Source: Acidobacteriota bacterium (lineage in GTDB: Bacteria > Acidobacteriota > Thermoanaerobaculia > Multivoradales > Multivoraceae). From it: a DNA stretch of 64,000 bases. Below the pieces are notes generated by a model. That model saw only the letters and a list, made by a program, of their open reading frames with translations, was not told the DNA's origin and searched no databases. Each line of letters begins with the position of its first letter. The first letter of the stretch is position 1. Position numbers and translations under genes: made by a program. The stretch lies in the NCBI GenBank assembly GCA_029263415.1, contig JAJCXN010000055.1:124001-188000 (forward strand). The letters run 5' to 3'. Below are positions 1-64,000 of this stretch, one piece after another.

Positions 1-1792
1 CAAACTCAGTGACCCTGACCCGACCGAGCCATGCCTCGAGAGGGCCGTCCTTGCGGTGATTGAGGATTTCCAAGATCTCGGTCGACTTCTCGGTGAGAGG
101 TTGGGTGAAGTAGTCGACCCGCATTGGTTGTGCGATTGCCATCTTCTTTTGCTCGTCGAGCTCGGTGATGCCGAATTGCCGGCCGGCGTGCAGATAAATA
201 GCGCCGGGGTGGCATTCGCGAAGCGCCCGAATACCATCGACCGTGCCGATCGTGCGGCCGCTCGAGGTGGAGTAGATCGAGTAGTTGGCTCCTCCACCGC
301 GGAGGCTGACGTCGCGGTGGGGTCGTTGTCCGCGGCAATAGATCTCGCTGCCGTCTTCAGAACGGGTCAACTCGAAGTTACGGATGAGATCGTCAATTAC
401 CGGCTGGTGGCGCTCGACATACTCTTGGTCCCGGTCACGTGACAACGGCATTTCGGCGGCGGCGCATAGGAGGTGTTGACGTCCAATCACGCGGTTCTTA
501 GGAGAGACGATCAGTGGTTCGCACGGGCGTTGCAGGAACTCATCCGGATTTTGGAGCAAGTATTGGTCGAGCGCATCGGGTAGGGCGCAGAGCGCGGTCA
601 CCGACTCTCGTCCCTCTCGGCCCACTCGTCCGGAACGTTGCCAGGTGGCCATCATGCTGCCCGGGAAACCCACCAGAATGCAGGCATCAAGGCCTCCTAC
701 GTCGATTCCCATCTCCAAAGCAGAAGTGGAGATGACGGCGTCGAGCTTGCCGTCGAACAGATCTCGTTCGATCTGCCGGCGCTCGCTCGCTAGGAAGCCG
801 GCTCGGTAGTTGGCCACGCGTTTGGCCAGCTCGGGTTCTCGTCGTTTCAACCAGTTGTGCAAGAGCTCGGTCATGCGCCGCGCCTTGGTGAAGACGATCG
901 TCTTCAGGCCGTTGTTGACGCACTCGGTCAACAGCTCCAGGGCGGTGGTGTAGGGACTCGAGCTGGGCTGGAACAGCAGGAAGTGCCGGCCCTCGCGGGG
1001 CGCTCCAGACTCCTCGATCAGAGTGAAGGGACGCGCGGCTAGCGCTCCGGCAAACTCGGCTGCGTTGCTGGCGGTAGCGGACGACGCGATGATCTTGGGG
1101 TTGCCGCCGTGCCTGCGGCAGACACGTAGCAATCGTTGCAGTACGTGGTAGAAGTGGCAGCCGAAAATGCCGCGGTAGGTATGGAGTTCGTCGAGCACGA
1201 TCCACTTGAGGCTGCCTAGGAATTCGGCCCAGTGAGCGGCGTTCGACAAGATGCCATGGTGCAGCATGTCGGGGTTCGAGATCAACACTCGCGGTGGGTT
1301 GGCTCGAATCTGCTGCCGGTCTTTGCGCGAAGTGTCACCGTCGTAGATGGCGCAACCGGCCACATCGTCGGGGAGCTGGGCAGCGTGGGCCAGGCTGCGA
1401 AACTTCTGTAGCTGGTCTTGGCCGAGTGCCTTCAGTGGAAAGAGGAAGAGCGCCCGCCCGGGGCCGCGATTGTGGGCCTCTTCGAGCACTGGCAGCTGGA
1501 ACACGATCGACTTGCCGGAGGCCGTGGGGGTGGTGACGAGCACATCTTCGTCGCGTCGGGCAGCGTCGACTGCGGTGACTTGATGGCTCCAAAGGCGCCC
1601 GACACCGTTCATTACCATCGCAGCTTCGAGCGCTGCGGGCAGTGGGGTCTCGAGCGTGGCGAAGTGCGAGGGTTGCCCCGGAAGGAAGGCGCGATGGGTT
1701 AACTCGTCGGCGAGCTGCGGGTGTTGAGTCAATCCGTCGGTGAAGGGTTGCAGGCCCTGAGCAGGGACCGGTTGGCTTGGGGGTGAGGACAT
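1..1792 (-). CDS. MrfA/YprA-like DEAD/DEAH-box helicase, N-terminal part
   Basis: Superfamily 2 helicase truncated by the window edge; 597 codons are visible from an ATG at 1792. Walker A TPTASGKS is at residues 88-95, the motif II variant DELH at 201-204, SAT at 238-240 and motif VI QRSGRVGREG at 385-394. Between them, LISNPDML and LEMGIDVG match the YprA/MrfA/Hrq1-like DNA repair helicase family, which usually continues into a DUF1998 zinc-binding C-terminus lying outside this window. Likely cytoplasmic, ATP-dependent DNA unwinding in repair. The gene runs away from the PH-domain genes, so the 226-base spacer should hold divergent promoters. No strong ribosome site precedes the ATG. The family call is firm; the exact subfamily is inference. 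Confidence 0.9.
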   Translation of the reverse strand, partial: MSSPPSQPVPAQGLQPFTDGLTQHPQLADELTHRAFLPGQPSHFATLETPLPAALEAAMVMNGVGRLWSHQVTAVDAARRDEDVLVTTPTASGKSIVFQLPVLEEAHNRGPGRALFLFPLKALGQDQLQKFRSLAHAAQLPDDVAGCAIYDGDTSRKDRQQIRANPPRVLISNPDMLHHGILSNAAHWAEFLGSLKWIVLDELHTYRGIFGCHFYHVLQRLLRVCRRHGGNPKIIASSATASNAAEFAGALAARPFTLIEESGAPREGRHFLLFQPSSSPYTTALELLTECVNNGLKTIVFTKARRMTELLHNWLKRREPELAKRVANYRAGFLASERRQIERDLFDGKLDAVISTSALEMGIDVGGLDACILVGFPGSMMATWQRSGRVGREGRESVTALCALPDALDQYLLQNPDEFLQRPCEPLIVSPKNRVIGRQHLLCAAAEMPLSRDRDQEYVERHQPVIDDLIRNFELTRSEDGSEIYCRGQRPHRDVSLRGGGANYSIYSTSSGRTIGTVDGIRALRECHPGAIYLHAGRQFGITELDEQKKMAIAQPMRVDYFTQPLTEKSTEILEILNHRKDGPLEAWLGRVRVTEF

Positions 1793-2018
1793 TCGACCTG
1801 CGATGTTAGTGCTTGTCTGAGCAGAACGCTGAGAAGTCCTTCTGGAGCCTGTGATGTCGGAGCCGAAGCTGTTGGCCGCCAACATGATTGGACAACCGTC
1901 AAATAGCCTTCGGCGGGAAACGTCGTGCCGTGCGGAAGTTCTATGGGTTCCGATGCGTAGGGGCCGCTAGAGTAAGAGCACAACCTGAAAACGGAGTAAA
2001 AAGTGAAAGAAGTTCAGA

Positions 2019-2639
2019 TTGGCAGCAAGTGAACAAGCACTGAGATCGGTGCTACAACTCAGTCGACCCCACAAGAACCTCTGGTGGTACTACGCCCTGT
2101 GCTCATTGATCTTGGGCCCGTTCTTTTTCTTCATGTTGATTCCGCTCACCTTCCGCTTCAGAACAATGCGTTATGAGTTCGACGACGAAGGCGTGTCGAT
2201 GCGATGGGGCGTCTTCTTTCGCCGCGAGATCTCACTCAACTACTCGCGTATCCAAGACATTCATCTGAAGAGTAATCTGGTGCAGCGCTGGCTCGGTCTA
2301 GGCGACGTCAAGCTGCAGACCGCCAGCGGCTCAGCCAGTGCCGAGATGACCATCGAGGGCTTCCAGGAGTTCGAAGTGGTCAGAGATTTTCTCTACTCGC
2401 GCATGCGGGGCGCAAAGCAAAACCGCGGCGTGCAGGCGGCACCTGATGGGCAGCCGGCCCTGCGTGCGCCAGATGCAGCGAGTGCTGCGGTGAACAACGA
2501 GCATCTAGTTGCCGAGCCAGCTGGCGACATAGCCAGCGCTGATGTGATTGCTGAGTTGCGCGCAGCCAGAATAGAGATGCGTCGGCTTGCGGATCGACTT
2601 GAGTCGCTGGCGCAGGCCAGCGGGAGTGTCGAGCAGTGA
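2019..2639 (+). CDS. bacterial PH-domain membrane protein (YdbS-like)
   Basis: A 206-residue protein. One hydrophobic segment (about residues 24-46, rich in W, Y, L and F) is followed by a bacterial PH-like domain with a YEFDDEGVSMRWGVFFRREI-type strand pattern and 'YSRIQDIHLK', typical of the YdbS/YdbT (bPH2) family. The C-terminal 60 residues are Ala-rich and end in a helix likely to form a coiled coil. The start is a TTG preceded by the purine-rich GAAAGAAG; an in-frame TGA at 2004 rules out an earlier start. Its stop overlaps the next gene as GTGA, so the two are translationally coupled. Function unknown; these proteins usually occur in pairs in the inner membrane. Confidence 0.75.
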   Translation: MAASEQALRSVLQLSRPHKNLWWYYALCSLILGPFFFFMLIPLTFRFRTMRYEFDDEGVSMRWGVFFRREISLNYSRIQDIHLKSNLVQRWLGLGDVKLQTASGSASAEMTIEGFQEFEVVRDFLYSRMRGAKQNRGVQAAPDGQPALRAPDAASAAVNNEHLVAEPAGDIASADVIAELRAARIEMRRLADRLESLAQASGSVEQ

Positions 2640-3529
2640 AGTCGTTTGTACTGCGCTTCTTGAAGATTGCCGAGCGACCAACACCGCCCCCCGACGCTGA
2701 CGCTTCGTTTGAGTTGTTCAATCCGTCCAAGCGCTTGCTCATGCTGAACTGGATTCGTTGGGTCATTAGGCAGTTTTGGGCGTTGGTCGGCGTGGTGTTC
2801 TCCCTTGCCTTCTTGGGCGCGGTCGATCTCCCGCAGTTTCTGCAAAGAGTCGCTTCGATCGCGGACCAGGTCAGGCAAGGCATGCCCTTGGATGAGAACC
2901 TTGAGATTCAAATGGGCAAGCTCGCGATCGACACCAACGTTACGCTGGTCGAACTTCTGTCGTGGGTCGAAGTCTTGGCGATTGGGGGCTTCTTGATCCA
3001 GTTAGTGGTTTCAGGCTTTCTAGTCAATCTGCGCTGGCAGATGCACTGGTACATGGTCTCTGATCGGATTCTGGGAATCCGCAAAGGGCTTGGCAAGGTC
3101 AACGAGCAGACTATGACCATCGCCAACGTGCAGAACATGAAGATCCGCCAGGGCCCGTTGCAACGGCTCTTCGGGATCTCGGACCTCGAAGTGCACACCG
3201 CCGGCGGCACCAGCTCTTCGGCTGACGGCACCACAAGCAGCGAGCAACTGCACGTGGGGAAGTTCGAGGGGCTGGATGACGCCGAAGGTCTGAGGCAGAC
3301 CATTCGCACAGCGCTGGCCCGGTCGCGCACGGCGGGTCTGGGTGATCCTGATGATATTGATCACGCGACGGTTGCGAGCGACTTGGCGGCGGCCTCTGCG
3401 CCCGTCACAGCAACGAGTCCCCTGAATGGTCCGTTGCTCAGTCAGGAGGCCCGCGGTTTCAAGGACGAGGTGGTTCGAGCGCGCTTGGCTGCAGAGACGC
3501 TGCTCAAGAACATCGCGACCAAGGTGTAG
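2636..3529 (+). CDS. second PH-domain membrane protein (YdbT-like)
   Basis: A 297-residue partner of the preceding gene, starting at the GTG of a GTGA overlap. Two hydrophobic segments (about residues 45-65 and 115-135) precede a PH-like domain containing 'WYMVSDRILGIRKG', 'TIANVQNMKIRQGPLQRLFGI' (split here for description) and 'SDLEVHTAGG', the usual YdbT pattern in which a short helix and a strand follow the membrane part. The C-terminus is variable and Ala/Thr-rich. Probably forms a complex with the upstream protein in the inner membrane; no enzymatic motif is visible. The DNA glycosylase gene begins 5 bases downstream, so all three may share a transcript. Confidence 0.72.
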   Translation: MKSFVLRFLKIAERPTPPPDADASFELFNPSKRLLMLNWIRWVIRQFWALVGVVFSLAFLGAVDLPQFLQRVASIADQVRQGMPLDENLEIQMGKLAIDTNVTLVELLSWVEVLAIGGFLIQLVVSGFLVNLRWQMHWYMVSDRILGIRKGLGKVNEQTMTIANVQNMKIRQGPLQRLFGISDLEVHTAGGTSSSADGTTSSEQLHVGKFEGLDDAEGLRQTIRTALARSRTAGLGDPDDIDHATVASDLAAASAPVTATSPLNGPLLSQEARGFKDEVVRARLAAETLLKNIATKV

Positions 3530-3534
3530 TCGGG

Positions 3535-4440
3535 ATGCCCGAGCTTCCCGATGTCGACCTCTACGTGGAGGCAATCGCGGAGCGAACCCTCGGCGCGCAG
3601 TTTGTTCGCTTGAGGCTGGGCAGCCCGTTTGTCCTGCGCTCGGTGACGCCGATGGCAATTGACTTGGAAGGCAACAACGTTGTCGGCGTCAGTCGTCTGG
3701 GTAAGCGGGTTGTGGTCGAACTCGAGGGTTCGCTCTTCATGGTGATTCACCTGATGATCGCCGGTCGCTTTAGGTGGCTCGAACCAGGCAAAGAACCGTC
3801 ACTCAAGGTGAAGAACAACATCGCGGTGCTGGAGTTCAGCACGGGCTCGCTCTTGCTGACTGAGGCTGGCAGCAAGAAGCGTGCGTCGATCCATCTAGCC
3901 GGGTCGCTTAAAGCCTTGGAGGAGCACGAGCGCGGCGGGCTCGAAGTTCTCGATGCGACCTTCGAGGTCTTTCGTGAAGTGCTCCTGCGTCGCAATCACA
4001 CGGTGAAACGCAGCCTCACTGATCCGCGGATCTTGTCTGGCATCGGCAACGCGTACTCCGACGAAATCCTGCATCGCGCGAGGCTCTCTCCACTCACTTG
4101 GACAAGTCGGCTTAACGATGAAGAACTCAAGCGACTGTACGCCTCGATCCATGAGGTCTTGGTCGAGTGGCGCGATTTGCTGCGCGACAAGGCCAAGGGC
4201 GAGTTTCCAAGGAAAGTCACTGCCTTCCACCAAGAAATGTCAGTCCACGGCAAGTACAAGCAGCCATGTCCCGCCTGCGAGGCCCCCGTTCAACGGATTG
4301 TGTACGCCCAGAACGAGTGCAACTACTGCGTCAACTGCCAGACCAAGGGCAAGGTCTTGGCTGATCGCGCGCTGTCCAGGTTGCTTGGCAAAGATTGGCC
4401 TCGCACGCTCGAGGAACTCGAGGAGCGGCGACCGGGCTAG
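3535..4440 (+). CDS. Fpg/Nei family DNA glycosylase
   Basis: A 301-residue base-excision-repair glycosylase/AP lyase. It begins PELPDVD, giving the catalytic N-terminal proline (after Met removal) and the adjacent Glu of the family. The central helix-two-turns-helix reads 'DPRILSGIGNAYSDEIL', and a C-terminal zinc finger has Cys at about 245, 248, 265 and 268 (CPAC...CVNC). The finger tail differs from the classical 'GRSTFFCPxCQ' ending because about 30 further residues follow it, so it may belong to an Fpg-like side family rather than strict MutM. The ATG is 5 bases after the PH-domain gene stop. Acts in the cytoplasm on oxidised purines or pyrimidines (inferred from the family). Confidence 0.9.
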   Translation: MPELPDVDLYVEAIAERTLGAQFVRLRLGSPFVLRSVTPMAIDLEGNNVVGVSRLGKRVVVELEGSLFMVIHLMIAGRFRWLEPGKEPSLKVKNNIAVLEFSTGSLLLTEAGSKKRASIHLAGSLKALEEHERGGLEVLDATFEVFREVLLRRNHTVKRSLTDPRILSGIGNAYSDEILHRARLSPLTWTSRLNDEELKRLYASIHEVLVEWRDLLRDKAKGEFPRKVTAFHQEMSVHGKYKQPCPACEAPVQRIVYAQNECNYCVNCQTKGKVLADRALSRLLGKDWPRTLEELEERRPG

Positions 4441-4511
4441 TCGTCGCGCCCTGGGTTTCGGCGCGGCGATGGGTACCGGTGAGTGAGTTTGCGGTTTCTT
4501 TGCAGGGCTTC

Positions 4512-4540
4512 TTGCGCATATAGCAAAATCCAGATATAAG
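4512..4540 (+). promoter_or_regulatory. candidate sigma-70-type promoter for the DUF1800/DUF1501 pair
   Basis: TTGCGC (4512-4517) and TATAAG (4535-4540) are separated by 17 bases. A start near 4547 would leave a leader of about 180 bases before the DUF1800 ATG. The 285-base spacer 4441-4725 holds nothing else I recognise except the ribosome site GAGAGGGA just before 4726. Confidence 0.4.
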
Positions 4541-4725
4541 TAGGCATCTAGGTTGCAGTGCGGTTCCGATGAGATTCGATTGCTCTAGAGGCTCACGCTG
4601 AGCTGACCCCTCCGTCAGACCAGAGTGCGGCCGCCTAAGCCCCCAGAAGAAGAGCTCCGGACTGACGCAATCTGCGTTCTGATAGGCGCTCCTTCGTTTT
4701 TGACTTCGAGAGAGGGAAAGCAGAT

Positions 4726-6534
4726 ATGAGCCAGCCCGAAGCCTTCGTGGGATCGCTCGACGATGATGACCAGGGCAGTGAATTGCCGTTGTACGACACG
4801 CCCAGAGCGCAGTCGACGCTGACCGATCCCAATCGCTATGACGGCCTAGCTACGAGCGAAGAACGCGGCGCTCCGGACCTCTATGTGCTGGCGGTCAGCC
4901 GACTCGGCTACGGTCACAAGCACGGTCAGCGAGCAGAGTGGAATGCTCTTGGGGCCAACGAGCAAGAGCGCTGGGACAATTACTTGAAACAACAGCTCGA
5001 TCCAGACAACAACGACGGGGCGGATGCCTTTCCGGGCCACCCTGGCACGATCGATGACAGCGACTACACGACGCGCAAGGCTGCAGCTGGCTACCAGACC
5101 CTCGATCTCACCCTCCATGAGCTGTGGAGAGACTACGAACGCGATCTTCTCGGCGTCACTAGTTCGAACGATCCGCAAGAAGAGTGCGAACTCGATTGGT
5201 TCTTACGGTCGATCTATACCAAGCGCCAGCTCGAACAAACGATGACTGAGTTCTGGGTGGATCACTTCAACATCTACAGTGTTGAATCACCAACCGAGTC
5301 GATTTGGCCGGACTGGGTCAAGATGCTGAGTGGGCATGCGTTCGGCAATTTCCACAGCCTTCTGTATGACACCGCTCATCATCCGGCGATGCTTTACTAC
5401 CTTGATCAGTACACTAGCCAATTCGCGGGGCCGAACGAGAACTACGCTCGCGAGCTAGTGGAGCTCCATACACTGGGCGCTGAGAACTACCTCGGCGTGT
5501 TGCCGCAGGCTGCGGTGCCCAATACCAAGTGGGCCGCGTATTCGGCGCAGCTTGGCGGTCTCTTTCACCCGACGCTGGGCATTCCAGATGGATACGTCGA
5601 CAACGACATCTTTCAGGCCGCTGCCGCTTTGGCGGGTTGGACGTTCGAGGGTGCTCCGGGTACTGGGGCTGGTGAGACTGACGGCCCCACAGGCGGCGAG
5701 TACTTCTTCGAGACCGATTGGCACCCCAATACGGCACAGATGACGTGTCTGGGTTTCGGTGTGATCAACATTCAAAGCACCACGCCTCGCGCGCTGCGAG
5801 GGGATCGGGTGCTCGAGATGCTGGCCTATCACCCGGGGACGGCTCGCCACGTGTGCCGCAAGTTGGTGCGCAAGTTCGTCTCGGAGGCAGCGGCCGATCA
5901 AGACACACCCGGTTCGCTAGTCCACACCGCAGCTGACGTGTTCTTCACTGAGCGCAACAGCCCGGTGCAGATTCGCAAAGTGCTTGAGCACATTTTTGCT
6001 TCTACTGAATTTCTAAACTCGTTTGGTTCGAAGATCAAGCGTCCGTTCGAAGTGATCGTGAGTATGTTGCGGGCGACCAGAGCTCACTTCGATTTCTCCT
6101 TGGGGGGGGACGAAACTTCGAGCTTTCTCAGCCACTTCGGCCGAACTGGGCATCGTCCTTTTCGCTGGAGTCCTCCAGATGGATATCCCGACGTTCGAGG
6201 GAACTGGGAGACCGCTGCGCCTCGTGTAATGACCTGGCGGATGGGTCAGTGGTTTGCTGACACTCGAACCGACGCAGATAACCTCTTTATGCCGATCCGA
6301 ACCATCACGCCGGGGTCGGTGCCCCGCACGCCGAATGGTCTGGTGGACTACTGGCTGGACAGGATATTCCCTCAGGGCGTTTCGGCCTCCTACCGGGAGG
6401 AGATCGTCGACTTCATGGCCCAGGGATTCAACCCTGATACCACCCTTATCATCGAAGACAACAACTCCACCGAGTGGCGGCTGCAGATGATGATCGCCTT
6501 GATCATGGCAACCCCCGAATTCAGCGAGCGCTAG
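4726..6534 (+). CDS. DUF1800 family protein
   Basis: A 602-residue member of the DUF1800 family, recognisable by 'FWVDHFN' near residue 176, 'NYARELVELHTLG' near 237-249 and the C-terminal 'ATPEFSER'. These proteins are nearly always encoded directly before a DUF1501 protein, as here (11-base gap). The pair is thought to act in the cell envelope, but its biochemical role is not established. No clear signal peptide is visible: the N-terminus is acidic. A strong purine-rich ribosome site (GAGAGGGA) precedes the ATG. A probable promoter lies about 190 bases upstream. Confidence 0.88.
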   Translation: MSQPEAFVGSLDDDDQGSELPLYDTPRAQSTLTDPNRYDGLATSEERGAPDLYVLAVSRLGYGHKHGQRAEWNALGANEQERWDNYLKQQLDPDNNDGADAFPGHPGTIDDSDYTTRKAAAGYQTLDLTLHELWRDYERDLLGVTSSNDPQEECELDWFLRSIYTKRQLEQTMTEFWVDHFNIYSVESPTESIWPDWVKMLSGHAFGNFHSLLYDTAHHPAMLYYLDQYTSQFAGPNENYARELVELHTLGAENYLGVLPQAAVPNTKWAAYSAQLGGLFHPTLGIPDGYVDNDIFQAAAALAGWTFEGAPGTGAGETDGPTGGEYFFETDWHPNTAQMTCLGFGVINIQSTTPRALRGDRVLEMLAYHPGTARHVCRKLVRKFVSEAAADQDTPGSLVHTAADVFFTERNSPVQIRKVLEHIFASTEFLNSFGSKIKRPFEVIVSMLRATRAHFDFSLGGDETSSFLSHFGRTGHRPFRWSPPDGYPDVRGNWETAAPRVMTWRMGQWFADTRTDADNLFMPIRTITPGSVPRTPNGLVDYWLDRIFPQGVSASYREEIVDFMAQGFNPDTTLIIEDNNSTEWRLQMMIALIMATPEFSER

Positions 6535-6545
6535 GAGACACGCAT

Positions 6546-7988
6546 ATGGCTACAACACGACGCAAGTTCATTGGTGGTTGTTCTGCAGCGATCGCCGCGA
6601 TGGCAGGGTCCTCGAGGATAAGCAAGCTGACTTTTGGCGACCCCGGCAGTCTCAATGGCAACGTTCTTGTGAACATCTTCCTTCGCGGTGGTTGGGACTC
6701 GATGAACATCCTGATTCCTGCGGGCGGGGCGGATCGCGGTGAGTATGAAGCAGCGCGCCCTAGTCTCCAGATCGCGCTGCCAGGCGGCGCGGGCGCTGGT
6801 GATCCGGCGCTAGCTTTGACTGGCAGTGCCTCGCGCACCATTGCCCCAGGAATCCCGACGGTCAACAATGGCGGCGGTCTGTTCGTCCATCCACGGTTAA
6901 TGAACACTTTTGATGTCAACCGTCCGGGCGAGCTTTGGGACATCTGGACGCAGGGGAACCTGGCGTTTGTGCCTGCAGCGGGCCTCAGTCAGGTGTTGAC
7001 GCGCAGTCACTTTGATGCCCAGGAGATCATCGAACTCGGCACCGGCACGACCAGTGGTAGTGATGGCTGGCTGGCGCGGCACCTGTCGACCAATGGCTCT
7101 AATCTTGACCCCGAGGCGCTGATTCACGGTGCCGCAATCGGTTCGCAGGAACCGACGTCTTTGCTTGGTGCTCCGGGCACCGCTGGCTTTGGCGATATCA
7201 ATACCTTCAATCTGCAGGAGGGTTACTCCACCTGGCGCCCCGCAATGCGCACCGCATTGCGCAACGTGATTGAGGGTGGCGGGACTCTCAACCACCTTTC
7301 AGGTCTCGACTCGCTGGACGCGGTGGACATCATTGAAAGCGCAACCGGCGAGGACTACACGCCAGAACCGGGGGTCACGTACACGGGGAGCCTCGCCGAC
7401 AGCCTGGAATCGGTGGCGCAGATGGTCAAACTGGACCTCGGGCTGCAGGTCGCGACGATTGACTACGGTGGCTGGGACACCCACAACGGCCAGGGCGACA
7501 ACAGCGGCGGTGGGTTTGGGTCCACGCTTGAGTGGGTTCGCACGGCTTTAGCCAATTTCTACCTGGACCTCAACGGCTCGGGCTCTGACCCCTACATCGA
7601 CAAGGTCACCGTGGTTGTGCAAAGCGAGTTCGGTCGTCGATTGATAGAGAACAACGATCGCGGCACCGACCACGGCTACGGCAACATGATGATGGTCATG
7701 GGTGGCAAGGTGAACGGTGGTGTCTATGGCTCCTGGCCGGGCTTGCAGCCTGGCGACCTGGTGGACAACAACGACCTGCAGGTGACCACTGACTATCGCA
7801 AGGTCATGACTGAGATCTTGGTGCGCAGACTGTGCAACCCGAACATTGAAACAGTGTTCCCCAACTACCCGGCCGAGTATCAGTCGACCGGCGGCCCGTT
7901 GGGTATCGTCGAAGGCAACGACTTGCCGATCACGCCAGTGATTTTTCAGGATGGCTTCGAGTCAGGAAGCACAAACGCTTGGGGGTAG
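6546..7988 (+). CDS. DUF1501 family protein, Tat-type leader and DGFESG tail
   Basis: A 480-residue DUF1501 protein starting at the ATG after AGGAGA. It begins TTRRKFIGG, a twin-arginine-like signal followed by an Ala-rich hydrophobic stretch, so Tat export is likely. Family marks include 'VNIFLRGGWDSMN', 'TIDYGGWDTH', 'VVVQSEFGRR' and 'DHGYGNMMMVMGG'; the fold resembles the alkaline phosphatase/sulfatase superfamily (family knowledge). The last residues read IFQDGFESGSTNAWG, a short tail resembling a recurrent C-terminal motif of secreted proteins in some GC-rich Gram-negatives. Encoded 11 bases after its usual DUF1800 partner. Exact function unknown. Confidence 0.9.
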   Translation: MATTRRKFIGGCSAAIAAMAGSSRISKLTFGDPGSLNGNVLVNIFLRGGWDSMNILIPAGGADRGEYEAARPSLQIALPGGAGAGDPALALTGSASRTIAPGIPTVNNGGGLFVHPRLMNTFDVNRPGELWDIWTQGNLAFVPAAGLSQVLTRSHFDAQEIIELGTGTTSGSDGWLARHLSTNGSNLDPEALIHGAAIGSQEPTSLLGAPGTAGFGDINTFNLQEGYSTWRPAMRTALRNVIEGGGTLNHLSGLDSLDAVDIIESATGEDYTPEPGVTYTGSLADSLESVAQMVKLDLGLQVATIDYGGWDTHNGQGDNSGGGFGSTLEWVRTALANFYLDLNGSGSDPYIDKVTVVVQSEFGRRLIENNDRGTDHGYGNMMMVMGGKVNGGVYGSWPGLQPGDLVDNNDLQVTTDYRKVMTEILVRRLCNPNIETVFPNYPAEYQSTGGPLGIVEGNDLPITPVIFQDGFESGSTNAWG

Positions 7989-8073
7989 GCCTCTAGCCAC
8001 GGTTGTCGGTGAGGGAACCCAGTCGGTTTTTCTCCTCGGAATCAGGTGTGCGGGCACTGCTACGGCTAACGAT

Positions 8074-8096
8074 GGCCATCTTTGGTGGCCATCTTT
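8074..8096. repeat. short tandem duplication, 13-base unit
   Basis: GGCCATCTTT occurs at 8074-8083 and again at 8087-8096 with GGT between, so the unit is 13 bases. It lies in the 181-base spacer between the DUF1501 gene and the TatD gene. Confidence 0.85.
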
Positions 8097-8169
8097 CGCG
8101 GTCATCAGCGGCTCGGCAGCGGCCAATCGTTTTCCGGGATGGGCTGTGAGGCCGTGGTAATTTCCTCGG

Positions 8170-8940
8170 ATGCCAGTGCCTCTCATCGACACCCACACGC
8201 ATCTGGGCGACCCGGTCTTCGATGCTGATCGCGAGGCTGTCTTGCGCCGCGCTGCCGCCGCCGGAGTCTGTTCCGTGGTTGTGGTCACCGAAAGCCACGA
8301 CGAGATCGCGCGCAATCTTGCTCTGAGTGAGCGCCATCCAGAGTTTCGGCTGGCGTTTGGTCAGTATCCAACAAGGTTGGATCGAACCGAGGCGCGTCAG
8401 TTTGTTGAGAGCATTCGAGCACACCGAGAGCGCTTGGTCGCGATCGGAGAGGTTGGGCTTGACCGCTGGAAGGTACAGGAGGAAGACCAGCGCACGACCC
8501 AGCGCGAGCTGTTTTCTCAGTTCATCGATCTGGGCCTAGAGCTCGACTTGCCGCTCAACGTCCATTCGCGTTCGGCAGGATCCCACGCTATCGAGTTGCT
8601 GCTCCAACGCGGGGCACGGCGGGTGCAAATGCATGCCTTCGATGGAAAGCATTCAAAGGCCAAGGCTGCGGTTGAAGCTGGTTATTTCTTCTCGGTTAGC
8701 CCGTCGATTGTGCGGTCCAATCAACAACGCAAACTCGTCAATCTGCTGCCAATGGGCTGCCTGCTGCTCGAAACAGACAGCCCGGTGTTAGGTCCTTTGC
8801 GGGAGGAACGCAACGAACCGGCGAATGTCGCTGTTTCGCTCGGCGTGATTGCTGAACTGAAGGGCGTCTGTGTTGAAGAAGTGCGGGAACGCGTCTTTGA
8901 CAACACTGTGCGGCTCTACGGCGAGGCGATCCTCGGCTAG
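8170..8940 (+). CDS. TatD family metal-dependent hydrolase
   Basis: A 256-residue TatD-type amidohydrolase. Metal ligands are visible in order: DTHTHLGD (HxH) near residue 8, GEVGLDRW near residue 93, NVHSR near 128, MHAFDG near 154 and LLLETDSPVLG near 200. The family are Mg-dependent DNases or related hydrolases in the cytoplasm. 'FQY' and 'GLDRW' replace the more usual 'GLDYY', so substrate preference may differ. The gene overlaps the convergent acyl-CoA synthetase: the last four bases CTAG supply the stop codons of both genes on opposite strands. Confidence 0.9.
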   Translation: MPVPLIDTHTHLGDPVFDADREAVLRRAAAAGVCSVVVVTESHDEIARNLALSERHPEFRLAFGQYPTRLDRTEARQFVESIRAHRERLVAIGEVGLDRWKVQEEDQRTTQRELFSQFIDLGLELDLPLNVHSRSAGSHAIELLLQRGARRVQMHAFDGKHSKAKAAVEAGYFFSVSPSIVRSNQQRKLVNLLPMGCLLLETDSPVLGPLREERNEPANVAVSLGVIAELKGVCVEEVRERVFDNTVRLYGEAILG

Positions 8941-10922
8941 TCGGCTAGTCGGTTGTCGCGGAGTGTAGGAAGCCCCTCGATTGCTTCCGGGTTCTGCAAT
9001 GACGACAGGTCGCCTAGGTCTTCTCCTAAGTAGCGTGCGCGCACCATGCGCCGCAGGATCTTCGCGCTGCGCGTCTTTGGCAAGTCGCCTACGATGATGA
9101 TTTTTTCAGGGCGGTCCACTTTGCCGAGGCGCTCAACGATCGCTTCTTCGAGTTCTCCAAGTAGCTCGGCCGATGCTGTTGTCTGCGGTTTGAGCACTGC
9201 GAAGCAAACAATGCCGGTGCCCTTGATCTCGTGCGGCACGCCGATCGCCGCAGCCTCTGAGACCTTGCCGGTTTCGATCAAAGCTCCTTCGAGTTCGGCA
9301 GGACCGATGCGGCGACCCGCGACTTTGAGCGTGTCGTCGGAGCGGCCCTGCAAGAACCATTGGCCGTCGTCATCAACGATCGCCCAGTCACCGTGGTTCC
9401 AGATCTCAGGCCACGGTGTCCAGTAGCTATCCAGATAGCGCTGCGGTTCGTTCCACAAGCCACGCGTCATCGATGGAGCTGGATGAGTGGCTACCAGGTA
9501 GCCGACCTCGCCGCGGACGGATTCGCCGTCGTCGTTCCAGACATCCACCGCCATGCCCAGCGCCGGGCCGGCGAGGCTGCATGGTTTGATGGGCTCAATA
9601 GGTAACGGCGACAGAAAGCAGCCGATGATGTCGGTGCCGCCAGAGATGTTGATCACCGGGCAGCGGCTTCCTCCGACGTGTTCTGAGTACCAGTGCCAGC
9701 TGTCCTCGTCCCACGGTTCGCCGGTAGAGCCGAGTATGCGTAGAGCGGCCAAGTCGTGAGCTTCGACGTCGTCGGTGCCGGTTCGCATCAACATGCGGAT
9801 CGCAGTTGGTGAGATGCCGAAGACACTGATCTTCTCGGTCTCCAGCAAACGCCACAATTGATCGCTCGTGGGATAGTCGATCGCTCCTTCGTACATGTGG
9901 ACGGTGGCGCCCCAGAACAGGCCGCCGATGATCATCCAGGGCCCCATCATCCAACCGATGTCGGTGAACCAGAAGAACTCGTCGTCCTCGTGCATGTCGA
10001 AGGCATAGCCCACTTCCTTGGCGAGTTGCACCATGGTGCCAGCGTGTGAGTGCACTGTGCCCTTGGGTCGTCCAGTGGTGCCCGAGGTGAACAGAATCAA
10101 GGCTGGGTCCATTGAGTCGACGCTCAGTGCCTCGAAGTTCGAGATGTCACGAGAACTGGGTGCCGCCAGGAAGTCTGCCCAAAGTACATCGCGCTCAGGG
10201 GACAGTTCTACCTGCGGGGGTTCCGGGTCGGTATTTAAGGCTGGCCGAGCGACGATCACCATCGTGGTCACCGATGGCGACTGTGCCAACGCTTCTTGTG
10301 CCTGCGGCAGGACCGAAATAGCTTTTCCCTTGCGCGACGATCTGTCGGATGTGAACAGAAGTTTCGCTTCGGCGCCGTTGAGCCGTTCTGCCAACGCTGC
10401 GGGCGCGTAGCCGCTGAAGACTGGAATGAAGATGGCGCCCAGTTTGAAGGTCGCCAACATCTGGATGACGACTTCGGTGATCATCGGCATATAGCTGGCG
10501 ACTCTGTCGCCCTTGCCGATCCCCCGAGCCTTCATTGCAAGAGCGCAGCAGGATACCTCCTGGTCTAGTTGTTCGAAGGAGAAGGTTCTGCGTTCGCCGG
10601 TTTCGGTGTGGCCGACCAGGCAGGTCTTCTTAGCCAGTGGCCCTTGAGCATGACGTTCCAGACAATTGCGGGCGATGTTGAGCTGTCCGCCAACGAACCA
10701 GTCAGTCCAAGGAGCGCCTTTGCTGAGGTCAAAGACCGACTGGTAGGGCTGGTCGAATACCAGGTCCATGTCGTCGACGATCGCTTGCCAGAACCAATCT
10801 TGTTCGGCTGCCGACCGGGCGCGAAGCTCAGACACTGATCCGATCTCGTGATGCTGCATGAAGCGGCCGATACGAGTCGTGTCGAGTGCGTCTTTCGAAG
10901 GGTGCCAGGCGAATCCGCTCAT
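8937..10922 (-). CDS. AMP-forming acyl-CoA synthetase (acetoacetyl/acetyl-CoA synthetase type)
   Basis: A 661-residue adenylate-forming enzyme. The ATP loop FTSGTTGRPKGTVHSHAG, 'INISGGTDIIG', 'WNHGDWA', the hinge GRSDDTLKVAGRRIGPAE and the C-terminal catalytic lysine in PKTRSAKILRR are all present. Length and the N-terminal 'WTDWFVGGQLNIA' block fit the acetyl-CoA/acetoacetyl-CoA/propionyl-CoA synthetase clade. It would make an acyl-AMP and then acyl-CoA from a short-chain acid; which acid cannot be read from sequence. The ATG at 10922 follows AGAGAA and is preferred over an in-frame start 14 codons upstream. Divergent from the carrier gene, with a 14-base palindrome between. Confidence 0.85.
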   Translation of the reverse strand: MSGFAWHPSKDALDTTRIGRFMQHHEIGSVSELRARSAAEQDWFWQAIVDDMDLVFDQPYQSVFDLSKGAPWTDWFVGGQLNIARNCLERHAQGPLAKKTCLVGHTETGERRTFSFEQLDQEVSCCALAMKARGIGKGDRVASYMPMITEVVIQMLATFKLGAIFIPVFSGYAPAALAERLNGAEAKLLFTSDRSSRKGKAISVLPQAQEALAQSPSVTTMVIVARPALNTDPEPPQVELSPERDVLWADFLAAPSSRDISNFEALSVDSMDPALILFTSGTTGRPKGTVHSHAGTMVQLAKEVGYAFDMHEDDEFFWFTDIGWMMGPWMIIGGLFWGATVHMYEGAIDYPTSDQLWRLLETEKISVFGISPTAIRMLMRTGTDDVEAHDLAALRILGSTGEPWDEDSWHWYSEHVGGSRCPVINISGGTDIIGCFLSPLPIEPIKPCSLAGPALGMAVDVWNDDGESVRGEVGYLVATHPAPSMTRGLWNEPQRYLDSYWTPWPEIWNHGDWAIVDDDGQWFLQGRSDDTLKVAGRRIGPAELEGALIETGKVSEAAAIGVPHEIKGTGIVCFAVLKPQTTASAELLGELEEAIVERLGKVDRPEKIIIVGDLPKTRSAKILRRMVRARYLGEDLGDLSSLQNPEAIEGLPTLRDNRLAD

Positions 10923-10951
10923 CGTATTCTCTTTTGCTGTTCTTAGGTGAA

Positions 10952-10965
10952 GTTGATCGATCAAC
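10952..10965. promoter_or_regulatory. 14-base perfect palindrome between divergent genes
   Basis: GTTGATCGATCAAC reads the same on both strands. It lies 30 bases upstream of the acyl-CoA synthetase start and 28 bases upstream of the carrier GTG, a suitable place for an operator. No regulator is known for it; chance is possible. Confidence 0.35.
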
Positions 10966-10992
10966 GCTTTGATTCGACGCTGCTAGTGTTCC

Positions 10993-13914
10993 GTGATCAT
11001 GGCGTCGCAAGCAGAGGAAAGTCCAACCCCGAAGTGGCTTAGAGTTCTTCGCTGGCTCGGTGTCGACCTGCGTCCGGAGGAGACCGGGCTACTTGGAGGT
11101 CTGTTCACCGCATCCTTCCTGCTCGGCGTTTTCCAATTCTCTAGCAAGGCGGTCCGCCAAGCGAGCTATATCGACCAGTTTGGTGCCGATCGCTTGCCGT
11201 ACGTCTATCTTCTGGTGGCGGTGAGCGCCTATCCGGTTCTGCGGTTGTACGGCCTCGTCGCTCAGAAGTGGTCGCCGCTAGCAGTGATCGCGGCCACGGT
11301 CGCAACGATCGTGGCGGGCCTGATCGCTTTCTGGTGGCTGATGGCAGATCCGCCGTCGTGGGTGCCGGTGGCTTACTACGTGTGGGTCGCGATCGCGACT
11401 GCTTTAGCTCTCACTCAACTGTGGAGCCTTGCTAGCACCTGCTTGGACGCCCGCCAGGCGCGTCGCTTGTTCGGACTGATCGGGGCGGGCAGTTTGCTGG
11501 GAGGTGTGGTCGGCGGCCAGGTCGCTAGCCTGTCGCGGAATGAACCGCGCAACGCGTTGTTGATCGCGGCGGCGATGCTGATGTTGATGGTCCTGGTGGT
11601 CTATCGCCTGGAGCGAGCTGGCAAGCAACGACGCTCGCTGAGCGGCGATAGCCTGGATGGAATAGCGACTCGTGCTCCTACGGATGAAGCGCGCCTTCGC
11701 GGTTTCGACCTGCTCAGCTCGTCCAACCATCTGAGGCTTATCGCGGGCATTCTCTTGATCACGGTGGTCGTCGCTCAGATCATCGATCTGCAGTTCAGTT
11801 GGGTGGTTGAAAGCACGCGAGACTCCTCTGCCGGCAGAGTGTCCGCGTTTGGCAATGTCTTTAGTCTGATGGGCTTGGCGGCGTTTATTTTCCAGCTGGT
11901 GCTGACGCCTAGGATCCACCGATCCTTCGGGGTGGGCCATGCGATGCGGGTTCTGCCGGCCTTCGTCACGCTAGGTTGTTTGGGGTTGCTGTTGGCGTCG
12001 AGCTTGGCACCCGCGCTCCTTGTGTTTGCCGTCGGTATGCTGCGCATTGGCGACAACGGGTTGCGCTACTCGCTCGATCACGTGACCCGCGAGCTGCTGT
12101 TCGTGCCGGTGCCAGCCAGCCAGCGGGTTGAAGCCAAGGGCTATGTCGACGTCTTTGTCCACCGGTTCGGCAAGGCCCTGGGGGCTGTGTTGTTGTTGAG
12201 TGTGACCTTTGGGTGGGTCACTCCGCTACAGCTCACTTGGGCTACTCTGCTTCTGGTCGCAGTGTGGTTTTGGCTGACGGCGGGCGCCAAGCGTCACTAC
12301 GTTGAAGCGCTCCGCACTGGGCTCACCGAGAGCGACGGTTTGAGCGGTGACGGCGATCAAGCCAGTGACATGGCGATCGACCCGAACGACGTCAACACAC
12401 TCGAGATTCTGGTCGAAGCCTTCGGTAGCGCTGACGCCTCGAAGGTGCTGGGAAGCCTGGAGCTGCTTCGCGCCCACGATCGCGCGAAGCTGGTGCCACC
12501 GCTCTTGCTCTACCATGACGATCGCAGGGTTCGCAAAGCCACGCTTGAGGTGATGATGGAGGCTGAGCGCAAGGACGCTTTGCCCTTGATCGAACGCTGT
12601 GTTGCTGACCCAGACGCGGAAGTTCGCGTGGCAGCAATCAGCGCGCTGGCATCCCTCTCCGGTCGACGCGGCCCTGAGCTCATGATTCGCCGCCTGGAGG
12701 ACGCCGAGCCTAGGGTTCGTGCAGCGGCCGCCCATTGCGTTCTGTCTCAAGGCGGACCTGAACAGGCTGAACAAGCCGAGGCGACTCTGCAAGAGCTTTT
12801 GAGCGACGGTGCTCCGGCCGTCAGGGTCGAGGCCGTTAAGGTGCTGGGCGATCTGCCCGAACCGCTCCTTCAACGGCAGATCGTGGCCGCACTGTTTGAT
12901 GCCGACAAGCAAGTGGTGAGGGCGATGATCATCTCGTTGCGCAACCGTGTTTCGGGCGCGAACTCTTCGCCGATGTATGTGCCGATCCTGATTTCCCTGC
13001 TGCGCGATCGCCGGCTTAAGCATGATGCACGCGAGACCCTGGTGGCATACGGACCGTCTGTCCTACCAGCGTTGTCGCACTTTCTCAACGACTCTAACGA
13101 GCAGATCTGGGTGCGTCGGGCACTGCCTAAAACGATCGCCCAGTTCAGTGGTCGAGGGGCTATTCCGGTCCTCTACGAGAGCCTGGAGTCGAGCGCTGAT
13201 CCTTTGCAACGAGCCAAGGTCATCGAGGCGTTGGTGGCGATGCCGGAGCATGCTTGTGATCAGCAACGCTTACATCGGTGCCTGCACGAGATGGCTCGGC
13301 AGTACTTTGAGAATCTACTGGCCCTGCACAGCTTGAGTGCGGGGGCCATCTCGTTGAAGGGAACGCACCTTGAATGGAACGGCGACAGGGTTGGTCAGGC
13401 TGAAGCTCTGCTGCGTCGCGAGTCCCACTTGCCACTCGCGCTTCGATTGTTGGCTGAGGAGCGTGAGAGTTTGCTCTCAAACATCACAGGCCTGATCAAG
13501 ATTCTGCTGCCCGGCGTGGAGCTCAACAACGAGCGCACGGAGCGGATGGAGGAGCAGGAGCGCCGACGTTCGTCGAGTCATGCAGTGGAGTATCTCGACA
13601 ACGTCCTGGACGGTCGTTTGCGCGACGAACTGCTGTTGGTGCTCGACGACATTCCCTTAGATCGTCGACTGAAGTCGGCGCGGGCTTTGTTTAACGTCCC
13701 ACTGAGAAGCCAAGAGGGCGCGCTGAAGTGGCTGTTGAGCCGCTCAAACGGTCATGAAATGGAGCGATGGTTGGCGGCTGCGGCAGCATACTGGGTGGGG
13801 CACGAGAAGATTGAATCGCTGATGCCTTTGGTTGCGCGGCTTGCTGCTCAAGATGGTCGTGGACTGGTGCAAGAGACCGCCGAGCTATTCGTCAGTGGCA
13901 AAGCGGTCAAGTAA
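10993..13914 (+). CDS. nucleotide-translocase (Npt)-like membrane carrier with HEAT-repeat C-terminus
   Basis: A 973-residue protein. Residues 1-430 contain about 12 hydrophobic segments and resemble ATP/ADP translocase (NTT/Npt) or MFS-like carriers: for example 'VFQFSSKAVRQASYIDQFG' early and 'LRYSLDHVTRELLFVP' and 'VHRFGKALGA' near 350-395. Residues about 460-730 are helical HEAT-like repeats ('DPDAEVRVAAISALASL', 'AEPRVRAAAAHCVLS', 'APAVRVEAVKVLGDL'), followed by more helices to the end. In the family such carriers exchange nucleotides or related solutes across the inner membrane; substrate here is unknown. The start is GTG at 10993 or the ATG two codons later. The cyclic-nucleotide-binding gene follows after 33 bases and is probably co-transcribed. 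Confidence 0.7.
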   Translation: MIMASQAEESPTPKWLRVLRWLGVDLRPEETGLLGGLFTASFLLGVFQFSSKAVRQASYIDQFGADRLPYVYLLVAVSAYPVLRLYGLVAQKWSPLAVIAATVATIVAGLIAFWWLMADPPSWVPVAYYVWVAIATALALTQLWSLASTCLDARQARRLFGLIGAGSLLGGVVGGQVASLSRNEPRNALLIAAAMLMLMVLVVYRLERAGKQRRSLSGDSLDGIATRAPTDEARLRGFDLLSSSNHLRLIAGILLITVVVAQIIDLQFSWVVESTRDSSAGRVSAFGNVFSLMGLAAFIFQLVLTPRIHRSFGVGHAMRVLPAFVTLGCLGLLLASSLAPALLVFAVGMLRIGDNGLRYSLDHVTRELLFVPVPASQRVEAKGYVDVFVHRFGKALGAVLLLSVTFGWVTPLQLTWATLLLVAVWFWLTAGAKRHYVEALRTGLTESDGLSGDGDQASDMAIDPNDVNTLEILVEAFGSADASKVLGSLELLRAHDRAKLVPPLLLYHDDRRVRKATLEVMMEAERKDALPLIERCVADPDAEVRVAAISALASLSGRRGPELMIRRLEDAEPRVRAAAAHCVLSQGGPEQAEQAEATLQELLSDGAPAVRVEAVKVLGDLPEPLLQRQIVAALFDADKQVVRAMIISLRNRVSGANSSPMYVPILISLLRDRRLKHDARETLVAYGPSVLPALSHFLNDSNEQIWVRRALPKTIAQFSGRGAIPVLYESLESSADPLQRAKVIEALVAMPEHACDQQRLHRCLHEMARQYFENLLALHSLSAGAISLKGTHLEWNGDRVGQAEALLRRESHLPLALRLLAEERESLLSNITGLIKILLPGVELNNERTERMEEQERRRSSSHAVEYLDNVLDGRLRDELLLVLDDIPLDRRLKSARALFNVPLRSQEGALKWLLSRSNGHEMERWLAAAAAYWVGHEKIESLMPLVARLAAQDGRGLVQETAELFVSGKAVK

Positions 13915-13947
13915 CATGAGGCAAACATCTTCCAGGAATCAGCAACT

Positions 13948-14430
13948 TTGACTACGCCCCGCATGTCTCGCATCGAAATGGTGATGCACTTGCAGTCGGT
14001 GGATCTCTTTCGATCGTGTGCTGCAACTGAAGCTGTACGGTTGGCACAGATCGCCGAGCTAGTCGAGTTTGCTGAGGGTGAGACCGTCTACCGGCCCAGC
14101 GAGCCGGCGACCAGACTCTACAGCGTGGTCAAAGGGCAAGTCTTGGTCGAAGGTGACCATGAGTTTCGCCTGGAAGTTGGTCCTCAACAAGCTTTTGGGG
14201 TACCTGAGGTGTTGAGCGGTCGGCAGCGACGGACTAGCGCTCAAGCGCGGACAGCAACCCTCGCTCTCGCCATTGCCGGGGAGGACTTTTTTGATCTGTT
14301 GTCGAACAACATCAACATCGTCAAAGCTCTGTTTAGAGAAGTGTTAGACGAGTCCAGTCCGGTCGGTGCGCCGGATCAACAGCAGGTGTTGGGTCTTGTG
14401 CAGACTGCTGCAAGAGTGCAGCAGTCTTGA
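13948..14430 (+). CDS. stand-alone cyclic-nucleotide-binding-domain protein
   Basis: A 160-residue Crp-type cNMP-binding fold without a DNA-binding domain: 'LQSVDLFRSC', 'FAEGETVYRPSEPATRLYSVVKGQV' (in two strands) and 'GVPEVLSG' follow the usual beta-roll order. The classical ligand motif GE.....R(S/T)A is degenerate, so nucleotide binding is uncertain. The start is TTG, placed 9 bases after AGGAA; an ATG five codons later is the alternative. It sits 33 bases after the carrier gene, and in related systems (as I recall) the carrier, HEAT repeats and this domain can occur in one chain, so it may gate the carrier. Its last codons form a perfect hairpin. Confidence 0.75.
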   Translation: MTTPRMSRIEMVMHLQSVDLFRSCAATEAVRLAQIAELVEFAEGETVYRPSEPATRLYSVVKGQVLVEGDHEFRLEVGPQQAFGVPEVLSGRQRRTSAQARTATLALAIAGEDFFDLLSNNINIVKALFREVLDESSPVGAPDQQQVLGLVQTAARVQQS

Positions 14431-14438
14431 GCGTTTTT
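14402..14438 (+). terminator. hairpin in the end of the cNMP-binding gene, possible terminator
   Basis: An 11-bp perfect stem (AGACTGCTGCA at 14402-14412 with TGCAGCAGTCT at 14417-14427, loop AGAG) ends just before the stop codon and is followed by TTTTT at 14434-14438. The T run is 6 bases away from the stem, so termination may be weak. Confidence 0.5.
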
Positions 14439-14464
14439 GGTTTGAATGAAGGAGGGCCTACCTC

Positions 14465-16648
14465 ATGTTGCTCCAATCCATCCCTTTATGTCGGCCATCG
14501 CGCTTATCCCTGCGGGTGCCGTTGCGGAAGCCGTCCTTGCGGACGCTCTTGTCGCACAAATCTCGTCTAGGGTTGCTCCTGTTGGGAGCCCTGGTTGCCG
14601 TTTCTTCAGCGAGTGCAGGCGCCGGTCGGCTGGTGGCCATTGCGGACGTGCATGGTGCTTATGACGAGCTGGTGGCGCTGCTTCAAGAGGCGTCCTTGAT
14701 TGATGAGGAAATGGACTGGATTGGTGGGCAAACCACTCTTGTTCAAACAGGCGACTTCTTGGATCGTGGCGCGGATGTTCGCAAGGTGATGGATCTCCTG
14801 CGGGCGCTACAAGATCAAGCAGCCGTTGCGGGTGGTGAGGTGGTGGTTCTGCTCGGCAATCACGAGGCCATGAACTTGCTCGGCTTTCGTAGTGACATCA
14901 GTGATGAGGCATACGCATCCTTTGCAAACGAGGACTCAGTCAAGCGCCAGTCGGCGGGGAGTCGTAAGTTTGGCAAGTGGATCAGGCAGCGCGCAAAGCT
15001 GAAGAAGGAGCGAATCCCCAACTATGGGCAGGCTGCAGCCGCCGCCTTTGTCTCAGACCATCCGCTGGGCTATTTTGAGTACGCAGATGCAATGCGGCCA
15101 GAGGGCGAGTACGGTGGTTGGCTTCGGTCTCTGCCGATGGTGGCAAAGCGCGGCAGGATCGCGTTTCTCCACGGCGGGATCTCGCCGACCTACACCGGTT
15201 GGTCGATTGAAGAACTCAACCAGCGAATGTCGGAAGAGATCGCATTGCTTGATTCCTGCCGGGAGAGCCTGCTCAATGAGGGAGTGATCTTCGAGACATC
15301 TGATCCCAACGAGATGGTGGCTGAGGGGTTAGCCGAGATCGAGGTGTTGACCAAGCGGCTGAAGCGTGCGTCGCCGCCGGAGCGTGAGCAAGTCGAAGAG
15401 CAGCTGCGAGTTCTCCAAGGGTGTGTGGGCTATGAAGACTGGTTCTTGGTAAAGAGCGAGAGCCCCATCTGGTACCGCGGCTACGCAAGGCTGGAGGGTG
15501 CAGAAGCTTTGCAGGTGGTCACCGGAGCGTTGAAGGGTCTGGGCGTTGATCGATTTGTGGTTGGGCACACCCCTCAAAAGTCGATGAGGGTCGATCGCCG
15601 TTTGGATGGTCGCTTGTTTCTCCTGGACACCGGCATGCTCACTAGCGTCTACAAGGGGCGGCCATCAGCGCTCGAGTTCATTGGCGACCAGGTGACTGCG
15701 ATCTACCTCAACGAGCGAGAAGTGCTAGAGCAGGGCCCTGGGGGCGAGGCATCAGCCGTTGAGCGCAGGGTCCAGGCGGTGCCTGGCCTTGCTGGATCGC
15801 AGTTTGCCGGGGGCTTGGGCTCGTTCGCCTCTTTGGTGTTGGGAGTGGCGGCTGCCAACCCACCCGCGGTCACCAGCGGTGTTGACTATCGCGACGCACA
15901 GGGCGATCCGCTGCCCTTTGCCTCTGAGGCCGATCTGATCGCCTTTTTGAGCCGTGGGCGGATCGAAGTCGGTGCAAGGACCGACACCGGAGTCAACCGG
16001 CCGCTAAAGGCGACCGTAACCGCCGATGGAATCACCATCGATGCCGTGTTCCGGTCGGTTGACAAGATGGAGCGCCGAGTCCGAACCAAGTCAGGCAAGA
16101 CTCTGGCCTATTTGCGCGACACCTTTCGCTTTGAACCTGCGGCATATCAATTGAGTGCGCTGCTTGGGCTCAACCGGGTGCCGGTCGCGGTGCTGCGCAC
16201 GGTCGATGGCAAGCGCGGATCGTTGCAGATCTGGATGCACGGCATGGTCGATGAGGAAGGCCGTTTGGAGCGCGGTCTTCGCCCGAAAGACACGTTGGGC
16301 TGGCGAGAACAAGTAGCAGAACAAAAGTTGTTCGATCGGCTGTTGGGCAACGTCGATCGTAATCAAGGCAACTTGCTGATCAATCTTGAGACCGAGAAGG
16401 TTTGGTTGATCGATCACACACGCGCCTTCGCGGAGATGGCGACTCCAGAAGATTTGCAACGGGTCACTCGCTGTCGTCGTACGTTCTATGAGGCGTTGGT
16501 GAACACCTCAGAAGCTGAGGTGCGCAGCACCATGGCGCCCTACCTGCTGAACGGCGAAGTCGACGCGTTGTGGTCACGATGGGACATGATCGCTAAGCGC
16601 CTGCGGAGTTTGTTGGAAGAGCACGGCGCGGACGTCGTTTTCTTCTAG
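14465..16648 (+). CDS. exported PPP-family phosphatase fused to a kinase-like (HipA/PI3K/FAM20-like) domain
   Basis: A 727-residue two-domain protein. Residues 1-35 are basic, 36-52 hydrophobic and end in an Ala/Gly/Ser stretch, so it is probably exported or anchored. Residues 55-420 are a Shewanella-like PPP phosphatase with metal ligands in DVHGAYDE (D61, H63), GDFLDRG (D97) and GNHEAMN (N132, H133), then FLHGGISPTY and VVGHTPQ. Residues about 490-715 resemble atypical kinases: FDRLLGNVDRNQGNLL (candidate catalytic D631, N636) and LIDHTRAF (candidate metal-binding D650), the order found in HipA, PI3K-like and FAM20-like folds. A strong ribosome site GGAGG precedes the ATG. The phosphatase call is firm; kinase activity is inferred and unproven. 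Confidence 0.78.
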   Translation: MLLQSIPLCRPSRLSLRVPLRKPSLRTLLSHKSRLGLLLLGALVAVSSASAGAGRLVAIADVHGAYDELVALLQEASLIDEEMDWIGGQTTLVQTGDFLDRGADVRKVMDLLRALQDQAAVAGGEVVVLLGNHEAMNLLGFRSDISDEAYASFANEDSVKRQSAGSRKFGKWIRQRAKLKKERIPNYGQAAAAAFVSDHPLGYFEYADAMRPEGEYGGWLRSLPMVAKRGRIAFLHGGISPTYTGWSIEELNQRMSEEIALLDSCRESLLNEGVIFETSDPNEMVAEGLAEIEVLTKRLKRASPPEREQVEEQLRVLQGCVGYEDWFLVKSESPIWYRGYARLEGAEALQVVTGALKGLGVDRFVVGHTPQKSMRVDRRLDGRLFLLDTGMLTSVYKGRPSALEFIGDQVTAIYLNEREVLEQGPGGEASAVERRVQAVPGLAGSQFAGGLGSFASLVLGVAAANPPAVTSGVDYRDAQGDPLPFASEADLIAFLSRGRIEVGARTDTGVNRPLKATVTADGITIDAVFRSVDKMERRVRTKSGKTLAYLRDTFRFEPAAYQLSALLGLNRVPVAVLRTVDGKRGSLQIWMHGMVDEEGRLERGLRPKDTLGWREQVAEQKLFDRLLGNVDRNQGNLLINLETEKVWLIDHTRAFAEMATPEDLQRVTRCRRTFYEALVNTSEAEVRSTMAPYLLNGEVDALWSRWDMIAKRLRSLLEEHGADVVFF

Positions 16649-16656
16649 CCGCTCTT

Positions 16657-16684
16657 GCCCGCTGCCCGCTGCCCGCTGCCCGCT
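16657..16684. repeat. 7-base tandem repeat, four copies
   Basis: GCCCGCT is repeated four times without mismatch just after the phosphatase-kinase stop codon. The rest of the 113-base spacer holds only the ribosome site of the next gene. Confidence 0.95.
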
Positions 16685-16761
16685 GGGGCGTATGTGCTTC
16701 GTGGCCCATCAGCGCGTGCTCAAAGTAGACTTCGCCGAACAATTCCCCTCCGGAGGTCCAC

Positions 16762-19233
16762 GTGGCGCAAGCGAACTACGAACAACTCGGCGTCTTCTAT
16801 CTAGGCAAAACGGTCGACGATGACGGTGATCGGACCGACGATCTGCTGCTCTACGATTCAAAGGACCTGACCACGCACGCCTTAGTGGTTGGCATGACCG
16901 GGAGTGGTAAGACTGGCCTGTCCGTGGGCCTCCTCGAGGAGGCTGCCATCGACGGGCTGCCAGCGATCGTCATTGATCCAAAGGGCGATCTGGGAAATTT
17001 GTTACTGACCTTCCCAGATCTCGCGCCGAGCGATTTTGAACCGTGGGTAGATCCGGCAGAGGCGACTCGCGCAGGCAAGACGCCCGATGAATTCGCCAAG
17101 TTCACCTCAGAGCTATGGCGCACCGGTCTGGACAAGTGGCAACAAGATGGCGATCGTATCCGGCGCTTTCGCGAGTCGACCGACCTGACCATCTACACCC
17201 CAGGTGCCTCCGCGGGCATGCCGCTGTCGGTCATGAAGTCGTTCGACGCTCCAGCTGAAGCTGTTCGCGAGGATGCTGATGCCTTGCGCGAGCGAGTCGA
17301 CGGTGCCACCTCGGGGCTACTCGCACTGCTCGGTATCGAAGCGGACCCAGTGCGCAGCCGTGAATACATCCTGCTGGCGAATCTTCTTCAGCGCGCTTGG
17401 TCCGAAGGTAAAGACCTGGACCTCGGTGCGTTGATTCAGGACATCCAGAAACCGCCGTTCGAGCGTCTTGGAGTGATCGATTTGGAGACGTTCTATCCAG
17501 CTAAGGATCGCATCAAGCTTGCGTTGCAGTTGAACGGCCTGCTGGCTTCACCCGGATTCAGCGCTTGGTTAGATGGCGAGCCGCTCGATATCCAGAGCCT
17601 GTTGTATCGGCCCGACGGTAGGCCGCGGATCTCCATTATCTCGATCGCTCACCTGTCGGACTCTGAACGCATGTTCGTTGTCACGCTGCTCTTGAACGAG
17701 ATGGTTGCGTGGATGCGATCGCAGAGCGGGACCAGCAGTCTGCGTGCGTTGCTCTACATGGACGAAATCTACGGGTACTTTCCACCGTCGAAGAACCCGC
17801 CGTCGAAGACGCCGATGTTGACCTTGCTCAAGCAGGCGCGCGCCTTTGGACTCGGTTGCGTGCTGGCAACCCAAAACCCGGTCGACCTGGACTACAAGGG
17901 GCTGTCCAACTGCGGCAGTTGGTTCATTGGCCGACTGCAAACTGAGCAGGACAAGAACCGGATTCTGGACGGACTCGAGAGCGCTGCCGGAGCGGCCGGA
18001 TCGTCGGTGGATCGCGCCGAGCTTTCTCGGCGTTTGGGATCACTCGGCAAGAGAGTGTTTCTGCTCAACAATGTGCACGAAGACGGGCCTCAGATCTTCA
18101 ACACGCGTTGGGTACTGTCGTATCTGCGGGGGCCGCTCATGCGTTCGCAGATTGCGACCCTCATGGCGAGCAAGAAGAAGGCACTAACTGCCGATGGCGC
18201 TGTCGGTACGGCAGGCGGGGCTGGTCCATCAGCGATTGCAGCAGCGACGCCGCAAGAGGTGGAGCAAGCTAGCGATGTTCGGAAGGGGAAACGGCCGGTA
18301 CTCGGCGAGGGTGTCGAGGAGCTGTTCGCGCTGGTCCTTGAAGAGCCGAACGACGGAGAACGTGTTCTTTATCGCCCGCGGGTTCTCGCCCAGGCACAGG
18401 TGCACTTCAAGCGCACCACCCTAGGTGTTGACCTTTGGCAAGACGTCGCGCTTGTGACTGAGCCCGAGGGGTCGTCGATATCCTGGGACGGTGCCGGCAT
18501 CGCGATCGGAGAGGCCGGCCCAACTACGCGCAAGCGGCCGATGGGAGGCGCCCGCTATGCCGAGTTACCCGCAGTTGCGCAGCGGGCTCAGGCTTACCGT
18601 AAGGCCGCGACGGGTCTCAAGGCTCATCTCTATCGAGAGCATCGCTTGTGCTTGTTCTCCTACCCTGCGGGCAAGCTGAACTCAGAGGCCGGTGAAAGCG
18701 AATCGGACTTCAGGTTGCGCGTGCAACAAGAGCGCGCCGAACAGCGCGATCTCGCCGTTGAGAAGCTCCGCACTGCCTTCGCTAGGAAGATGACGGCTTT
18801 AGAGAAGCGGATTGATACTGCCGCAGAGCGCGTCGATCGCGAGAAGTCACAACTGCGTGATCGCAAACTGCAAACCGCGATTTCCTTCGGGTCGTCCCTG
18901 CTCGGTGCCGTGATGGGCCGGAAAAAGTTCAGCTCGAGCACCCGCACCGGCATGGCCACCGCCTTGCGTAACGTGGGCAGAAGCCGTCGAGAGGGCGACG
19001 ATGTGTCGCGAGCGAACGAGAAGCTCGAGGATCTTCTCGAGGAGAAAGGCGCGTTGGAAGCTCAGTTCGAAGTGGCTGCGGACGAAGTTAAGGACGAGTT
19101 CTCAGGCCAACAAGTGGAGCTGGTGGAAGTGGAGATTCCGATGCTCAAGACCGATCTCTCGGTGAAGACCATAGCTCTTCTGTGGACACCTTGGGCCATC
19201 GATTCGGATGGCATCGTCCGTCCGCTGTCTTAA
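16762..19233 (+). CDS. HerA-like (DUF87-type) ATPase
   Basis: An 823-residue P-loop ATPase. Walker A GMTGSGKTG gives K50 and T51; 'VIDPKGDLGNL' follows at about 73-83, as in HerA/VirB4/FtsK-like pumps, and Walker B LLYMDE has D334 and E335, then 'QARAFGLGCVLATQNPVDLDYKGLSNCG' (described in parts) as the sensor region. After residue 490 comes an Ala-rich linker and a unique C-terminal half with a long charged coiled coil (about 640-770). It probably uses ATP to move DNA or protein; the exact role is unknown. The start is GTG, 7 bases after GGAGG. It stands alone, with no NurA-type nuclease beside it. Confidence 0.85.
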   Translation: MAQANYEQLGVFYLGKTVDDDGDRTDDLLLYDSKDLTTHALVVGMTGSGKTGLSVGLLEEAAIDGLPAIVIDPKGDLGNLLLTFPDLAPSDFEPWVDPAEATRAGKTPDEFAKFTSELWRTGLDKWQQDGDRIRRFRESTDLTIYTPGASAGMPLSVMKSFDAPAEAVREDADALRERVDGATSGLLALLGIEADPVRSREYILLANLLQRAWSEGKDLDLGALIQDIQKPPFERLGVIDLETFYPAKDRIKLALQLNGLLASPGFSAWLDGEPLDIQSLLYRPDGRPRISIISIAHLSDSERMFVVTLLLNEMVAWMRSQSGTSSLRALLYMDEIYGYFPPSKNPPSKTPMLTLLKQARAFGLGCVLATQNPVDLDYKGLSNCGSWFIGRLQTEQDKNRILDGLESAAGAAGSSVDRAELSRRLGSLGKRVFLLNNVHEDGPQIFNTRWVLSYLRGPLMRSQIATLMASKKKALTADGAVGTAGGAGPSAIAAATPQEVEQASDVRKGKRPVLGEGVEELFALVLEEPNDGERVLYRPRVLAQAQVHFKRTTLGVDLWQDVALVTEPEGSSISWDGAGIAIGEAGPTTRKRPMGGARYAELPAVAQRAQAYRKAATGLKAHLYREHRLCLFSYPAGKLNSEAGESESDFRLRVQQERAEQRDLAVEKLRTAFARKMTALEKRIDTAAERVDREKSQLRDRKLQTAISFGSSLLGAVMGRKKFSSSTRTGMATALRNVGRSRREGDDVSRANEKLEDLLEEKGALEAQFEVAADEVKDEFSGQQVELVEVEIPMLKTDLSVKTIALLWTPWAIDSDGIVRPLS

Positions 19234-19556
19234 GATCCGTAGGTCGGTTGGAGGTAGCCCGCAATTGACCTGGGACTAGTGGTCTACGAAGGTTCAGGAG
19301 TTGCGGGGAAGCGCGCGAGACGCTTCCTGAACTGGCTCGGCTATGGTTATAATTAGGGGATTTCGCTTTCTACCGCCCACCCCGCCTTAGGGGATGACGG
19401 AGTTCGGCCGGGATTTCGTCACTGGGTGCTTGGCGGATAGCATCAGTTTCCGTCTTTGTAGAACAGGAATCTCGCGGTGTTCGACGCCGCTGTCTTGCTA
19501 GACACATGCCTTACAGTTCCTTTCTTTTGAATGCAGCGAGTGGAGCGTAGTAGCTG
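19234..19556. other. 323-base intergenic spacer with a possible promoter
   Basis: A TATAAT hexamer at 19348-19353 has a weak -35-like TTCCTG at 19324-19329 (18-base spacing) and could drive the secreted-protein gene at 19557, leaving a leader of about 200 bases. I see no reading frame or RNA gene here. Confidence 0.4.
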
Positions 19557-20429
19557 ATGAGAGTACCGAGTATCTTTCTCCTGATTGCCTTGGGGACGAC
19601 TGGCACTGCCGTCGCTCAAGACATCGAGGTGATGGCAGAACAAGTGCCTTGCCTGCTGGTGCAAGAGAATGCAGTTGTGCGCGCGAAGGTTGAGGACAAC
19701 GCACCTGACTCGCGAGTGCGCCTCTACTTTAGGCGTCTTCATGAAGAAGTCGAAGACTTCTACTGGGTGGAGATGAATAGCCAAGGCAGTGGCGAGTATT
19801 GGGGAGTTCTCCCGAAACCCGATGCAGAGGTTCTCGAACGCCGTGACTTGGAGCGTATCGAAGAAGACATCCGGGAGCGCTGGGCTCGCTGGTGGCGCCA
19901 GAAGGAACTCCTGGAAGACCGAGATCCCAACGATGACCTCGATCAGGAGACCATCGAAGAGCGCGCCCAGGTTGGGCGGCTTGAGCCGCGCAACTGGCTT
20001 GAGAGCCTGAACGACGAGTCCTTGGAGCAGTGGTTAGAGAGCTTGGACTACGAACCAACTGAGTACTATGCGGCGGTGTACGACGGCTACGGCCAACGTC
20101 TTGCCAAGGGCCCAATGCAGGTCACGCAGGTGCGCGACGAGTGCTCGACCAACCTGACTCCGGCAGAGGCTGGCTTGGCCGATAATCTCACGGTTGGCGA
20201 GACCGCTGCCTGGCAGGCTGGAAAGCAGGTCTTTCATTGGCTCTGTGACGGAGTTATCTCGCGCATAGATCCGTCGGGCGTCTACCGCGGAGACTCAATC
20301 TGTCGGGCGTGTGTGGTGGCTTGGTGGCAGAAGAAGGAGTTCTTACTGCCGTTGGCGGCAGGTGTGGCGGGTGCCGGGGTTATCGTCGTTGATGATGATC
20401 CTCCGGTGTCCGTTTCGATTCCGAACTAA
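19557..20429 (+). CDS. secreted, acidic protein with C-terminal membrane segment (unknown)
   Basis: A 290-residue protein I do not recognise. It has a signal peptide (MRVPSIFLLIALGTTGTAVA, cleavage before Q). The mature part is rich in Glu, Arg and Trp ('ERRDLERIEEDIRERW', 'WWRQKELLEDRD'), with a likely beta region at 50-85. Cys residues at about 197, 241, 256 and 259 could form disulfides. Near the C-terminus a Gly/Ala/Val segment (about 262-278) is followed by DDDPPVSVSIPN, an acidic Pro/Ser tail like those of some envelope proteins in GC-rich Gram-negatives. It is a single-gene unit, closed by a strong terminator whose stem begins in the last codons. Confidence 0.7.
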   Translation: MRVPSIFLLIALGTTGTAVAQDIEVMAEQVPCLLVQENAVVRAKVEDNAPDSRVRLYFRRLHEEVEDFYWVEMNSQGSGEYWGVLPKPDAEVLERRDLERIEEDIRERWARWWRQKELLEDRDPNDDLDQETIEERAQVGRLEPRNWLESLNDESLEQWLESLDYEPTEYYAAVYDGYGQRLAKGPMQVTQVRDECSTNLTPAEAGLADNLTVGETAAWQAGKQVFHWLCDGVISRIDPSGVYRGDSICRACVVAWWQKKEFLLPLAAGVAGAGVIVVDDDPPVSVSIPN

Positions 20430-20464
20430 ATTGCGCGTGGTGAAACCACGCGCAATTTAGTTTT
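20424..20464. terminator. strong, possibly bidirectional intrinsic terminator
   Basis: An 18-bp perfect stem (20424-20441 with 20445-20462, loop GAA) contains ATTGCGCGTGGT and its complement. It is flanked by A residues on one side and TTTT on the other, so it could stop transcription from both sides. The stop codon TAA of the upstream gene lies inside the left arm. Confidence 0.88.
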
Positions 20465-21017
20465 GCTGATGCTCGCTCCAAGCGCCGTTGGCGCGTCGCG
20501 AGGAGAGGATGGCTGGCTTTGGTTGGTTGGTTGGTTGGTTTGGCGGGTCCGCGTTTGCTGTGAGGGGCTGTTGGGTGGTGTTGGGGTGAGTCGCCGGGAG
20601 GCTGGCTTGCTTTGGTTGGTTGGTTTGGCGGCCCGCGTTTGCTGTGAGGGGCTGTTGGGTGTGTTGGGGTGAGTCGCCGGGGAGGCCGGCTGGCTTTGGT
20701 TGGTTTGGCGGTCGGCGTTTCGGCAAGGTGCTCGGATTGGCGCGGTCTGCCGTCGTCGGTGTCGATTGGGATGTGCCTAGCGCGACCGCGCCTCATCACG
20801 AGGCTCCATGCGCACACGGCGGTTTGGGCCTCGACGGGCTGGCCGCGAGATGAGGATGGTCACTGTCTGAGCAGCCGCTGAGGCCGGGTGTGACGTTGGC
20901 TCGACGGGTCCGCGGGCTTGTGCTCCGGCGTGGTTGTGAACCGGAGCGCACCCTCGTTCGTGTGCGCTCGGTGCTCCCAGACGCATGCCTCCTTTGCTGG
21001 CATGACGGCAGGGCTTC
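20430..21017. other. 588-base non-coding, G-rich region
   Basis: After the terminator comes a three-copy minisatellite (described separately) and then about 290 GC-rich bases in which I see no convincing gene. Open frames on the minus strand here are Pro/Gln/Asn-rich products of the repeat in several frames and are not believed. Confidence 0.6.
20511..20728. repeat. minisatellite of about 89-base units, G-rich on the plus strand
   Basis: Units begin at 20511, 20600 and 20688 with GGCTGGCTT. Each continues through a GGTT run, TTTGGCGG, CGCGTTTGCTGTGAGGGG, CTGTTGGG and GAGTCGCCGGG; the third is truncated. The GGTT run has five copies in unit 1, three in unit 2 and two in unit 3. The plus strand could form G-quadruplexes. 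Confidence 0.92.
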
Positions 21018-21944
21018 TCAGCGGAGGGTGGCGGATCTGAGCTTGACTGTGACTCGGCCAACCGGTGGAATCTTGCCTCGGATCTCGACGGGCATGCGGA
21101 GGGTTTCGTCGACGGCGACTTGGATGGCGCCTTCTAGGCCTAGGAGGCGGAGGTCACCGGCGTTGTTGACCGGGGTGACTTCGTAGATTCTGACGGCGAG
21201 GTTGGGGGTGCTGGCCCGGTGTTGGCTGCCGTCGACTGTGGTTACGGTCGAGGTGGTTCGGATGGTGGCGCGGGTGGCGGTGCGTTTGATACGCACTTTG
21301 CTGATGCGATTTCTGGTGAGAACGTCCACCTCGATGCCCAGGTCGAGCTCATTGTGCGGGTGGGTTGCGATCAGGTAGAACAGGGCCAGCGGGTCGGTCA
21401 CGGTGAGGGCACCGGCGGTGTCGATGTGTTGTTCGCCGCGTTTGGTCCAACGTGGTTCTGGCAGGTCCTGTTCGGCCTTGTTGGCCGGCTCCGAGCGGAA
21501 GGCAACCGCCTCAGCGTCGCTGAATCGATAGACCTTCTTGCGGGCTCTGCTGCCGCTCTCGATCAAGGTGCGTTGAAAGGCGGCGAGAGATCCAGGCTGA
21601 ACCCAGACGGTGGTGATGGAGACACGGCTCAGCATCGACGTCTTCGATTCGAGTCGCACGGTGGCGCCGCCCGCCGCTTCAGATCCGCGACCTCCGTCGC
21701 TGAGTTCTGCCCAGTGGCTTTGGGCTGCATCGAGGCTTTCTTCGCTGACGCTGAGCGAGGAGCGGGCGGTGACCATCAGCTTCGAAGCAGAAAAGTTAAG
21801 CGTGCTCCATGCTGGCAGCGACGGTCCCTGGGCACGCTTCGCCGCAACGTTAGGGCCGACCGTTACTGCTGCTAAGAGGATGAGCGCAGCGCCAAGGGTG
21901 CGGGATTGGTTGGGCGGGGGCATTGGTGTAGGTCTCTTCAGCAT
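21018..21944 (-). CDS. secreted protein of unknown function (DUF3108-like shape)
   Basis: About 308 residues from the ATG at 21944; an ATG at 22031 would add 29 residues but overlap the DUF2062 gene. The chosen start gives a signal peptide (MLKRPTPMPPPNQSRTLGAA followed by a hydrophobic LILLAAVTVG). The mature protein is mostly beta strands with alternating polar residues ('ASKLMVTARSSLSVSEE', 'GATVRLESKTSMLSRVSITT' and later 'ISKVRIKRTATRATIRTTST') ending in basic strands. The layout, including 'ALTVTDPLALFYLIAT', resembles DUF3108-type periplasmic beta-sandwich proteins, but I am not certain. It is the last gene of the amidase-DUF2062 unit on the minus strand. Confidence 0.6.
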   Translation of the reverse strand: MLKRPTPMPPPNQSRTLGAALILLAAVTVGPNVAAKRAQGPSLPAWSTLNFSASKLMVTARSSLSVSEESLDAAQSHWAELSDGGRGSEAAGGATVRLESKTSMLSRVSITTVWVQPGSLAAFQRTLIESGSRARKKVYRFSDAEAVAFRSEPANKAEQDLPEPRWTKRGEQHIDTAGALTVTDPLALFYLIATHPHNELDLGIEVDVLTRNRISKVRIKRTATRATIRTTSTVTTVDGSQHRASTPNLAVRIYEVTPVNNAGDLRLLGLEGAIQVAVDETLRMPVEIRGKIPPVGRVTVKLRSATLR

Positions 21945-22000
21945 GGGGCCGTCAATGGGGTTACGGATGCCAGCTCCAATCTGTTCAAGCGCCAGCGTCG

Positions 22001-22492
22001 CTAAGGCTGATCGTACCGAACGGGTTTCCATCGATGCAGCAGTCTTCGCGAGACCACGTTGGCGGTCACAAAGATCAGCGGTGTCGACAGCAGCCAGGCA
22101 AGCGTGGCGTTCGCCATGGTCGCACTCAACGTCTCGAAAGCGTCAAAGCCGTCGCTACGGATCAATTCGACGATCTGGGTCGGGCTGAGAGGCAGATTGT
22201 GCCAGCCGGTGAGCCGAGAACCGAGTTCGGCGAACGGCACGATCATCAGGATCTGGGCTGGGTACACCCCGTAGTTGGCGGTCAAGCAAGCGACCGGGTT
22301 GAGCTTGAGCAGCAGCGAGAGAACACTTCCAGTAATGGTGGTGGTGCCGACCAGTGGACTCATCCCGGTGGTACAACCCAAGGCCAGCGCGCGCGCCACC
22401 TGATCCACCGTCAGGCCGGTTTTGAGCAGCCCGAGGATCGGCGCAACGAAGCGACGGTGGAGCCAGGACTTCGACGAGACCTCTTCAGTCAA
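22001..22492 (-). CDS. DUF2062 membrane protein
   Basis: About 163 residues from a TTG at 22492, which overlaps the amidase stop by 8 bases and is preceded by GAAGGG; longer starts would lie deep inside the amidase gene. The DUF2062 core is clear: 'RRFVAPILGLLKTGLTVDQV', 'ALALGCTTGMSPLVGTTTI', 'LNPVACLTANYGVYPAQIL' and a C-terminal hydrophobic segment. About three membrane segments are predicted. DUF2062 proteins are inner-membrane proteins of unknown biochemistry, sometimes linked to envelope or glycosyltransferase functions. It sits between the amidase and the secreted protein and is probably co-transcribed with both. Confidence 0.8.
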   Translation of the reverse strand: MTEEVSSKSWLHRRFVAPILGLLKTGLTVDQVARALALGCTTGMSPLVGTTTITGSVLSLLLKLNPVACLTANYGVYPAQILMIVPFAELGSRLTGWHNLPLSPTQIVELIRSDGFDAFETLSATMANATLAWLLSTPLIFVTANVVSRRLLHRWKPVRYDQP

Positions 22493-23909
22493 GCTTTGCC
22501 CTTCGATCGAACCAGGGGCGAGCTTGCTCCAGTTGAGCAGCGAGCGCGAACAGGAGGTCGTCGTGACCAAGAGCTGCGCCGAACTGAATCCCGATGGGTA
22601 AGCCGCTGGTGCTGGTAGCAAGAGGTACCGACATCGCCGGTGCGCCGGCCGCGTTAAACAGCTGGGTGAAGCCGATCGTGTTCTTCAAGTTGATGAGATA
22701 CTCCTGAGGGTTCTGATGGTCGAGTGCGAGTGCCCCGATCGGTTGTGGTGGAGCAGGCATCGTTGGTGACAGGAGTACGTCGAACCGTTCAAGAAAGTTA
22801 CCGACCTTCCGGCCGGTGTCGTGCACAGTCTCGATGGCGCTGAGATAGTCGAGCGCCGAGAATCGCTGGGCGGTTTGTGCATTACCCCAGGTGATGGGCT
22901 CGACGTCGTCTGCTTTTAATGGTCTACCGAGCTCGTTGCCGCGCTTGTGCAGAGCCGCTGCGGTGTTGGTCGCGACCACGACTCGGGCGGCGCGGGAGAG
23001 CGCTTCAGCGTCGACCTCGGGGCGCGCTTCGACCACTTCGTGGCCCAGTTCCCGACACAGTTCGGCTGCGGTCTCCGCTGCTTGCACGCACTCAGGGTGC
23101 GAATCGACGTCGGTGAAGGGCGTAGTGGTTAGGGCGATTCGTAGCGAATGTGGTGGTCGTTTGGTGGCGCTGAGGAACGTGCTGGGGAAATGAGGGGCCG
23201 AGTAAGGATCACCTGCGGTGTTGCCGGCCACGGCGTCGAGCAGCGCCGCGCTATCGCGGACACTGCGGGTGATTGCATGGTGGCAGGACATGCCACCCCA
23301 GCCTTCTGCTGCTTCAGGCGCCATCGACACCAAGCCTCGACTTGGTTTCAAGCCGAACAGACCGCAGCACGATGCTGGGATGCGAATCGAGCCGCCACCA
23401 TCGGAGGCGTGGGCTGCAGGCAAGATTCCAGCGGCCACCGCCGATGAGGCTCCACCCGAGGATCCTCCGGACGTGTGAGTCAAGTTCCACGGATTGCGCG
23501 TTGCACCAAACAGTTGCGACTCAGTGGTGGTGGTGAGGCCGAACTCGGGCGATGCTGATCGTCCGAAGATAACCAGTCCAGCCCGTCGATAGCGCTCGGT
23601 GATGTAGCTGTCGTGGGTGGGCACCTGATCTCGGAAGGCCTTCGATCCGTTGCTGAGCGGCGCGCCCGCCAAGGAGACGTAAAGATCTTTCAACAGGAAT
23701 GGCACGCCGCGAAACGGGCCGTTGGGCAGGTTGTCGAGTTGATCTTTGGCCAGGTCGTCCAGCCGAACAACGATCGCGTTGAGCTTCGGATTCAAGAGTT
23801 CGGTTCTACGCAACGCTTCATCGAGCAATTCTCCTGGCGAACACTGCCCGTTGCGAACCAGTTCGGCGAGGCCCAGAGCGTCGTGTTGATCGAAGAGAGA
23901 AGATTCCAT
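22485..23909 (-). CDS. amidase signature family hydrolase
   Basis: A 474-residue amidase from the ATG at 23909, which follows GGAG at 6 bases; an in-frame start 28 codons upstream is less likely. The Ser-cisSer-Lys triad is visible: Lys in VPFLLKDL, cis-Ser in HTSGGSSGGASSAVAAG, and nucleophile Ser in DGGGSIRIPAS. The C-terminal 'GAPAMSVPL' and 'GLPIGIQFGA' are also family features. It could hydrolyse a small amide or be related to GatA, but there is no GatB/GatC nearby, so a stand-alone amidase is more likely. Divergent from the GbsR-type regulator, with a near-perfect palindrome between, suggesting regulated expression. Confidence 0.9.
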   Translation of the reverse strand: MESSLFDQHDALGLAELVRNGQCSPGELLDEALRRTELLNPKLNAIVVRLDDLAKDQLDNLPNGPFRGVPFLLKDLYVSLAGAPLSNGSKAFRDQVPTHDSYITERYRRAGLVIFGRSASPEFGLTTTTESQLFGATRNPWNLTHTSGGSSGGASSAVAAGILPAAHASDGGGSIRIPASCCGLFGLKPSRGLVSMAPEAAEGWGGMSCHHAITRSVRDSAALLDAVAGNTAGDPYSAPHFPSTFLSATKRPPHSLRIALTTTPFTDVDSHPECVQAAETAAELCRELGHEVVEARPEVDAEALSRAARVVVATNTAAALHKRGNELGRPLKADDVEPITWGNAQTAQRFSALDYLSAIETVHDTGRKVGNFLERFDVLLSPTMPAPPQPIGALALDHQNPQEYLINLKNTIGFTQLFNAAGAPAMSVPLATSTSGLPIGIQFGAALGHDDLLFALAAQLEQARPWFDRRAKLD

Positions 23910-23995
23910 GTTGGCTCCGGTTGCGCCGCGGGTTGGTCGAGAGGACTTGCCTTTGAATTTTCGCACAAGCATCGGTTGGTGTCGGTTTGACACGC

Positions 23996-24019
23996 GCGGA
24001 ACGTTGGCCAGCGTTCCGC
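23996..24019. promoter_or_regulatory. 24-base near-palindrome, candidate operator
   Basis: Arms GCGGAACG (23996-24003) and CGTTCCGC (24012-24019) are perfect; the 8-base centre TTGGCCAG is palindromic apart from its outer pair. It lies between the divergent amidase and GbsR-type regulator genes, 24 bases upstream of the regulator -35 box, and is a good candidate site for that regulator. Confidence 0.6.
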
Positions 24020-24043
24020 TATGTTCAAGGTCTTCAGGAAATA

Positions 24044-24072
24044 TTGAAAATTCGGCAAAGTCGAGCTATGCT
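24044..24072 (+). promoter_or_regulatory. promoter of the GbsR-type regulator, predicted leaderless
   Basis: TTGAAA (24044-24049) and TATGCT (24067-24072) are 17 bases apart. The transcription start would fall at about 24079, exactly on the A of the start codon, and no Shine-Dalgarno sequence precedes the gene. Confidence 0.6.
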
Positions 24073-24078
24073 CCTCTC

Positions 24079-24636
24079 ATGACCAACGTCACACAGGATG
24101 TTCGCGACGACTTCGTTCGACTTTGGGGCTCCCTGGGCACCTTTTGGGGAGTGTCACCAACGACGGCCCGGGTCTTCGGTTGGCTATTCTCCCGCAGCGA
24201 GGGCGCGGATGCTGAAGAGATGATGACTGCGCTCGATCTCAGTCGTGGAGCGGTCAGCATGTCGTGCAAAGAACTGCGAGACTGGGGTTTGCTGACCAGC
24301 GAGCGTCCTCCGGGATCGCGCCGGACTCTCTACTCGTCTGAGCGAGACCTCGAGAAAGTGGTTCGTCATGTCGTGCAGATCCGCAAGCAGCGTGAGTGGG
24401 ACCCCATCCTGGAGAACCTCGAAGCCTGGTTGCCGAGACTCGAATCGGAGTCCGGCGACGACGCTGAATTTCTCGCGGAGCGATTAAAAGCGGTTGAGCA
24501 ATTGGTCGAACTGGCCGACTCGATGGTCGAGCGGCTGTTGAAGGGTGGAACGGTCACGAACTTTGGACTCAAGGTGTTGGTCGGCGGTGCCGCGCGGCGC
24601 TCGAAGAAACCGCGAACCAGCGACAAGGCAAGCTAG
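24079..24636 (+). CDS. GbsR/MarR-type transcriptional regulator
   Basis: A 185-residue winged-helix protein. 'LWGSLGTFWGVSPTTARVFGWL' (in segments) and 'MMTALDLSRGAVSMSCKEL' followed by 'WGLLTSERPPGSRRTLYSS' form the HTH and wing of the GbsR subfamily of MarR regulators; the second half is a long charged helical segment suited to dimerisation. In the family such proteins regulate osmolyte or transport genes; here the likely target is its own promoter and the divergent amidase, through the palindrome at 23996-24019. The polyprenyl synthase gene follows after 48 bases, so this regulator could be co-transcribed with the menaquinone cluster. Confidence 0.85.
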   Translation: MTNVTQDVRDDFVRLWGSLGTFWGVSPTTARVFGWLFSRSEGADAEEMMTALDLSRGAVSMSCKELRDWGLLTSERPPGSRRTLYSSERDLEKVVRHVVQIRKQREWDPILENLEAWLPRLESESGDDAEFLAERLKAVEQLVELADSMVERLLKGGTVTNFGLKVLVGGAARRSKKPRTSDKAS

Positions 24637-24684
24637 AACGTTGCCGAAGCCCCCGTAGGCTGAGACTCACTAAGGAACACGTAG

Positions 24685-25782
24685 ATGTTGATGGAATCCC
24701 TTCACTCCGAGAGCGCGCAACCTGATGCGCCCGAACCAGACGTCCTAGAACGCCTGCGGCAGCTGTGTATCGAGCGCGGTCTGAATGGTCTGGCGAGCAA
24801 TCTGGGCGAGTTGGGTTTGCTGGTCAAAGAAGACATGACGCAGATCTCGGCTGAGCTTGATCGCCTGGAGTCGCAAGGCAGTCTCGCTGAACAAGCGGCG
24901 CACTATCTCATGGGAGTTGGCGGCAAGCGTCTGCGCCCAATGTGTGTAGCGCTAGCAGCTCGAGTCGGAACTGGCCTCGATCAACGGACGCTCGACCTTG
25001 CGGTCTCGGTGGAGCTGGTCCACAACGCGACGCTGTTGCACGACGACGTGATCGATCTTGCGCCAAGTCGGCGTGGTTTGCCGACCGCGAGATCTGAGTT
25101 TGGCAATGCGGCGTCGATCTTCGGCGGCGACTGGTTGCTGGTGGAGGCCCTGCGGCGTGTCCTAGGCGCAGATGTTGCGGACGCCTTGCCGCGCCTGCTC
25201 GACACTATTGACACCATGATCCGTGCTGAGTCATTGCAGCTCGAGCGACGAAGCAGACTGAACACCACTGAAGAGGTCTACTTTCGCATCGTTGAAGGAA
25301 AGTCGGCTGTGCTCTTCCGCTGGGCGTTGTATGCCGGTGCACGTGCAGGGGGATTGAGTACCGCAGACTGTGAAGCGCTTCAAGACTTCGGTTCCAACTT
25401 GGGGGTCGCTTTCCAGATCATCGACGATCTACTCGATTTCACCGGTCAGCAAGTGGACACCGGCAAGGCTCTGTTCACCGATCTGCGCGAAGGCAAGATG
25501 ACCTATCCCTTGATTCTCGCGTGTGCGCGCGACGAGACGCTAATGCCTCTGCTACGCCGCGTCTGCGCAGCCTCAGAAGAAGGCAGGCCGGTGGACGTAA
25601 TCACCTCCTCGGCAGTGCTTGCAAAGCTCGAGGAGACCAACGCACTGCGAGACAGTCGCACGCTGGCAGAACAGAGGATAGAGGCCGCTCTCGATGCGCT
25701 CAATGCGGTCTCGGTCAAAGGCAGTGATGCTGTGACGGCTCTCGCACTCGTTGCCCAATCGACCCTGCACCGCGACCGCTAG
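24685..25782 (+). CDS. polyprenyl diphosphate synthase (menaquinone side-chain)
   Basis: A 365-residue trans-isoprenyl diphosphate synthase. The first Asp-rich motif is HDDVID (D120, D121, D124) and the second IIDDLLD (about 245-251); GGKRLRP near 74-80 and the 'LHDD' region are also as expected. It condenses isopentenyl diphosphate units onto an allylic primer to make the long tail later joined by MenA. The N-terminus carries about 45 extra residues, acidic then helical, compared with typical family members of about 320. It heads the run of men genes: ubiE starts 21 bases after its stop. Chain length cannot be read reliably. Confidence 0.9.
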   Translation: MLMESLHSESAQPDAPEPDVLERLRQLCIERGLNGLASNLGELGLLVKEDMTQISAELDRLESQGSLAEQAAHYLMGVGGKRLRPMCVALAARVGTGLDQRTLDLAVSVELVHNATLLHDDVIDLAPSRRGLPTARSEFGNAASIFGGDWLLVEALRRVLGADVADALPRLLDTIDTMIRAESLQLERRSRLNTTEEVYFRIVEGKSAVLFRWALYAGARAGGLSTADCEALQDFGSNLGVAFQIIDDLLDFTGQQVDTGKALFTDLREGKMTYPLILACARDETLMPLLRRVCAASEEGRPVDVITSSAVLAKLEETNALRDSRTLAEQRIEAALDALNAVSVKGSDAVTALALVAQSTLHRDR

Positions 25783-25803
25783 CACTCCCGAGCAGCCACG
25801 TTG

Positions 25804-26565
25804 ATGAGCAAACACACTGATATCCCTCTCTCAGGCGCCGCCAACGCGGACGGCATTGGCGTTGGAGGCGCTGATGGCTCTGGCGTCATGTTCGACGCGA
25901 TCGCCGAGCGCTACGATCGCCTCAACCGGCTCTTGTCTCTCGGCCTGGACCGCGGATGGCGACGGCGCGCGGTGCGAGCGATGAATTTGAGCGTTCGAGG
26001 ACACGCGCTCGATCTCGCAACCGGCACCGGGGACCTGGCGGTTGAGATCGCGCAGACCGTGTCTTCAGCGACCGTCGTCGGTGTTGATCCCTCCGCCGGG
26101 ATGCTGGGCGAGGCCCGGCGTAAGGTCGAGAGCTTGGAGCTGAGCGAACGCATCAACCTTCAGCAGGGTAGTGCCGAGGTGCTTTCCTTCGACGACCACA
26201 CCTTTGATGCAGTCGGTATTGCCTTCGGAGTCCGCAACGTCAGCGACCGCGTGGCTGGGCTCAAAGAGATGGCTCGGGTGACCAAGATCGGCGGCCGTGT
26301 CGTGGTACTTGAGTTGGGGGAGCCCAGAGGAATCCTTGGTCTGGGTGCGCGCTTTTACCTACACCAGCTGGTACCTCGCATTGGTGGGTTGTTGTCCGGT
26401 CATCGCGAGTATCGCTATCTGCAGAAGTCGATTCAGGCTTTCCCGGGTGCTCCAGAATTTGCCGACCTGATGGAAGAGTGCGACCTCGAGATGCTCGAGC
26501 TGGTGCCCCTAGTCTTTGGAGTCGCCAACCTGTACGTCGCGACGCCGCGGAGTGGGTCCAGCTGA
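25804..26565 (+). CDS. menG: demethylmenaquinone methyltransferase (MenG/UbiE)
   Basis: A 253-residue SAM-dependent methyltransferase. The SAM loop is LDLATGTGDLA; 'FDAIAERYDRLNRLLSLG' near 30-48, 'GIAFGVRNVSDR' and 'VVVLELGEP' are signatures of the UbiE/MenG family. It performs the last step, C-methylation of demethylmenaquinone. The N-terminal 25 residues are a Gly/Ala-rich extension. I use the ATG at 25804; the TTG just before it is the alternative. Its stop overlaps the next start as TGATG, so menG and menF are translationally coupled. Since the neighbours are men genes and no ubi genes are seen, MenG is the better name. Confidence 0.93.
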   Translation: MSKHTDIPLSGAANADGIGVGGADGSGVMFDAIAERYDRLNRLLSLGLDRGWRRRAVRAMNLSVRGHALDLATGTGDLAVEIAQTVSSATVVGVDPSAGMLGEARRKVESLELSERINLQQGSAEVLSFDDHTFDAVGIAFGVRNVSDRVAGLKEMARVTKIGGRVVVLELGEPRGILGLGARFYLHQLVPRIGGLLSGHREYRYLQKSIQAFPGAPEFADLMEECDLEMLELVPLVFGVANLYVATPRSGSS

Positions 26566-28187
26566 TGACCGAAACGGTTTCAATGTCACGTCCTCCGCAT
26601 TATCTCGCCCTGCGAGAGGATTTGGCCGAGCAACTTCGCTCGGCAGAGCCGCTCGTCTCGCAGGCCCACGAACTCAGCTGGGTCGAGTTTCGAGGGCCAA
26701 AGGTCGAACCGCGTGAACTCTTGGCGATTCTCCAAGACGCGGGTCAAAGCGGCGGAGCGATTGATCCTGATGTCGTGGTTTGGGAGTCGGGCGCCGAGCG
26801 ATGGTTCGGATGGGGAATCGCTGACGAGGTAGCCTCTGATGCCGGCCCTGCTGATCCCGGCAGTGAAGGTGACCGGTATGGTGCAGTCCGCGATGGTTGC
26901 GCCAAGGTCACTCCATCCGGCACGCGCTGCAATTCCGGGGTGCGGATGGCCCCGCGATGGTTCGGCGGCTTCTCGTTCGATCCGTCCAGTTCAGCCGTGA
27001 GTGCTGAGTGGCAGTCGTTTGGCAGCGGCTCGTTCGTACTTCCCCGGGTGGCTGCTCAGCGCACCGGAGAAGGCGCGACACGGTGGTTTCTGACCTTGAG
27101 CAGAGAGGATTGCATGGAACTCCCTGCAAGCGCTGCGGTGCAGATGCTCCAGGATCTGTGGAACGCGGTCGACACTCGAGCTGCGAAAAGCACGCCGAGG
27201 CCGAGGCCGACGCTAGCGGTAGCGAGCGAGGACTCTCCCGCGCGGCGTGTGGATGAATCTACTCTGGAACTTGCAGCGAGCCGGTGGACGCAATCCGACG
27301 GGGCTTCCTTGTTCAAAGAACGCATCCAAGAGGTGGTTGAACTGATCGAGGCTGGTGGGGCTCAGAAGATTGTCGCCGCTGATCAGAGCGTCATCGCGCT
27401 TGAACGATCGCCGCGACTGGATGTCGTCCTTGAGCAGTGGGCACAGCGCGCGCCAGAGTCGACCCGTTTTCTGTTCTGTCGAGGCGGAGTTGCCTTCCTC
27501 GGAGCTACCCCCGAGCGTCTGGTGCAACGCCACCAGCTTTTGGTCACCTCGCAAGCCTTGGCGGGCACTCTGCCAAAGCAAGCGGCACCCGCTGGTGGCA
27601 GCGCAGAGTTTGAACAACGGCTCCTTGGCAATCCGAAAGAGCAGCATGAACACGAGTTCGTGGTACGCCACATTGTTGAGAAACTCGGCCCGCTGTGCAG
27701 TGAGGTGACGGTCGAGCAACAGCCGAGGATTCTGGAGTTGCGGGACATGTTGCATCTGCAGACGCCGGTCGCAGCCGTACTCAAGCAATCCCTGCATGTC
27801 CTGGACCTGGTTAAGGCACTACACCCGACACCGGCGGTGTGCGGACTGCCGGCCACGATCGCACAGGCGTGGATCCGCGAGCGTGAAGTGGCAACGCGCG
27901 GCTGGTACTCCGCTCCTGTGGGGTGGTTTGATGCCGAAGGCAATGGCGATTTCCATGTCGCCCTGAGGTCGATGTTGCTGTCACCAGGTTCCGAAACGCT
28001 CACCGGTGCGCTGCGAGAGAAGGCCTGGACTCAAGCTCGGCTATTCGCCGGAGTGGGTTTGGTAGCGGGTTCTGTAGTGGATGAGGAGCAGCGGGAAGTG
28101 GCGACCAAACTGCTAACAGCCGGGCGTACACTCGAACCGTGGATCCGAACAGAGATTACCCACAGGCCGAGCGAATCGACTGAGTAA
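26565..28187 (+). CDS. menF: isochorismate synthase MenF
   Basis: A 540-residue chorismate-binding enzyme from the ATG of a TGATG overlap with menG. The N-terminal half is divergent; the catalytic half has 'FLGATPERLV', 'ALAGTLPK', 'NPKEQHEHEFVV', 'LHLQTPVAA', 'LHPTPAVCGLP' and 'YSAPVGWFDAEGNGDFHVAL' (in parts), with the usual acidic Mg ligands. It converts chorismate to isochorismate, the first committed step. An extra segment around residues 90-130, rich in Gly, Asp and Ala, is longer than in typical MenF. menD starts 7 bases after its stop. Confidence 0.93.
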   Translation: MTETVSMSRPPHYLALREDLAEQLRSAEPLVSQAHELSWVEFRGPKVEPRELLAILQDAGQSGGAIDPDVVVWESGAERWFGWGIADEVASDAGPADPGSEGDRYGAVRDGCAKVTPSGTRCNSGVRMAPRWFGGFSFDPSSSAVSAEWQSFGSGSFVLPRVAAQRTGEGATRWFLTLSREDCMELPASAAVQMLQDLWNAVDTRAAKSTPRPRPTLAVASEDSPARRVDESTLELAASRWTQSDGASLFKERIQEVVELIEAGGAQKIVAADQSVIALERSPRLDVVLEQWAQRAPESTRFLFCRGGVAFLGATPERLVQRHQLLVTSQALAGTLPKQAAPAGGSAEFEQRLLGNPKEQHEHEFVVRHIVEKLGPLCSEVTVEQQPRILELRDMLHLQTPVAAVLKQSLHVLDLVKALHPTPAVCGLPATIAQAWIREREVATRGWYSAPVGWFDAEGNGDFHVALRSMLLSPGSETLTGALREKAWTQARLFAGVGLVAGSVVDEEQREVATKLLTAGRTLEPWIRTEITHRPSESTE

Positions 28188-28194
28188 CGTTGAC

Positions 28195-30033
28195 GTGTCG
28201 TCCGCGAACAGAGGGCAAGATGAAGCGACCTTCGCGCAGTTGCAGGCTGACTGGGCGGCGCAGGTTGTCGAGAGTCTTGTTCAGGCCGGCGTTGCTGACG
28301 CGGTGGTTTGTCCCGGGTCGCGCTCGACACCGCTCGCTCTGGCGCTGAGTCGCTCGAGCGCCATTCGCGCGATCGCGGTTTCAGACGAGCGGAGTGCTGC
28401 CTTCTTCGCGCTAGGCCAGGCCAAGGTTAGTGGCGCGCCGTCGGTCTTGGTGTGCACTTCGGGGTCCGCCGCCGGGCACTTCTTTCCAGCGGTGATGGAA
28501 GCGTCGGCAAGTCGACTACCGCTACTCGTTATAACCGCAAACCGCCCCATCGAGCGGGACCATTGCGAGGCTCCACAGACTACGGATCAGCGCAGGTTGT
28601 TTGGCAGCCACGCACGCGGCTTCTTTGAGATCGGAACGGCGGATGCGCTCCCTCGTAGCCTACGCGCGGTCGCTCGCACTGCGGCACAAGCGGTCGCCTT
28701 GACTCAGTGGCCGCTCGCAGGACCGGTACAGATCGACGTGAGAGCCCGCAAACCTCTTCAGCCATCAAGGTCAGACGGTCCTGGTTCTCGAGCGAGCTGT
28801 TCGACGCCAGCGATTCTGCCTCCGTCGATGCGCATGGCTGCCTCCAGCATCGCGGACTTGGCTGAGCGTGTTCAGGCAGCGCAGCGACCGTTGATTGTCG
28901 CCGGACCAACATCACTGGCCGCGCAGAAGCTCCGATCACAAGCCAAGCGCATGGCGGGATTGGGCATTCCGGGTGCGTTCGAGTTGACCAGTCAGCTACG
29001 AGGCTGCGGTGAATTGTCGACCCTGTCGATGTGGATGCAGGCACCGTCCTTTCGCGCAGCGGTTCGACCAGACTTTGTCTTGCAGTTGGGGGGTGCACCG
29101 ATCAACGGAGGCTGGGAGCCGTGGATCGAGTCGCTGGTAGAAATGGAGGGAGTGGACCATTGTGTTCTCGCTGAGAATGGCCTTCCCGACCCGGTCAGTA
29201 CTGCAAGCAGGCTGTTGGTGGGAGAGTTGGACCCTGCGCTCGATGAGCTGTTGGGATCCTTGTCCAAACGACCCTCGTGGCACGACTGGTATCACCGACT
29301 AGAGCGGTTGGATGCGGTCGCATTGGATCTCATTGCGGTACGGGTTAAGGCCGGAACCACCGAAGGGCGAGTGGCTCATCTCGTGTGCAAGACGCCGCCG
29401 ATCAGCGATCTACTAGCGCTTGGCAATAGTCTGGCGGTCCGTCTGGCGGAGACCTACGGCGATCGTCGGAGTAGTGGGCGTCGGAGTCAAGGTCAGTTGG
29501 TGTGGCACCAACGTGGACTCAGCGGGATCGACGGCATCGTCTCAGGTGTGGCTGGTTCGTTGCACGCGTTGGGGAACTCCAAGGGTCCAGTATCCGAAGA
29601 TCCTCGGGAAGTCACGGCGCCCTCGGCTCGACTGTTGATCGGCGACGTGAGCCTGCTGCATGACGTCTCGGGCCTGGGACTGTTGCGCGACTCCGCCTGT
29701 GCGCAACTCGACGTGGTGGTGATCGACAACGGCGGCGGGCGCATCTTCGACCGCCTACCAGTTCAGGGGCTTGGTTTGAGCCGAGAACAAAAGGACCTGT
29801 TTGCCACTCCGCACGGGGCCGATTTTGAGGCAGCAGCTGCGGTCTACGGACTCAGCTACAAGCACGCGCGTGACTGCGACAACCTCGCAACCATCCTGTC
29901 TGAGCGTTCGCTTGTCAGCGGAGCCCGGCTGATTCGGATCGAAACCGAAGCTGGTCAAGAGGCCATTGAACATTCGGAGCTGTTGAGTGAGCTGGACGCG
30001 GCGTTGCCGGGAGCATGGGAGGACAGTTTGTGA
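28195..30033 (+). CDS. menD: SEPHCHC synthase MenD
   Basis: A 612-residue ThDP-dependent enzyme. 'VVCPGSRSTPLALAL' and 'SDERSAAFFALGQAK' near the N-terminus, 'CTSGSAAGHFFPAVMEAS' and 'ANRPIERDHCEAPQTTDQ' are MenD signatures; the ThDP/Mg region is 'GDVSLLHDVSGLGLLRD' with 'VVIDNGGGRIFDRLP'. It joins 2-oxoglutarate to isochorismate. The start is GTG at 28195, 7 bases after menF. The stop overlaps the menH start (GTGA). Length is slightly above typical (about 550-590). Position and motifs make this call certain. Confidence 0.95.
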   Translation: MSSANRGQDEATFAQLQADWAAQVVESLVQAGVADAVVCPGSRSTPLALALSRSSAIRAIAVSDERSAAFFALGQAKVSGAPSVLVCTSGSAAGHFFPAVMEASASRLPLLVITANRPIERDHCEAPQTTDQRRLFGSHARGFFEIGTADALPRSLRAVARTAAQAVALTQWPLAGPVQIDVRARKPLQPSRSDGPGSRASCSTPAILPPSMRMAASSIADLAERVQAAQRPLIVAGPTSLAAQKLRSQAKRMAGLGIPGAFELTSQLRGCGELSTLSMWMQAPSFRAAVRPDFVLQLGGAPINGGWEPWIESLVEMEGVDHCVLAENGLPDPVSTASRLLVGELDPALDELLGSLSKRPSWHDWYHRLERLDAVALDLIAVRVKAGTTEGRVAHLVCKTPPISDLLALGNSLAVRLAETYGDRRSSGRRSQGQLVWHQRGLSGIDGIVSGVAGSLHALGNSKGPVSEDPREVTAPSARLLIGDVSLLHDVSGLGLLRDSACAQLDVVVIDNGGGRIFDRLPVQGLGLSREQKDLFATPHGADFEAAAAVYGLSYKHARDCDNLATILSERSLVSGARLIRIETEAGQEAIEHSELLSELDAALPGAWEDSL

Positions 30034-30836
30034 GCCGCTTCCTACTGCTGCACGGGTTCGCTGGATCGCACGAGAGCTTTGAACACTTCAGCCGCTTGCT
30101 CCCCAGGGGTGCCACGGTGTGGGCGCCTAACCTCTTTGGGCACGGCGGGCCCGAGCAGTCGAGTCTCGCCGTGCATTCCTTCGCCGCGGAGGTTGAGCGG
30201 CTCCTGGTGCAACTGGAGGCACGGCGGCATCTGGCAACACAAGTGCAAGCCCACGAGCCATGGCACGTGGTTGGGTACTCCCTTGGTGGCCGGGTGGCCC
30301 TGGGTATGGCGCTAGCTCAAGCCGATCGGGGAGGGGGACTGATCAGTCGCGTGACTCTAGTCGGGGCAAATCCTGGACTCGCCAAGGAGGCCGAGAGGGG
30401 TGCTCGTTGCATTTCAGACGACAAATGGGGGCAGCTGATCGAGCAGGAAGGGATCGCACAGTTTCTGGTCGCCTGGCGCGCTCAACGCCTGTTCGCCAGC
30501 CAGGCTGAGTTGAGCGATGCTGTTCTAGAACGGCAGCGCAGGATCGCGCTTGGCCATGATTCAACGCGGCTTGCAGCTGCAATGCGCACGCTAAGCCTCG
30601 GCCGTATGCCCTACTACGGTGGCCAACTCGACGCACTTGGACCCGGGAAAGACGATTCGTCGGTTAGGGTCACCCTGGATTGGGTGGCGGGCAGCTTGGA
30701 CGCCAAGTTCTCCCAGATCGCGAGCCGCTGGGCTGAAGCTAGCGGAGGCCAGTTCTATTCAGTCGCTGAGATTGGCCACAATGTCCTACTTGAGGCCCCC
30801 GAGGAACTTGCGCGCATCGTTCTCCGAGCGCAGTGA
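30030..30836 (+). CDS. menH: SHCHC synthase MenH (alpha/beta hydrolase)
   Basis: A 268-residue alpha/beta hydrolase. 'LLLHGFAGSHESFEHF' gives the oxyanion region, VVGYSLGGRVAL the Ser nucleophile and GHNVLLEAPEEL the His; the acidic residue is likely in 'AGSLDAKF'. It eliminates pyruvate from the MenD product. The start is GTG at 30030, overlapping the menD stop and 7 bases after GGAGG; an ATG five codons earlier is possible. menA follows after only 36 bases, leaving no room for the menB gene often found here. Confidence 0.92.
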   Translation: MSRFLLLHGFAGSHESFEHFSRLLPRGATVWAPNLFGHGGPEQSSLAVHSFAAEVERLLVQLEARRHLATQVQAHEPWHVVGYSLGGRVALGMALAQADRGGGLISRVTLVGANPGLAKEAERGARCISDDKWGQLIEQEGIAQFLVAWRAQRLFASQAELSDAVLERQRRIALGHDSTRLAAAMRTLSLGRMPYYGGQLDALGPGKDDSSVRVTLDWVAGSLDAKFSQIASRWAEASGGQFYSVAEIGHNVLLEAPEELARIVLRAQ

Positions 30837-30872
30837 CCACCGATTCCCAGATCACTGAAGGTTGAATAACGA

Positions 30873-31757
30873 ATGGCCATGAACCCGTCCAAACCATCTG
30901 CCTGGTTGGCCGCGAGTCGCCTGCCGACCCTGTGGGCCGCCGTGTCACCCGTGGTTGTAGGCAGCGCTTGTGCTTGGCGCGTGGGCTGCTTCGATCGCAA
31001 CGTCGCTGTTGCCTGTTTGCTTGGCGCGATGTTCATTCAACTCGGTACCAACTACGCCAACGATCTCTTCGATTTCAAGAAGGGCGCTGATCGGCCCGAT
31101 CGACTCGGTCCGCCTCGCGCGGTTGCGGCAGGCTGGCTAACTCAGAAGGAAATGGCGTTGGGCGCGATCATCGCTTTCCTCTCAGCCACTGCCTTCGGGG
31201 TCTTCCTTTGGTCGCAAGCGGGTGTGCTGGTGGTGGTGGTCGGTACAGTTTCGATTGCAGCCGGTGTTCTCTACACTGGCGGGCCATACCCACTTGCATA
31301 TTCAGGGCTGGGCGATCTCTTCGTGATCGCGTTCTTTGGCTTCGTGGCGGTGTGTGCAACTGCACTGTTTCAATGTGGGCACGTGCCGCCCACCGCATGG
31401 CTGAGTTCGGTTGCTGTTGGCGGACTGGGTGCTGCGATTCTGGCGGTCAACAACCTACGTGATCGCGAAGGTGACAGGCGCGCGGGAAAGAAGACCCTGG
31501 TTGTGCGGTTTGGAGAAGACTTCGGACGAGCCGAGGTGATAGCGCTGATCGGCGTTGCCTACGCCGTTCTGGCTACCTTGGCAGTCTATGGCTACACCGG
31601 AGCCCTATTGGGACTGGTGTCGTTGCCTCTTGCCTGGCTGGTAGTTCGCAAGGCTGCACTAGCAGACGGCACGGCACTCAATCCGGTGTTGGGCGAAGTC
31701 GCTCGACTCCAAGTTGTCTTCAGTCTGCTGTTGGGTGCGGGCCTCGTCTGGCTCTAG
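30873..31757 (+). CDS. menA: 1,4-dihydroxy-2-naphthoate polyprenyltransferase MenA
   Basis: A 294-residue UbiA-superfamily membrane enzyme with about 8-9 hydrophobic segments. The two Asp-rich motifs are NYANDLFDFKKGAD (near 56-69) and NNLRDREGDRRAGKKTL (near 191-207), the second as in MenA. It attaches the polyprenyl tail to dihydroxynaphthoate in the inner membrane. The ATG lies 36 bases after menH; AAGG is upstream. Products of the tail synthase (24685-25782) and MenE-dependent steps feed into it. Confidence 0.95.
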   Translation: MAMNPSKPSAWLAASRLPTLWAAVSPVVVGSACAWRVGCFDRNVAVACLLGAMFIQLGTNYANDLFDFKKGADRPDRLGPPRAVAAGWLTQKEMALGAIIAFLSATAFGVFLWSQAGVLVVVVGTVSIAAGVLYTGGPYPLAYSGLGDLFVIAFFGFVAVCATALFQCGHVPPTAWLSSVAVGGLGAAILAVNNLRDREGDRRAGKKTLVVRFGEDFGRAEVIALIGVAYAVLATLAVYGYTGALLGLVSLPLAWLVVRKAALADGTALNPVLGEVARLQVVFSLLLGAGLVWL

Positions 31758-31833
31758 GCCGGACTAGTCAGGATGCGCCAATTGCGACCACCGACGTATC
31801 CCGTCTGGTACGTCTGTGAGCGATTCGGTGGCT

Positions 31834-31881
31834 GCGTCGCCGGCGACGCCAGCGACACACGTGCGGGGTTTCACCACAGGA
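31834..31881. repeat. degraded copy of the GTGAAA palindromic element
   Basis: In the 233-base spacer between menA and menE, the perfect palindrome GCGTCGCCGGCGACGC (31834-31849) is followed by GTTTCACCACAGG (31868-31880), which matches the right arm of the element at 33406-33585. The outer CTAG end and left arm are missing or unrecognisable. Confidence 0.45.
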
Positions 31882-31990
31882 CGCTCCACCGCCTGCAAGC
31901 CTCCAGCCGCCGCTGTACGGCAGCCTCATCGACCTCGCTACGGCATTCATGAACAGTCCGGGGCTGATGGAAAGACAAGAGGGGGCCGGG

Positions 31991-33409
31991 ATGGTGTCTA
32001 GGTTGAGCATTCAGCGGGCTGCTGCTGAAAAGCCGCAACATCCGTTCTTGGTCTTTGGTGAGACCTCGTTGACCTTCCGCCAAGCAGCTGCGATCGTCGA
32101 GTTCTTGATATCGGAACTCAAACTCGATGCGGTCAACCTGGAGGCGACCGGTGAGTGGTGCGATCAGATTCCGGTTGCCATTGAGGGCCACCGAACGGTT
32201 GAACAGCTGATTGCCTTATGCGCCCTGTTCGAGTTGCATGTCCCCTTTGTGGTACTGGATCCGCGTTGGAGCGATCGTGAACGCGAGCGCGTGTTGTGCG
32301 CATGTTCAGTCCACCGGGTACTCAAGAGTGATCAGATTGCGACTGCGGTCGGTCGGTTCAATGGAGTCGATGGCAAGACAGGGGGGCAGGTACTGCCGCG
32401 TAGTCAAGCGGGGGGCGGGGTGGTGCTGTTCACCTCCGGGACATCGGGTCGCCCGAAGGGAGTGCGACTGTCAGTCCGAGCGCTGGCCGCAGCGGCCTCG
32501 GCGAGCACCAACCGATTGCGATGGCTAGCTGATGACCGATGGCTCCTTAACCTGCCTCTTGCCCATGTCAGCGGGCTATCGGTGCTCACTCGGGCGCTGG
32601 GCGCTGGTGGCACCATCGTGTTGGCTCCACAGAGGCCGTTTGCTCCGGCTGAGTTGGTCTCCATGATCGAGGCTCAACGCATCACTTTGGTGTCGGTGGT
32701 GCCAACGATGCTACAGCGCATCGTTGATGCACATCTTGTGTGCCCGCCGAGTCTGCGCGTCGCGTTAGTCGGCGGAGCACGAGCATCAGTGCCATTGCTC
32801 ACTGAAGCCCGCGGGTTGGGCTGGCCCTGTGTCGTTACTTATGGCCTGACCGAGGCGGGCTCGCAGGTTGCAACCCAGGATCCGTTGCAGGCAGCCACGC
32901 GGCTCACGACGGTCGGTCCGCCGGTCGCTGGTGTCGAGGTCCGGATCGATCGCGACTTGGAGGCAGGCCCGATCGAGATTCGAGGACCGTCCTTGTTCTC
33001 AGGCTACCTGGGAGAGCCCATCTTGGACAGCGCGACATGGTTTGCGACCGGGGACTGGGGCTCGATTGGCGCCGATGGAGATCTTCTAATCCTTGATCGT
33101 CGAGACGATCTCCTGATTAGTGGCGGTGAGAACGTCGCCCCTGCCGAAGTCGAAGCGGTGATTGAGCAGCATCCTCAAGTTGTGGATGCGTGCGTGGTGG
33201 GCGTCGATGACCGGGAGTGGGGGCAACGGATCGCGGCCGTTGTTCGGTTGCGCGACCACGGATGCAAAGTGCCCCAAGACTTCGAGCTCTATTTGCGAGA
33301 GCACCTCAGTGCGTTCAAGCGTCCTCGCCTGCTGCGATTCGTGGCTCAGCTACCTGAAACGGCGGGCGGCAAGCTCGATCGTGCTGCCTGTCGCCGGCTG
33401 TTCCTCTAG
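31991..33409 (+). CDS. menE: o-succinylbenzoate-CoA ligase MenE
   Basis: A 472-residue adenylate-forming ligase. The ATP loop FTSGTSGRPKGVRLS, 'LPLAHVSGLSVLTRAL', 'TYGLTEAGSQVAT', 'FATGDWGSIG', 'LDRRDDLLISGGENVAPAE' and the C-terminal catalytic Lys in ETAGGKLDR are all present. It makes o-succinylbenzoyl-CoA for ring closure by MenB. I prefer the ATG at 31991, which follows GAGGGGG at a good distance, over ATGs at 31949 and 31967. Its stop codon TAG is part of the CTAG end of the palindromic element that follows. MenC, which makes its substrate, is not encoded here. Confidence 0.92.
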   Translation: MVSRLSIQRAAAEKPQHPFLVFGETSLTFRQAAAIVEFLISELKLDAVNLEATGEWCDQIPVAIEGHRTVEQLIALCALFELHVPFVVLDPRWSDRERERVLCACSVHRVLKSDQIATAVGRFNGVDGKTGGQVLPRSQAGGGVVLFTSGTSGRPKGVRLSVRALAAAASASTNRLRWLADDRWLLNLPLAHVSGLSVLTRALGAGGTIVLAPQRPFAPAELVSMIEAQRITLVSVVPTMLQRIVDAHLVCPPSLRVALVGGARASVPLLTEARGLGWPCVVTYGLTEAGSQVATQDPLQAATRLTTVGPPVAGVEVRIDRDLEAGPIEIRGPSLFSGYLGEPILDSATWFATGDWGSIGADGDLLILDRRDDLLISGGENVAPAEVEAVIEQHPQVVDACVVGVDDREWGQRIAAVVRLRDHGCKVPQDFELYLREHLSAFKRPRLLRFVAQLPETAGGKLDRAACRRLFL

Positions 33410-33585
33410 CAGCCTGTGGTGAAACTACCGTGCGGCTGAGCGCGGGGATCTGGTGGGACATCACCTTCGCGCACGGCGCACCGGTGCGCCAGCCTCCAGT
33501 GCGACATCTGGAGCCCAGTGCGTAAGCCTCCCGTGGGACGGCGCTCGAACTCAGCCGCACGGGAGTTTCACCACAGGCTACTAGC
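33406..33585. repeat. 180-base palindromic element (MITE- or REP-like)
   Basis: Arms of 35 bases (33406-33440 and 33551-33585) are complementary with two mismatches: each begins CTAG and contains AGCCTGTGGTGAAACT and GTGCGGCTGAG. The interior holds the perfect palindrome GGCGCACCGGTGCGCC (33475-33490). The left end overlaps the menE stop codon. It shares GCTGAGCGCRGGGATCTG with the element at 37307-37393. No reading frame inside. Confidence 0.85.
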
Positions 33586-33598
33586 CGGCGTTGTGGTA

Positions 33599-33955
33599 TC
33601 AGCTCACCTGCTCGACCCGTTCGAGCAGAACTCGACGACGATGATCCAGTCGTTGCGCTGCTTCGGGGCCGAGAACACCAGAACCTGCCGCCGCCGTCAG
33701 TGCAGCCGCGAGATCGTCCAACAAGATTCGTTGAGAGTCGCGTTCTTCCTCGGTGGATAAAGGTTGAGTGCTGGGCAAGAACAGTCCCGGGAGCGCCACG
33801 GCGGAGCGCCTGAGACGCGACGCTTCACTCGTTCCAGAGTCCGCCCGCGGTTCTGGCGTCGCACGCGTCGACATGCAGACATCGGCAAGCAGGGCGCGCG
33901 CAAGCTGATACTCCTCGCGGTCGCGATACCGCCTTTGCGAGTTGGTTCCTGACAT
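33599..33955 (-). CDS. possible small protein, unknown
   Basis: A 118-residue open frame starting MSGTNSQRRYRDREEYQLAR, with a helical charged N-terminus and a second likely helix near the end ('DSQRILLDDLAAALTAAAG', 'LERVEQVS'). No family recognised and only a weak ribosome site (GGA) precedes the ATG; starts at 33973 and 33991 are alternatives. It lies 172 bases downstream of apaH on the same strand and ends 14 bases from the palindromic element. The rest of the 718-base stretch 33410-34127 shows no other gene. It may be real, or an accidental frame. Confidence 0.35.
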   Translation of the reverse strand: MSGTNSQRRYRDREEYQLARALLADVCMSTRATPEPRADSGTSEASRLRRSAVALPGLFLPSTQPLSTEEERDSQRILLDDLAAALTAAAGSGVLGPEAAQRLDHRRRVLLERVEQVS

Positions 33956-34127
33956 CTGATCCGATGGAGACATTCGAGATTTCAGTCTCATTCGCCGTGG
34001 GAGGGTGGCGTGGGGTGAGGAGTGTGGGAATTTGAGGTGCATGAGGGCACCTACAGAGATAACGCTCGGCAAGCGGGTTCGGTTTCGAGCCGATTGACAG
34101 ATTTCTTCCTTTTCCCTTCGGGGCAGT

Positions 34128-34913
34128 CTACGCAGTGACCTCGAAAAGACTTCCCCCTGGCAGTTGGATTGCACACAGTGTACGGCCGTAGGTGCAGCCT
34201 CCGTCTAGTGAGATCCAGCGCCGCGAGCCCTTACCGCCGGTGCGTTGGCCCAGCGCCGCCCAGTGGCCGAAACAGACCGTGAGCCGTTGTTCCTCCTTGC
34301 TTCGCAGGCTGACCCACTGTTTGAACCAAGGCTCGAGCCCTTTGGGAGCTGCTTCAGGCTCGCCATTGAATGGCGAGGTACGAGCGCGCTTATCCAGCAT
34401 CCGAACTTTGGTGAAGGTGTCAAGAGCTCGAGACGACGATCGCGGTCGCAGCAGCTTGCGTCCCTTGCCCTTGCGCAGTCGCTTTTCCAGTTTGCGAGCG
34501 GTAGCAATCGCCTCGCCTAGCGACCAGTGAGGGAGGAGACCCGCATGCGTGACCAGATAGCCGTCTTCGAAGTGGACCAGAGGCCGCTGACGCAGCCAAG
34601 CGAGAAGCTGGCCGCGATCGTCGGCCTCGAGGATGTCGTCCAGCGTGTCCTTTGCTCTCAGCTCGGTCAGACCGAGATCGACCTTGAGCAGATGGATCTC
34701 GTGGTTGCCGAGCACCATCTGGAATCGATCACCCATCTTGCGTTCGAGCTTGATCGCTCGTCGCAGCATCCCGAGTGAATCCGGCCCACGGTTGACGATG
34801 TCGCCAACTAGCCAGAGCCGATCCTTCTTGCGGTTGAACTTGACGAGCTCGAGCATGGTGTCGAACGCGTCGAGACAGCCGTGCACATCGCCCACGACGT
34901 AGGTCTTGCCCAC
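34128..34913 (-). CDS. apaH: ApaH-like bis(5'-nucleosyl)-tetraphosphatase
   Basis: A 261-residue PPP-type metallophosphatase. Metal motifs: VVGDVHGCLDAF (residues 6-17), LVGDIVNRGPDSL (about 35-47), VLGNHEIHLL (about 68-77) and YLVTHAGLLPHW; the C-terminus 'FGHWAALG' and 'SLDGGCTYGRTLCA' are typical of ApaH. The family hydrolyses Ap4A to two ADP. The start is GTG at 34913 with only a weak ribosome site. A basic insert (about 140-185, 'KLEKRLRKGKGRKLLRPR') is longer than usual. It follows the pectinacetylesterase-like gene by 35 bases on the same strand. Confidence 0.88.
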   Translation of the reverse strand: MGKTYVVGDVHGCLDAFDTMLELVKFNRKKDRLWLVGDIVNRGPDSLGMLRRAIKLERKMGDRFQMVLGNHEIHLLKVDLGLTELRAKDTLDDILEADDRGQLLAWLRQRPLVHFEDGYLVTHAGLLPHWSLGEAIATARKLEKRLRKGKGRKLLRPRSSSRALDTFTKVRMLDKRARTSPFNGEPEAAPKGLEPWFKQWVSLRSKEEQRLTVCFGHWAALGQRTGGKGSRRWISLDGGCTYGRTLCAIQLPGGSLFEVTA

Positions 34914-34948
34914 GGTATGTCTCGCTTGTCGCAGAGAGTCGCTTGTTA

Positions 34949-36097
34949 CTAGCTCTCGCTCGGAACGGGCGCTTCTTCGACCAGCTCAGCTTCCGGTTGT
35001 GAACAGTCGCTGCACCGGACGCTGTGTACGTCACCCCCCTCGACCAGCGCCGTTAACCACTCGAGGAACGTGGTGTCGCCGACGCGATAGGTGTAAACCT
35101 CAGGGCGTCGCAAGATGGTGTGGAGTTCCCCGCCGGCGATGAAGGACCGGAAGTTCGGGTCAGCGGCAGCGATCTCCTCGTGATTGGCGTCTAGCAGAGG
35201 CAGCAGCGATGGAGTGGGAGTGCCAGCGAGTTGCAAGAACTGCAGTTGCACGTTGTCTTCAGCGGTGTCGTACTGCGCGTACTGGATGTTCGCGGCTCTT
35301 TTCGCCGATGCGACGTAGAGATCTTCGAATGACAAACTGTCTTCAAGCCCGGCAAGTTCGGGCCAGTCCAGCGCGCCCAGAGTTCCCCACTGGAGGTAGG
35401 GCTTGGATTCAGAGGCACCACGATAGCCGCCTGCGCCGTCACCGAGTTGGGCAACGCGTGCTTGGGGCCAGTGCTCGGCAATCCAAGTGGCATAGACAGG
35501 TGACGGGATAGACCCTGCACTCGAGCCGCTGACGAAGACTGCAGACGGCGCGTCGAAGTGCGCGTACGCCCAGTCGAGGGCGGCGCGACCGTTGTCGAGG
35601 CCGTGATGCTCGATTGTGAAGGTGCGGGCTTCGCGGTCCTCGACAGCCGGGGCGGTGTACTCAACCGTCCGATCGCCTAAGTGGACGTCGCCGCCGCAAT
35701 AGGGAACGAAGATGGTGGTGTACCCAGCCAACGGATTGTCGTCTCGTTGGGTGTTGAACACACCGGTCGAGGCTTGACCGTCGCCCGGCTCGACCACCGG
35801 GGTGTAGGTCGGTTGGCCTTGAACATCGCAAGTGGCACCGCTCCAGCAACCGCCCCCGCCCTCGAGATAAAAATGAACGTTCTGGTCGCGGCTTGCTTCG
35901 CTGCCGGGCCTGACGAAGAAGCGGAACGGCGAGCCGTCTGAACAGGTGGTTTCGCCACCAGGCTCGATCGCGTTCCATCCTTCGCTCAAGGCGGTGAGCT
36001 TGGATGGGGCTGGCTCGGGTGCGGTGTCGGCGGGGCTGCAGGCAGTGGCGGCTATGAGGGCTAAGGAGACGACGGCGAGGAGCAAGAATTGGCGCAT
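34949..36097 (-). CDS. pectinacetylesterase-family lipoprotein
   Basis: A 382-residue lipoprotein from the ATG at 36097: signal MRQFLLLAVVSLALIAATAC with lipid attachment at Cys. The mature part is a pectinacetylesterase/Notum-like alpha/beta hydrolase: 'FYLEGGGGCWSGATC', 'VPYCGGDVHLGD', nucleophile Ser in VSGSSAGSIPSP, then 'QLGDGAGGYRG' and a likely His in 'GGELHTILRRPEVY'. The family removes acyl groups from polysaccharides or proteins; the substrate is unknown. The C-terminus holds a paired Cys (CSDC). A longer in-frame start 57 codons upstream gives no signal peptide and is not chosen. Located in the envelope or outside. Confidence 0.87.
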   Translation of the reverse strand: MRQFLLLAVVSLALIAATACSPADTAPEPAPSKLTALSEGWNAIEPGGETTCSDGSPFRFFVRPGSEASRDQNVHFYLEGGGGCWSGATCDVQGQPTYTPVVEPGDGQASTGVFNTQRDDNPLAGYTTIFVPYCGGDVHLGDRTVEYTAPAVEDREARTFTIEHHGLDNGRAALDWAYAHFDAPSAVFVSGSSAGSIPSPVYATWIAEHWPQARVAQLGDGAGGYRGASESKPYLQWGTLGALDWPELAGLEDSLSFEDLYVASAKRAANIQYAQYDTAEDNVQLQFLQLAGTPTPSLLPLLDANHEEIAAADPNFRSFIAGGELHTILRRPEVYTYRVGDTTFLEWLTALVEGGDVHSVRCSDCSQPEAELVEEAPVPSES

Positions 36098-36645
36098 GGA
36101 ACTAGGGTGTCCTTCTGTTGGTGGACGGGTGCTGTGGCTCAAAGTGCGGGAATGAGGGTAGGTTAGCTGATGTTGAGAGACGATAGGAGCTTTGCTGAGA
36201 GTGTCCTCTGGTGCTCGTGTCGTTGCTCTTGGACGCGCTTGTGCTTCGGGCTTGGCGCAAGGGCGCAAAGAGCGAGGAACCCTCCGGTCTTATGGGTTTG
36301 TGGTTTCAGAACTATGGTTGCGCATCCTCGACACCGCTAGGGCTTTGCCTACGTCGGCGACGCTTTGCCGGGAGCCGCAGATCCGCGTGCGAGTACCGTG
36401 GGTCTCTTTCAACAAGTTCAGAAACCGTGAGTGCGTCTTTTGCGTCGACGGCTGAAACGCTACTGCGGTCGCCGGAGTTAGAGTTGTCGGCACGTGTTCG
36501 GCTGCACGGTGCCTAGTGGTAACTCGTAAACTACTGAAAACATAGGCCTTAGGGGTTGTGCTTCGAGTAGTTGGTTCTATACTGGATTCGCTATGCGTTG
36601 AGTTGAGTGTTCGCAGCTTCAACCGCTTTCTTGGAGGTACAGACA
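36098..36645. other. 548-base divergent intergenic region
   Basis: It holds the promoter for the small secreted protein (36556-36583) and the start region of the pectinacetylesterase-like gene. Short open frames on both strands do not look real, and I find no tRNA or other RNA gene. Confidence 0.55.
36556..36583 (+). promoter_or_regulatory. candidate promoter of the small secreted protein
   Basis: TTGTGC (36556-36561) and TATACT (36578-36583) are 16 bases apart; a start near 36590 would leave a 55-base leader containing the strong ribosome site GGAGGT. Confidence 0.5.
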
Positions 36646-37119
36646 ATGAACGCACTTCGATTGGGACTACGATCTTTCGCTTTGGTAGGCGTTCTTGCAG
36701 GTGTCTTGGCGGCGCCATTGGGCGCGAAGGGCCCGCGCGTTGGGAACCCGACGGAACTTAAGTCGTGTGAGTTGGTCTATTCGCTCAAGGGATGGTCCGC
36801 GTTCTACAAGCGAGCCAAGGGCGAGGGCATCGTGACCTGCGCAGACGGTCAACGCGCTGAAGTCAAGCTCCGGGTTCACGGAGGTGGCTTGACTTTCGGC
36901 AAATCGCGCATTCGCGACGGCAAGGGCCAGTTCTCCGGCGTGTTCGATATTGATGAGGTTTTCGGCTCGTATGGCGGGGTTCAAGCCCACGCCGGGGTAC
37001 TCAAGTCGAGCGACGCGACGGCGGTCACCAAGGGCGAAGTCTCATTGGCTTTGATCGGGACTGGTGAGGGCTTCGACATCGGGCTCGCGTTTTCTCGCCT
37101 AAAGATCCTCCCTCGATAG
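36646..37119 (+). CDS. small secreted protein of unknown function
   Basis: A 157-residue protein with a clear signal peptide (MNALRLGLRSFALVGVLAGV then LAAPLGA). The mature 128 residues are Gly-rich and probably all-beta ('GEGIVTCADGQRAEVKLRVH', 'SRIRDGKGQFSGVFDIDEVF', 'KGEVSLALIGTGEGFDIGLA'), with Cys at about 41 and 66 that could pair. The strand pattern resembles DUF1134/EipA-like or glycine-rich periplasmic proteins but I cannot name a family. The ATG follows GGAGGT at 8 bases, and a good promoter lies upstream, so it is likely well expressed as a single gene. Confidence 0.75.
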   Translation: MNALRLGLRSFALVGVLAGVLAAPLGAKGPRVGNPTELKSCELVYSLKGWSAFYKRAKGEGIVTCADGQRAEVKLRVHGGGLTFGKSRIRDGKGQFSGVFDIDEVFGSYGGVQAHAGVLKSSDATAVTKGEVSLALIGTGEGFDIGLAFSRLKILPR

Positions 37120-37154
37120 ACATCGCGCAGGTCGAGCTCCGTGGTGTTTTGTTG

Positions 37155-37210
37155 GCCCGTGCCCGTGCCCGTGCCCGTGCCCGTGCCCGTGCCCGTGCCC
37201 GTGCCCGTGC
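37155..37210. repeat. hexanucleotide tandem repeat (GCCCGT)9
   Basis: Nine perfect copies of GCCCGT followed by GC, 36 bases after the stop of the small secreted protein. Pure arrays of this length are prone to copy-number change. Confidence 0.97.
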
Positions 37211-37306
37211 GGGCAAGTCGCGCCTCTAGCAAGCTGGTGGATTGCGCCGGTCATGGAACACAACGCGTACGCTCAGCGTAGGTGCCGGTGGGACGTGTGG
37301 CAAGCA

Positions 37307-37393
37307 TTAGCGGCTTGCTGAAAAGGTGCCGATTGCCCGCGGCCGCAGATCCCTGCGCTCAGCACCGGCAGACTTTTTCACCAAGCTTCTAGC
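37307..37393. repeat. palindromic element, same family as 33406-33585
   Basis: Imperfect inverted repeat: left arm TTAGCGGCTTGCTGAAAAGG (37307-37326), right arm read on the minus strand GCTAGAAGCTTGGTGAAAAA. Read from the right end on the minus strand it continues into GCTGAGCGCAGGGATCTG, which matches 17 of 18 bases of the longer element. Its interior is GC-rich (GCCCGCGGCCGC). Confidence 0.75.
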
Positions 37394-37495
37394 GATCCGA
37401 CCATCGGTCGCACTACCATTGCAGGCCGCCCGCGATATTGAAGCCCCCTCCGTTTTCTGAGGGAGAACTAGTCACGCTAGAAAGGACACCTCCCA

Positions 37496-38662
37496 GTGGA
37501 TTGGATGAAAAATCTTCGCAACGAGCTGATCGATATCATCGAGTGGGTCGATGATCCCGGCAACACACTGGTCTGGCGCTTTCCTCGCTACCGCAACGAA
37601 ATCAAATGGAAGGCGAAGCTGATCGTTCGGCCCGGCCAAATGGCTGTGTTCGTCTCCGAAGGTCAGATTGCGGACGTATTTTCTCCTGGTACCCACACCC
37701 TGGAGACTAAGAATCTGCCGATCCTGCGCACCATCCTGTCGTGGGCTTACGGCTTCGAGAGCCCTTTCAAGGCGGAGGTTTACTTCGTCTCGACTCGCCA
37801 GCTGACGGGCCTTAAGTGGGGGACTCCGAACCCGATCATGATGCGCGATCCGGATTTTGGTCCGATCCGTCTACGCGCGTTCGGCACCTACAATCTTCAG
37901 TGTCGTGATCCACGAGCCTTGCTCGAGCAACTGGTCGGCACCGATTCCAACTTCGAAACTGACGAGCTCCGTGAGCTGATTCGGTCGTTCATCATCAGTT
38001 CGTTTGCTGATGTGGTTGGTTCCTCCGAGGTCGCTGCACTCGATCTCGCGGCGAACTATCAAGAGTTGGCCGAGAAGGTCCGGACAACGGTCGCAGACAA
38101 CATTGATGACGAGTATGGGCTCGCTCTACCTCAGCTGTTTATCGTCAATGTGTCGCTTCCTGAAGAAGTTGAAAAGGCGCTCGATACCCGCACTAGCATG
38201 GGCGTCATTGGCGACCTGGATCGCTTCCAGCAGTATCAGATGGGTGAAGCGATGGTTCGCGCCGCTGAGAATCCTGGTGGCGGAGGTGGTGCTGAAGGCA
38301 TGGGGCTCGGTATGGGCTTTGCGATGGCGAATCAGATGGCCCGTCAGATGGGCGGTCCAGTGATGGGGCAGCCTGTGGGCGGGCAGATGCCTCAGGGCCA
38401 AGGCATGGGCGTAGCCGGCATGGCAGGCGCGGGCCAGATGCCACCGCCGGTTCCGCAGCAGCCGTTGGTCGCCTGGCACATCGTCGAGGGCGGCCGAACG
38501 GTGGGCCCGTTCAGCGCCCCGCAAGTCTCAGAGTTGGTCGCTCAAGGACGGCTGCTGCGAGAGACGTTGATCTGGCGCGCAGGCTTTTCAAGCTGGCTGA
38601 GTGCGTCGGATGTTCCGGAAGTTGCGGGCATGCTGGGACCACCGCCGCCGCCGGCTGAATAG
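37496..38662 (+). CDS. SPFH-domain protein with C-terminal GYF_2 domain (YdjI-like)
   Basis: A 388-residue protein. Residues about 20-250 are the YdjI-type SPFH/band-7 domain ('LIVRPGQMAVFVSEGQIADV', 'FSPGTHTLETKNLP', 'ELRELIRSFIISSFADV'), without a membrane anchor. Residues 255-320 are a Gly/Met/Gln-rich linker, and 322-378 form a GYF_2 (DUF4339) domain ('WHIVEGGRTVGPFSAPQV', 'LIWRAGFSSWLSASDV'), which usually binds peptides. Family members are associated with membrane stress or microdomains. The start is GTG at 37496; an ATG three codons later is possible. Its TAG overlaps the GTG of the zinc-ribbon gene by one base, so the two are coupled. Confidence 0.87.
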   Translation: MDWMKNLRNELIDIIEWVDDPGNTLVWRFPRYRNEIKWKAKLIVRPGQMAVFVSEGQIADVFSPGTHTLETKNLPILRTILSWAYGFESPFKAEVYFVSTRQLTGLKWGTPNPIMMRDPDFGPIRLRAFGTYNLQCRDPRALLEQLVGTDSNFETDELRELIRSFIISSFADVVGSSEVAALDLAANYQELAEKVRTTVADNIDDEYGLALPQLFIVNVSLPEEVEKALDTRTSMGVIGDLDRFQQYQMGEAMVRAAENPGGGGGAEGMGLGMGFAMANQMARQMGGPVMGQPVGGQMPQGQGMGVAGMAGAGQMPPPVPQQPLVAWHIVEGGRTVGPFSAPQVSELVAQGRLLRETLIWRAGFSSWLSASDVPEVAGMLGPPPPPAE

Positions 38663-39876
38663 TGGTCAGCAGTTCGACCGAACCCAGTGGGGCGTCAAAG
38701 GGAGCGGTGCCATTGCCTGATCTCCCGACGTTGCCCGCTGCCAGCATTAGTGTTCCCGGTACTACCAGCGGCGCTGGAACGCACGATGTCGACGACGGAC
38801 GTCACTTCCCTTGTCCATCGTGCGGCAGTGATCTGGTCTACGCGATCGGCGAGTTGTCGTTGCGATGTGGCCATTGTGGGTTCTCTCGAGCGATCGAGCT
38901 TGCAGAGGACCAGGCGATCGAGGAGAACGACTACGCGGCCGCGTTGGCACAGATCGAAGCGCAGCGCGACCGTCGCGGTCAGCATGCGTCGAAGGAGGAG
39001 ATTCTTAGCGAGACGGTGGGCTGCGAAGCGTGTGGTGCTGAGGTCACGTTCGATGGGGCGATCACCAGCCTCGACTGTGGATACTGCAGCACGCCTTTGC
39101 AACGCGATCACGTGCACCTAGACCCGGATCGCATTCCAGTCGATGCGGTGTTGCCATTCTCGGTGGACCAGGCTGCGGCGCGTAACTCACTCAAGTCTTG
39201 GGTTAGTGGTCTTTGGTTCGCACCGACCAAGTTCAAGAAACAAGGTGTTTCAGGGGATCTCAAGGGCGTCTACTTGCCGTTCTGGTCCTTCGACAGTCTG
39301 ACTTTCACTCAGTTTTCGGGCCAGCGCGGCGACTACTACTATCAAGGCAGCGGCAAGAACCGCAGACGCAAGACACGTTGGCGACGGGTAAAGGACAAGT
39401 TTCAGCACTTCTTTGACGATGTCTTGGTCCTTGCCGCACGCGAGCTGCGCTCGACACCGCTCGGCCCTACCTTGCATCGGCTGGAACCGTGGCCGCTCGA
39501 GAAGTGTCGAAGCTTCCAGCCGGAGTATTTAGCTGGCCTTCAAGCGCGTACGTATGACACGCAGCTCGAAGACGGGTTTAGCGAGGCCCATGAGCGCATG
39601 AAATCGGTGCTTCGGTCGGAAGTTCATCGACGCATCGGTGGAGATACGCAGCGCATCGAAGAGCTCCGCTCACGCTTTGATGCGGTGACCTACAAGCATG
39701 TCTTGCTGCCTTTGTGGCTGCTGACCTACCGGCACGATTCCAGCGAGAAGCAAGTGGCGATCAATGCGATGACTGGCAAGGTTTACGGTGAGCGACCGTG
39801 GAGTGTGATCAAGATACTGTTCGCCATCTTCGCGGCGATCGCGGCGATCGGCTTCGTCATGCTAGTCGCGCGCTAA
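38662..39876 (+). CDS. zinc-ribbon protein with C-terminal membrane anchor
   Basis: A 404-residue protein. After a Pro/Ser/Thr-rich N-terminus come two zinc ribbons: CPSC...CGHC (about 50-72) and CEAC...CGYC (about 119-138). The middle region (about 150-375) contains 'WVSGLWFAPTKFKK', 'GVYLPFWSFDSLTFTQFSGQ', 'RGDYYYQGSGKNRRRKTRW' and 'YKHVLLPLWLLTYRHDSSEK', seen in 'TFIIB-type zinc ribbon-containing' membrane proteins of bacteria. A hydrophobic segment near 382-402 likely anchors it. Coupled to the SPFH gene by a one-base overlap, so the products likely work together at the membrane; function unknown. Confidence 0.82.
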   Translation: MVSSSTEPSGASKGAVPLPDLPTLPAASISVPGTTSGAGTHDVDDGRHFPCPSCGSDLVYAIGELSLRCGHCGFSRAIELAEDQAIEENDYAAALAQIEAQRDRRGQHASKEEILSETVGCEACGAEVTFDGAITSLDCGYCSTPLQRDHVHLDPDRIPVDAVLPFSVDQAAARNSLKSWVSGLWFAPTKFKKQGVSGDLKGVYLPFWSFDSLTFTQFSGQRGDYYYQGSGKNRRRKTRWRRVKDKFQHFFDDVLVLAARELRSTPLGPTLHRLEPWPLEKCRSFQPEYLAGLQARTYDTQLEDGFSEAHERMKSVLRSEVHRRIGGDTQRIEELRSRFDAVTYKHVLLPLWLLTYRHDSSEKQVAINAMTGKVYGERPWSVIKILFAIFAAIAAIGFVMLVAR

Positions 39877-39891
39877 GGGAGGTCATGGCTG

Positions 39892-40431
39892 GTGTTAGGC
39901 AAACTGAAGATTCGAGCCGGCCTCGACCCGCGCAAGCGCGCGGGCGACGAGGATGGTGCACCGGGCCAGACATCGGCTGAGCGACTCTGCGCCGCCGCCA
40001 TGTGGGTTACTGCCGTGGCTGGACTGCTAGGCGTGTTGGCTGCGACCGGAGCTTCGCCGATTCCGCGGGGTACGCCAGCCCTTGCCTGGTGGCTCCATCC
40101 GCTGGTCATCGCGTTCGGTACGGTTGGCGGCGTGTTGTCGATCAAGCGCGCTCGCGAACTCGATCAAGAGCGTTGGCGGATCGTGGGTGATAGCGCACTG
40201 ACCTCAGGCGAGCGCGAATGGGCGCATAAGGAAGCCGAGCGTGCGATGCGCTCCGCGGCGACGACTTTGCTCTTGTCTGCCTGCGCTATTGGGGCCTGGT
40301 TGGCTTACCAGACACGGATTCCAGGCACGATCACCGCCGCTGATCTGCTGGTAGCGACCCCGGTAGTGGGGTTTGGGTTAGGACTGCTGATCGCCACCAG
40401 CCGTTATCCCAAGATCGCTCCGGAGCTCTAG
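39892..40431 (+). CDS. four-helix membrane protein of unknown function
   Basis: A 179-residue protein starting at GTG 39892, 8 bases after GGGAGG. The N-terminal 30 residues are basic and polar; four hydrophobic segments follow (about 33-52, 65-82, 118-136 and 148-166) with a charged loop between the second and third ('KRARELDQERWRIVGDSALT'). No family recognised. The gene is 15 bases after the zinc-ribbon gene and is probably the third member of the same operon, ending 3 bases before the convergent pdxJ stop. Confidence 0.72.
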   Translation: MLGKLKIRAGLDPRKRAGDEDGAPGQTSAERLCAAAMWVTAVAGLLGVLAATGASPIPRGTPALAWWLHPLVIAFGTVGGVLSIKRARELDQERWRIVGDSALTSGEREWAHKEAERAMRSAATTLLLSACAIGAWLAYQTRIPGTITAADLLVATPVVGFGLGLLIATSRYPKIAPEL

Positions 40432-40434
40432 AAC

Positions 40435-41187
40435 TTACGCTCCTAGAGCCTGATTGAAGCGTCGGACTGCTCCTGCCATGCCGTGGATCAGCGCGTCTGC
40501 AGTGAGGCCGTGGCCGATCGACACTTCTTTCAGAGTGGGCAGGCGTGCGACCAGGGGGCCGAGGTTTGAGACGGTGAGATCGTGGCCGGCATTGCAGTCG
40601 AGGCCTGAGCGTTCAGCGAGTTCAGCGGTCCCCTCGAGATCGTCGAGCCGTTCGTCACGGGCGGCGGCGTCGCTGTGTGTTGCGCCATATGGGCCGGTGT
40701 AGAGCTCGATGCGATCCGCTCCCGTGTCAGCGCAGGCGAGGATCGCATTGGCATCAGCGTCCGGGTCGCAAAAGAGGGCCACCCGGAACTTGGAGGCATG
40801 CAAACGATTGATGGTTTGAGTCAGGATTTGCTGGTGTTCGAGGAAATCCCAACCATGGTCCGAGGTGGATTGCGACGGATGGTCTGGGACCAGTGTCACT
40901 TGTTCGGGCCGGAACTCGAATACGAGATCCAAGAACTCGTCGGTGGGGTAGCCTTCGATGTTGAACTCCGCCGATGGATAGTGTTGGTCGAGGAGCTTCT
41001 TGAGCGGAGCGAGATCGGACATTCTAATGTGTCGCTGATCCGGCCGCGGGTGAACCGTGAGTCCAGCGGCTCCAGCCTCCAGGGCGATACGCCCGAGCCC
41101 GACAACGCTGGGCCAAGGTAGATCACGGCGGTTGCGGAGTAAAGCAACGGCGTTGAGGTTGGCTGAGAGTTGGGTCTTACTGGTCAT
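40435..41187 (-). CDS. pdxJ: pyridoxine 5'-phosphate synthase PdxJ
   Basis: A 250-residue TIM-barrel enzyme. Motifs: [15 protein letters not shown] at the N-terminus, '[16 protein letters not shown]', '[15 protein letters not shown]', '[18 protein letters not shown]', '[20 protein letters not shown]' region, 'ELYTGPYG', '[14 protein letters not shown]' and '[16 protein letters not shown]'. It condenses 1-deoxyxylulose 5-phosphate with 3-amino-2-oxopropyl phosphate to make pyridoxine 5'-phosphate. 'PTDEF' replaces the more usual 'P...M' stretch, within normal variation. The Smr-domain gene lies 122 bases upstream on the same strand. Confidence 0.94.
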
Positions 41188-41308
41188 GGGAGTGGCGGAG
41201 CCTCCGCTTCGATAGGGTTAAGGCTAACAGTGCTCGGTCGCTCGTGGACGGGATTGAAGTTGAACTGTTCAGCTCGAACATTCAAAGGGCGCGGGTTCTA
41301 GGATCCGT

Positions 41309-41689
41309 TCATTCCAGGTCGACGACGGTTGCTCCCCAGCCGCCGGCTTCCTGCGGCGCATCCTCGAAGTGCAGCACTCGCGGATCTCGCGCCAGGAGGA
41401 CTCGAACCGTCTTGCGTTGGACTCCTGCGCCCCGCCCGTGGATGATTCTGAGTGAGCGCAGCCCCCTGCGGTATGCAGCGTCGAGATAGTCGCGCACGAC
41501 CGCCTTGACCTCCTTAGGAGCAAACGAATGTAGGTCGAGCACATCGGTGATCTCGAGTGCAACGGGTTCGAGTTGTTCGTCCAAGAGGCCTGGGTCAGCG
41601 ACGCTATCGCCAGCTGTGCTCGAGGACGCCGTTCCATTTTCGGCGGAATCCCACGTTTCGCGACCTCGTAGCCAGTTCCATAACCCCAT
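41309..41689 (-). CDS. Smr-domain protein
   Basis: A 126-residue protein. After about 45 variable residues (Ser/Asp-rich) comes a Smr domain: LDLHSFAPKEVKAVVRDYLD, 'GLRSLRIIHGRGAGVQRKTV' and a C-terminal 'GGWGATVVDLE'. The LDLH and HGRG motifs are those of stand-alone Smr endonuclease domains, which bind or nick nucleic acid; some have been linked to RNA cleavage in ribosome rescue. It is transcribed toward pdxJ. The outer-membrane protein gene ends 61 bases further on the far side of its start, so it may be the second gene of that unit. Confidence 0.85.
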   Translation of the reverse strand: MGLWNWLRGRETWDSAENGTASSSTAGDSVADPGLLDEQLEPVALEITDVLDLHSFAPKEVKAVVRDYLDAAYRRGLRSLRIIHGRGAGVQRKTVRVLLARDPRVLHFEDAPQEAGGWGATVVDLE

Positions 41690-41750
41690 TGATGCCGGCT
41701 CCTAGGCCGCCGCGGGCAGCTGTTCGTTCATCAGTTCACTCTCCCGTCAC

Positions 41751-44720
41751 CTAGCGATTGAACAACTTCAAGAATGCGATGAAGGCAGTGAAGCCATCCG
41801 CCGGACCAGCGATCGGGAAACCGATGTCGAAGTTGACCACGGTGCCCCACGGCCCCATGACCGTGCCGTTGAGCCCGATGCCCGCCAGTAGCTCGTCCTC
41901 GAACCGCGATGCAAGGTCAGTAGCCAGGGCAGCATCGCCCACCAGATCCACTCGGAAAACGTCCCCAAGGTTGAAACCGTAGGACAGATGTGCAGCCGTC
42001 ACTTCTTCGGCCTTGACGATGCCGGAAGAGTAGCCACGGATCGTCACGTCGGAGAAGAAGCCGAAATCGTACTTGCTGAAACGATCAAGGTTGTCACCGC
42101 CCGCGTATTCGAGCTGTGCGCCGAACTTGGTGAACTTGGGGAGGTGCCAGATCTTGCGAATCGACGCGCCATAGCGCTGATAGTTCTCTTGATCTTGGTT
42201 GAAGTCGGTGTTGCCGGGGAGGCCCCACGGTGTCCAATCGCCGCGTCGGTTCTCGCTGCCGCTGAGCCTGACGGAGAAGCCCTTGCGGTTGTAGTCGGCG
42301 GTGACCTGGACTTGGTGATCGATGTGATCTTCGGGTAGTACGAACTCAGGTGCGGTGTCATCGGCCGTGCTGAAGTTGTTGAAGCCGATGCTGTACTGCA
42401 AGCCGACCTTGAAGAATTGACCGATCGGTCGGCCGAGGTTGAAGTCGATGTTGGGCCTGAGCGCCTTCACTGCTTCTTCGCGGACCTCGAGGTTGTCCCG
42501 GAAGACCTGGTCCTCGCCGGCAATGGCGAGACCGAAGGCATCGACTCCCGCTTCCCAGCGGCTGCCGAAGAGCGATGGATCGGCGATGTTGGCTAGCAAG
42601 AGCGGCCCGGCAAAGAAGAGATTTACCTGAGTTCCCGTGCCGCGCCAGTCGAAGTTGAAGTAGTTGATTCCCGCAAGAGGCAAAGGGAAATCCTGCGAGT
42701 CGTCGTAAAAGACACCGCCGACGAGGAACAGCCTGCTCTTGTCGAACTCTTCCTTGACCACGCGCTCGCCCGACTTGTCGGTCGCTAGGTAGCGCAGCCC
42801 TTTGGCTGTGTCGCGCACCATCGTCGACTCAGAATCAAGGATCGCCTGTCGTCGTTGCTCGAAGTCGACAGGATTGATCTGGATGTCAGTGAGCTCGACT
42901 TCGCGTTCGACCAGAGTGGTACCACTCAGGATCGAGAATAGCTGCTGGCCCTTGACTCGTGTGCCCAAGATGAATGCGTCGCGGGACCACGGTGCGGCGG
43001 CACCATTGACGGTCAATGGTGTGTAGGTCGTGGTCTCCTCGTTGGAAATGACATCGCCGACTAATCCGAGCTGAATGGCGTTGCTGCGCACCCGGACGTA
43101 AAGCTCTCGATCGACCCAAACAGTGCCCTTGTAGAGGGTGCGCCCCTCTTCAGGTTTGATCCTCGGCGAGAAATCGACGACCCAGGTATCGCGACCCTCA
43201 ACGACGGCTGTGCCCCGCAGTTGATAGCTGTAGTCCTTGGTGAAATTGATGTCGACGGGTTGGGCCGCTGCCTTTTCGGGCTGGATCAGTGGAATCTCGG
43301 GAATCGCCTTGCGCCGCCAGCGGACCCCGTTGACGAAGAACTCTTCCCACGCCCAGTCGAAGCCGCCATCCGCGTTGACGAAGTACGGACCGCGAAAGGT
43401 GGTGTCGAGAGATTGAGCTCCACCGAGTAGGAAGCGCAGCGACATTGAATTGGTAGCCGCGTAGTTCTCGAGGCGTCTGCTTTGAGCATCTTCTGATGCC
43501 TGCAAACGTCTGAGGACTTCGCCCACCGGCATGCGGCGGGTGTCGGCGACGTCGACTTGTTCCTCGACGCTGTCCACACCTTCGAGTGCCCCGAGGCCTT
43601 GGCGGCTCAAGGCGACCAAGAAGGCGGCCGAGACGTCGGCGCTTTGCACGTCGAGACGGTAGCCGGGTCTTGCTCGACGACCGCCGAAGAGCGACTGCGG
43701 CTCGGCACCAGCGGTGAGCAGGGTTGGCGTAGTGAGCGAGCGGTCAGTGAAGGCCAGATCCACGGAAGCGGCACCGGTCGGCTTCTCGACGACAACTCTC
43801 AAGGCAAGATCTTCGCCTCGAACAAAGCTCCAAGCGTTGGCGCCCTGGGGTGTCGAGTAGGGATCGAAGTTGATGTCCCCAGCGAACTCCGTCGCCCACA
43901 AGCCCAGTGGTGCCGCGCGCGCAAGTGATGGTGTGCCGAGATCGAAGATCGCGATCTGGCCGCCGACTTCGGCCACTCGCGCAGCGCCAGCGAGGGCAGT
44001 GGTGGTATCAGCGCCGGTGGCGAGGCCTAAGATCACCAGCTCGCTATCGGGATCCGCGGCGATCAGTGCCTCGCGGAACGCCTTGAGTTGTTCCGTGTTC
44101 TCGGCATCGATTAGTTCCATCGCGAAGGCGATGCCATCGATGTAGGCAGCGAGGTCTTCTTCAATCAGGGCAGTGAGTTCGGCTGCATCAGGGCGTTCAA
44201 AGCCCACCAAGAGCTTGGCCTCAGGTCTAGCGCCAGTGACCGCGACGGCAGTTCGTTTGATCAGGAAGTTCCAGTCGGCAGGCGATTCGGCAGGACTGCC
44301 GCCGGTCCACCGCAGCCGAACCCGAGGTGCGTTGCTGGAGCGCCCGAGTCGTTCGCTGAGTTGTTCGAGTTCGTTTGCAAGATCGTTGGCATTGGCGGTC
44401 AGCGGGGCTGGAGTCGCGATGTTTGCGTCGATCACCAGCTCGAAGGGCCCAGTGTACGTGGACTCAGGCGCGGTGCTGCCAGGCACGTACAAGAAGAGTT
44501 GAGCGGTGTCTTCGGTGGCCAGTGCCTCGATCTCGGCTGCGGCTCCGGCAGAAGATGCCTCAAGACCGACACACGGATTGCAGCGGGCGATCTCGGCCGC
44601 AGTCTTGGGTTCCTGAGCGTTGGCCGTAAGGCAAGTGAGCGAGGCTGCGACGAGCCAGGACAGGACGCCGTTGGTGAAAGGCCTTCGCGAGAGGGTCGAT
44701 GAAGACAGCTGGATTTGCAT
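41751..44720 (-). CDS. outer-membrane beta-barrel protein with periplasmic LolA-like region
   Basis: A 989-residue protein with a signal peptide (hydrophobic residues 19-34, cleavage near ANA-Q). Residues about 60-330 are a soluble alpha/beta region ('LLVGFERPDAAELTALIEED', 'SELVILGLATGADTTTA'). About 430-640 resemble LolA/outer-membrane lipoprotein-sorting folds ('SYQLRGTAVVEGRDTWVVDF', 'GTVWVDRELYVRVRSNAIQL'). Residues 670-989 show alternating aromatic and polar strands typical of a barrel ('VGLQYSIGFNNF', 'GFSVRLSGSENRRGDW', 'VNFDIGFPIAG'), ending in LFNR instead of a terminal Phe. Probably outer-membrane located; cargo or partner unknown. Confidence 0.72.
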   Translation of the reverse strand: MQIQLSSSTLSRRPFTNGVLSWLVAASLTCLTANAQEPKTAAEIARCNPCVGLEASSAGAAAEIEALATEDTAQLFLYVPGSTAPESTYTGPFELVIDANIATPAPLTANANDLANELEQLSERLGRSSNAPRVRLRWTGGSPAESPADWNFLIKRTAVAVTGARPEAKLLVGFERPDAAELTALIEEDLAAYIDGIAFAMELIDAENTEQLKAFREALIAADPDSELVILGLATGADTTTALAGAARVAEVGGQIAIFDLGTPSLARAAPLGLWATEFAGDINFDPYSTPQGANAWSFVRGEDLALRVVVEKPTGAASVDLAFTDRSLTTPTLLTAGAEPQSLFGGRRARPGYRLDVQSADVSAAFLVALSRQGLGALEGVDSVEEQVDVADTRRMPVGEVLRRLQASEDAQSRRLENYAATNSMSLRFLLGGAQSLDTTFRGPYFVNADGGFDWAWEEFFVNGVRWRRKAIPEIPLIQPEKAAAQPVDINFTKDYSYQLRGTAVVEGRDTWVVDFSPRIKPEEGRTLYKGTVWVDRELYVRVRSNAIQLGLVGDVISNEETTTYTPLTVNGAAAPWSRDAFILGTRVKGQQLFSILSGTTLVEREVELTDIQINPVDFEQRRQAILDSESTMVRDTAKGLRYLATDKSGERVVKEEFDKSRLFLVGGVFYDDSQDFPLPLAGINYFNFDWRGTGTQVNLFFAGPLLLANIADPSLFGSRWEAGVDAFGLAIAGEDQVFRDNLEVREEAVKALRPNIDFNLGRPIGQFFKVGLQYSIGFNNFSTADDTAPEFVLPEDHIDHQVQVTADYNRKGFSVRLSGSENRRGDWTPWGLPGNTDFNQDQENYQRYGASIRKIWHLPKFTKFGAQLEYAGGDNLDRFSKYDFGFFSDVTIRGYSSGIVKAEEVTAAHLSYGFNLGDVFRVDLVGDAALATDLASRFEDELLAGIGLNGTVMGPWGTVVNFDIGFPIAGPADGFTAFIAFLKLFNR

Positions 44721-45035
44721 TCGAGTAGATGTTCCTTCGCCTGTTGCGACTGGAAAATGGAAGAGCGAAAATGGAAGTGCGGAGAGCGAGACATTGCCGC
44801 CGATCGCTAGTGATTCAAGGCTCTAACACGCGAGCGGTATCATGGATTTCCGGGTGATGGACTCTTGTCCCCTTGAAGGACTACGCAGAGAGGTACGCAG
44901 AGAGGCAACGAAAGGATGCTAATCCAATCGACCGGAAACAGTGCGAACAGAGTGCGAACAGTGCGGCTGATCTTGGATGTGCCGCTGTGTGATCGACCCA
45001 GAGCCGAATGTGCGGACCACGGGGGGCGCGGCCCT
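44721..45035. repeat. 315-base spacer with three short tandem duplications
   Basis: Upstream of the outer-membrane protein gene lie GAAAATGGAAG(A/T)GC twice (44753-44780), TACGCAGAGAGG twice (44882-44905) and GTGCGAACAGA followed by GTGCGAACAG (44941-44961). A ribosome site GAAGGA precedes the minus-strand ATG at 44720. No gene is seen. Confidence 0.8.
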
Positions 45036-45956
45036 TTAGCTGAGGTCCTCGAGAGCGGTCTTTACGTCAGGAAAAGCGAACCTGAAGCCTTGGTCCTTCA
45101 GTCGTTGAGACACGACGAAACGACCATACAGCGCCAGATCTGGATCGGTGCCGATCAGTGGAGCGCCGATTCGTACCAGAATGCCGGGGGTTGGTAGGCC
45201 GATTGGGATCGCCAAAGAGCGCCGCAGGGTCTTCATGAATGTTGCATTGGAGACCGGTTTCGGCGCGCTTGCGACGTACATCCCTTGGAACCCGTTGTTT
45301 GAAATCGCTTGCTCGAACAGTTGGTTCATGTCGGACTCATGAATCCAGCTGATTCCTTGACGACCATGGCCTACCTTGCCACCTAGGCCACTGCGCACGA
45401 GTCGCTTCAGAGTGGACAACGCGCCGCCGCTTCGACCCAGGACAAAGCTCGTGCGCAGAATGACGCCGCGTACGGAGGGAGGGATGGACTCAGCGAACGC
45501 CTCTTCCCACCGCAGCCCCACGGTCGGCGCGAGGCCGAGCCCTGTGGTCGAATGCTCGTCGCATTGCTGGGTCGGCGAATCTCCATAGATATGAGCGGTG
45601 GACATCTGCACCCACACACTCGGTGGATTGGCTACCTCGCGCACAGCCTTGCCCAGCGCCCGAGTTGAATCGACGCGCGATCTAAGGATTTCGTCACAGT
45701 TCTCTGGCGTCTTGACGCAATCAACAGTGCGACCAGCGAGGTTAACCAGCGCGGTGGTGCCATCTAGCTCTGTGGCCCAGCTGCCAACGCTGGCGCCATC
45801 CCAGGCGACATGGCGCCAGCGTCCTTCTTTGCTCGGAGCGGTTCGAGACAGGATGACGACCTCATGACCGATCGCGCTCAGATGCCGAGCAAGGTTGAGC
45901 CCGAGGAATCCTGAACCGCCAGCGATCACAGTTTTAGTGGTCGTCGCATCCCCCAT
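45036..45956 (-). CDS. TIGR01777-type NAD(P)-dependent epimerase
   Basis: A 306-residue SDR-type protein. The nucleotide loop is IAGGSGFLGLNLARHL; 'LVNLAGRTVDC', 'STAHIYGDSPTQQCDE', 'LRTSFVLGRSGGAL', 'GHGRQGISWIHESDMNQLF' and the C-terminal 'RFVVSQRLKDQGFRFAFPDV' (in parts) match the TIGR01777/SDR39U1 family. These are NAD(P)-binding epimerase-like proteins of mostly unknown substrate. Two unusual Cys residues lie in the 'VDCVKTPENCDEIL' region. It follows the NhaC gene by 15 bases on the same strand and so may share the recA transcript. Confidence 0.87.
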   Translation of the reverse strand: MGDATTTKTVIAGGSGFLGLNLARHLSAIGHEVVILSRTAPSKEGRWRHVAWDGASVGSWATELDGTTALVNLAGRTVDCVKTPENCDEILRSRVDSTRALGKAVREVANPPSVWVQMSTAHIYGDSPTQQCDEHSTTGLGLAPTVGLRWEEAFAESIPPSVRGVILRTSFVLGRSGGALSTLKRLVRSGLGGKVGHGRQGISWIHESDMNQLFEQAISNNGFQGMYVASAPKPVSNATFMKTLRRSLAIPIGLPTPGILVRIGAPLIGTDPDLALYGRFVVSQRLKDQGFRFAFPDVKTALEDLS

Positions 45957-45971
45957 TCTTCGGCCACTCTT

Positions 45972-47786
45972 TTACGTTGTTCGACGACCCAGAAGCCGGA
46001 CTAGGCCAGCCATTGCGCCCACCCCCAGCAACAGCACGAGCCAGGGCGAAAGACCGAATGAGGCGGGGATGATGCCGACTACAACGGCGGCGAGGCCCGC
46101 ACTCAGAGCGTACGGTAGTTGCGTCTTGACATGCGCCATGTGATCGGAACCCGAGGCCATGCTCGCGAGTACCGTAGTGTCCGCGATCGGCGAGCAATGG
46201 TCTCCCCAGACGCTGCCGGCGAGCACCGAAGCGATGGTGCCTAGCAGGATGGAACTGTAGGCGCTGCTATCTACGGCAGTGCCCGCGGCTATGTTCAGTC
46301 CGTGGGCCATCGGAATCACTACTGGCGTGAGAATGGCCATGGTGCCCCAGGATGTGCCAGTGGCGAACGCGACCGCCGCTGCCAGGACAAACGTCACCAG
46401 CGGCAACCAAGTGGGGGAAAGCTGACCTTCGGTGAGCTGCAGCAAGTAGGGCGCGGTACCGAGGTCCCCGCAAATGGCCCCAAGCGACCATGCCAGAATC
46501 AGCACAACAAACGCCACCATAGGCGCCTTGATGCCTGCGATGGCGGCTGCGCTGGTTTCGTGCAAGGTCAGGATACGTTGGCTGATGGCAAGAGCCCCGG
46601 CGACTAGCAGGCCCAGGAAGCTGGCCCACAAGAGTGCGTGGTAGCTGTTGGCTGCGGCAAACACATTGCGAACGCGCTCGAGTCCACTGGTGCCAACGAC
46701 GCTGCTGTCGCCACTGCCGGTAACCCACAGGCCGACGAGGACCATGCCGATGATCGTTGCGATCGGCAGTACGGCGTTGATCGCGCGTTGCGGTTTGCCT
46801 TCGACCACCTGAAGGGCGGTCTGATCGTAGTCAGCCAGGACCACGTGATCCTCGGCCAGGACCGCGCCACCTTTGGCTCTCTGTTCCGCCTTGCGCATGG
46901 GGCCAAAGTCACGGCCGCTAAAGGCGATCGAGAAGCCCAGCGCGAGGGCGAAGAACTGGTAGAAGCGGTAGGGAATGGAAGCGACAATGGCGGGGAAGGC
47001 TTGGCGTGCGAGCTCCAAACCGTCGAACGCTTCTTGAACCAAGCCGATTTCGAACCCGATCCACGTCGAAATCGGAATCAGGCTCACTACTGGTGCTGCG
47101 GTTGAATCGACGATGTACGCAAGCTTCTCACGCGAAATCCGAAGGCGGTCCGTGACCGGCCGCATGGTCGGTCCGACGATCAGAGTGTTGGCGTAGTCGT
47201 CGAAGAAGATGGCGACGCCCATGAACCAGGTGGCGAGCTGGCCTTTCTCCGGCGAAGTGGCGATTTTGGTCAGCCGGTTGACGATGGCTTGCGTGCCTCC
47301 GGCTCTGGCGACCACGCCCACGGTCGCACTGAGCAGCGCCGAGAAGATCAAGATTGCTGCATGGTCCGCATCCGCTAGAGCCGGCACGATGTAGGCGTCG
47401 ATGGTACGAGCGAAGGCCGTGAACACACCACCGTGCACGAATAGTGCGCCCAAGAAGATCGCGACCACGAGCGCGATCAGCACATCCTTGAGCAGCAGCG
47501 CCAGCACTATGGCAGCGAGTGGTGGCAGCACCGACCGAAATCCACGGTGGCTGGGTGCGGCCTCAACCTGAGCCTCATCTGCCTGGCTCTCCTCAGGCTG
47601 GGCTGGCCCGGCTTGAGCTGCGCCAGCCTGGGCTGGCTCGGATGAGCCTTCCTCAACCTCTTCCGTGGCGGCCGCGGTCGCAGCGGGGTTCTGCGCTCCG
47701 ATCGATGGAGCGACAAACATCGCGAAAGTGATCAACAGCGCTGCCAGAGGGAACCGCCAGGGAATGGTTGCAGGAAGGTTAAGCAA
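45972..47786 (-). CDS. NhaC-family Na+/H+ antiporter with N-terminal extension
   Basis: A 604-residue transporter. Residues 1-31 look like a signal peptide or first membrane helix ('RFPLAALLITFAMFVAPSIG'), then 32-78 are a low-complexity Ala/Glu/Gln/Pro linker. From about 84 on there are 10-12 membrane segments with the family motifs 'SALLSATVGVVARAGGTQAI', 'GVAIFFDDYANTLIVGPTMR', 'DSTAAPVVSLIPISTWIGFE' and 'ATGTSWGTMAILTPVVIPMA'. Likely exchanges Na+ for H+ or a related solute in the inner membrane. The start is TTG at 47786, 2 bases after the recA stop and without a visible ribosome site, so translation is probably coupled to recA. Confidence 0.88.
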   Translation of the reverse strand: MLNLPATIPWRFPLAALLITFAMFVAPSIGAQNPAATAAATEEVEEGSSEPAQAGAAQAGPAQPEESQADEAQVEAAPSHRGFRSVLPPLAAIVLALLLKDVLIALVVAIFLGALFVHGGVFTAFARTIDAYIVPALADADHAAILIFSALLSATVGVVARAGGTQAIVNRLTKIATSPEKGQLATWFMGVAIFFDDYANTLIVGPTMRPVTDRLRISREKLAYIVDSTAAPVVSLIPISTWIGFEIGLVQEAFDGLELARQAFPAIVASIPYRFYQFFALALGFSIAFSGRDFGPMRKAEQRAKGGAVLAEDHVVLADYDQTALQVVEGKPQRAINAVLPIATIIGMVLVGLWVTGSGDSSVVGTSGLERVRNVFAAANSYHALLWASFLGLLVAGALAISQRILTLHETSAAAIAGIKAPMVAFVVLILAWSLGAICGDLGTAPYLLQLTEGQLSPTWLPLVTFVLAAAVAFATGTSWGTMAILTPVVIPMAHGLNIAAGTAVDSSAYSSILLGTIASVLAGSVWGDHCSPIADTTVLASMASGSDHMAHVKTQLPYALSAGLAAVVVGIIPASFGLSPWLVLLLGVGAMAGLVRLLGRRTT

Positions 47787-47788
47787 GA

Positions 47789-48844
<1,056 letters not shown>

Positions 48845-49092
48845 GTTTTGGTGCTCCGTGAGGTGGTCGAGCTGACAAGTCAAGGTTGTGATTTGTCGCT
48901 CATTGAGGGTGATCTCTTGTGCACCCACTCTTCCAGTGGAGTGCGGTGATTGCAAGGCCGAAAGATAGGGTGGTGCGGTCGAGGTGAAGGTTGCGGAGTG
49001 AGCCCAAACGGCTGTCTCCATCACTAAGGACGCCAAATAGCATCCGGTTCGCTCACCAGGGCCTCTTCTTGGGCTTAAAATGCCGAGTTCTT

Positions 49093-50052
49093 ATGACGCT
49101 CTTGAGCTGGATCGACCGATTGCACGAGATCGCAGCGAAGCATCCCGAGTCGTGCCGCATCGATCTGGGCGCAAGCCTCGCGCGCCGCTCGACCCTTCGA
49201 ATTGGCGGGGCTGCGGAGGCGTTCCTCGAGATTGGAGATGCCGCCACGCTACAGGCGGTTCTCGATCTTTGCTGCTTGGATGATGTGCCTCACTTGATGG
49301 TCGGCAAGGGTGCGAACCTGCTGTTTCCAGACCAGGGACTGCGGGGCGTGGTGTGTCGGCTGGTCGGGGAATTTCGTGATTCGCAGATCGTCGGAACTGA
49401 GGTGACGGCGGGGGCGGGCGTGCTGTTGGCGCAGCTAGCTAAGCAGTGTGCAACGCGAGGACTGGTTGGTTTAGAAGCACTGGCAGGGTTCCCAGCCTCG
49501 GTTGGAGGGGCGGTAACCATGAATGCTGGCTGTTATGGCACCGAGGTCAGCGAGATTCTTGTAGATGTCGAGGTGCTGGGCCATGATCTTGAGAGTAACC
49601 AGTTCGTTCTCAGAAGCTACAGCGTTGAACAGCTACAGCCTCAGTATCGGTCGACGTGCCTCAAGGGCAGCGGCTCGGTGGTGCTGTCCGCTCGTTTCAC
49701 GCTGAGCGAGGGCGATCCGGCAGCGACGCTTGAGCGTTTGAATGACCTTAATCGCCGACGTTGGGAGAGCCTGCCATCAGGGAAGCCGAACGCGGGCTCG
49801 ATCTTCCGCAATCCGCCTGGTGACTTTGCCGGGCGCTTGTTGGATCAGTACGGGGTGAAAGGGCTTCGGGTCGGCGACGCACAGTTCAGCGAGAAGCATG
49901 CGAACGTGATCGTCAACCTCGGTTCTGCTCGAGCACAAGACGTGGTCGAGGTGATGTTGAAAGCCCGAGCTAGGGTTCAGGACGGTTGCGGAGTGATGCT
50001 GGAACCGGAGTTGATCTTGGTTGGCGAACTTGCGCGTTTGTGGGAGCCATGA
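49093..50052 (+). CDS. murB: UDP-N-acetylenolpyruvoylglucosamine reductase MurB (type II-like)
   Basis: A 319-residue FAD-dependent reductase of peptidoglycan synthesis from the ATG at 49093; an in-frame start 34 codons earlier adds no conserved sequence. FAD-binding motifs: '[15 protein letters not shown]', '[20 protein letters not shown]' and '[20 protein letters not shown]'. Substrate and catalytic region: '[20 protein letters not shown]' and '[12 protein letters not shown]', the compact pattern of type II enzymes without the extra tyrosine loop. It reduces the enolpyruvyl group to the lactyl group of muramic acid. Divergent from recA; the glycosyltransferase gene follows after 34 bases. 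Confidence 0.94.
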
Positions 50053-50086
50053 CGTCCCCCGTCGTTGGATAGGATCAGCGTGGACT

Positions 50087-50836
50087 ATGAAGCTATCCGT
50101 CGTCATTCCTGTCTACAACGAGCGCGAAACCCTTGAGGAACTCCTGGGCCGCGTCATCGTTGCTCCGTTGGCTAGTGGGATCGATCCCACAATAGAGGTC
50201 ATCGTGGTCGATGACGGCTCGACCGACGGCACCCGCGACCTACTCCGTGAGCTCGGCCAACGACTACCGATCCGAGTCTTCGAGCAAGACCACAATCAGG
50301 GTAAAGGCGCGGCCATCCGGCGCGGCTTTGCCGAGGCGACCGGTGACCTCTACTTGATTCAGGACGCGGATCTCGAGTACGACCCGGCCGAGTATCCGGT
50401 GTTGCTGGGCCCAATCGTCGACGGTCATGCCGATGTTGTCTATGGCTCGAGGTTCCTAGCGGGCCCTCATCGGGTCCTGTTCTTTTGGCACTCACTGGGC
50501 AATCGCGCGCTAACCATGCTGTCCAACATGATGACTGACCTCAACCTGTCGGACATGGAGACCTGTTACAAGGTGTTTCGCAGTGGAGTCCTCGACGGCC
50601 TCGAGCTCAAGTCGAATCGCTTTGGAATCGAACCAGAGCTAACCGCGCGAGTGGCTCAACGCAGGGCTCGTCTCTATGAGGTGCCGATTTCTTACCACGG
50701 TCGAACCTACGAAGAAGGCAAGAAGATCGGCTGGAAAGACGGTGTCTCGGCTGTTTGGTCGATCCTCAAGTACAATCTTTGGGACCGGGTCAGGCCGCTT
50801 GGCGAGCCACTTCCCAAGATAACTCCTCAGAAATGA
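50087..50836 (+). CDS. GT-A glycosyltransferase family 2 (polyprenyl/dolichyl-phosphate type)
   Basis: A 249-residue GT2 enzyme starting at the ATG at 50087. Motifs: [20 protein letters not shown], '[16 protein letters not shown]', '[16 protein letters not shown]' (the DxD-type DAD), 'DVVYGSRFL' and '[14 protein letters not shown]'. It lacks C-terminal membrane helices, like single-domain dolichyl-phosphate mannose synthase-type enzymes. It probably transfers a sugar from a nucleotide to a polyprenyl phosphate at the inner membrane. The stop overlaps the lipoprotein start (ATGA), so the two are coupled. Confidence 0.9.
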
Positions 50837-51360
50837 GTGCCGAAACTGTGAGCAATTCATCGCGTGCGCTGCGGCTAACCACTGGCGGCCTTCTACTTGC
50901 TGTCGCGACCCTGAGTGGGGCCTGTGGTGAGTCCGACCCATATGCTGTGATCGAGGCGCAACGGGCGCAATACACTGCACAAGCGCAAGGCTTCTACGTT
51001 GACGAGCGGGTCATCGATCGTGAGCCGATCATGGATGCTGACGGCAACGAAGTGAGCATCGAGCCGATCATCGAGAAGGACATCCTGTTCGACATGTTGG
51101 TGCAGAGTGAGGCAGATCAAGCGTTGTCAGGGCTCACCGTTGACTTCGAACATGTTGATTCTTCAGGGAACATCAAGAGCGAGCGCAAGATCTATCTCGA
51201 CATCAGCGCGGTCGGGAGGGGCAATGTCGGGTCCTTCTCAGAGACGTTGACCAATGTTGACTACACTGAGGGCGACGGGTTCACGGTCAACGTCAGATCA
51301 CCGATTCCCGAGGCGGAACGGTCCCAGTATCGGGAGTTCGACGCGGCTCAGGGGAGCTAG
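50833..51360 (+). CDS. lipoprotein of unknown function
   Basis: A 175-residue protein from the ATG of an ATGA overlap with the glycosyltransferase. The N-terminus ([20 protein letters not shown], then [11 protein letters not shown]) has a hydrophobic segment and a lipobox with Cys near residue 31. The mature part is acidic with a repeated 'EP-I' feel ('[20 protein letters not shown]') and beta-like strands: '[20 protein letters not shown]', '[12 protein letters not shown]'. No family recognised. Likely anchored on the periplasmic side of a membrane and paired functionally with the upstream glycosyltransferase or the downstream MoxR operon. Confidence 0.75.
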
Positions 51361-51576
51361 CAGCCCACTCACTCACTGAGTCACTTGCGAGTCGCTGTCC
51401 TTGGGACTGAACGGAACTGTCTTGGTCTCCGTAGGTTTTGAGGGACTGACGGCACAAGCAGCCGTTTCATTCGCTCAACTCCAAACCGAAGGACCGCCAT
51501 CATCTCAACCCAGCCGACGGCTCTTGCAGACGGTTCGCCCGTCGATGAAGTATCCAACGAGCGCCATCGCCAGCTA

Positions 51577-52485
51577 TTGCAGGCGTTGGAGGACAATGTC
51601 TGCTCGGTCGTTCGGGGCAAACGACCGGTGGTCCGGCAGGCACTGATCGCACTGGCAGCTCGCGGTCACCTCTTGATCGAGGACGTGCCCGGAGTGGGCA
51701 AGACGATCCTGGCGCAGGCGCTGGCCCGATCGTTGGCGGTCGAGTTTCAGCGTGTGCAGTTCACTAGCGACCTCCTGCCTTCTGATGTGCTCGGGGTTCA
51801 GGTCTATCGCCGCAGCGAAGAGCGCTTTGAATTCGAGCGCGGGCCGATTTTCGCCAGCGTTGTACTGGGCGATGAGATTAACCGAGCAACGCCTAAGACG
51901 CAGTCTGCGTTGCTTGAAGCGATGGCCGAGGGGTTTGTTACCGTTGATCGTGATCGGCACGCATTGCCGCAACCGTTCTTTGTCCTTGCAACGCAGAACC
52001 CGCTGGAGCATCAGGGTACGTTCCCGTTGCCCGAGTCACAGCTGGATCGGTTCTTGATCTCGCTTGAGATCGGATACCCCAAGCGACAAGATGAGCGTGA
52101 CTTGTTGTTGAGCGGCGGCGTCGAGGACGCCCTTGCATCGCTTGAGCCGGTGATGGGTGCGGCCGAGTTGATGGCCATCCAACGCGCAGTCCGAGCAGTG
52201 CACGTCGAAGCAAAACTGGCTGACTTCATGGTCTCGATTGCCGAGGCCAGTCGCACCTCCGCCCATTTGAGTCTCGGAGTTTCGACGCGTGGCCTCCAGG
52301 GGCTCTATCGCGCAGCCCAAGCCTCGGCACTTTTTGATGGGCGTCAGTATGCCGTCCCTGACGACGTGGTTCGTTTGGCTCCGGCGGTTTTGAGTCACCG
52401 AGTTGCGTTTCGTCGGCCGACCGATACCAAGACAGCCCGCACGCTCTTGCGCAAGCTGGTTGAGGGCGTTGCGGTTCCGGTATGA
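51577..52485 (+). CDS. MoxR-family AAA+ ATPase
   Basis: A 302-residue MoxR ATPase as read from TTG 51577. Walker A GVPGVGKT is near 34-41, Walker B 'VVLGDEINRATPKTQSALLE' near 93-112, then 'FFVLATQNPLEHQGTFPLPE' and the arginine-finger region 'SQLDRFLISLEIGYPK'. The frame is open back to a stop at 51439 but contains no ATG, GTG or TTG before 51577, while GAAGGA at 51488-51493 precedes two ATC codons (51499, 51502). The true start may therefore be a non-standard ATC, giving about 25 more residues. MoxR proteins act as chaperones for DUF58/TgpA-type membrane or periplasmic partners, which follow here. Confidence 0.9.
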   Translation: MQALEDNVCSVVRGKRPVVRQALIALAARGHLLIEDVPGVGKTILAQALARSLAVEFQRVQFTSDLLPSDVLGVQVYRRSEERFEFERGPIFASVVLGDEINRATPKTQSALLEAMAEGFVTVDRDRHALPQPFFVLATQNPLEHQGTFPLPESQLDRFLISLEIGYPKRQDERDLLLSGGVEDALASLEPVMGAAELMAIQRAVRAVHVEAKLADFMVSIAEASRTSAHLSLGVSTRGLQGLYRAAQASALFDGRQYAVPDDVVRLAPAVLSHRVAFRRPTDTKTARTLLRKLVEGVAVPV

Positions 52486-52587
52486 GCCGCAGTTCCGATA
52501 TGAGGAGCGAGGCTTTGACCGAACACACTGAGCTGAACCTGCGGCCCTCGATGCAGTCGCGCTCAATTCAGCGGCGCCGTGGCTAGG
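52482..52587 (+). CDS. possible small ORF overlapping moxR and DUF58 starts
   Basis: A 34-codon frame (MSRSSDMRSEALTEHTELNL...) starts at the ATG of an ATGA overlap with the moxR stop and ends inside the first codons of the DUF58 gene. It could be a leader peptide that couples translation, or chance. No family or ribosome site beyond the coupling. Confidence 0.22.
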
Positions 52588-53838
52588 GCGACAGCAACTG
52601 CGGACTTGGATCAGGCGCTAGGCCAGTCCGGTCGGGATCGCGTCGTCGGTCTCAATACCCCGGGTTGGATCCGTGGAACGGTGAGTTCGGGTCGCATTAC
52701 CAAGGTCGGATTGTGGCTCACTTTGCTGACCTTGATCTTGTCGGTAGCTGCGGCAAATACCGGCAACAACTCGTTGTACCTGGTGATCGCGGCAACGACC
52801 AGTTTGCTGATCGTGGCGTGGGCTGTGGCCCGAGCCAACGTGATGGGGCACGACTTCAAAATCATCGTTCCAGATGAGATCTATGCAGGGTCGCCGGCCG
52901 TCCTCAAGTACGAGGTGAGGCGTCGGGCGCGCGGCGTGAGCACCGAGTTGCTAGTGCTGATCGAGGGCTCGCGATCCGGTACGTTGCTACGTCGCCTACG
53001 TGGGCTTCCGAGTTGGTACTCACGGTTGCTCGGTTGGGCGAAGCAGGGTAGCGACACAGCGGTGGTGGAATCGTCAGATTCTGAGGAATCAGTCGCAGAG
53101 GGCGGAGATGGCGTGAGTGCTGCGCACAGGCGCGTTTTTCGAGGCGATCAAGAGGTTCTCTATTTGCGTCGCGGGGTGCACCGAGTCGGCCAGGCGAAGG
53201 CCCTGAGCTTGTTCCCTATGGGGTTCTTTCGCCGTCAAGTGATTTTCCGCTCAGTCCAAGAAGTAATTGTTCTGCCCGAGATCTTCTCGGGCTTGCGCAC
53301 CGAACAAGAGGCCGCACCTCGGGGGTGGCGTGAGGTCGGAGCACAGACCGGACGTAGCGAGGATCTTCACTCCCTACGCGACTGGAGGCAAGGAGATGAT
53401 CCGCGCTCTATTCACTGGAAGCAGAGCGCACGCAATGCGCGATTGATCTATCAAGAGCGGTCCGAGGACGAAGATCGCCGGGTCTCGATCTTGGTGGACA
53501 ACGTTGTCCCAGAAGCCGTCAGCGTTGAGGACAACCGGTTCGAACGGCTGATTAGCGAGGCTGCGACGGCTTGCGTCGAGTACCTAGAAAGCGGCTACGA
53601 AGTCGAACTGGTACTGCGTGACGGCACCATCGGCTATGCCGCTGGCGCGTGGCAGCGCCGGCGTTTGCTTGAGGCTTTAGCACTGCTGCAGTCGCAGGTG
53701 GCATCACCTGAATCTGCCGAATCCCATAGGGCCCTTGAGGCTTGGTCGGGTCGCCCAGAAGAAGGAGCGCATGTGCTGCGCTTTTCTCTATCTCAAGCGA
53801 GTGTTTCCAGTGCCGACGGTTGCAACCTACGAGCATGA
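52579..53838 (+). CDS. DUF58 domain protein
   Basis: A 419-residue protein. Two hydrophobic segments (about residues 44-60 and 66-85) sit in the N-terminal region with the family pattern 'GLWLTLLTLILSVAAANTGN'. The DUF58 core has 'PMGFFRRQVIFRSVQEVIVL' and 'GREDLHSLRDWRQGDDPRSI' (seen as SEDLHSLRDWRQGDDPRSIHWK), followed by a vWA-like fold ('RRVSILVDNVVPEAV'). It is the middle gene of the MoxR-DUF58-TgpA set; the protein probably lies in the inner membrane. The start is GTG at 52579. Its TGA overlaps the TgpA ATG (ATGA). Confidence 0.88.
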   Translation: MARATATADLDQALGQSGRDRVVGLNTPGWIRGTVSSGRITKVGLWLTLLTLILSVAAANTGNNSLYLVIAATTSLLIVAWAVARANVMGHDFKIIVPDEIYAGSPAVLKYEVRRRARGVSTELLVLIEGSRSGTLLRRLRGLPSWYSRLLGWAKQGSDTAVVESSDSEESVAEGGDGVSAAHRRVFRGDQEVLYLRRGVHRVGQAKALSLFPMGFFRRQVIFRSVQEVIVLPEIFSGLRTEQEAAPRGWREVGAQTGRSEDLHSLRDWRQGDDPRSIHWKQSARNARLIYQERSEDEDRRVSILVDNVVPEAVSVEDNRFERLISEAATACVEYLESGYEVELVLRDGTIGYAAGAWQRRRLLEALALLQSQVASPESAESHRALEAWSGRPEEGAHVLRFSLSQASVSSADGCNLRA

Positions 53839-55976
53839 AGTTCGCCCGCGAAAAACGTCGTCTGCTGGCTTGGCTAGCGTTGGTCGCGCCTTTGCCGCTA
53901 CCGCTCAATGAGCCGCGACCGACTGGAGTGGTCGGCTGGCCGTTTCTTGCCTTGTGGGCTCTCGTAATACTGCTCTATCTACGGCGTGTCGAGAGCGGCT
54001 CCGAGCGATGGTTAGGACCGCGAGCGCTGAACCTTCTGGGTCTTGCCTATCTGCCGTTTCTTGCTCTTGATGTGATGTCGCTTGCCAGCAGCTTGCTGAT
54101 TCGGCCGATGATGCACCTCGCGATGTTTGCACTGGCAGCGAAGCTGTTCTCTCTCGAGCGCGAACGGGACAAGTGGCACGCGCTGCTCGGCATCTTCTTC
54201 ATCTTCGTCACTGCGACTGCGACCAGTACCAGTATCGGGATCGTGGTGTATCTGCTGGTGTTCATGGGCCTGGCCGCGATGGTATTGGCGCGTTTTTCGT
54301 CGCTGCACATGGAGTCCTTCGAAGATGGCGAGCGCCCGGTGCAGCGTCGTCCCGTGATGGGTCGGTTCTTGCCCGCGGCGATCCTGTTGATGATCCCGAT
54401 CTTCTGGTTTCTGCCGAGGTTCGGGCAACCGTTCCTGTTTGGCGAGGGTGGCGGTGGATCATCGATCATCGGTACCGGATTCTCGGATGAGGTCAGTCTC
54501 GATGGCATCGGCCGGATCCGCAGCAGTTCGGATGTGGCGCTTCGGCTCGACTTCGGCGAGTCCGAGCCATCTCGATCGATTGTTGGCGGCTTGCGTTTGC
54601 GGGGTGCCACCTACGATCGTTATCAAGGAGACGGTTGGGAGCGCACGCTCGAGACCAGCCCGGTGCGAGCCAACCGGGAAGGCGTTTTGGAGGTGCGCTC
54701 ATCAGACACTCGAGACGCACCACCGGTGGCCTCCGCTGAGGTCTGGCTAGAGCCCCTAGACGCACGAGCTGTGATCTTGCCGACTCAAACCCTCCGAGTG
54801 CAGAGCGACTATCGTGAGTCTTTCGAGCGTAACCGTGCCGGGGCACTGAGCTTTCTGAGAGCGCCGAGAGGGCCAGTTTCGTATCACGTCGAGTTAGGGG
54901 CTCGTGACACCCAATGGGCCGAGCCGCCCACGAGCGCGCGTGAACCTTCGCTGGATGACAGTGGCATTTCCGAGCGGATTCAGGCCCTCGCTGAATTGGT
55001 TGCAGGCGATGGTGATGAGTTCAGTCGAGCTGCTCAGATCGAGCAACACCTACAGACCGAGTACGACTACGAACTCGAGATGCTAGGTGCTGGGGATACC
55101 GGTGCCGTCGAGCGTTTCTTGTTCGAACGTCGCGCCGGGCATTGCGAGTACTTTGCCTCGGCCATGGTGTTGATGTTGCGCAGCCTAGATATTCCGGCGC
55201 GCTTTGTCACCGGATTCTTAGGGGCAGAGCGCAGTCCTCTGGGGTACAGCATCGTGCGCCAGAGCAACGCCCACGCCTGGGTTGAGGCCTACGTGGAGGG
55301 TTCGGGATGGCAGGTTTTTGACCCGACGCCGCCTGCAGGTCGGCCCACAGCCAGCTCGGGATCGTTGGCGGAGTTGGCTCGCCAGGCCTATGACTGGGCG
55401 ATCTTTTCCTGGGACAAATATGTGTTGGGGTTCGGCTCGGGCGAGCAGCAGAGAGTGTGGACCCGCCTGGTCGAGTGGGTTAGAGCGCTGATGGCGGTTG
55501 AGCGGACTGAAGACCCAGCGCTGGGAACCGGGTCGGTGGCCCAAGTGCCAGTGCCAGTGGTCGAGGTTCCGCGCAGCGGCAGGTTCAGGTGGGAGCCGAG
55601 TGCTTGGATACTGATTGGACTGGTGGGACTCGTCTTGGTGATGTGGTTGAGGCGCAGGCGTATTTCGCCCCAGCGTGGATACCTTGAGCTGCGCGGTGCT
55701 GCACGACGTGCCGGAATCGCTCCAAGCTCCGGGCCGCTTGAGTTTGCTGCTCAAGTTGGCCGTCGCGTTCCGGCGGCCGAGCAACCGGTGTTGAACTCAG
55801 TGGTCTTGTATCTTGAAGACAGTTTCGGCGCCAAAAAGCTCGACAAGGAATCGCTTGGTCGCTTCCGATGCGAGACGCGCGAGGCAGTGCGGCTCCTCCG
55901 TCGATCGAAGACAACGCGCCCGACGCAAAGCACGGCAACCAGGACGCGTGCGCGTCGGCGCCGTGAAGTCTCCTGA
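53835..55976 (+). CDS. TgpA-like membrane transglutaminase
   Basis: A 713-residue membrane protein from the ATG of an ATGA overlap. Residues about 8-205 hold six or more hydrophobic segments; the periplasmic transglutaminase-like core carries the triad C437 (RAGHCEYFASAM), H480 (SNAHAWVEAY) and D496 (VFDPTPPAG). A further membrane segment is near 595-615, then a cytoplasmic tail with 'GYLELRGAARRAGIAP'. Basic residues cluster at the very end. TgpA proteins are linked to peptidoglycan or envelope maintenance; the exact substrate is unknown. Together with MoxR and DUF58 this is a common operon. Confidence 0.9.
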   Translation: MKFAREKRRLLAWLALVAPLPLPLNEPRPTGVVGWPFLALWALVILLYLRRVESGSERWLGPRALNLLGLAYLPFLALDVMSLASSLLIRPMMHLAMFALAAKLFSLERERDKWHALLGIFFIFVTATATSTSIGIVVYLLVFMGLAAMVLARFSSLHMESFEDGERPVQRRPVMGRFLPAAILLMIPIFWFLPRFGQPFLFGEGGGGSSIIGTGFSDEVSLDGIGRIRSSSDVALRLDFGESEPSRSIVGGLRLRGATYDRYQGDGWERTLETSPVRANREGVLEVRSSDTRDAPPVASAEVWLEPLDARAVILPTQTLRVQSDYRESFERNRAGALSFLRAPRGPVSYHVELGARDTQWAEPPTSAREPSLDDSGISERIQALAELVAGDGDEFSRAAQIEQHLQTEYDYELEMLGAGDTGAVERFLFERRAGHCEYFASAMVLMLRSLDIPARFVTGFLGAERSPLGYSIVRQSNAHAWVEAYVEGSGWQVFDPTPPAGRPTASSGSLAELARQAYDWAIFSWDKYVLGFGSGEQQRVWTRLVEWVRALMAVERTEDPALGTGSVAQVPVPVVEVPRSGRFRWEPSAWILIGLVGLVLVMWLRRRRISPQRGYLELRGAARRAGIAPSSGPLEFAAQVGRRVPAAEQPVLNSVVLYLEDSFGAKKLDKESLGRFRCETREAVRLLRRSKTTRPTQSTATRTRARRRREVS

Positions 55977-55996
55977 CTCAGCGATCCAGACTCAAC

Positions 55997-56016
55997 TCTC
56001 CGGATCTCTCCGGATC
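55997..56016. repeat. tandem 10-base duplication
   Basis: TCTCCGGATC is repeated twice without spacing, followed by ATCCAG twice (56014-56026). It lies in the 66-base convergent spacer after TgpA. Confidence 0.9.
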
Positions 56017-56042
56017 CAGTGATCCAGTCCCAGCGACAGGGC

Positions 56043-57104
56043 CTAACGAAACGTGACGTCAGTAGGACGTTCGATTCGTGGCGACTCAAGCGTAACGAAG
56101 CCGTTGCCCTGGGCACTTTCGCTGGTGTCCGTTACTCGCAGAATCAATGTGTGTGTCTGAGTCGGAGGCGTTTGCGAGGACGTTGGCACGACCAGGGCAA
56201 GAGCCTTGCTCGCGCCAGTGAGAGAACCCACCTTGGTGATCTCCGTTCGCTCGAGGCCTCCCAGATAGACCTCGACAACCGAATTGGACCCACACGCGAC
56301 GCACCGAATGGCATCAACGGCGATTCGTGAACCGGCTTCGAGCTCGAACTCGTACTCCGACCAGGAGCCCACCGCGAGGCTGAGCGATCGGTTGATGAGG
56401 TCGGTCGTACTTTGCGGGATGCCGGTGCGGGCACCCCGTGGGGTGGCGTTGTCGTTCGCGAGGGAGATGGACGACCAGGCAACGCCGAGGTCGCGTTGAT
56501 CGCGGTTCCATCGGGTTGTTGCTTGCGATGGTAGGTCGCTTCGGATCCAGTTGTAGTGCAGGGAAAAGTCGTTCCGGCCCCGTTTCAGGGATTCGGACGG
56601 AATAGGCAAGCTATGTTCGGTCATTCCGCCTCCCAGCACCGCAACGCCCACAGTTCGGTCCTGCTCCGCAGAGTCTTTGACCAAGAGCGCAACAGATTGC
56701 GGCAGAAGATTGCTGTCCGTTCCTTCGGGGAATGGAAAGCCTCGGAGGTGAAGCACCGAGTCGCGTGGGTCGAAGACCATTAGCCCGAAGCTGGAGGTTC
56801 TGCCATTGCTCCACACGAAGGTTTCTCCTGAATCGTTGGATTCGTTCCAGGACCAACCATCGACTAGCCAAACGCGACCCTCTTCTGTTCCCACGTTGAT
56901 CTCAAGCGTGTCCCAGTAGGTCTCCGCGAGAGCAAACGAACGCTCAAGCCGATATGAGGTCTGCCACTGAGGTTCACTGCACCCAAACAGTGCGATCAGC
57001 GCGAGCAGCAGGAATGCCAGCAGCGGGAATGCCAGCACTTGGTGAGTTGTGTTCCGGTGGGCAAGCCGAACCTGAAACGTCAATGTGAGCCTCTGTTTCA
57101 CCAA
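56043..57104 (-). CDS. lipoprotein in the exopolysaccharide operon (unknown)
   Basis: A 353-residue protein starting at TTG 57104, directly after the stop of the glycosyl-phosphate transferase, or at the GTG one codon later. An N-terminal region of about 24 residues precedes a strongly hydrophobic 'FPLLAFLLLALIALFGC', giving a lipobox Cys near 42; a shorter start (GTG near 57035) would give a more normal signal. The mature protein looks all-beta ('YWDTLEINVG', 'GLMVFDPRDSVLHLRGFPFP', 'KALALVVPTSSQT'), like a carbohydrate-binding or GDSL-adjacent sandwich, but no family is certain. Position suggests a role in polysaccharide export or modification. Confidence 0.68.
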   Translation of the reverse strand: MVKQRLTLTFQVRLAHRNTTHQVLAFPLLAFLLLALIALFGCSEPQWQTSYRLERSFALAETYWDTLEINVGTEEGRVWLVDGWSWNESNDSGETFVWSNGRTSSFGLMVFDPRDSVLHLRGFPFPEGTDSNLLPQSVALLVKDSAEQDRTVGVAVLGGGMTEHSLPIPSESLKRGRNDFSLHYNWIRSDLPSQATTRWNRDQRDLGVAWSSISLANDNATPRGARTGIPQSTTDLINRSLSLAVGSWSEYEFELEAGSRIAVDAIRCVACGSNSVVEVYLGGLERTEITKVGSLTGASKALALVVPTSSQTPPTQTHTLILRVTDTSESAQGNGFVTLESPRIERPTDVTFR

Positions 57105-58538
57105 CTAGTAGGCGTTGGTGGCAAGGCCTTGGCGCACGGTCATCCACAGGATCTTGATGTCGAGTCTCAAGCTCCAGTTCTGGATGTAGTAGATGTCGTA
57201 TTGGATGCGCTTGCGGATCGAGGTGTTGCCGCGCCAGCCGTGTACCTGCGCCCAGCCGGTGATGCCCGACTTCACACGATGGCGCAGCATGTAGTTCGGT
57301 ACCTTGTGTTTGAACTCGTGCACAAACGTCGGGCGTTCAGGGCGTGGCCCTACGATCGACATGTCGCCACGAAAGACATTCCACAGCTGCGGCAGTTCGT
57401 CGATTGAAGTGCGCCTTAGGAGTGAGCCGATGCGAGTGCGGCGAGGGTCGCTCTCGATTGCCCACACCGGCCCGGACGCAGATTCGGCGTCAACGAACAT
57501 GCTGCGAAACTTGAGCATCATGAAAGAGCGACCGTCGAGTCCCATGCGCTCCTGGCGGTAAAAGATCGGTCCGCGGTCTTCAAACCAAATGAGTGCTGCA
57601 ATCAATGGTAAGAACGGCAAGAGAGCGATCATCGCGGTGCCGGTAAGTGTGACGTCCATGACGCGTTTCGCCAGGCTGTGCCAGCCTTCGAGAGGAACCT
57701 GGGAGAGGTTGATGACCGGGGTGCCGTCGAGGTCCTCGAGCCCCGCTCGCAGTGTGGCGTACTGCAACAGGTTCGGTACCAAGCGAGTCTCTAGGCCTTC
57801 CTTCTCGGCGGTCTCCATCAGGCGGGAGATCTTCTTGTGAGCTTGCATCGGCAGAGCGATCATTAGTTGATCGATGTTGTGCTCTTCAATGATGGCCGCG
57901 GCATCGGTGGCAGCTCCCAGCACTGGCATGCCATAGAACGAGCTTTGACGAACGCCCGGATCGTCATCGATAAAGCCTGCGACCTCAAAGCCGAGTTCGC
58001 GGTGGCGTTGGATCTTGCGCGCGATGTCGCGACCGACCTCGCCAGCGCCAGCCACCAAGACACGGCGAATGTTGTGCCCCTTGAGGCGGCGCCTGCGCAG
58101 ATAGCTTCTGAGCAAGAGTCGCACGGCGCCCACCAAGACAACACTCGAGAGCACAAAAAGTACGAGATAGACACGGCTGTAGGTGAACGGTCCGGGGTCG
58201 CCTGGAGCGCGCTCAGGTCGATAAAACGTCATCAACCCGGCCAGCATCACCATGCTCAATCCGTGCGCGACCACCTGCGTGAACAGGTCCTCGATTCGGC
58301 TGAAGCCGCGGCGACTGCGGTAGAGGCCGTGGAAGTAGAAGACGATCGGCCAGATGACCAGCGCCACCGGAATCAGCAGCAGATAGCGCTCGAAGTCAGG
58401 CACTTCCTTGTCGGCGGCTAGTGGAACGATTTGAGCCTCGAACCGGAACCACCAGGCTGCGAAGAAGGCAGTGGTTAGACCGACAACGTCGCCTAGTAGA
58501 AAGAGACTCGCAGTTTCTCTGTTTCGTTGTTGAAACAA
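57105..58538 (-). CDS. undecaprenyl-phosphate sugar phosphotransferase (WcaJ-like)
   Basis: A 477-residue polyprenyl glycosylphosphotransferase. Four to five hydrophobic segments lie in residues 10-150, then a CoA-binding-like region with 'RRVLVAGAGEVGRDIARKI', and after a fifth segment ('GTAMIALLPFLPLIAALIWF') the catalytic part: 'GPIFYRQERMGLDGRSFMML', 'KFRSMFVDAE', 'RIGSLLRRTSIDELPQLWNV', 'GDMSIVGPRPERP' and 'VKSGITGWAQVHGWRG'. It starts exopolysaccharide synthesis by adding a sugar-phosphate to undecaprenyl phosphate. The start is TTG with GGGAG about 10 bases upstream. Confidence 0.93.
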   Translation of the reverse strand: MFQQRNRETASLFLLGDVVGLTTAFFAAWWFRFEAQIVPLAADKEVPDFERYLLLIPVALVIWPIVFYFHGLYRSRRGFSRIEDLFTQVVAHGLSMVMLAGLMTFYRPERAPGDPGPFTYSRVYLVLFVLSSVVLVGAVRLLLRSYLRRRRLKGHNIRRVLVAGAGEVGRDIARKIQRHRELGFEVAGFIDDDPGVRQSSFYGMPVLGAATDAAAIIEEHNIDQLMIALPMQAHKKISRLMETAEKEGLETRLVPNLLQYATLRAGLEDLDGTPVINLSQVPLEGWHSLAKRVMDVTLTGTAMIALLPFLPLIAALIWFEDRGPIFYRQERMGLDGRSFMMLKFRSMFVDAESASGPVWAIESDPRRTRIGSLLRRTSIDELPQLWNVFRGDMSIVGPRPERPTFVHEFKHKVPNYMLRHRVKSGITGWAQVHGWRGNTSIRKRIQYDIYYIQNWSLRLDIKILWMTVRQGLATNAY

Positions 58539-58567
58539 CTCCGATTCACTCCCTTAGGTTCTTGGAA

Positions 58568-59689
58568 TTAGGTGCGAAGCGCCGCGATCGCTGACTGAAG
58601 CTGGCTGGTGAAGGCATTCTCCGAGAAGCGCTGCGCCCGATGAGCTGCCTGGCGCGGATCGAAGTGAAGCCGCTTGACCCCCTGAATGGCTTCCATGAGT
58701 CCCTTCACCCTGTCTTTGGAGTCATACAGTATACCTTCGCTGCGGTGCTCGACGATGTCCAATACGCCACCCTCAGCGGCAGCCACCACCGGAGTGCCGC
58801 AAGCCAACGATTCCGCCGCGGCGATGCCGAAGTCTTCGATGCCGGGCTGCACGAACGCAATCGCATGGCGGTAGAGCTCGCGGAGCTCGGTGGCTGGAAT
58901 CCCGCTTCGGAAGTCCACTGTTTGATGGCCTAGGCTTCGAGCCTGTTCTTGGAGTTGTGCTTGATCTGGGCCCCGACCAACAATCACCAAAGGCAAGTCG
59001 AGCTCGGCCGCGGCCGAAATGGCGAGATCGACCTTCTTGTAGGCGTTGAGAGCTGCGACGCAGAGCAGGTGGTGACGGTGAGATGTGGCGTCAGGAGGAG
59101 TGAAAAAGTCGACGTCGACCGGCGGTGCAAGCACTGAACTTTCGCGGTCGTAGTACTTCTTGATGCGCTCTTGGACGAAGCTCGAGTTGGCCAGGTATTG
59201 AGTGGGCCGATGCGCTGTCTTGCGGTCCCAACGGCGGAGACGGCTCAAGAGTGCGTCGCGCGTAAGGGCTAGGGGACTGTTGCTCTTGGGGAAGTAAATC
59301 CGTTGCTGGTCCCATACATAGCGCATCGGTGTGTGGCAGTAGCAAAGATGCCGGGTCTCAGCGCCGACGATGATGCCTTTTGCGACGCAGTGGCTGGTGC
59401 TCACCACCAAGTCGTATCCCGCAAGGTCGAAGGATTCGATCGCTCTTGGGAACAATGGTAAATAGTGGCGATAGCGCCTCTCGAGGAATGGCAGTTTCTG
59501 TAGAAAGCTGGTGTGGATCGAGCGTCGCTCGAGTTCTTCGGAGACTGACCCTTTGAGGTGAAACAGCGTGTAGATCGGGGCGTCCGGGAAAAGCCGAACG
59601 ATCTGTTCCAGCACCTTCTCGCCGCCGCGCATGCCGGTAAGCCAATCGTGAACGATCGCGACTCTCTGATTGGTGGTGTTCTCGGCCAT
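58568..59689 (-). CDS. glycosyltransferase family 4 (GT-B)
   Basis: A 373-residue GT-B enzyme. 'VAIVHDWLTGMRGGEKVLEQ' at the N-terminus is typical of a sub-family of exopolysaccharide GT4 enzymes; 'HCVAKGIIVG', 'CYCHTPMRYVWD', 'YLANSSFVQERI' and the C-terminal donor motif 'EDFGIAAAESLACGTPVVAA' are visible. It adds a sugar to a polyprenyl-linked intermediate in the cytoplasm. The ATG follows the upstream GT4 stop with no gap (TGA directly followed by ATG), and the glycosyl-phosphate transferase begins 29 bases after its stop. Confidence 0.92.
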   Translation of the reverse strand: MAENTTNQRVAIVHDWLTGMRGGEKVLEQIVRLFPDAPIYTLFHLKGSVSEELERRSIHTSFLQKLPFLERRYRHYLPLFPRAIESFDLAGYDLVVSTSHCVAKGIIVGAETRHLCYCHTPMRYVWDQQRIYFPKSNSPLALTRDALLSRLRRWDRKTAHRPTQYLANSSFVQERIKKYYDRESSVLAPPVDVDFFTPPDATSHRHHLLCVAALNAYKKVDLAISAAAELDLPLVIVGRGPDQAQLQEQARSLGHQTVDFRSGIPATELRELYRHAIAFVQPGIEDFGIAAAESLACGTPVVAAAEGGVLDIVEHRSEGILYDSKDRVKGLMEAIQGVKRLHFDPRQAAHRAQRFSENAFTSQLQSAIAALRT

Positions 59690-60811
59690 TCAGTGAGCCA
59701 GGACACGGTCGTAGCTAGCGAGAGTCTGCTGAGCGCAATTGGACCATTGAAAGCGTCGGACTTGCTCCAGGCCGAGGTCCCGAAGGCGGTATCGCTGGTC
59801 GGCTTGGGTGAACAGGGTGCCGATGGCGTCGGCAATGGCCGTGGTGTCGAGTGGGTCAACTAGAAGTGCAGCGTCGCCCGCTACCTCGGACAGTGCTGAA
59901 TTGGTAGATGTGATCACCGGAGTGCCAGCAGCCATGGCTTCGGCGACCGGCAGTCCGAAGCCTTCATAGAGGCCGGGGAAGACAAACATAGTGGCTGCTT
60001 GGTAGAGCGTCGGCATCTGCCAGCCGTCGATGAAACCGGGCAGCCTGACAGAGTCGGCGATCCCTAGCGCCGCAGCCTTTTCTGCGATTCGACCGGCGTC
60101 CGCGCCGGTGCCGGCGCAGACCAGTTGGCCCAGGTCCCGGTTTGCTGTCTTTGCCAGCCGGTAGGCTTCAAGCACGCGTTCGAGGTTCTTGTGGGGTTTG
60201 GGATTGCCCACGAAAAGCAGGTAGCCAGGCTCCAGGCCATGACGTTTGAACATGTTCTTGCGTTCGGTGTCGGTAGCGGGTGTTGAAAAATCAGAGCTAA
60301 CGCCGTTGTGGATCACATCGATGCGGTCGGATGGGATCGCTAGGTGCTGCTCTAAGTCCATGGCTGTGTGGTTGGAGACCGCGATCACCCGGCTGGCGAT
60401 GCGAGCGGCCCGCTTGAGCATCACTCGCGCGTACGTTAAGGCAAGGCGATTGGGTAGGAACTCCGGGAACAATAGGTGAATCAAATCGTGGATAGTGACC
60501 ACACACCGACAAGGGGGCCTCAGGGGCAAGGTGTAGTGGGTAGCGTGGTAGAGGTCTGCGTCGATGCGCTTGAGGGTACGGCTGACCGAGAGTAGCTCTC
60601 CTGCCGAGTAGACTGTTGCAGGTTCGATCACCGTGGCGAAGCGGCGCGGCAGCGGTCCGAGGTCGCTTTCAAGCGTCTCTTCGCTCGCCACCAGCAACAG
60701 GTAGCGGTGCTCACTGTCGAGTTGCGCCAGGTGACGGATGAGGTTGCGGATATAGGTCCCAATACCAAAGTCCTGCAGTTTGCGAGCGTCGATCGCTATG
60801 GTTTTGGACAT
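59690..60811 (-). CDS. glycosyltransferase family 4 (first gene of the exopolysaccharide operon)
   Basis: A 373-residue GT-B enzyme. Motifs: 'IAIDARKLQDFGIGTYIRNL', 'VVTIHDLIHLLFPEFLP', 'VIAVSNHTAMDLEQHL', 'YLLFVGNPKPHKNLERVLEA' and 'PGLYEGFGLPVAEAMAAGTP'. It probably transfers a mannose- or glucose-type sugar, as its acceptor motif is common among mannosyltransferases, but this is inference. Its 5' leader contains three copies of an 11-base repeat. It is divergent from the unknown membrane-anchored gene at 60906; no clear promoter was found in the 94-base spacer. Confidence 0.92.
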   Translation of the reverse strand: MSKTIAIDARKLQDFGIGTYIRNLIRHLAQLDSEHRYLLLVASEETLESDLGPLPRRFATVIEPATVYSAGELLSVSRTLKRIDADLYHATHYTLPLRPPCRCVVTIHDLIHLLFPEFLPNRLALTYARVMLKRAARIASRVIAVSNHTAMDLEQHLAIPSDRIDVIHNGVSSDFSTPATDTERKNMFKRHGLEPGYLLFVGNPKPHKNLERVLEAYRLAKTANRDLGQLVCAGTGADAGRIAEKAAALGIADSVRLPGFIDGWQMPTLYQAATMFVFPGLYEGFGLPVAEAMAAGTPVITSTNSALSEVAGDAALLVDPLDTTAIADAIGTLFTQADQRYRLRDLGLEQVRRFQWSNCAQQTLASYDRVLAH

Positions 60812-60815
60812 GGAG

Positions 60816-60848
60816 TTGGCAGAACTTTGGCAGAACTTTGGCAGAACT
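60816..60848. repeat. 11-base tandem repeat, three copies
   Basis: TTGGCAGAACT is repeated three times exactly, beginning 5 bases upstream of the minus-strand glycosyltransferase ATG, so it lies in the leader of the exopolysaccharide operon. Confidence 0.95.
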
Positions 60849-60905
60849 AAGGGGGAGTCAGTTGAAGAGCCGGCTAGATCCGATTGATGAGAGTGGAGCG
60901 GGCGT

Positions 60906-62162
60906 TTGAGTAGAGGTTATCTCTCTTCCGGACAACGGTCGCGGTTGGTAGTCGTTGTGGTGCTGGCAATGTGTGGTTGGTGGCTGGCGACGGCGCTTTC
61001 AACCGATTCATCGCAGCTTCAGCAGCGCCTGCTGGGCGCGACTACGGGCCCCGCGCCTGAGACGATCATGGTGTGGGTCGAGCGGCCGGCGACTCAGCTG
61101 ACACTCATTGAGCGGCAGCTCGGCGTTCCACTGGGCGAGTTGATGCTCCCTGCGGGCACGGAGAGGCTGTTGAGCAGGGCCCGCGAGGTGTTGCTGCTGG
61201 CTGAAGAAGGTGCAGTGCTCAAGGCCGAGGTGCGGCTTGGCAGCGTCGCTTCTATCGTGACCAAGGCACTTGGGATCGTTCGCAAGGATGCTTGGCTTCG
61301 GGGCGGGACGGTGAGCATCGGTGGGAATCCGGCGAGGGTCAGGTGGGGTAAAGGGGGCAGTTTCGTCGCTGATCGCTGGATCTTGGAGCGCTACGGTGCG
61401 GCCGGGGCACCGCTATCTCCGGCTTCGCTACCGCGTGGTGAGGAGGTCGAGGTCGGGATGGTTGCGTTGGTGCGAGTGCCGGCACCGGGCTCAGAATCCA
61501 GCGTCTGGGGGTTGGTGCCCCAAACGGAGGAGGATTCGGGCCTGCACTGGCAGCGCTTGGGCGGCTCGGTTGAAGGCCAGATAGCGCTGCCTTGGTGGAC
61601 AACGAATGGCGATCCCCGAGTTCTAGACGGATTGAGCTCTGACGCAGTGCTGGCGGCGGCAGCTCGCACTGGTGATGACTGGCAAGTCATGCTCTGGAAC
61701 GATTCGCCAATCGAAATCGACGAGTTCTCGGTAAGTCTCGAAGTGCCCAGGGCCGGACTGCTTGCTAGCGTCGGTCACCCGACCCCTTGGACGCTGCCGG
61801 CCGAGGGTGCAGCGCGCAGCCTAGCGGCGTCGATTGATGAGCTTTCACCTTCCGCAACGAGCTCCTTGCGTTCGTTGAGCGCCGAGGTGACACTGGTACT
61901 GAGCAGTCGTACTGCGCAGCTCGAACACTGGACCATGGGCCTACGCGAAGGCGCAATCGCGGCGCAAGTGGATCCGGCGGCACTGGTGGTATGGCTTGAG
62001 GCCGTCGTCCAGATGGGTCGAACCCTGCCCGGTGCCCAGCTTGGCGATGGTGCGCGCGCGCTCCGTCGGGACGGTGCCGCTGGGCCTCTTCTAAGTCGAC
62101 TGCCCAGGCTTCAGCTGCACTTGCAGCAGGACGACCTGTGGGTCCGGGCTCATGATCATTGA
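60906..62162 (+). CDS. membrane-anchored protein of unknown function
   Basis: A 418-residue protein from TTG 60906 (GGAGCGGGCG upstream). One N-terminal membrane segment (about 13-32, 'LVVVVVLAMCGWWLATAL') is followed by an outside part with alternating strands and helices: 'RLLSRAREVLLLAEEGAVLK', 'VSIGGNPARVRWGKGG', 'GEEVEVGMVALVRVPAPGSE' and 'LPWWTTNGDPRVLDGLSSDA'. No family recognised; the structure resembles proteins with an N-terminal anchor and repeated beta domains. It lies between the divergent exopolysaccharide operon and the YceD-L32-PlsX unit and probably belongs to neither. Confidence 0.65.
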   Translation: MSRGYLSSGQRSRLVVVVVLAMCGWWLATALSTDSSQLQQRLLGATTGPAPETIMVWVERPATQLTLIERQLGVPLGELMLPAGTERLLSRAREVLLLAEEGAVLKAEVRLGSVASIVTKALGIVRKDAWLRGGTVSIGGNPARVRWGKGGSFVADRWILERYGAAGAPLSPASLPRGEEVEVGMVALVRVPAPGSESSVWGLVPQTEEDSGLHWQRLGGSVEGQIALPWWTTNGDPRVLDGLSSDAVLAAAARTGDDWQVMLWNDSPIEIDEFSVSLEVPRAGLLASVGHPTPWTLPAEGAARSLAASIDELSPSATSSLRSLSAEVTLVLSSRTAQLEHWTMGLREGAIAAQVDPAALVVWLEAVVQMGRTLPGAQLGDGARALRRDGAAGPLLSRLPRLQLHLQQDDLWVRAHDH

Positions 62163-62229
62163 CTTGCTGTGGCGGGGTTTGAGGTTCGTTGTGGCCGCTC
62201 CGATTCGCTCCTGGCCTTAGGAGTTTCCA

Positions 62230-62259
62230 TTGACATCGGAACCGATGCTTTCGTAGCCT
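62230..62259 (+). promoter_or_regulatory. candidate promoter of the YceD-L32-PlsX unit
   Basis: A perfect TTGACA (62230-62235) is followed, 18 bases on, by the weak -10 hexamer TAGCCT (62254-62259). A start near 62266 would give a 20-base leader carrying AAGGAGG. The inverted sequence TCGGAACCGA lies between the two boxes. Confidence 0.45.
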
Positions 62260-62285
62260 CTTCGGCTGAAAAGGAGGCTCTTTGT

Positions 62286-62933
62286 ATGCGGATCGAACTA
62301 GACGACGCAAAGCGCGGTCCAGTCGCCTGGAACGAGACCCTCGACCTGGAGGTCAAGAGCCTCGGGACGAGCGGGTTAGGTGATTTGGGAGTAGTGGCCC
62401 TTGAGGCGATTGAGCACAGCGGTGAATTCACCTACTCTGAGCCCAACTACAGACTTCGTGGCGAATTAAGTTACCGACAAGAGCTTTCCTGCTATCGGTG
62501 CCTGGTAGAATTCGCGGAAGAGGTTGGTGACGACTTCGAGTACGTGCTAGAGCGTTCTGCGTTCCGCGCGGATCGTGGCCAAGATGCGGACTCGGGCGAT
62601 ATGCCCGGTCACGCACCGGGTACAGTTGGAGCTGGCGAGACAACCGAGACTGCTAACGGCGACGATCCTGGCCTAGCTGGAGTCGAATTGGAGTTGCACA
62701 CGGACGATCTCGAAATGCTCTCAATCGACACAGATCACATCGACACGACCTCCTACATTCGCGAGCAAGTTCTTCTGCATGTGCCGATGAAGGCGCTGTG
62801 CAGGGTCGATTGCAAAGGCCTTTGTAGTCAGTGTGGCAAGGATCTCAATGCCAGTTCGTGCGATTGCAGTCCAGAACCGAGCGACCCGCGTTGGGCAGGT
62901 CTAAGTGCCTTGAAAAGCCAGCTCGACGGTTAA
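62286..62933 (+). CDS. DUF177 (YceD) family protein
   Basis: A 215-residue protein from the ATG that follows AAGGAGG at 8 bases; an upstream in-frame start is not used. YceD features: an N-terminal beta region, 'LSCYRCL' near 71-77, and a C-terminal Cys cluster 'LCRVDCKGLCSQCGKDLN' and 'CDC' that probably binds zinc. The insert of about 55 residues (100-155, rich in Gly, Asp, Glu and Thr) is longer than in typical YceD of about 170 residues. YceD is linked to ribosomal RNA or ribosome function and is usually encoded directly before rpmF, as here (121 bases). Confidence 0.88.
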   Translation: MRIELDDAKRGPVAWNETLDLEVKSLGTSGLGDLGVVALEAIEHSGEFTYSEPNYRLRGELSYRQELSCYRCLVEFAEEVGDDFEYVLERSAFRADRGQDADSGDMPGHAPGTVGAGETTETANGDDPGLAGVELELHTDDLEMLSIDTDHIDTTSYIREQVLLHVPMKALCRVDCKGLCSQCGKDLNASSCDCSPEPSDPRWAGLSALKSQLDG

Positions 62934-63054
62934 GTCTCTAAAGCTCGAACTTGAATCAATAGCCGTTTTAGTCCGTATCCCAGATGACATCTGAACTTGG
63001 CCCGGTGCGAGATCACTCGATGATCCTGGCAAAGTCGAATAGAGGAATCAGTCA

Positions 63055-63240
63055 ATGCCTAATCCCAAACGCAAACACTCCAAGGCCCGTCGCGATCGTC
63101 GGCGTGCCCATGACGCAATCACACCGCCTTCGGTCTCTCGTTGCGAGAGCTGCGGCGAAGTCAAGCGCCCTCATCGTGTATGCCCGTCGTGCGGCGAGTA
63201 CAAAGGTCGTGAAGTCATCGAAGGCCAGGACGCGCTATAA
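63055..63240 (+). CDS. rpmF: ribosomal protein bL32
   Basis: A 61-residue bL32 of the 50S subunit. It begins MPNPKRKHSKARRDRRRAHD, then 'SRCESCGEVKRPHRVCPSCG' with the four-Cys zinc ribbon (CxxC...CxxC) of the zinc-containing form, and ends 'EYKGREVIEGQ'. The ATG follows AGAGGA. It is followed after 90 bases by plsX, the standard order yceD-rpmF-plsX. No paralogue without Cys is seen in the window. Confidence 0.96.
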   Translation: MPNPKRKHSKARRDRRRAHDAITPPSVSRCESCGEVKRPHRVCPSCGEYKGREVIEGQDAL

Positions 63241-63272
63241 GGCGTCGGCTTGCGCTGTTCGAGAACTCGTTC

Positions 63273-63308
63273 TTCGAGCCTCTTGAATCCTTCGAGACTC
63301 TTGAACCC
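63273..63308. repeat. 18-base tandem repeat, two copies, between rpmF and plsX
   Basis: TTCGAGNCTCTTGAAYCC is repeated twice (63273-63290 and 63291-63308) and followed by a partial TTCG. The run also contains GAACTCGTTC, which may fold, but no clear terminator is seen. Confidence 0.85.
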
Positions 63309-63330
63309 TTCGTGGTTCTAGGACCAACGT

Positions 63331-64000
63331 GTGGAGCCTGAAGTGAGTGTGATTCGCATAGCCCTTGACGCGATGGGAGGCGACGACGCCCCCAGATCTC
63401 CGGTGGAAGGTGCCGTTGATGCCATCCGCCAGAGTGGCGTGCACGTGGTCCTAGTCGGCAAAGAACCGGAGATCGATGCCGAGTTGCGTCGTCTTGAAGT
63501 GCCTGCCGATGTCGGTCGCCGACTCGAAGTTGTGCACGCAGAGCAGGTCGTCGAGATGGACGATTCGCCGATTGCGCCCCTGCGCCGTAAGCGTCAATCG
63601 TCGATTAGGATCGGTGCTGAGCTGGTGCGAGACGGGCGTGCTCACGCGCTGGTTAGCGCAGGTAACACTGGCGCTGCGATGGTCGCCGCTAAGAGCGTGA
63701 TCGGGGTAGCCGACGGTGTGACTCGGCCTGCGCTAGCCACCACCCTTCCGACTGAGAAGGGCTGGGTGGTGTTGCTTGATGTGGGTGCAAACGTCGATAC
63801 CTCGCCCGAACAACTGCGTGAGTTCGCGGTGATGGGCACCCTGTTCAGCCAGGAGATTGTCGGAGTCGACAACCCGAAAGTTGGACTCTTGTCGATCGGC
63901 GAAGAGCAAGGCAAGGGCAACGAAGCAGTGAAGCAGGCGTTCGAGGGCATCGAGCGCGCCGGCGTCAATTTCATCGGCAATGTTGAGGGTGGCGACATCT
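63331..64000 (+). CDS. plsX: phosphate acyltransferase PlsX, N-terminal part
   Basis: The first 223 codons of PlsX, cut by the window end. Motifs: 'IRIALDAMGGDDAPRSPVEG', 'LVGKEPEID', 'HAEQVVEMDDSPIAPLRRKR', 'ALVSAGNTGAAMVAA', 'LDVGANVD' and 'GLLSIGEEQGKGN'. It makes acyl-phosphate from acyl-ACP for phospholipid synthesis, at the membrane surface. The start is GTG at 63331 (7 bases after AGGA); a GTG four codons later (63343) is possible. Downstream genes, usually fabH or fabD, are outside the window. Confidence 0.95.
   Translation, partial: MEPEVSVIRIALDAMGGDDAPRSPVEGAVDAIRQSGVHVVLVGKEPEIDAELRRLEVPADVGRRLEVVHAEQVVEMDDSPIAPLRRKRQSSIRIGAELVRDGRAHALVSAGNTGAAMVAAKSVIGVADGVTRPALATTLPTEKGWVVLLDVGANVDTSPEQLREFAVMGTLFSQEIVGVDNPKVGLLSIGEEQGKGNEAVKQAFEGIERAGVNFIGNVEGGDI

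Follow-up and report, generated by a model that had tools for sequence, protein, structure and literature searches.

A PPP phosphatase fused to a Fam20-like kinase domain, apparently exported and encoded next to an NTT-HEAT gene, in an Acidobacteriota bacterium

We know of no general answer to the question of how a bacterial extracytoplasmic kinase could work in surroundings presumed to be poor in ATP. The question is raised by one gene in a 64,000-nucleotide stretch of DNA (here called the window; positions 124,001 to 188,000 of contig JAJCXN010000055.1, assembly GCA_029263415.1) from an Acidobacteriota bacterium with a genome of 6.9 Mb. An earlier note, made from the letters of this DNA, read the gene as a single 727-residue chain in which a PPP phosphatase is followed by a kinase-like domain. 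The open reading frame is indeed complete and starts with ATG, and a Shine-Dalgarno-like AAGGAGGG ends 8 nt 5' of that start; the eight residues singled out in the note (D61, H63, D97, N132, H133, D631, N636, and D650) are all found at the positions it named. The gene is the third in a tight same-strand run, NTT-HEAT > cNBD > PPP::kinase, with gaps of 33 bp and then 34 bp (Table 1). This neighbourhood is a new observation, and the NTT-HEAT gene two places upstream of the fusion would be a candidate answer to the periplasmic ATP supply. No earlier account of such a module was found in the open-licence PMC literature, which is weak evidence of absence.

Table 1. Features of the fusion gene and its neighbours, in window coordinates
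Feature	Position	Strand	Basis or remarks
NTT (TLC ATP/ADP transporter family) fused to HEAT repeats	10993..13914	+	PF03219 4.8e-11, HEAT_2 4.2e-21
cNBD protein	13948..14430	+	PF00027 1.3e-12; start uncertain, TTG 13948 as listed
PPP phosphatase::Fam20/HipA-like kinase fusion, 727 aa, apparently exported	14465..16648	+	ORF, PF00149, AF2 kinase fold and fold search
Signal-peptide-like N-terminus, residues 1-52, ending LLLLGALVAVSSASAGA	14465..14620	+	Sequence; comparison of fused proteins
PPP (Shewanella-like) phosphatase domain, residues 55-370	14627..15574	+	Pfam, PDB 1v73/2z72, motif conservation
PPP domain residues			D61, H63, D97, N132, H133, H236, H368
Disordered linker, about residues 427-472	15743..15880	+	pLDDT < 50 (AF2 model residues 376-421)
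Kinase domain, residues 473-727	15881..16645	+	K515, R530, D552, E557, D631, N636, D650
HerA-like ATPase gene	16762-19233		113 bp past the fusion gene

The N-terminal half is a PPP phosphatase. PF00149 (Metallophos) matches residues 55-370 well above its cut-off (1.3e-13; 52.2 bits against 21.5), and the best match of a PDB sequence search is the cold-active Shewanella phosphatase 1v73/2z72, aligned with residues 51-140 at 1.1e-22; the note's description of a Shewanella-like PPP phosphatase with intact metal residues therefore stands. The Shewanella-like assignment is one of closeness among solved structures, where ApaH follows at 2.6e-4; the ApaH-type model PRK00166 matches at 7e-10, below its cut-off. 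The motifs are of the GDxHG/GDxxDRG/GNHE/H/H type. In an alignment of 17 fused proteins, the window protein included, none of the metal and catalytic residues varies over the 16 rows that cover them, H236, H368, and D388 are kept in 17/17, and single exceptions in the motif columns (G64A and G237A) lie outside the metal and catalytic positions. The PPP motifs are intact in the Shewanella enzymes and the window protein alike, whereas only the latter has a C-terminal kinase domain.

That C-terminal half is predicted, with near certainty on our part, to have a protein-kinase-like fold. The note had proposed the fold from the order of motifs, and AF2 returned it with high confidence (88-row alignment; pLDDT 94.7, pTM 0.91), nearest to Fam20 and PI4KII, which fill the top Foldseek rows at about 1e-6. 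Among the chains re-aligned with VIA-align, hydra Fam20 is the best match (5xoo; Z 19.9, rmsd 3.7, 234 residues), with hFam20C close to it (5yh3_C; Z 19.2, rmsd 3.3, 236 residues); next by Z are PI4KII (17.8), CtkA (15.5), HipA (3dnv; 10.7), and the CotH kinase (5jda), whose 10.5 stands against the 19.9 of Fam20. Rows within Z 1 of each other are counted as tied, and the ranking applies among the matches listed, so that a family missing from them is not taken as excluded.

These ties bear on a rival reading, in which the kinase half acts on a glycan or a lipid, as Fam20B does on xylose and PI4K on lipid, and not on protein. The top structural match is a hydra Fam20 with sugar, and PI4KII reaches 17.8; however, the protein kinase Fam20C is tied with the former, and the closest solved relative of the PPP half was deposited as a protein-tyrosine phosphatase. 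We regard this reading as rather unlikely.

Searches with sequence profiles place the domain near Fam20 as well. Against the PDB, an 88-member kinase profile matches Fam20A at 1.6e-14, Fam20C at 2.5e-11, hydra Fam20 at 1.2e-10, and PI4K2A at 6.4e-4. (Matches to 14-3-3 proteins in the first PDB search, at E 0.36-0.96, were discarded as chance; the 88-member profile gave none at E <= 1.) The Pfam model of Fam20 (PF06702) matches 51 of the 88 profile members at E up to 0.1, and the window kinase domain itself falls under its cut-off (13.3 vs 26.8 bits), as it does for HipA_2 (PF20613; 21.2 vs 27) and PI3_PI4_kinase (PF00454; 21.6 vs 27.1). TIGR03843 (SCO1664) spans the whole domain at 2.7e-11 with 43.3 bits, below its curated cut-off of 172.4; this match and those of the 88-member profile to Fam20A and Fam20C go far beyond chance. 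The motif order is common to the SCO1664/TIGR03843, HipA_2, and PI3_PI4_kinase families and the window domain, which lies below every curated cut-off. The likeness to Fam20 kinases consists in the best fold match (Z 17.8-19.9), in profile matches of 1e-8 to 1e-14, and in the alignment of the catalytic D458/D478 and of the metal Glu, present as Asp in the window protein. The differences are that K285 of Fam20C is R or H in the window family (K in distant members); that solved Fam20 chains have 349-438 residues vs about 260 in the window-type domain; and that the window-type kinase, unlike Fam20, has a PPP phosphatase in its own chain or in a linked gene. Fam20 kinases occupy an extracytoplasmic compartment, a kind of location that we only infer for the window protein.

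Residue by residue, HMMER alignments, numbered from two residues that PMC5413348 gives (D478 in Fam20C, D430 in Fam20A), pair the window residues D650, D631, D552, R530, and E557 with D478, D458, E306, K285, and E311 of Fam20C, and D552 with Q258 of Fam20A. According to PMC7948968, the pseudokinase Fam20A has a Gln (Q258) in place of a Glu that in Fam20C coordinates Mn and is essential for catalysis. The Fam20-type catalytic Asp, DFG-type Asp, and metal-binding acidic residue are all present in the window protein (D631, D650, and D552). A profile scan of genome contigs yielded 153 relatives, the best 80 of which serve as named loci; a scan with the single protein had returned no relatives. The note had named D631, N636, and D650 as residues to survey, and they prove to be conserved: in a BLAST-collected set they are kept in 35/37, 34/37, and 37/37 domains. 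With the kinase fold predicted as well, neither outcome that the note gave as refuting its reading was seen. In a wider set of 139 distinct domains (kinase stretches < 200 or > 331 residues left out), D631 is found in 129, N636 in 127, and D650 in all 139, the last count being biased upward because many loci came from a scan with D650 in its pattern. The same bias affects D650, H651, and R653 in alignment A2 (two of 89 rows left out) and, through shared loci, in the 139-domain set; for these positions we rely on the 37-domain set, which less four diverged rows also gave alignment A1. Position 552 is D or E in 134/139.

Where kinases usually have Lys, most close relatives have Arg or His, His defining a subgroup; over the 139 domains, position 530 is R in 79 (as in the window), K in 38, H in 16, and another residue in 6. 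A K or R at 530 goes with E or D at 557 in 115/139, and H, Q, or G with N or Q in 20/139, leaving four exceptions, a pairing consistent with a Lys-Glu-type salt bridge. On the kinase tree, position 530 switches between basic and non-basic six times, with only three independent pairs on supported branches, and a sign test of the covariation reached no significance there; with so few independent events, we dropped the covariation as decisive proof. A second basic residue, K515, is K or R in 111/139 and is matched by a Lys in the alignment with hydra Fam20. Of the two phosphate-binding Lys of Fam20, K271 is named in PMC5413348, and K285 was computed in this analysis.

Could the C-terminal domain then be a pseudokinase, or a domain of other chemistry (AMPylation or nucleotide sensing), that regulates or scaffolds the phosphatase, perhaps by sensing a nucleotide moved by the NTT? 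Several observations favour this: the replacement of Lys at 530 by R or H in most close relatives, the degenerate fused copies at L032, L035, and L042, and the D631C or D631S kinase copies beside PPP genes at L147, L148, L157, L163, L164, and L165. Fam20A, moreover, is described in PMC7948968 as a pseudokinase that activates Fam20C. However, D552, D631, N636, and D650 are intact in the window protein, K515 is available as another basic residue, and R530 retains an acidic residue at 557; across the family, D631 and the acidic 552 are kept at the frequencies given above, for which a pure sensor has no obvious need. We take this explanation to be a real but lesser possibility. That the kinase half is an active phosphotransferase, as its residues suggest, seems to us fairly probable.

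The note had also taken the hydrophobic N-terminal segment as a sign of export. The segment is signal-peptide-like and recurs across most relatives, so export is supported by comparison. We made the calls with a simple rule of our own, different from SignalP, and excluded frames with a domain starting before residue 28. Among distinct sequences, the rule was positive for 80/104 separate kinases, 25/28 fusions, and 18/24 separate PPP proteins, and for 0/13 cNBD controls; with repeats included, the counts are 90/116, 36/39, 21/27, and 0/19, respectively. Interior stretches gave 0/194 and shuffles 5.8%. In genome G043 (locus L057), two neighbouring genes set apart by four stops encode the phosphatase and the kinase, each with a signal-like N-terminus. 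Against export one might argue that the protein is cytoplasmic, or that it is an assembly or gene-call artefact whose N-terminus is no signal peptide, and the stretch ahead of the hydrophobic segment is in fact unusually long (about 34 residues). Nevertheless, the ribosome-site match is good, relatives have signal-peptide-like N-termini with clean controls, the fusion is present in many assemblies, and AF2 folds both domains. This reading is very improbable, and the fusion protein is, judging from its sequence, very likely exported.

The domain fusion whose occurrence elsewhere the note had left to a genome survey is seen in many genomes, and in others the halves are separate neighbouring genes. 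The fused or separate state changes at least 14 times on the kinase tree, some of the changes being perhaps frame or contig breaks. In the AF2 model of the whole fusion, both domains are folded, and pTM is 0.59; given this value and the disordered linker, we do not propose that either active site supplies its neighbour.

The kinase and the NTT are linked across genomes. In a sample of 396 Acidobacteriota genomes, among the matches listed, an NTT was found in 77/77 genomes with a strong kinase match (E < 1e-20) vs 47/319 others; up to six kinase and three NTT candidates per genome were scored, and the Fisher value of 1.5e-49 ignores relatedness among phylogenetically correlated genomes. Eight weaker kinase matches in this sample were set aside: two are in genomes with an NTT and six in genomes without, among them G275 (3.6e-10). 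A second sample, the window's 71 relatives, is partly made up of the same genomes: a TLC/NTT match occurs in 24/25 of those with the kinase vs 2/46 of the others, and within the window's own family in 3/3 vs 0/21. The single kinase-bearing relative without an NTT match, G068, is an assembly 77% complete. In 18/24 relatives, no more than 10 kb separates an NTT from a PPP and/or kinase match; this is not so in the other six (G028, G036, G043, G049, G064, and G067). In a group of 16 genomes around the Latescibacterota locus L106, all three with the kinase have an NTT vs 0/13 without. Of seven genomes reached by way of more distant loci, six have an NTT (G450 has the kinase without an NTT match); four of the seven recur in other groups, and G455 shares a contig match with G180 of the Acidobacteriota sample, so that they are not independent. 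Of the 150 listed kinases, 27 have a listed NTT at a distance of at most 10 kb, where a crude estimate that assumes 4.5 Mb for every genome leads one to expect about 1.

The reverse does not hold. In a group of 195 genomes around a deltaproteobacterial locus, an NTT is present in 89 and a strong kinase match only in G452, and profiles detected no PPP or kinase gene (E 1e-3) in 12 hand-picked NTT regions of genomes free of a strong kinase match. Since NTTs are widespread without the kinase (in these 89 genomes, only one of them with a strong kinase match, and in the 47 Acidobacteriota genomes above), serving the kinase cannot be their sole role. Thus, the kinase accompanies the NTT, while NTTs also have other roles, and the dependence is nearly one-way.

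The arrangement of the genes varies more than their company. Clusters of PPP, kinase, and NTT genes differ in gene order and in whether the genes are fused, and they occur outside Acidobacteriota too. One set of 20 loci, 19 of them chosen for a kinase near an NTT on one contig, shows arrangement and not frequency; L166 in this set has NTT-HEAT alone. Across all the loci covered, the order of the window recurs at L111, L113, L115, L116, L120, L129, and L136; PPP::kinase precedes NTT-HEAT at L081, L106, and L117; a kinase stands beside an NTT at L063, L094, L118, and L125; and large clusters also occur, such as those at L147 and L148, which each comprise two NTT-HEATs, one separate NTT, one PPP, and four kinases. 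Among the best 80 of the 153 loci, 13 of 16 fused ones have an NTT or HEAT gene in reach (at about 5 kb in L080), the remaining three being at a contig edge (L067), on a 3.3-kb contig (L119), and without either within 13 kb (L092). Most of these 80 loci are separate kinases with no NTT in the stretch covered. Adjacency that persists through gene reordering argues for a functional link between the kinase and the NTT, which we consider likely.

Our best explanation, to which we give an even chance, is a module for reversible phosphorylation outside the cytoplasm, with the NTT handling its nucleotide. The fusion, the identity of its domains by sequence and predicted fold, and the genomic linkage are observations, from which location, catalysis, the direction and substrate of transport, and the phospho-acceptor are deduced. 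The fusion protein would leave the cytoplasm by means of its signal peptide, a step with comparative support. Its Fam20-like C-terminal half, to judge from fold and residues, would most likely phosphorylate periplasmic or surface proteins, possibly glycans, and the N-terminal PPP half, with its intact metal and catalytic motifs, would take the phosphate off, reversing the kinase marks. The NTT-HEAT protein would most likely carry the kinase's nucleotide across the inner membrane, for example by moving ATP out or by swapping ATP and ADP; an outward supply could equally well prove right or wrong. More speculatively, the cNBD protein might be a cytoplasmic regulator that reads a cyclic nucleotide and acts on the HEAT part. 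An exported kinase and phosphatase beside a relative of ATP transporters hint at a nucleotide supply of their own outside the cytoplasm. Tentatively, and with somewhat less than even confidence, we suggest a bacterial counterpart of eukaryotic secretory-pathway kinases: reversible phosphorylation in the periplasm or at the surface, by a Fam20-like kinase and a PPP phosphatase that often share one chain and obtain their nucleotide from a partner NTT-HEAT. If true, secreted-kinase biology extends from animals to bacteria, and the uncharacterised NTT-HEAT proteins of free-living bacteria gain a first role. Because the genomic dependence of the kinase on the NTT is nearly one-way, the questions of the kinase's ATP and of the NTT-HEAT role can be tested with few genes.

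The traffic might also run inward. On this rival account, NTT-HEAT imports or salvages outside nucleotides, and the exported PPP and kinase-fold proteins merely process external phosphate compounds, hence the clustering. Characterised NTTs do import nucleotides in intracellular parasites and plastids (PMC5381601), and the PPP half is related to ApaH-type hydrolases; on the other hand, that half is closer to the Shewanella phosphatase among solved structures, and a kinase is unexpected in such a route. We find salvage improbable and retain the phosphorylation module as the preferred reading.

What the NTT could contribute to that module depends on the protein itself. In the window, PF03219 and HEAT repeats are joined in one chain, with the cNBD gene directly behind. 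PMC5381601 (Major et al. 2017) already describes such NTT-HEAT fusions followed by cNBD, as widespread in free-living bacteria with functions unknown there; the window locus shares the HEAT fusion and the following cNBD gene with these NTT-HEAT and NTT-HEAT-cNBD proteins and adds the adjoining exported phosphatase-kinase. Our NTT family profile covers most of the transporter in C. pneumoniae NPT1 (CpNPT1, 9j3n; 5.4e-45) and AtNTT1 (9j3j; 8.7e-39). Four AtNTT1 residues are called crucial in PMC10654386; these positions, K155, E245, E385, and K527, are Y, A, D, and K in the window NTT, which does not have the AtNTT1-type ATP/ADP translocase residue set. Four canonical NTTs carry K, E, E, and K in the same columns, which serves as a check of the alignment (A4; 12 of 55 rows left out, several of them copies of kept rows). 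Among the NTT rows from kinase genomes, K155 and E245 are each found in 0/44, the E385 position is D or E in 34/44, and the K527 position is K in 23/44 and D in 20/44. With K155 and E245 absent, ATP/ADP exchange by these NTTs is not assured. Since AtNTT1 mutants described in PMC3306366 connect K155 with the binding of ADP and K527 with that of ATP, an altered mode of nucleotide transport is possible, as is a loss of ATP transport. In 11 NTT-HEATs whose genomes showed no strong kinase match, the K155 position is Y in 10/11, the E245 position E in 8/11, the E385 position D in 10/11, and the K527 position K in 1/11.

The residues D631 and N636 of the fusion's kinase half are replaced in kinase-like copies that adjoin a separate PPP gene: in six loci (L147, L148, L157, L163, L164, and L165), D631 is changed to C or S and N636 to D. 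Further kinase copies within the same loci retain D631; the two kinds of copies may form a pseudokinase-kinase arrangement, possibly resembling the pairing of the pseudokinase Fam20A with the kinase Fam20C. Both residues are also altered in the diverged PPP::kinase at the end of a long open frame in L042, which is possibly a merged frame rather than a single gene.

Coordinates of the features discussed
Feature	Location	Coordinates	Remark
HerA/DUF87-type ATPase gene	window	16762-19233	after fusion gene
290-residue protein	window	19557-20429	signal-like N-terminus; hydrophobic stretch near C-terminus
Open frame, 1403 residues	L042	4155-8363	C-terminal end is diverged PPP::kinase
D631C/S kinase-like copy	L147	8963-9778	beside PPP gene
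D631C/S kinase-like copy	L148	7974-8819	beside PPP gene
D631C/S kinase-like copy	L157	3101-3994	beside PPP gene
D631C/S kinase-like copy	L163	5175-5999	beside PPP gene
D631C/S kinase-like copy	L164	425-1267	beside PPP gene
D631C/S kinase-like copy	L165	7735-8526	beside PPP gene
Kinase-fold protein (L039)	G000:C56	276556-277320	signal-like N-terminus
Kinase-fold protein (L040)	G000:C54	8642-9313	signal-like N-terminus

The window's genome, G000, encodes two more kinase-fold proteins (L039 and L040). At positions 530/557, one has R-E and the other, more distant, K-E.

In the aligned NTT rows, the column of K527 of AtNTT1, a characterised ATP/ADP translocase, is K in most NTT-HEAT proteins of the window's type and D in another cluster type; in NTT-HEAT proteins whose genomes lack a strong kinase match (E under 1e-20), it is mostly neither. 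The cNBD gene remains immediately upstream of the PPP gene in L018, L020, L021, and L025, although NTT is not nearby.

Downstream of the fusion gene, the 290-residue protein matched no Pfam family with an E-value of 0.01 or lower. The HerA/DUF87-type ATPase gene also lies behind the fusion gene in the window's two family members (L136 and L067).
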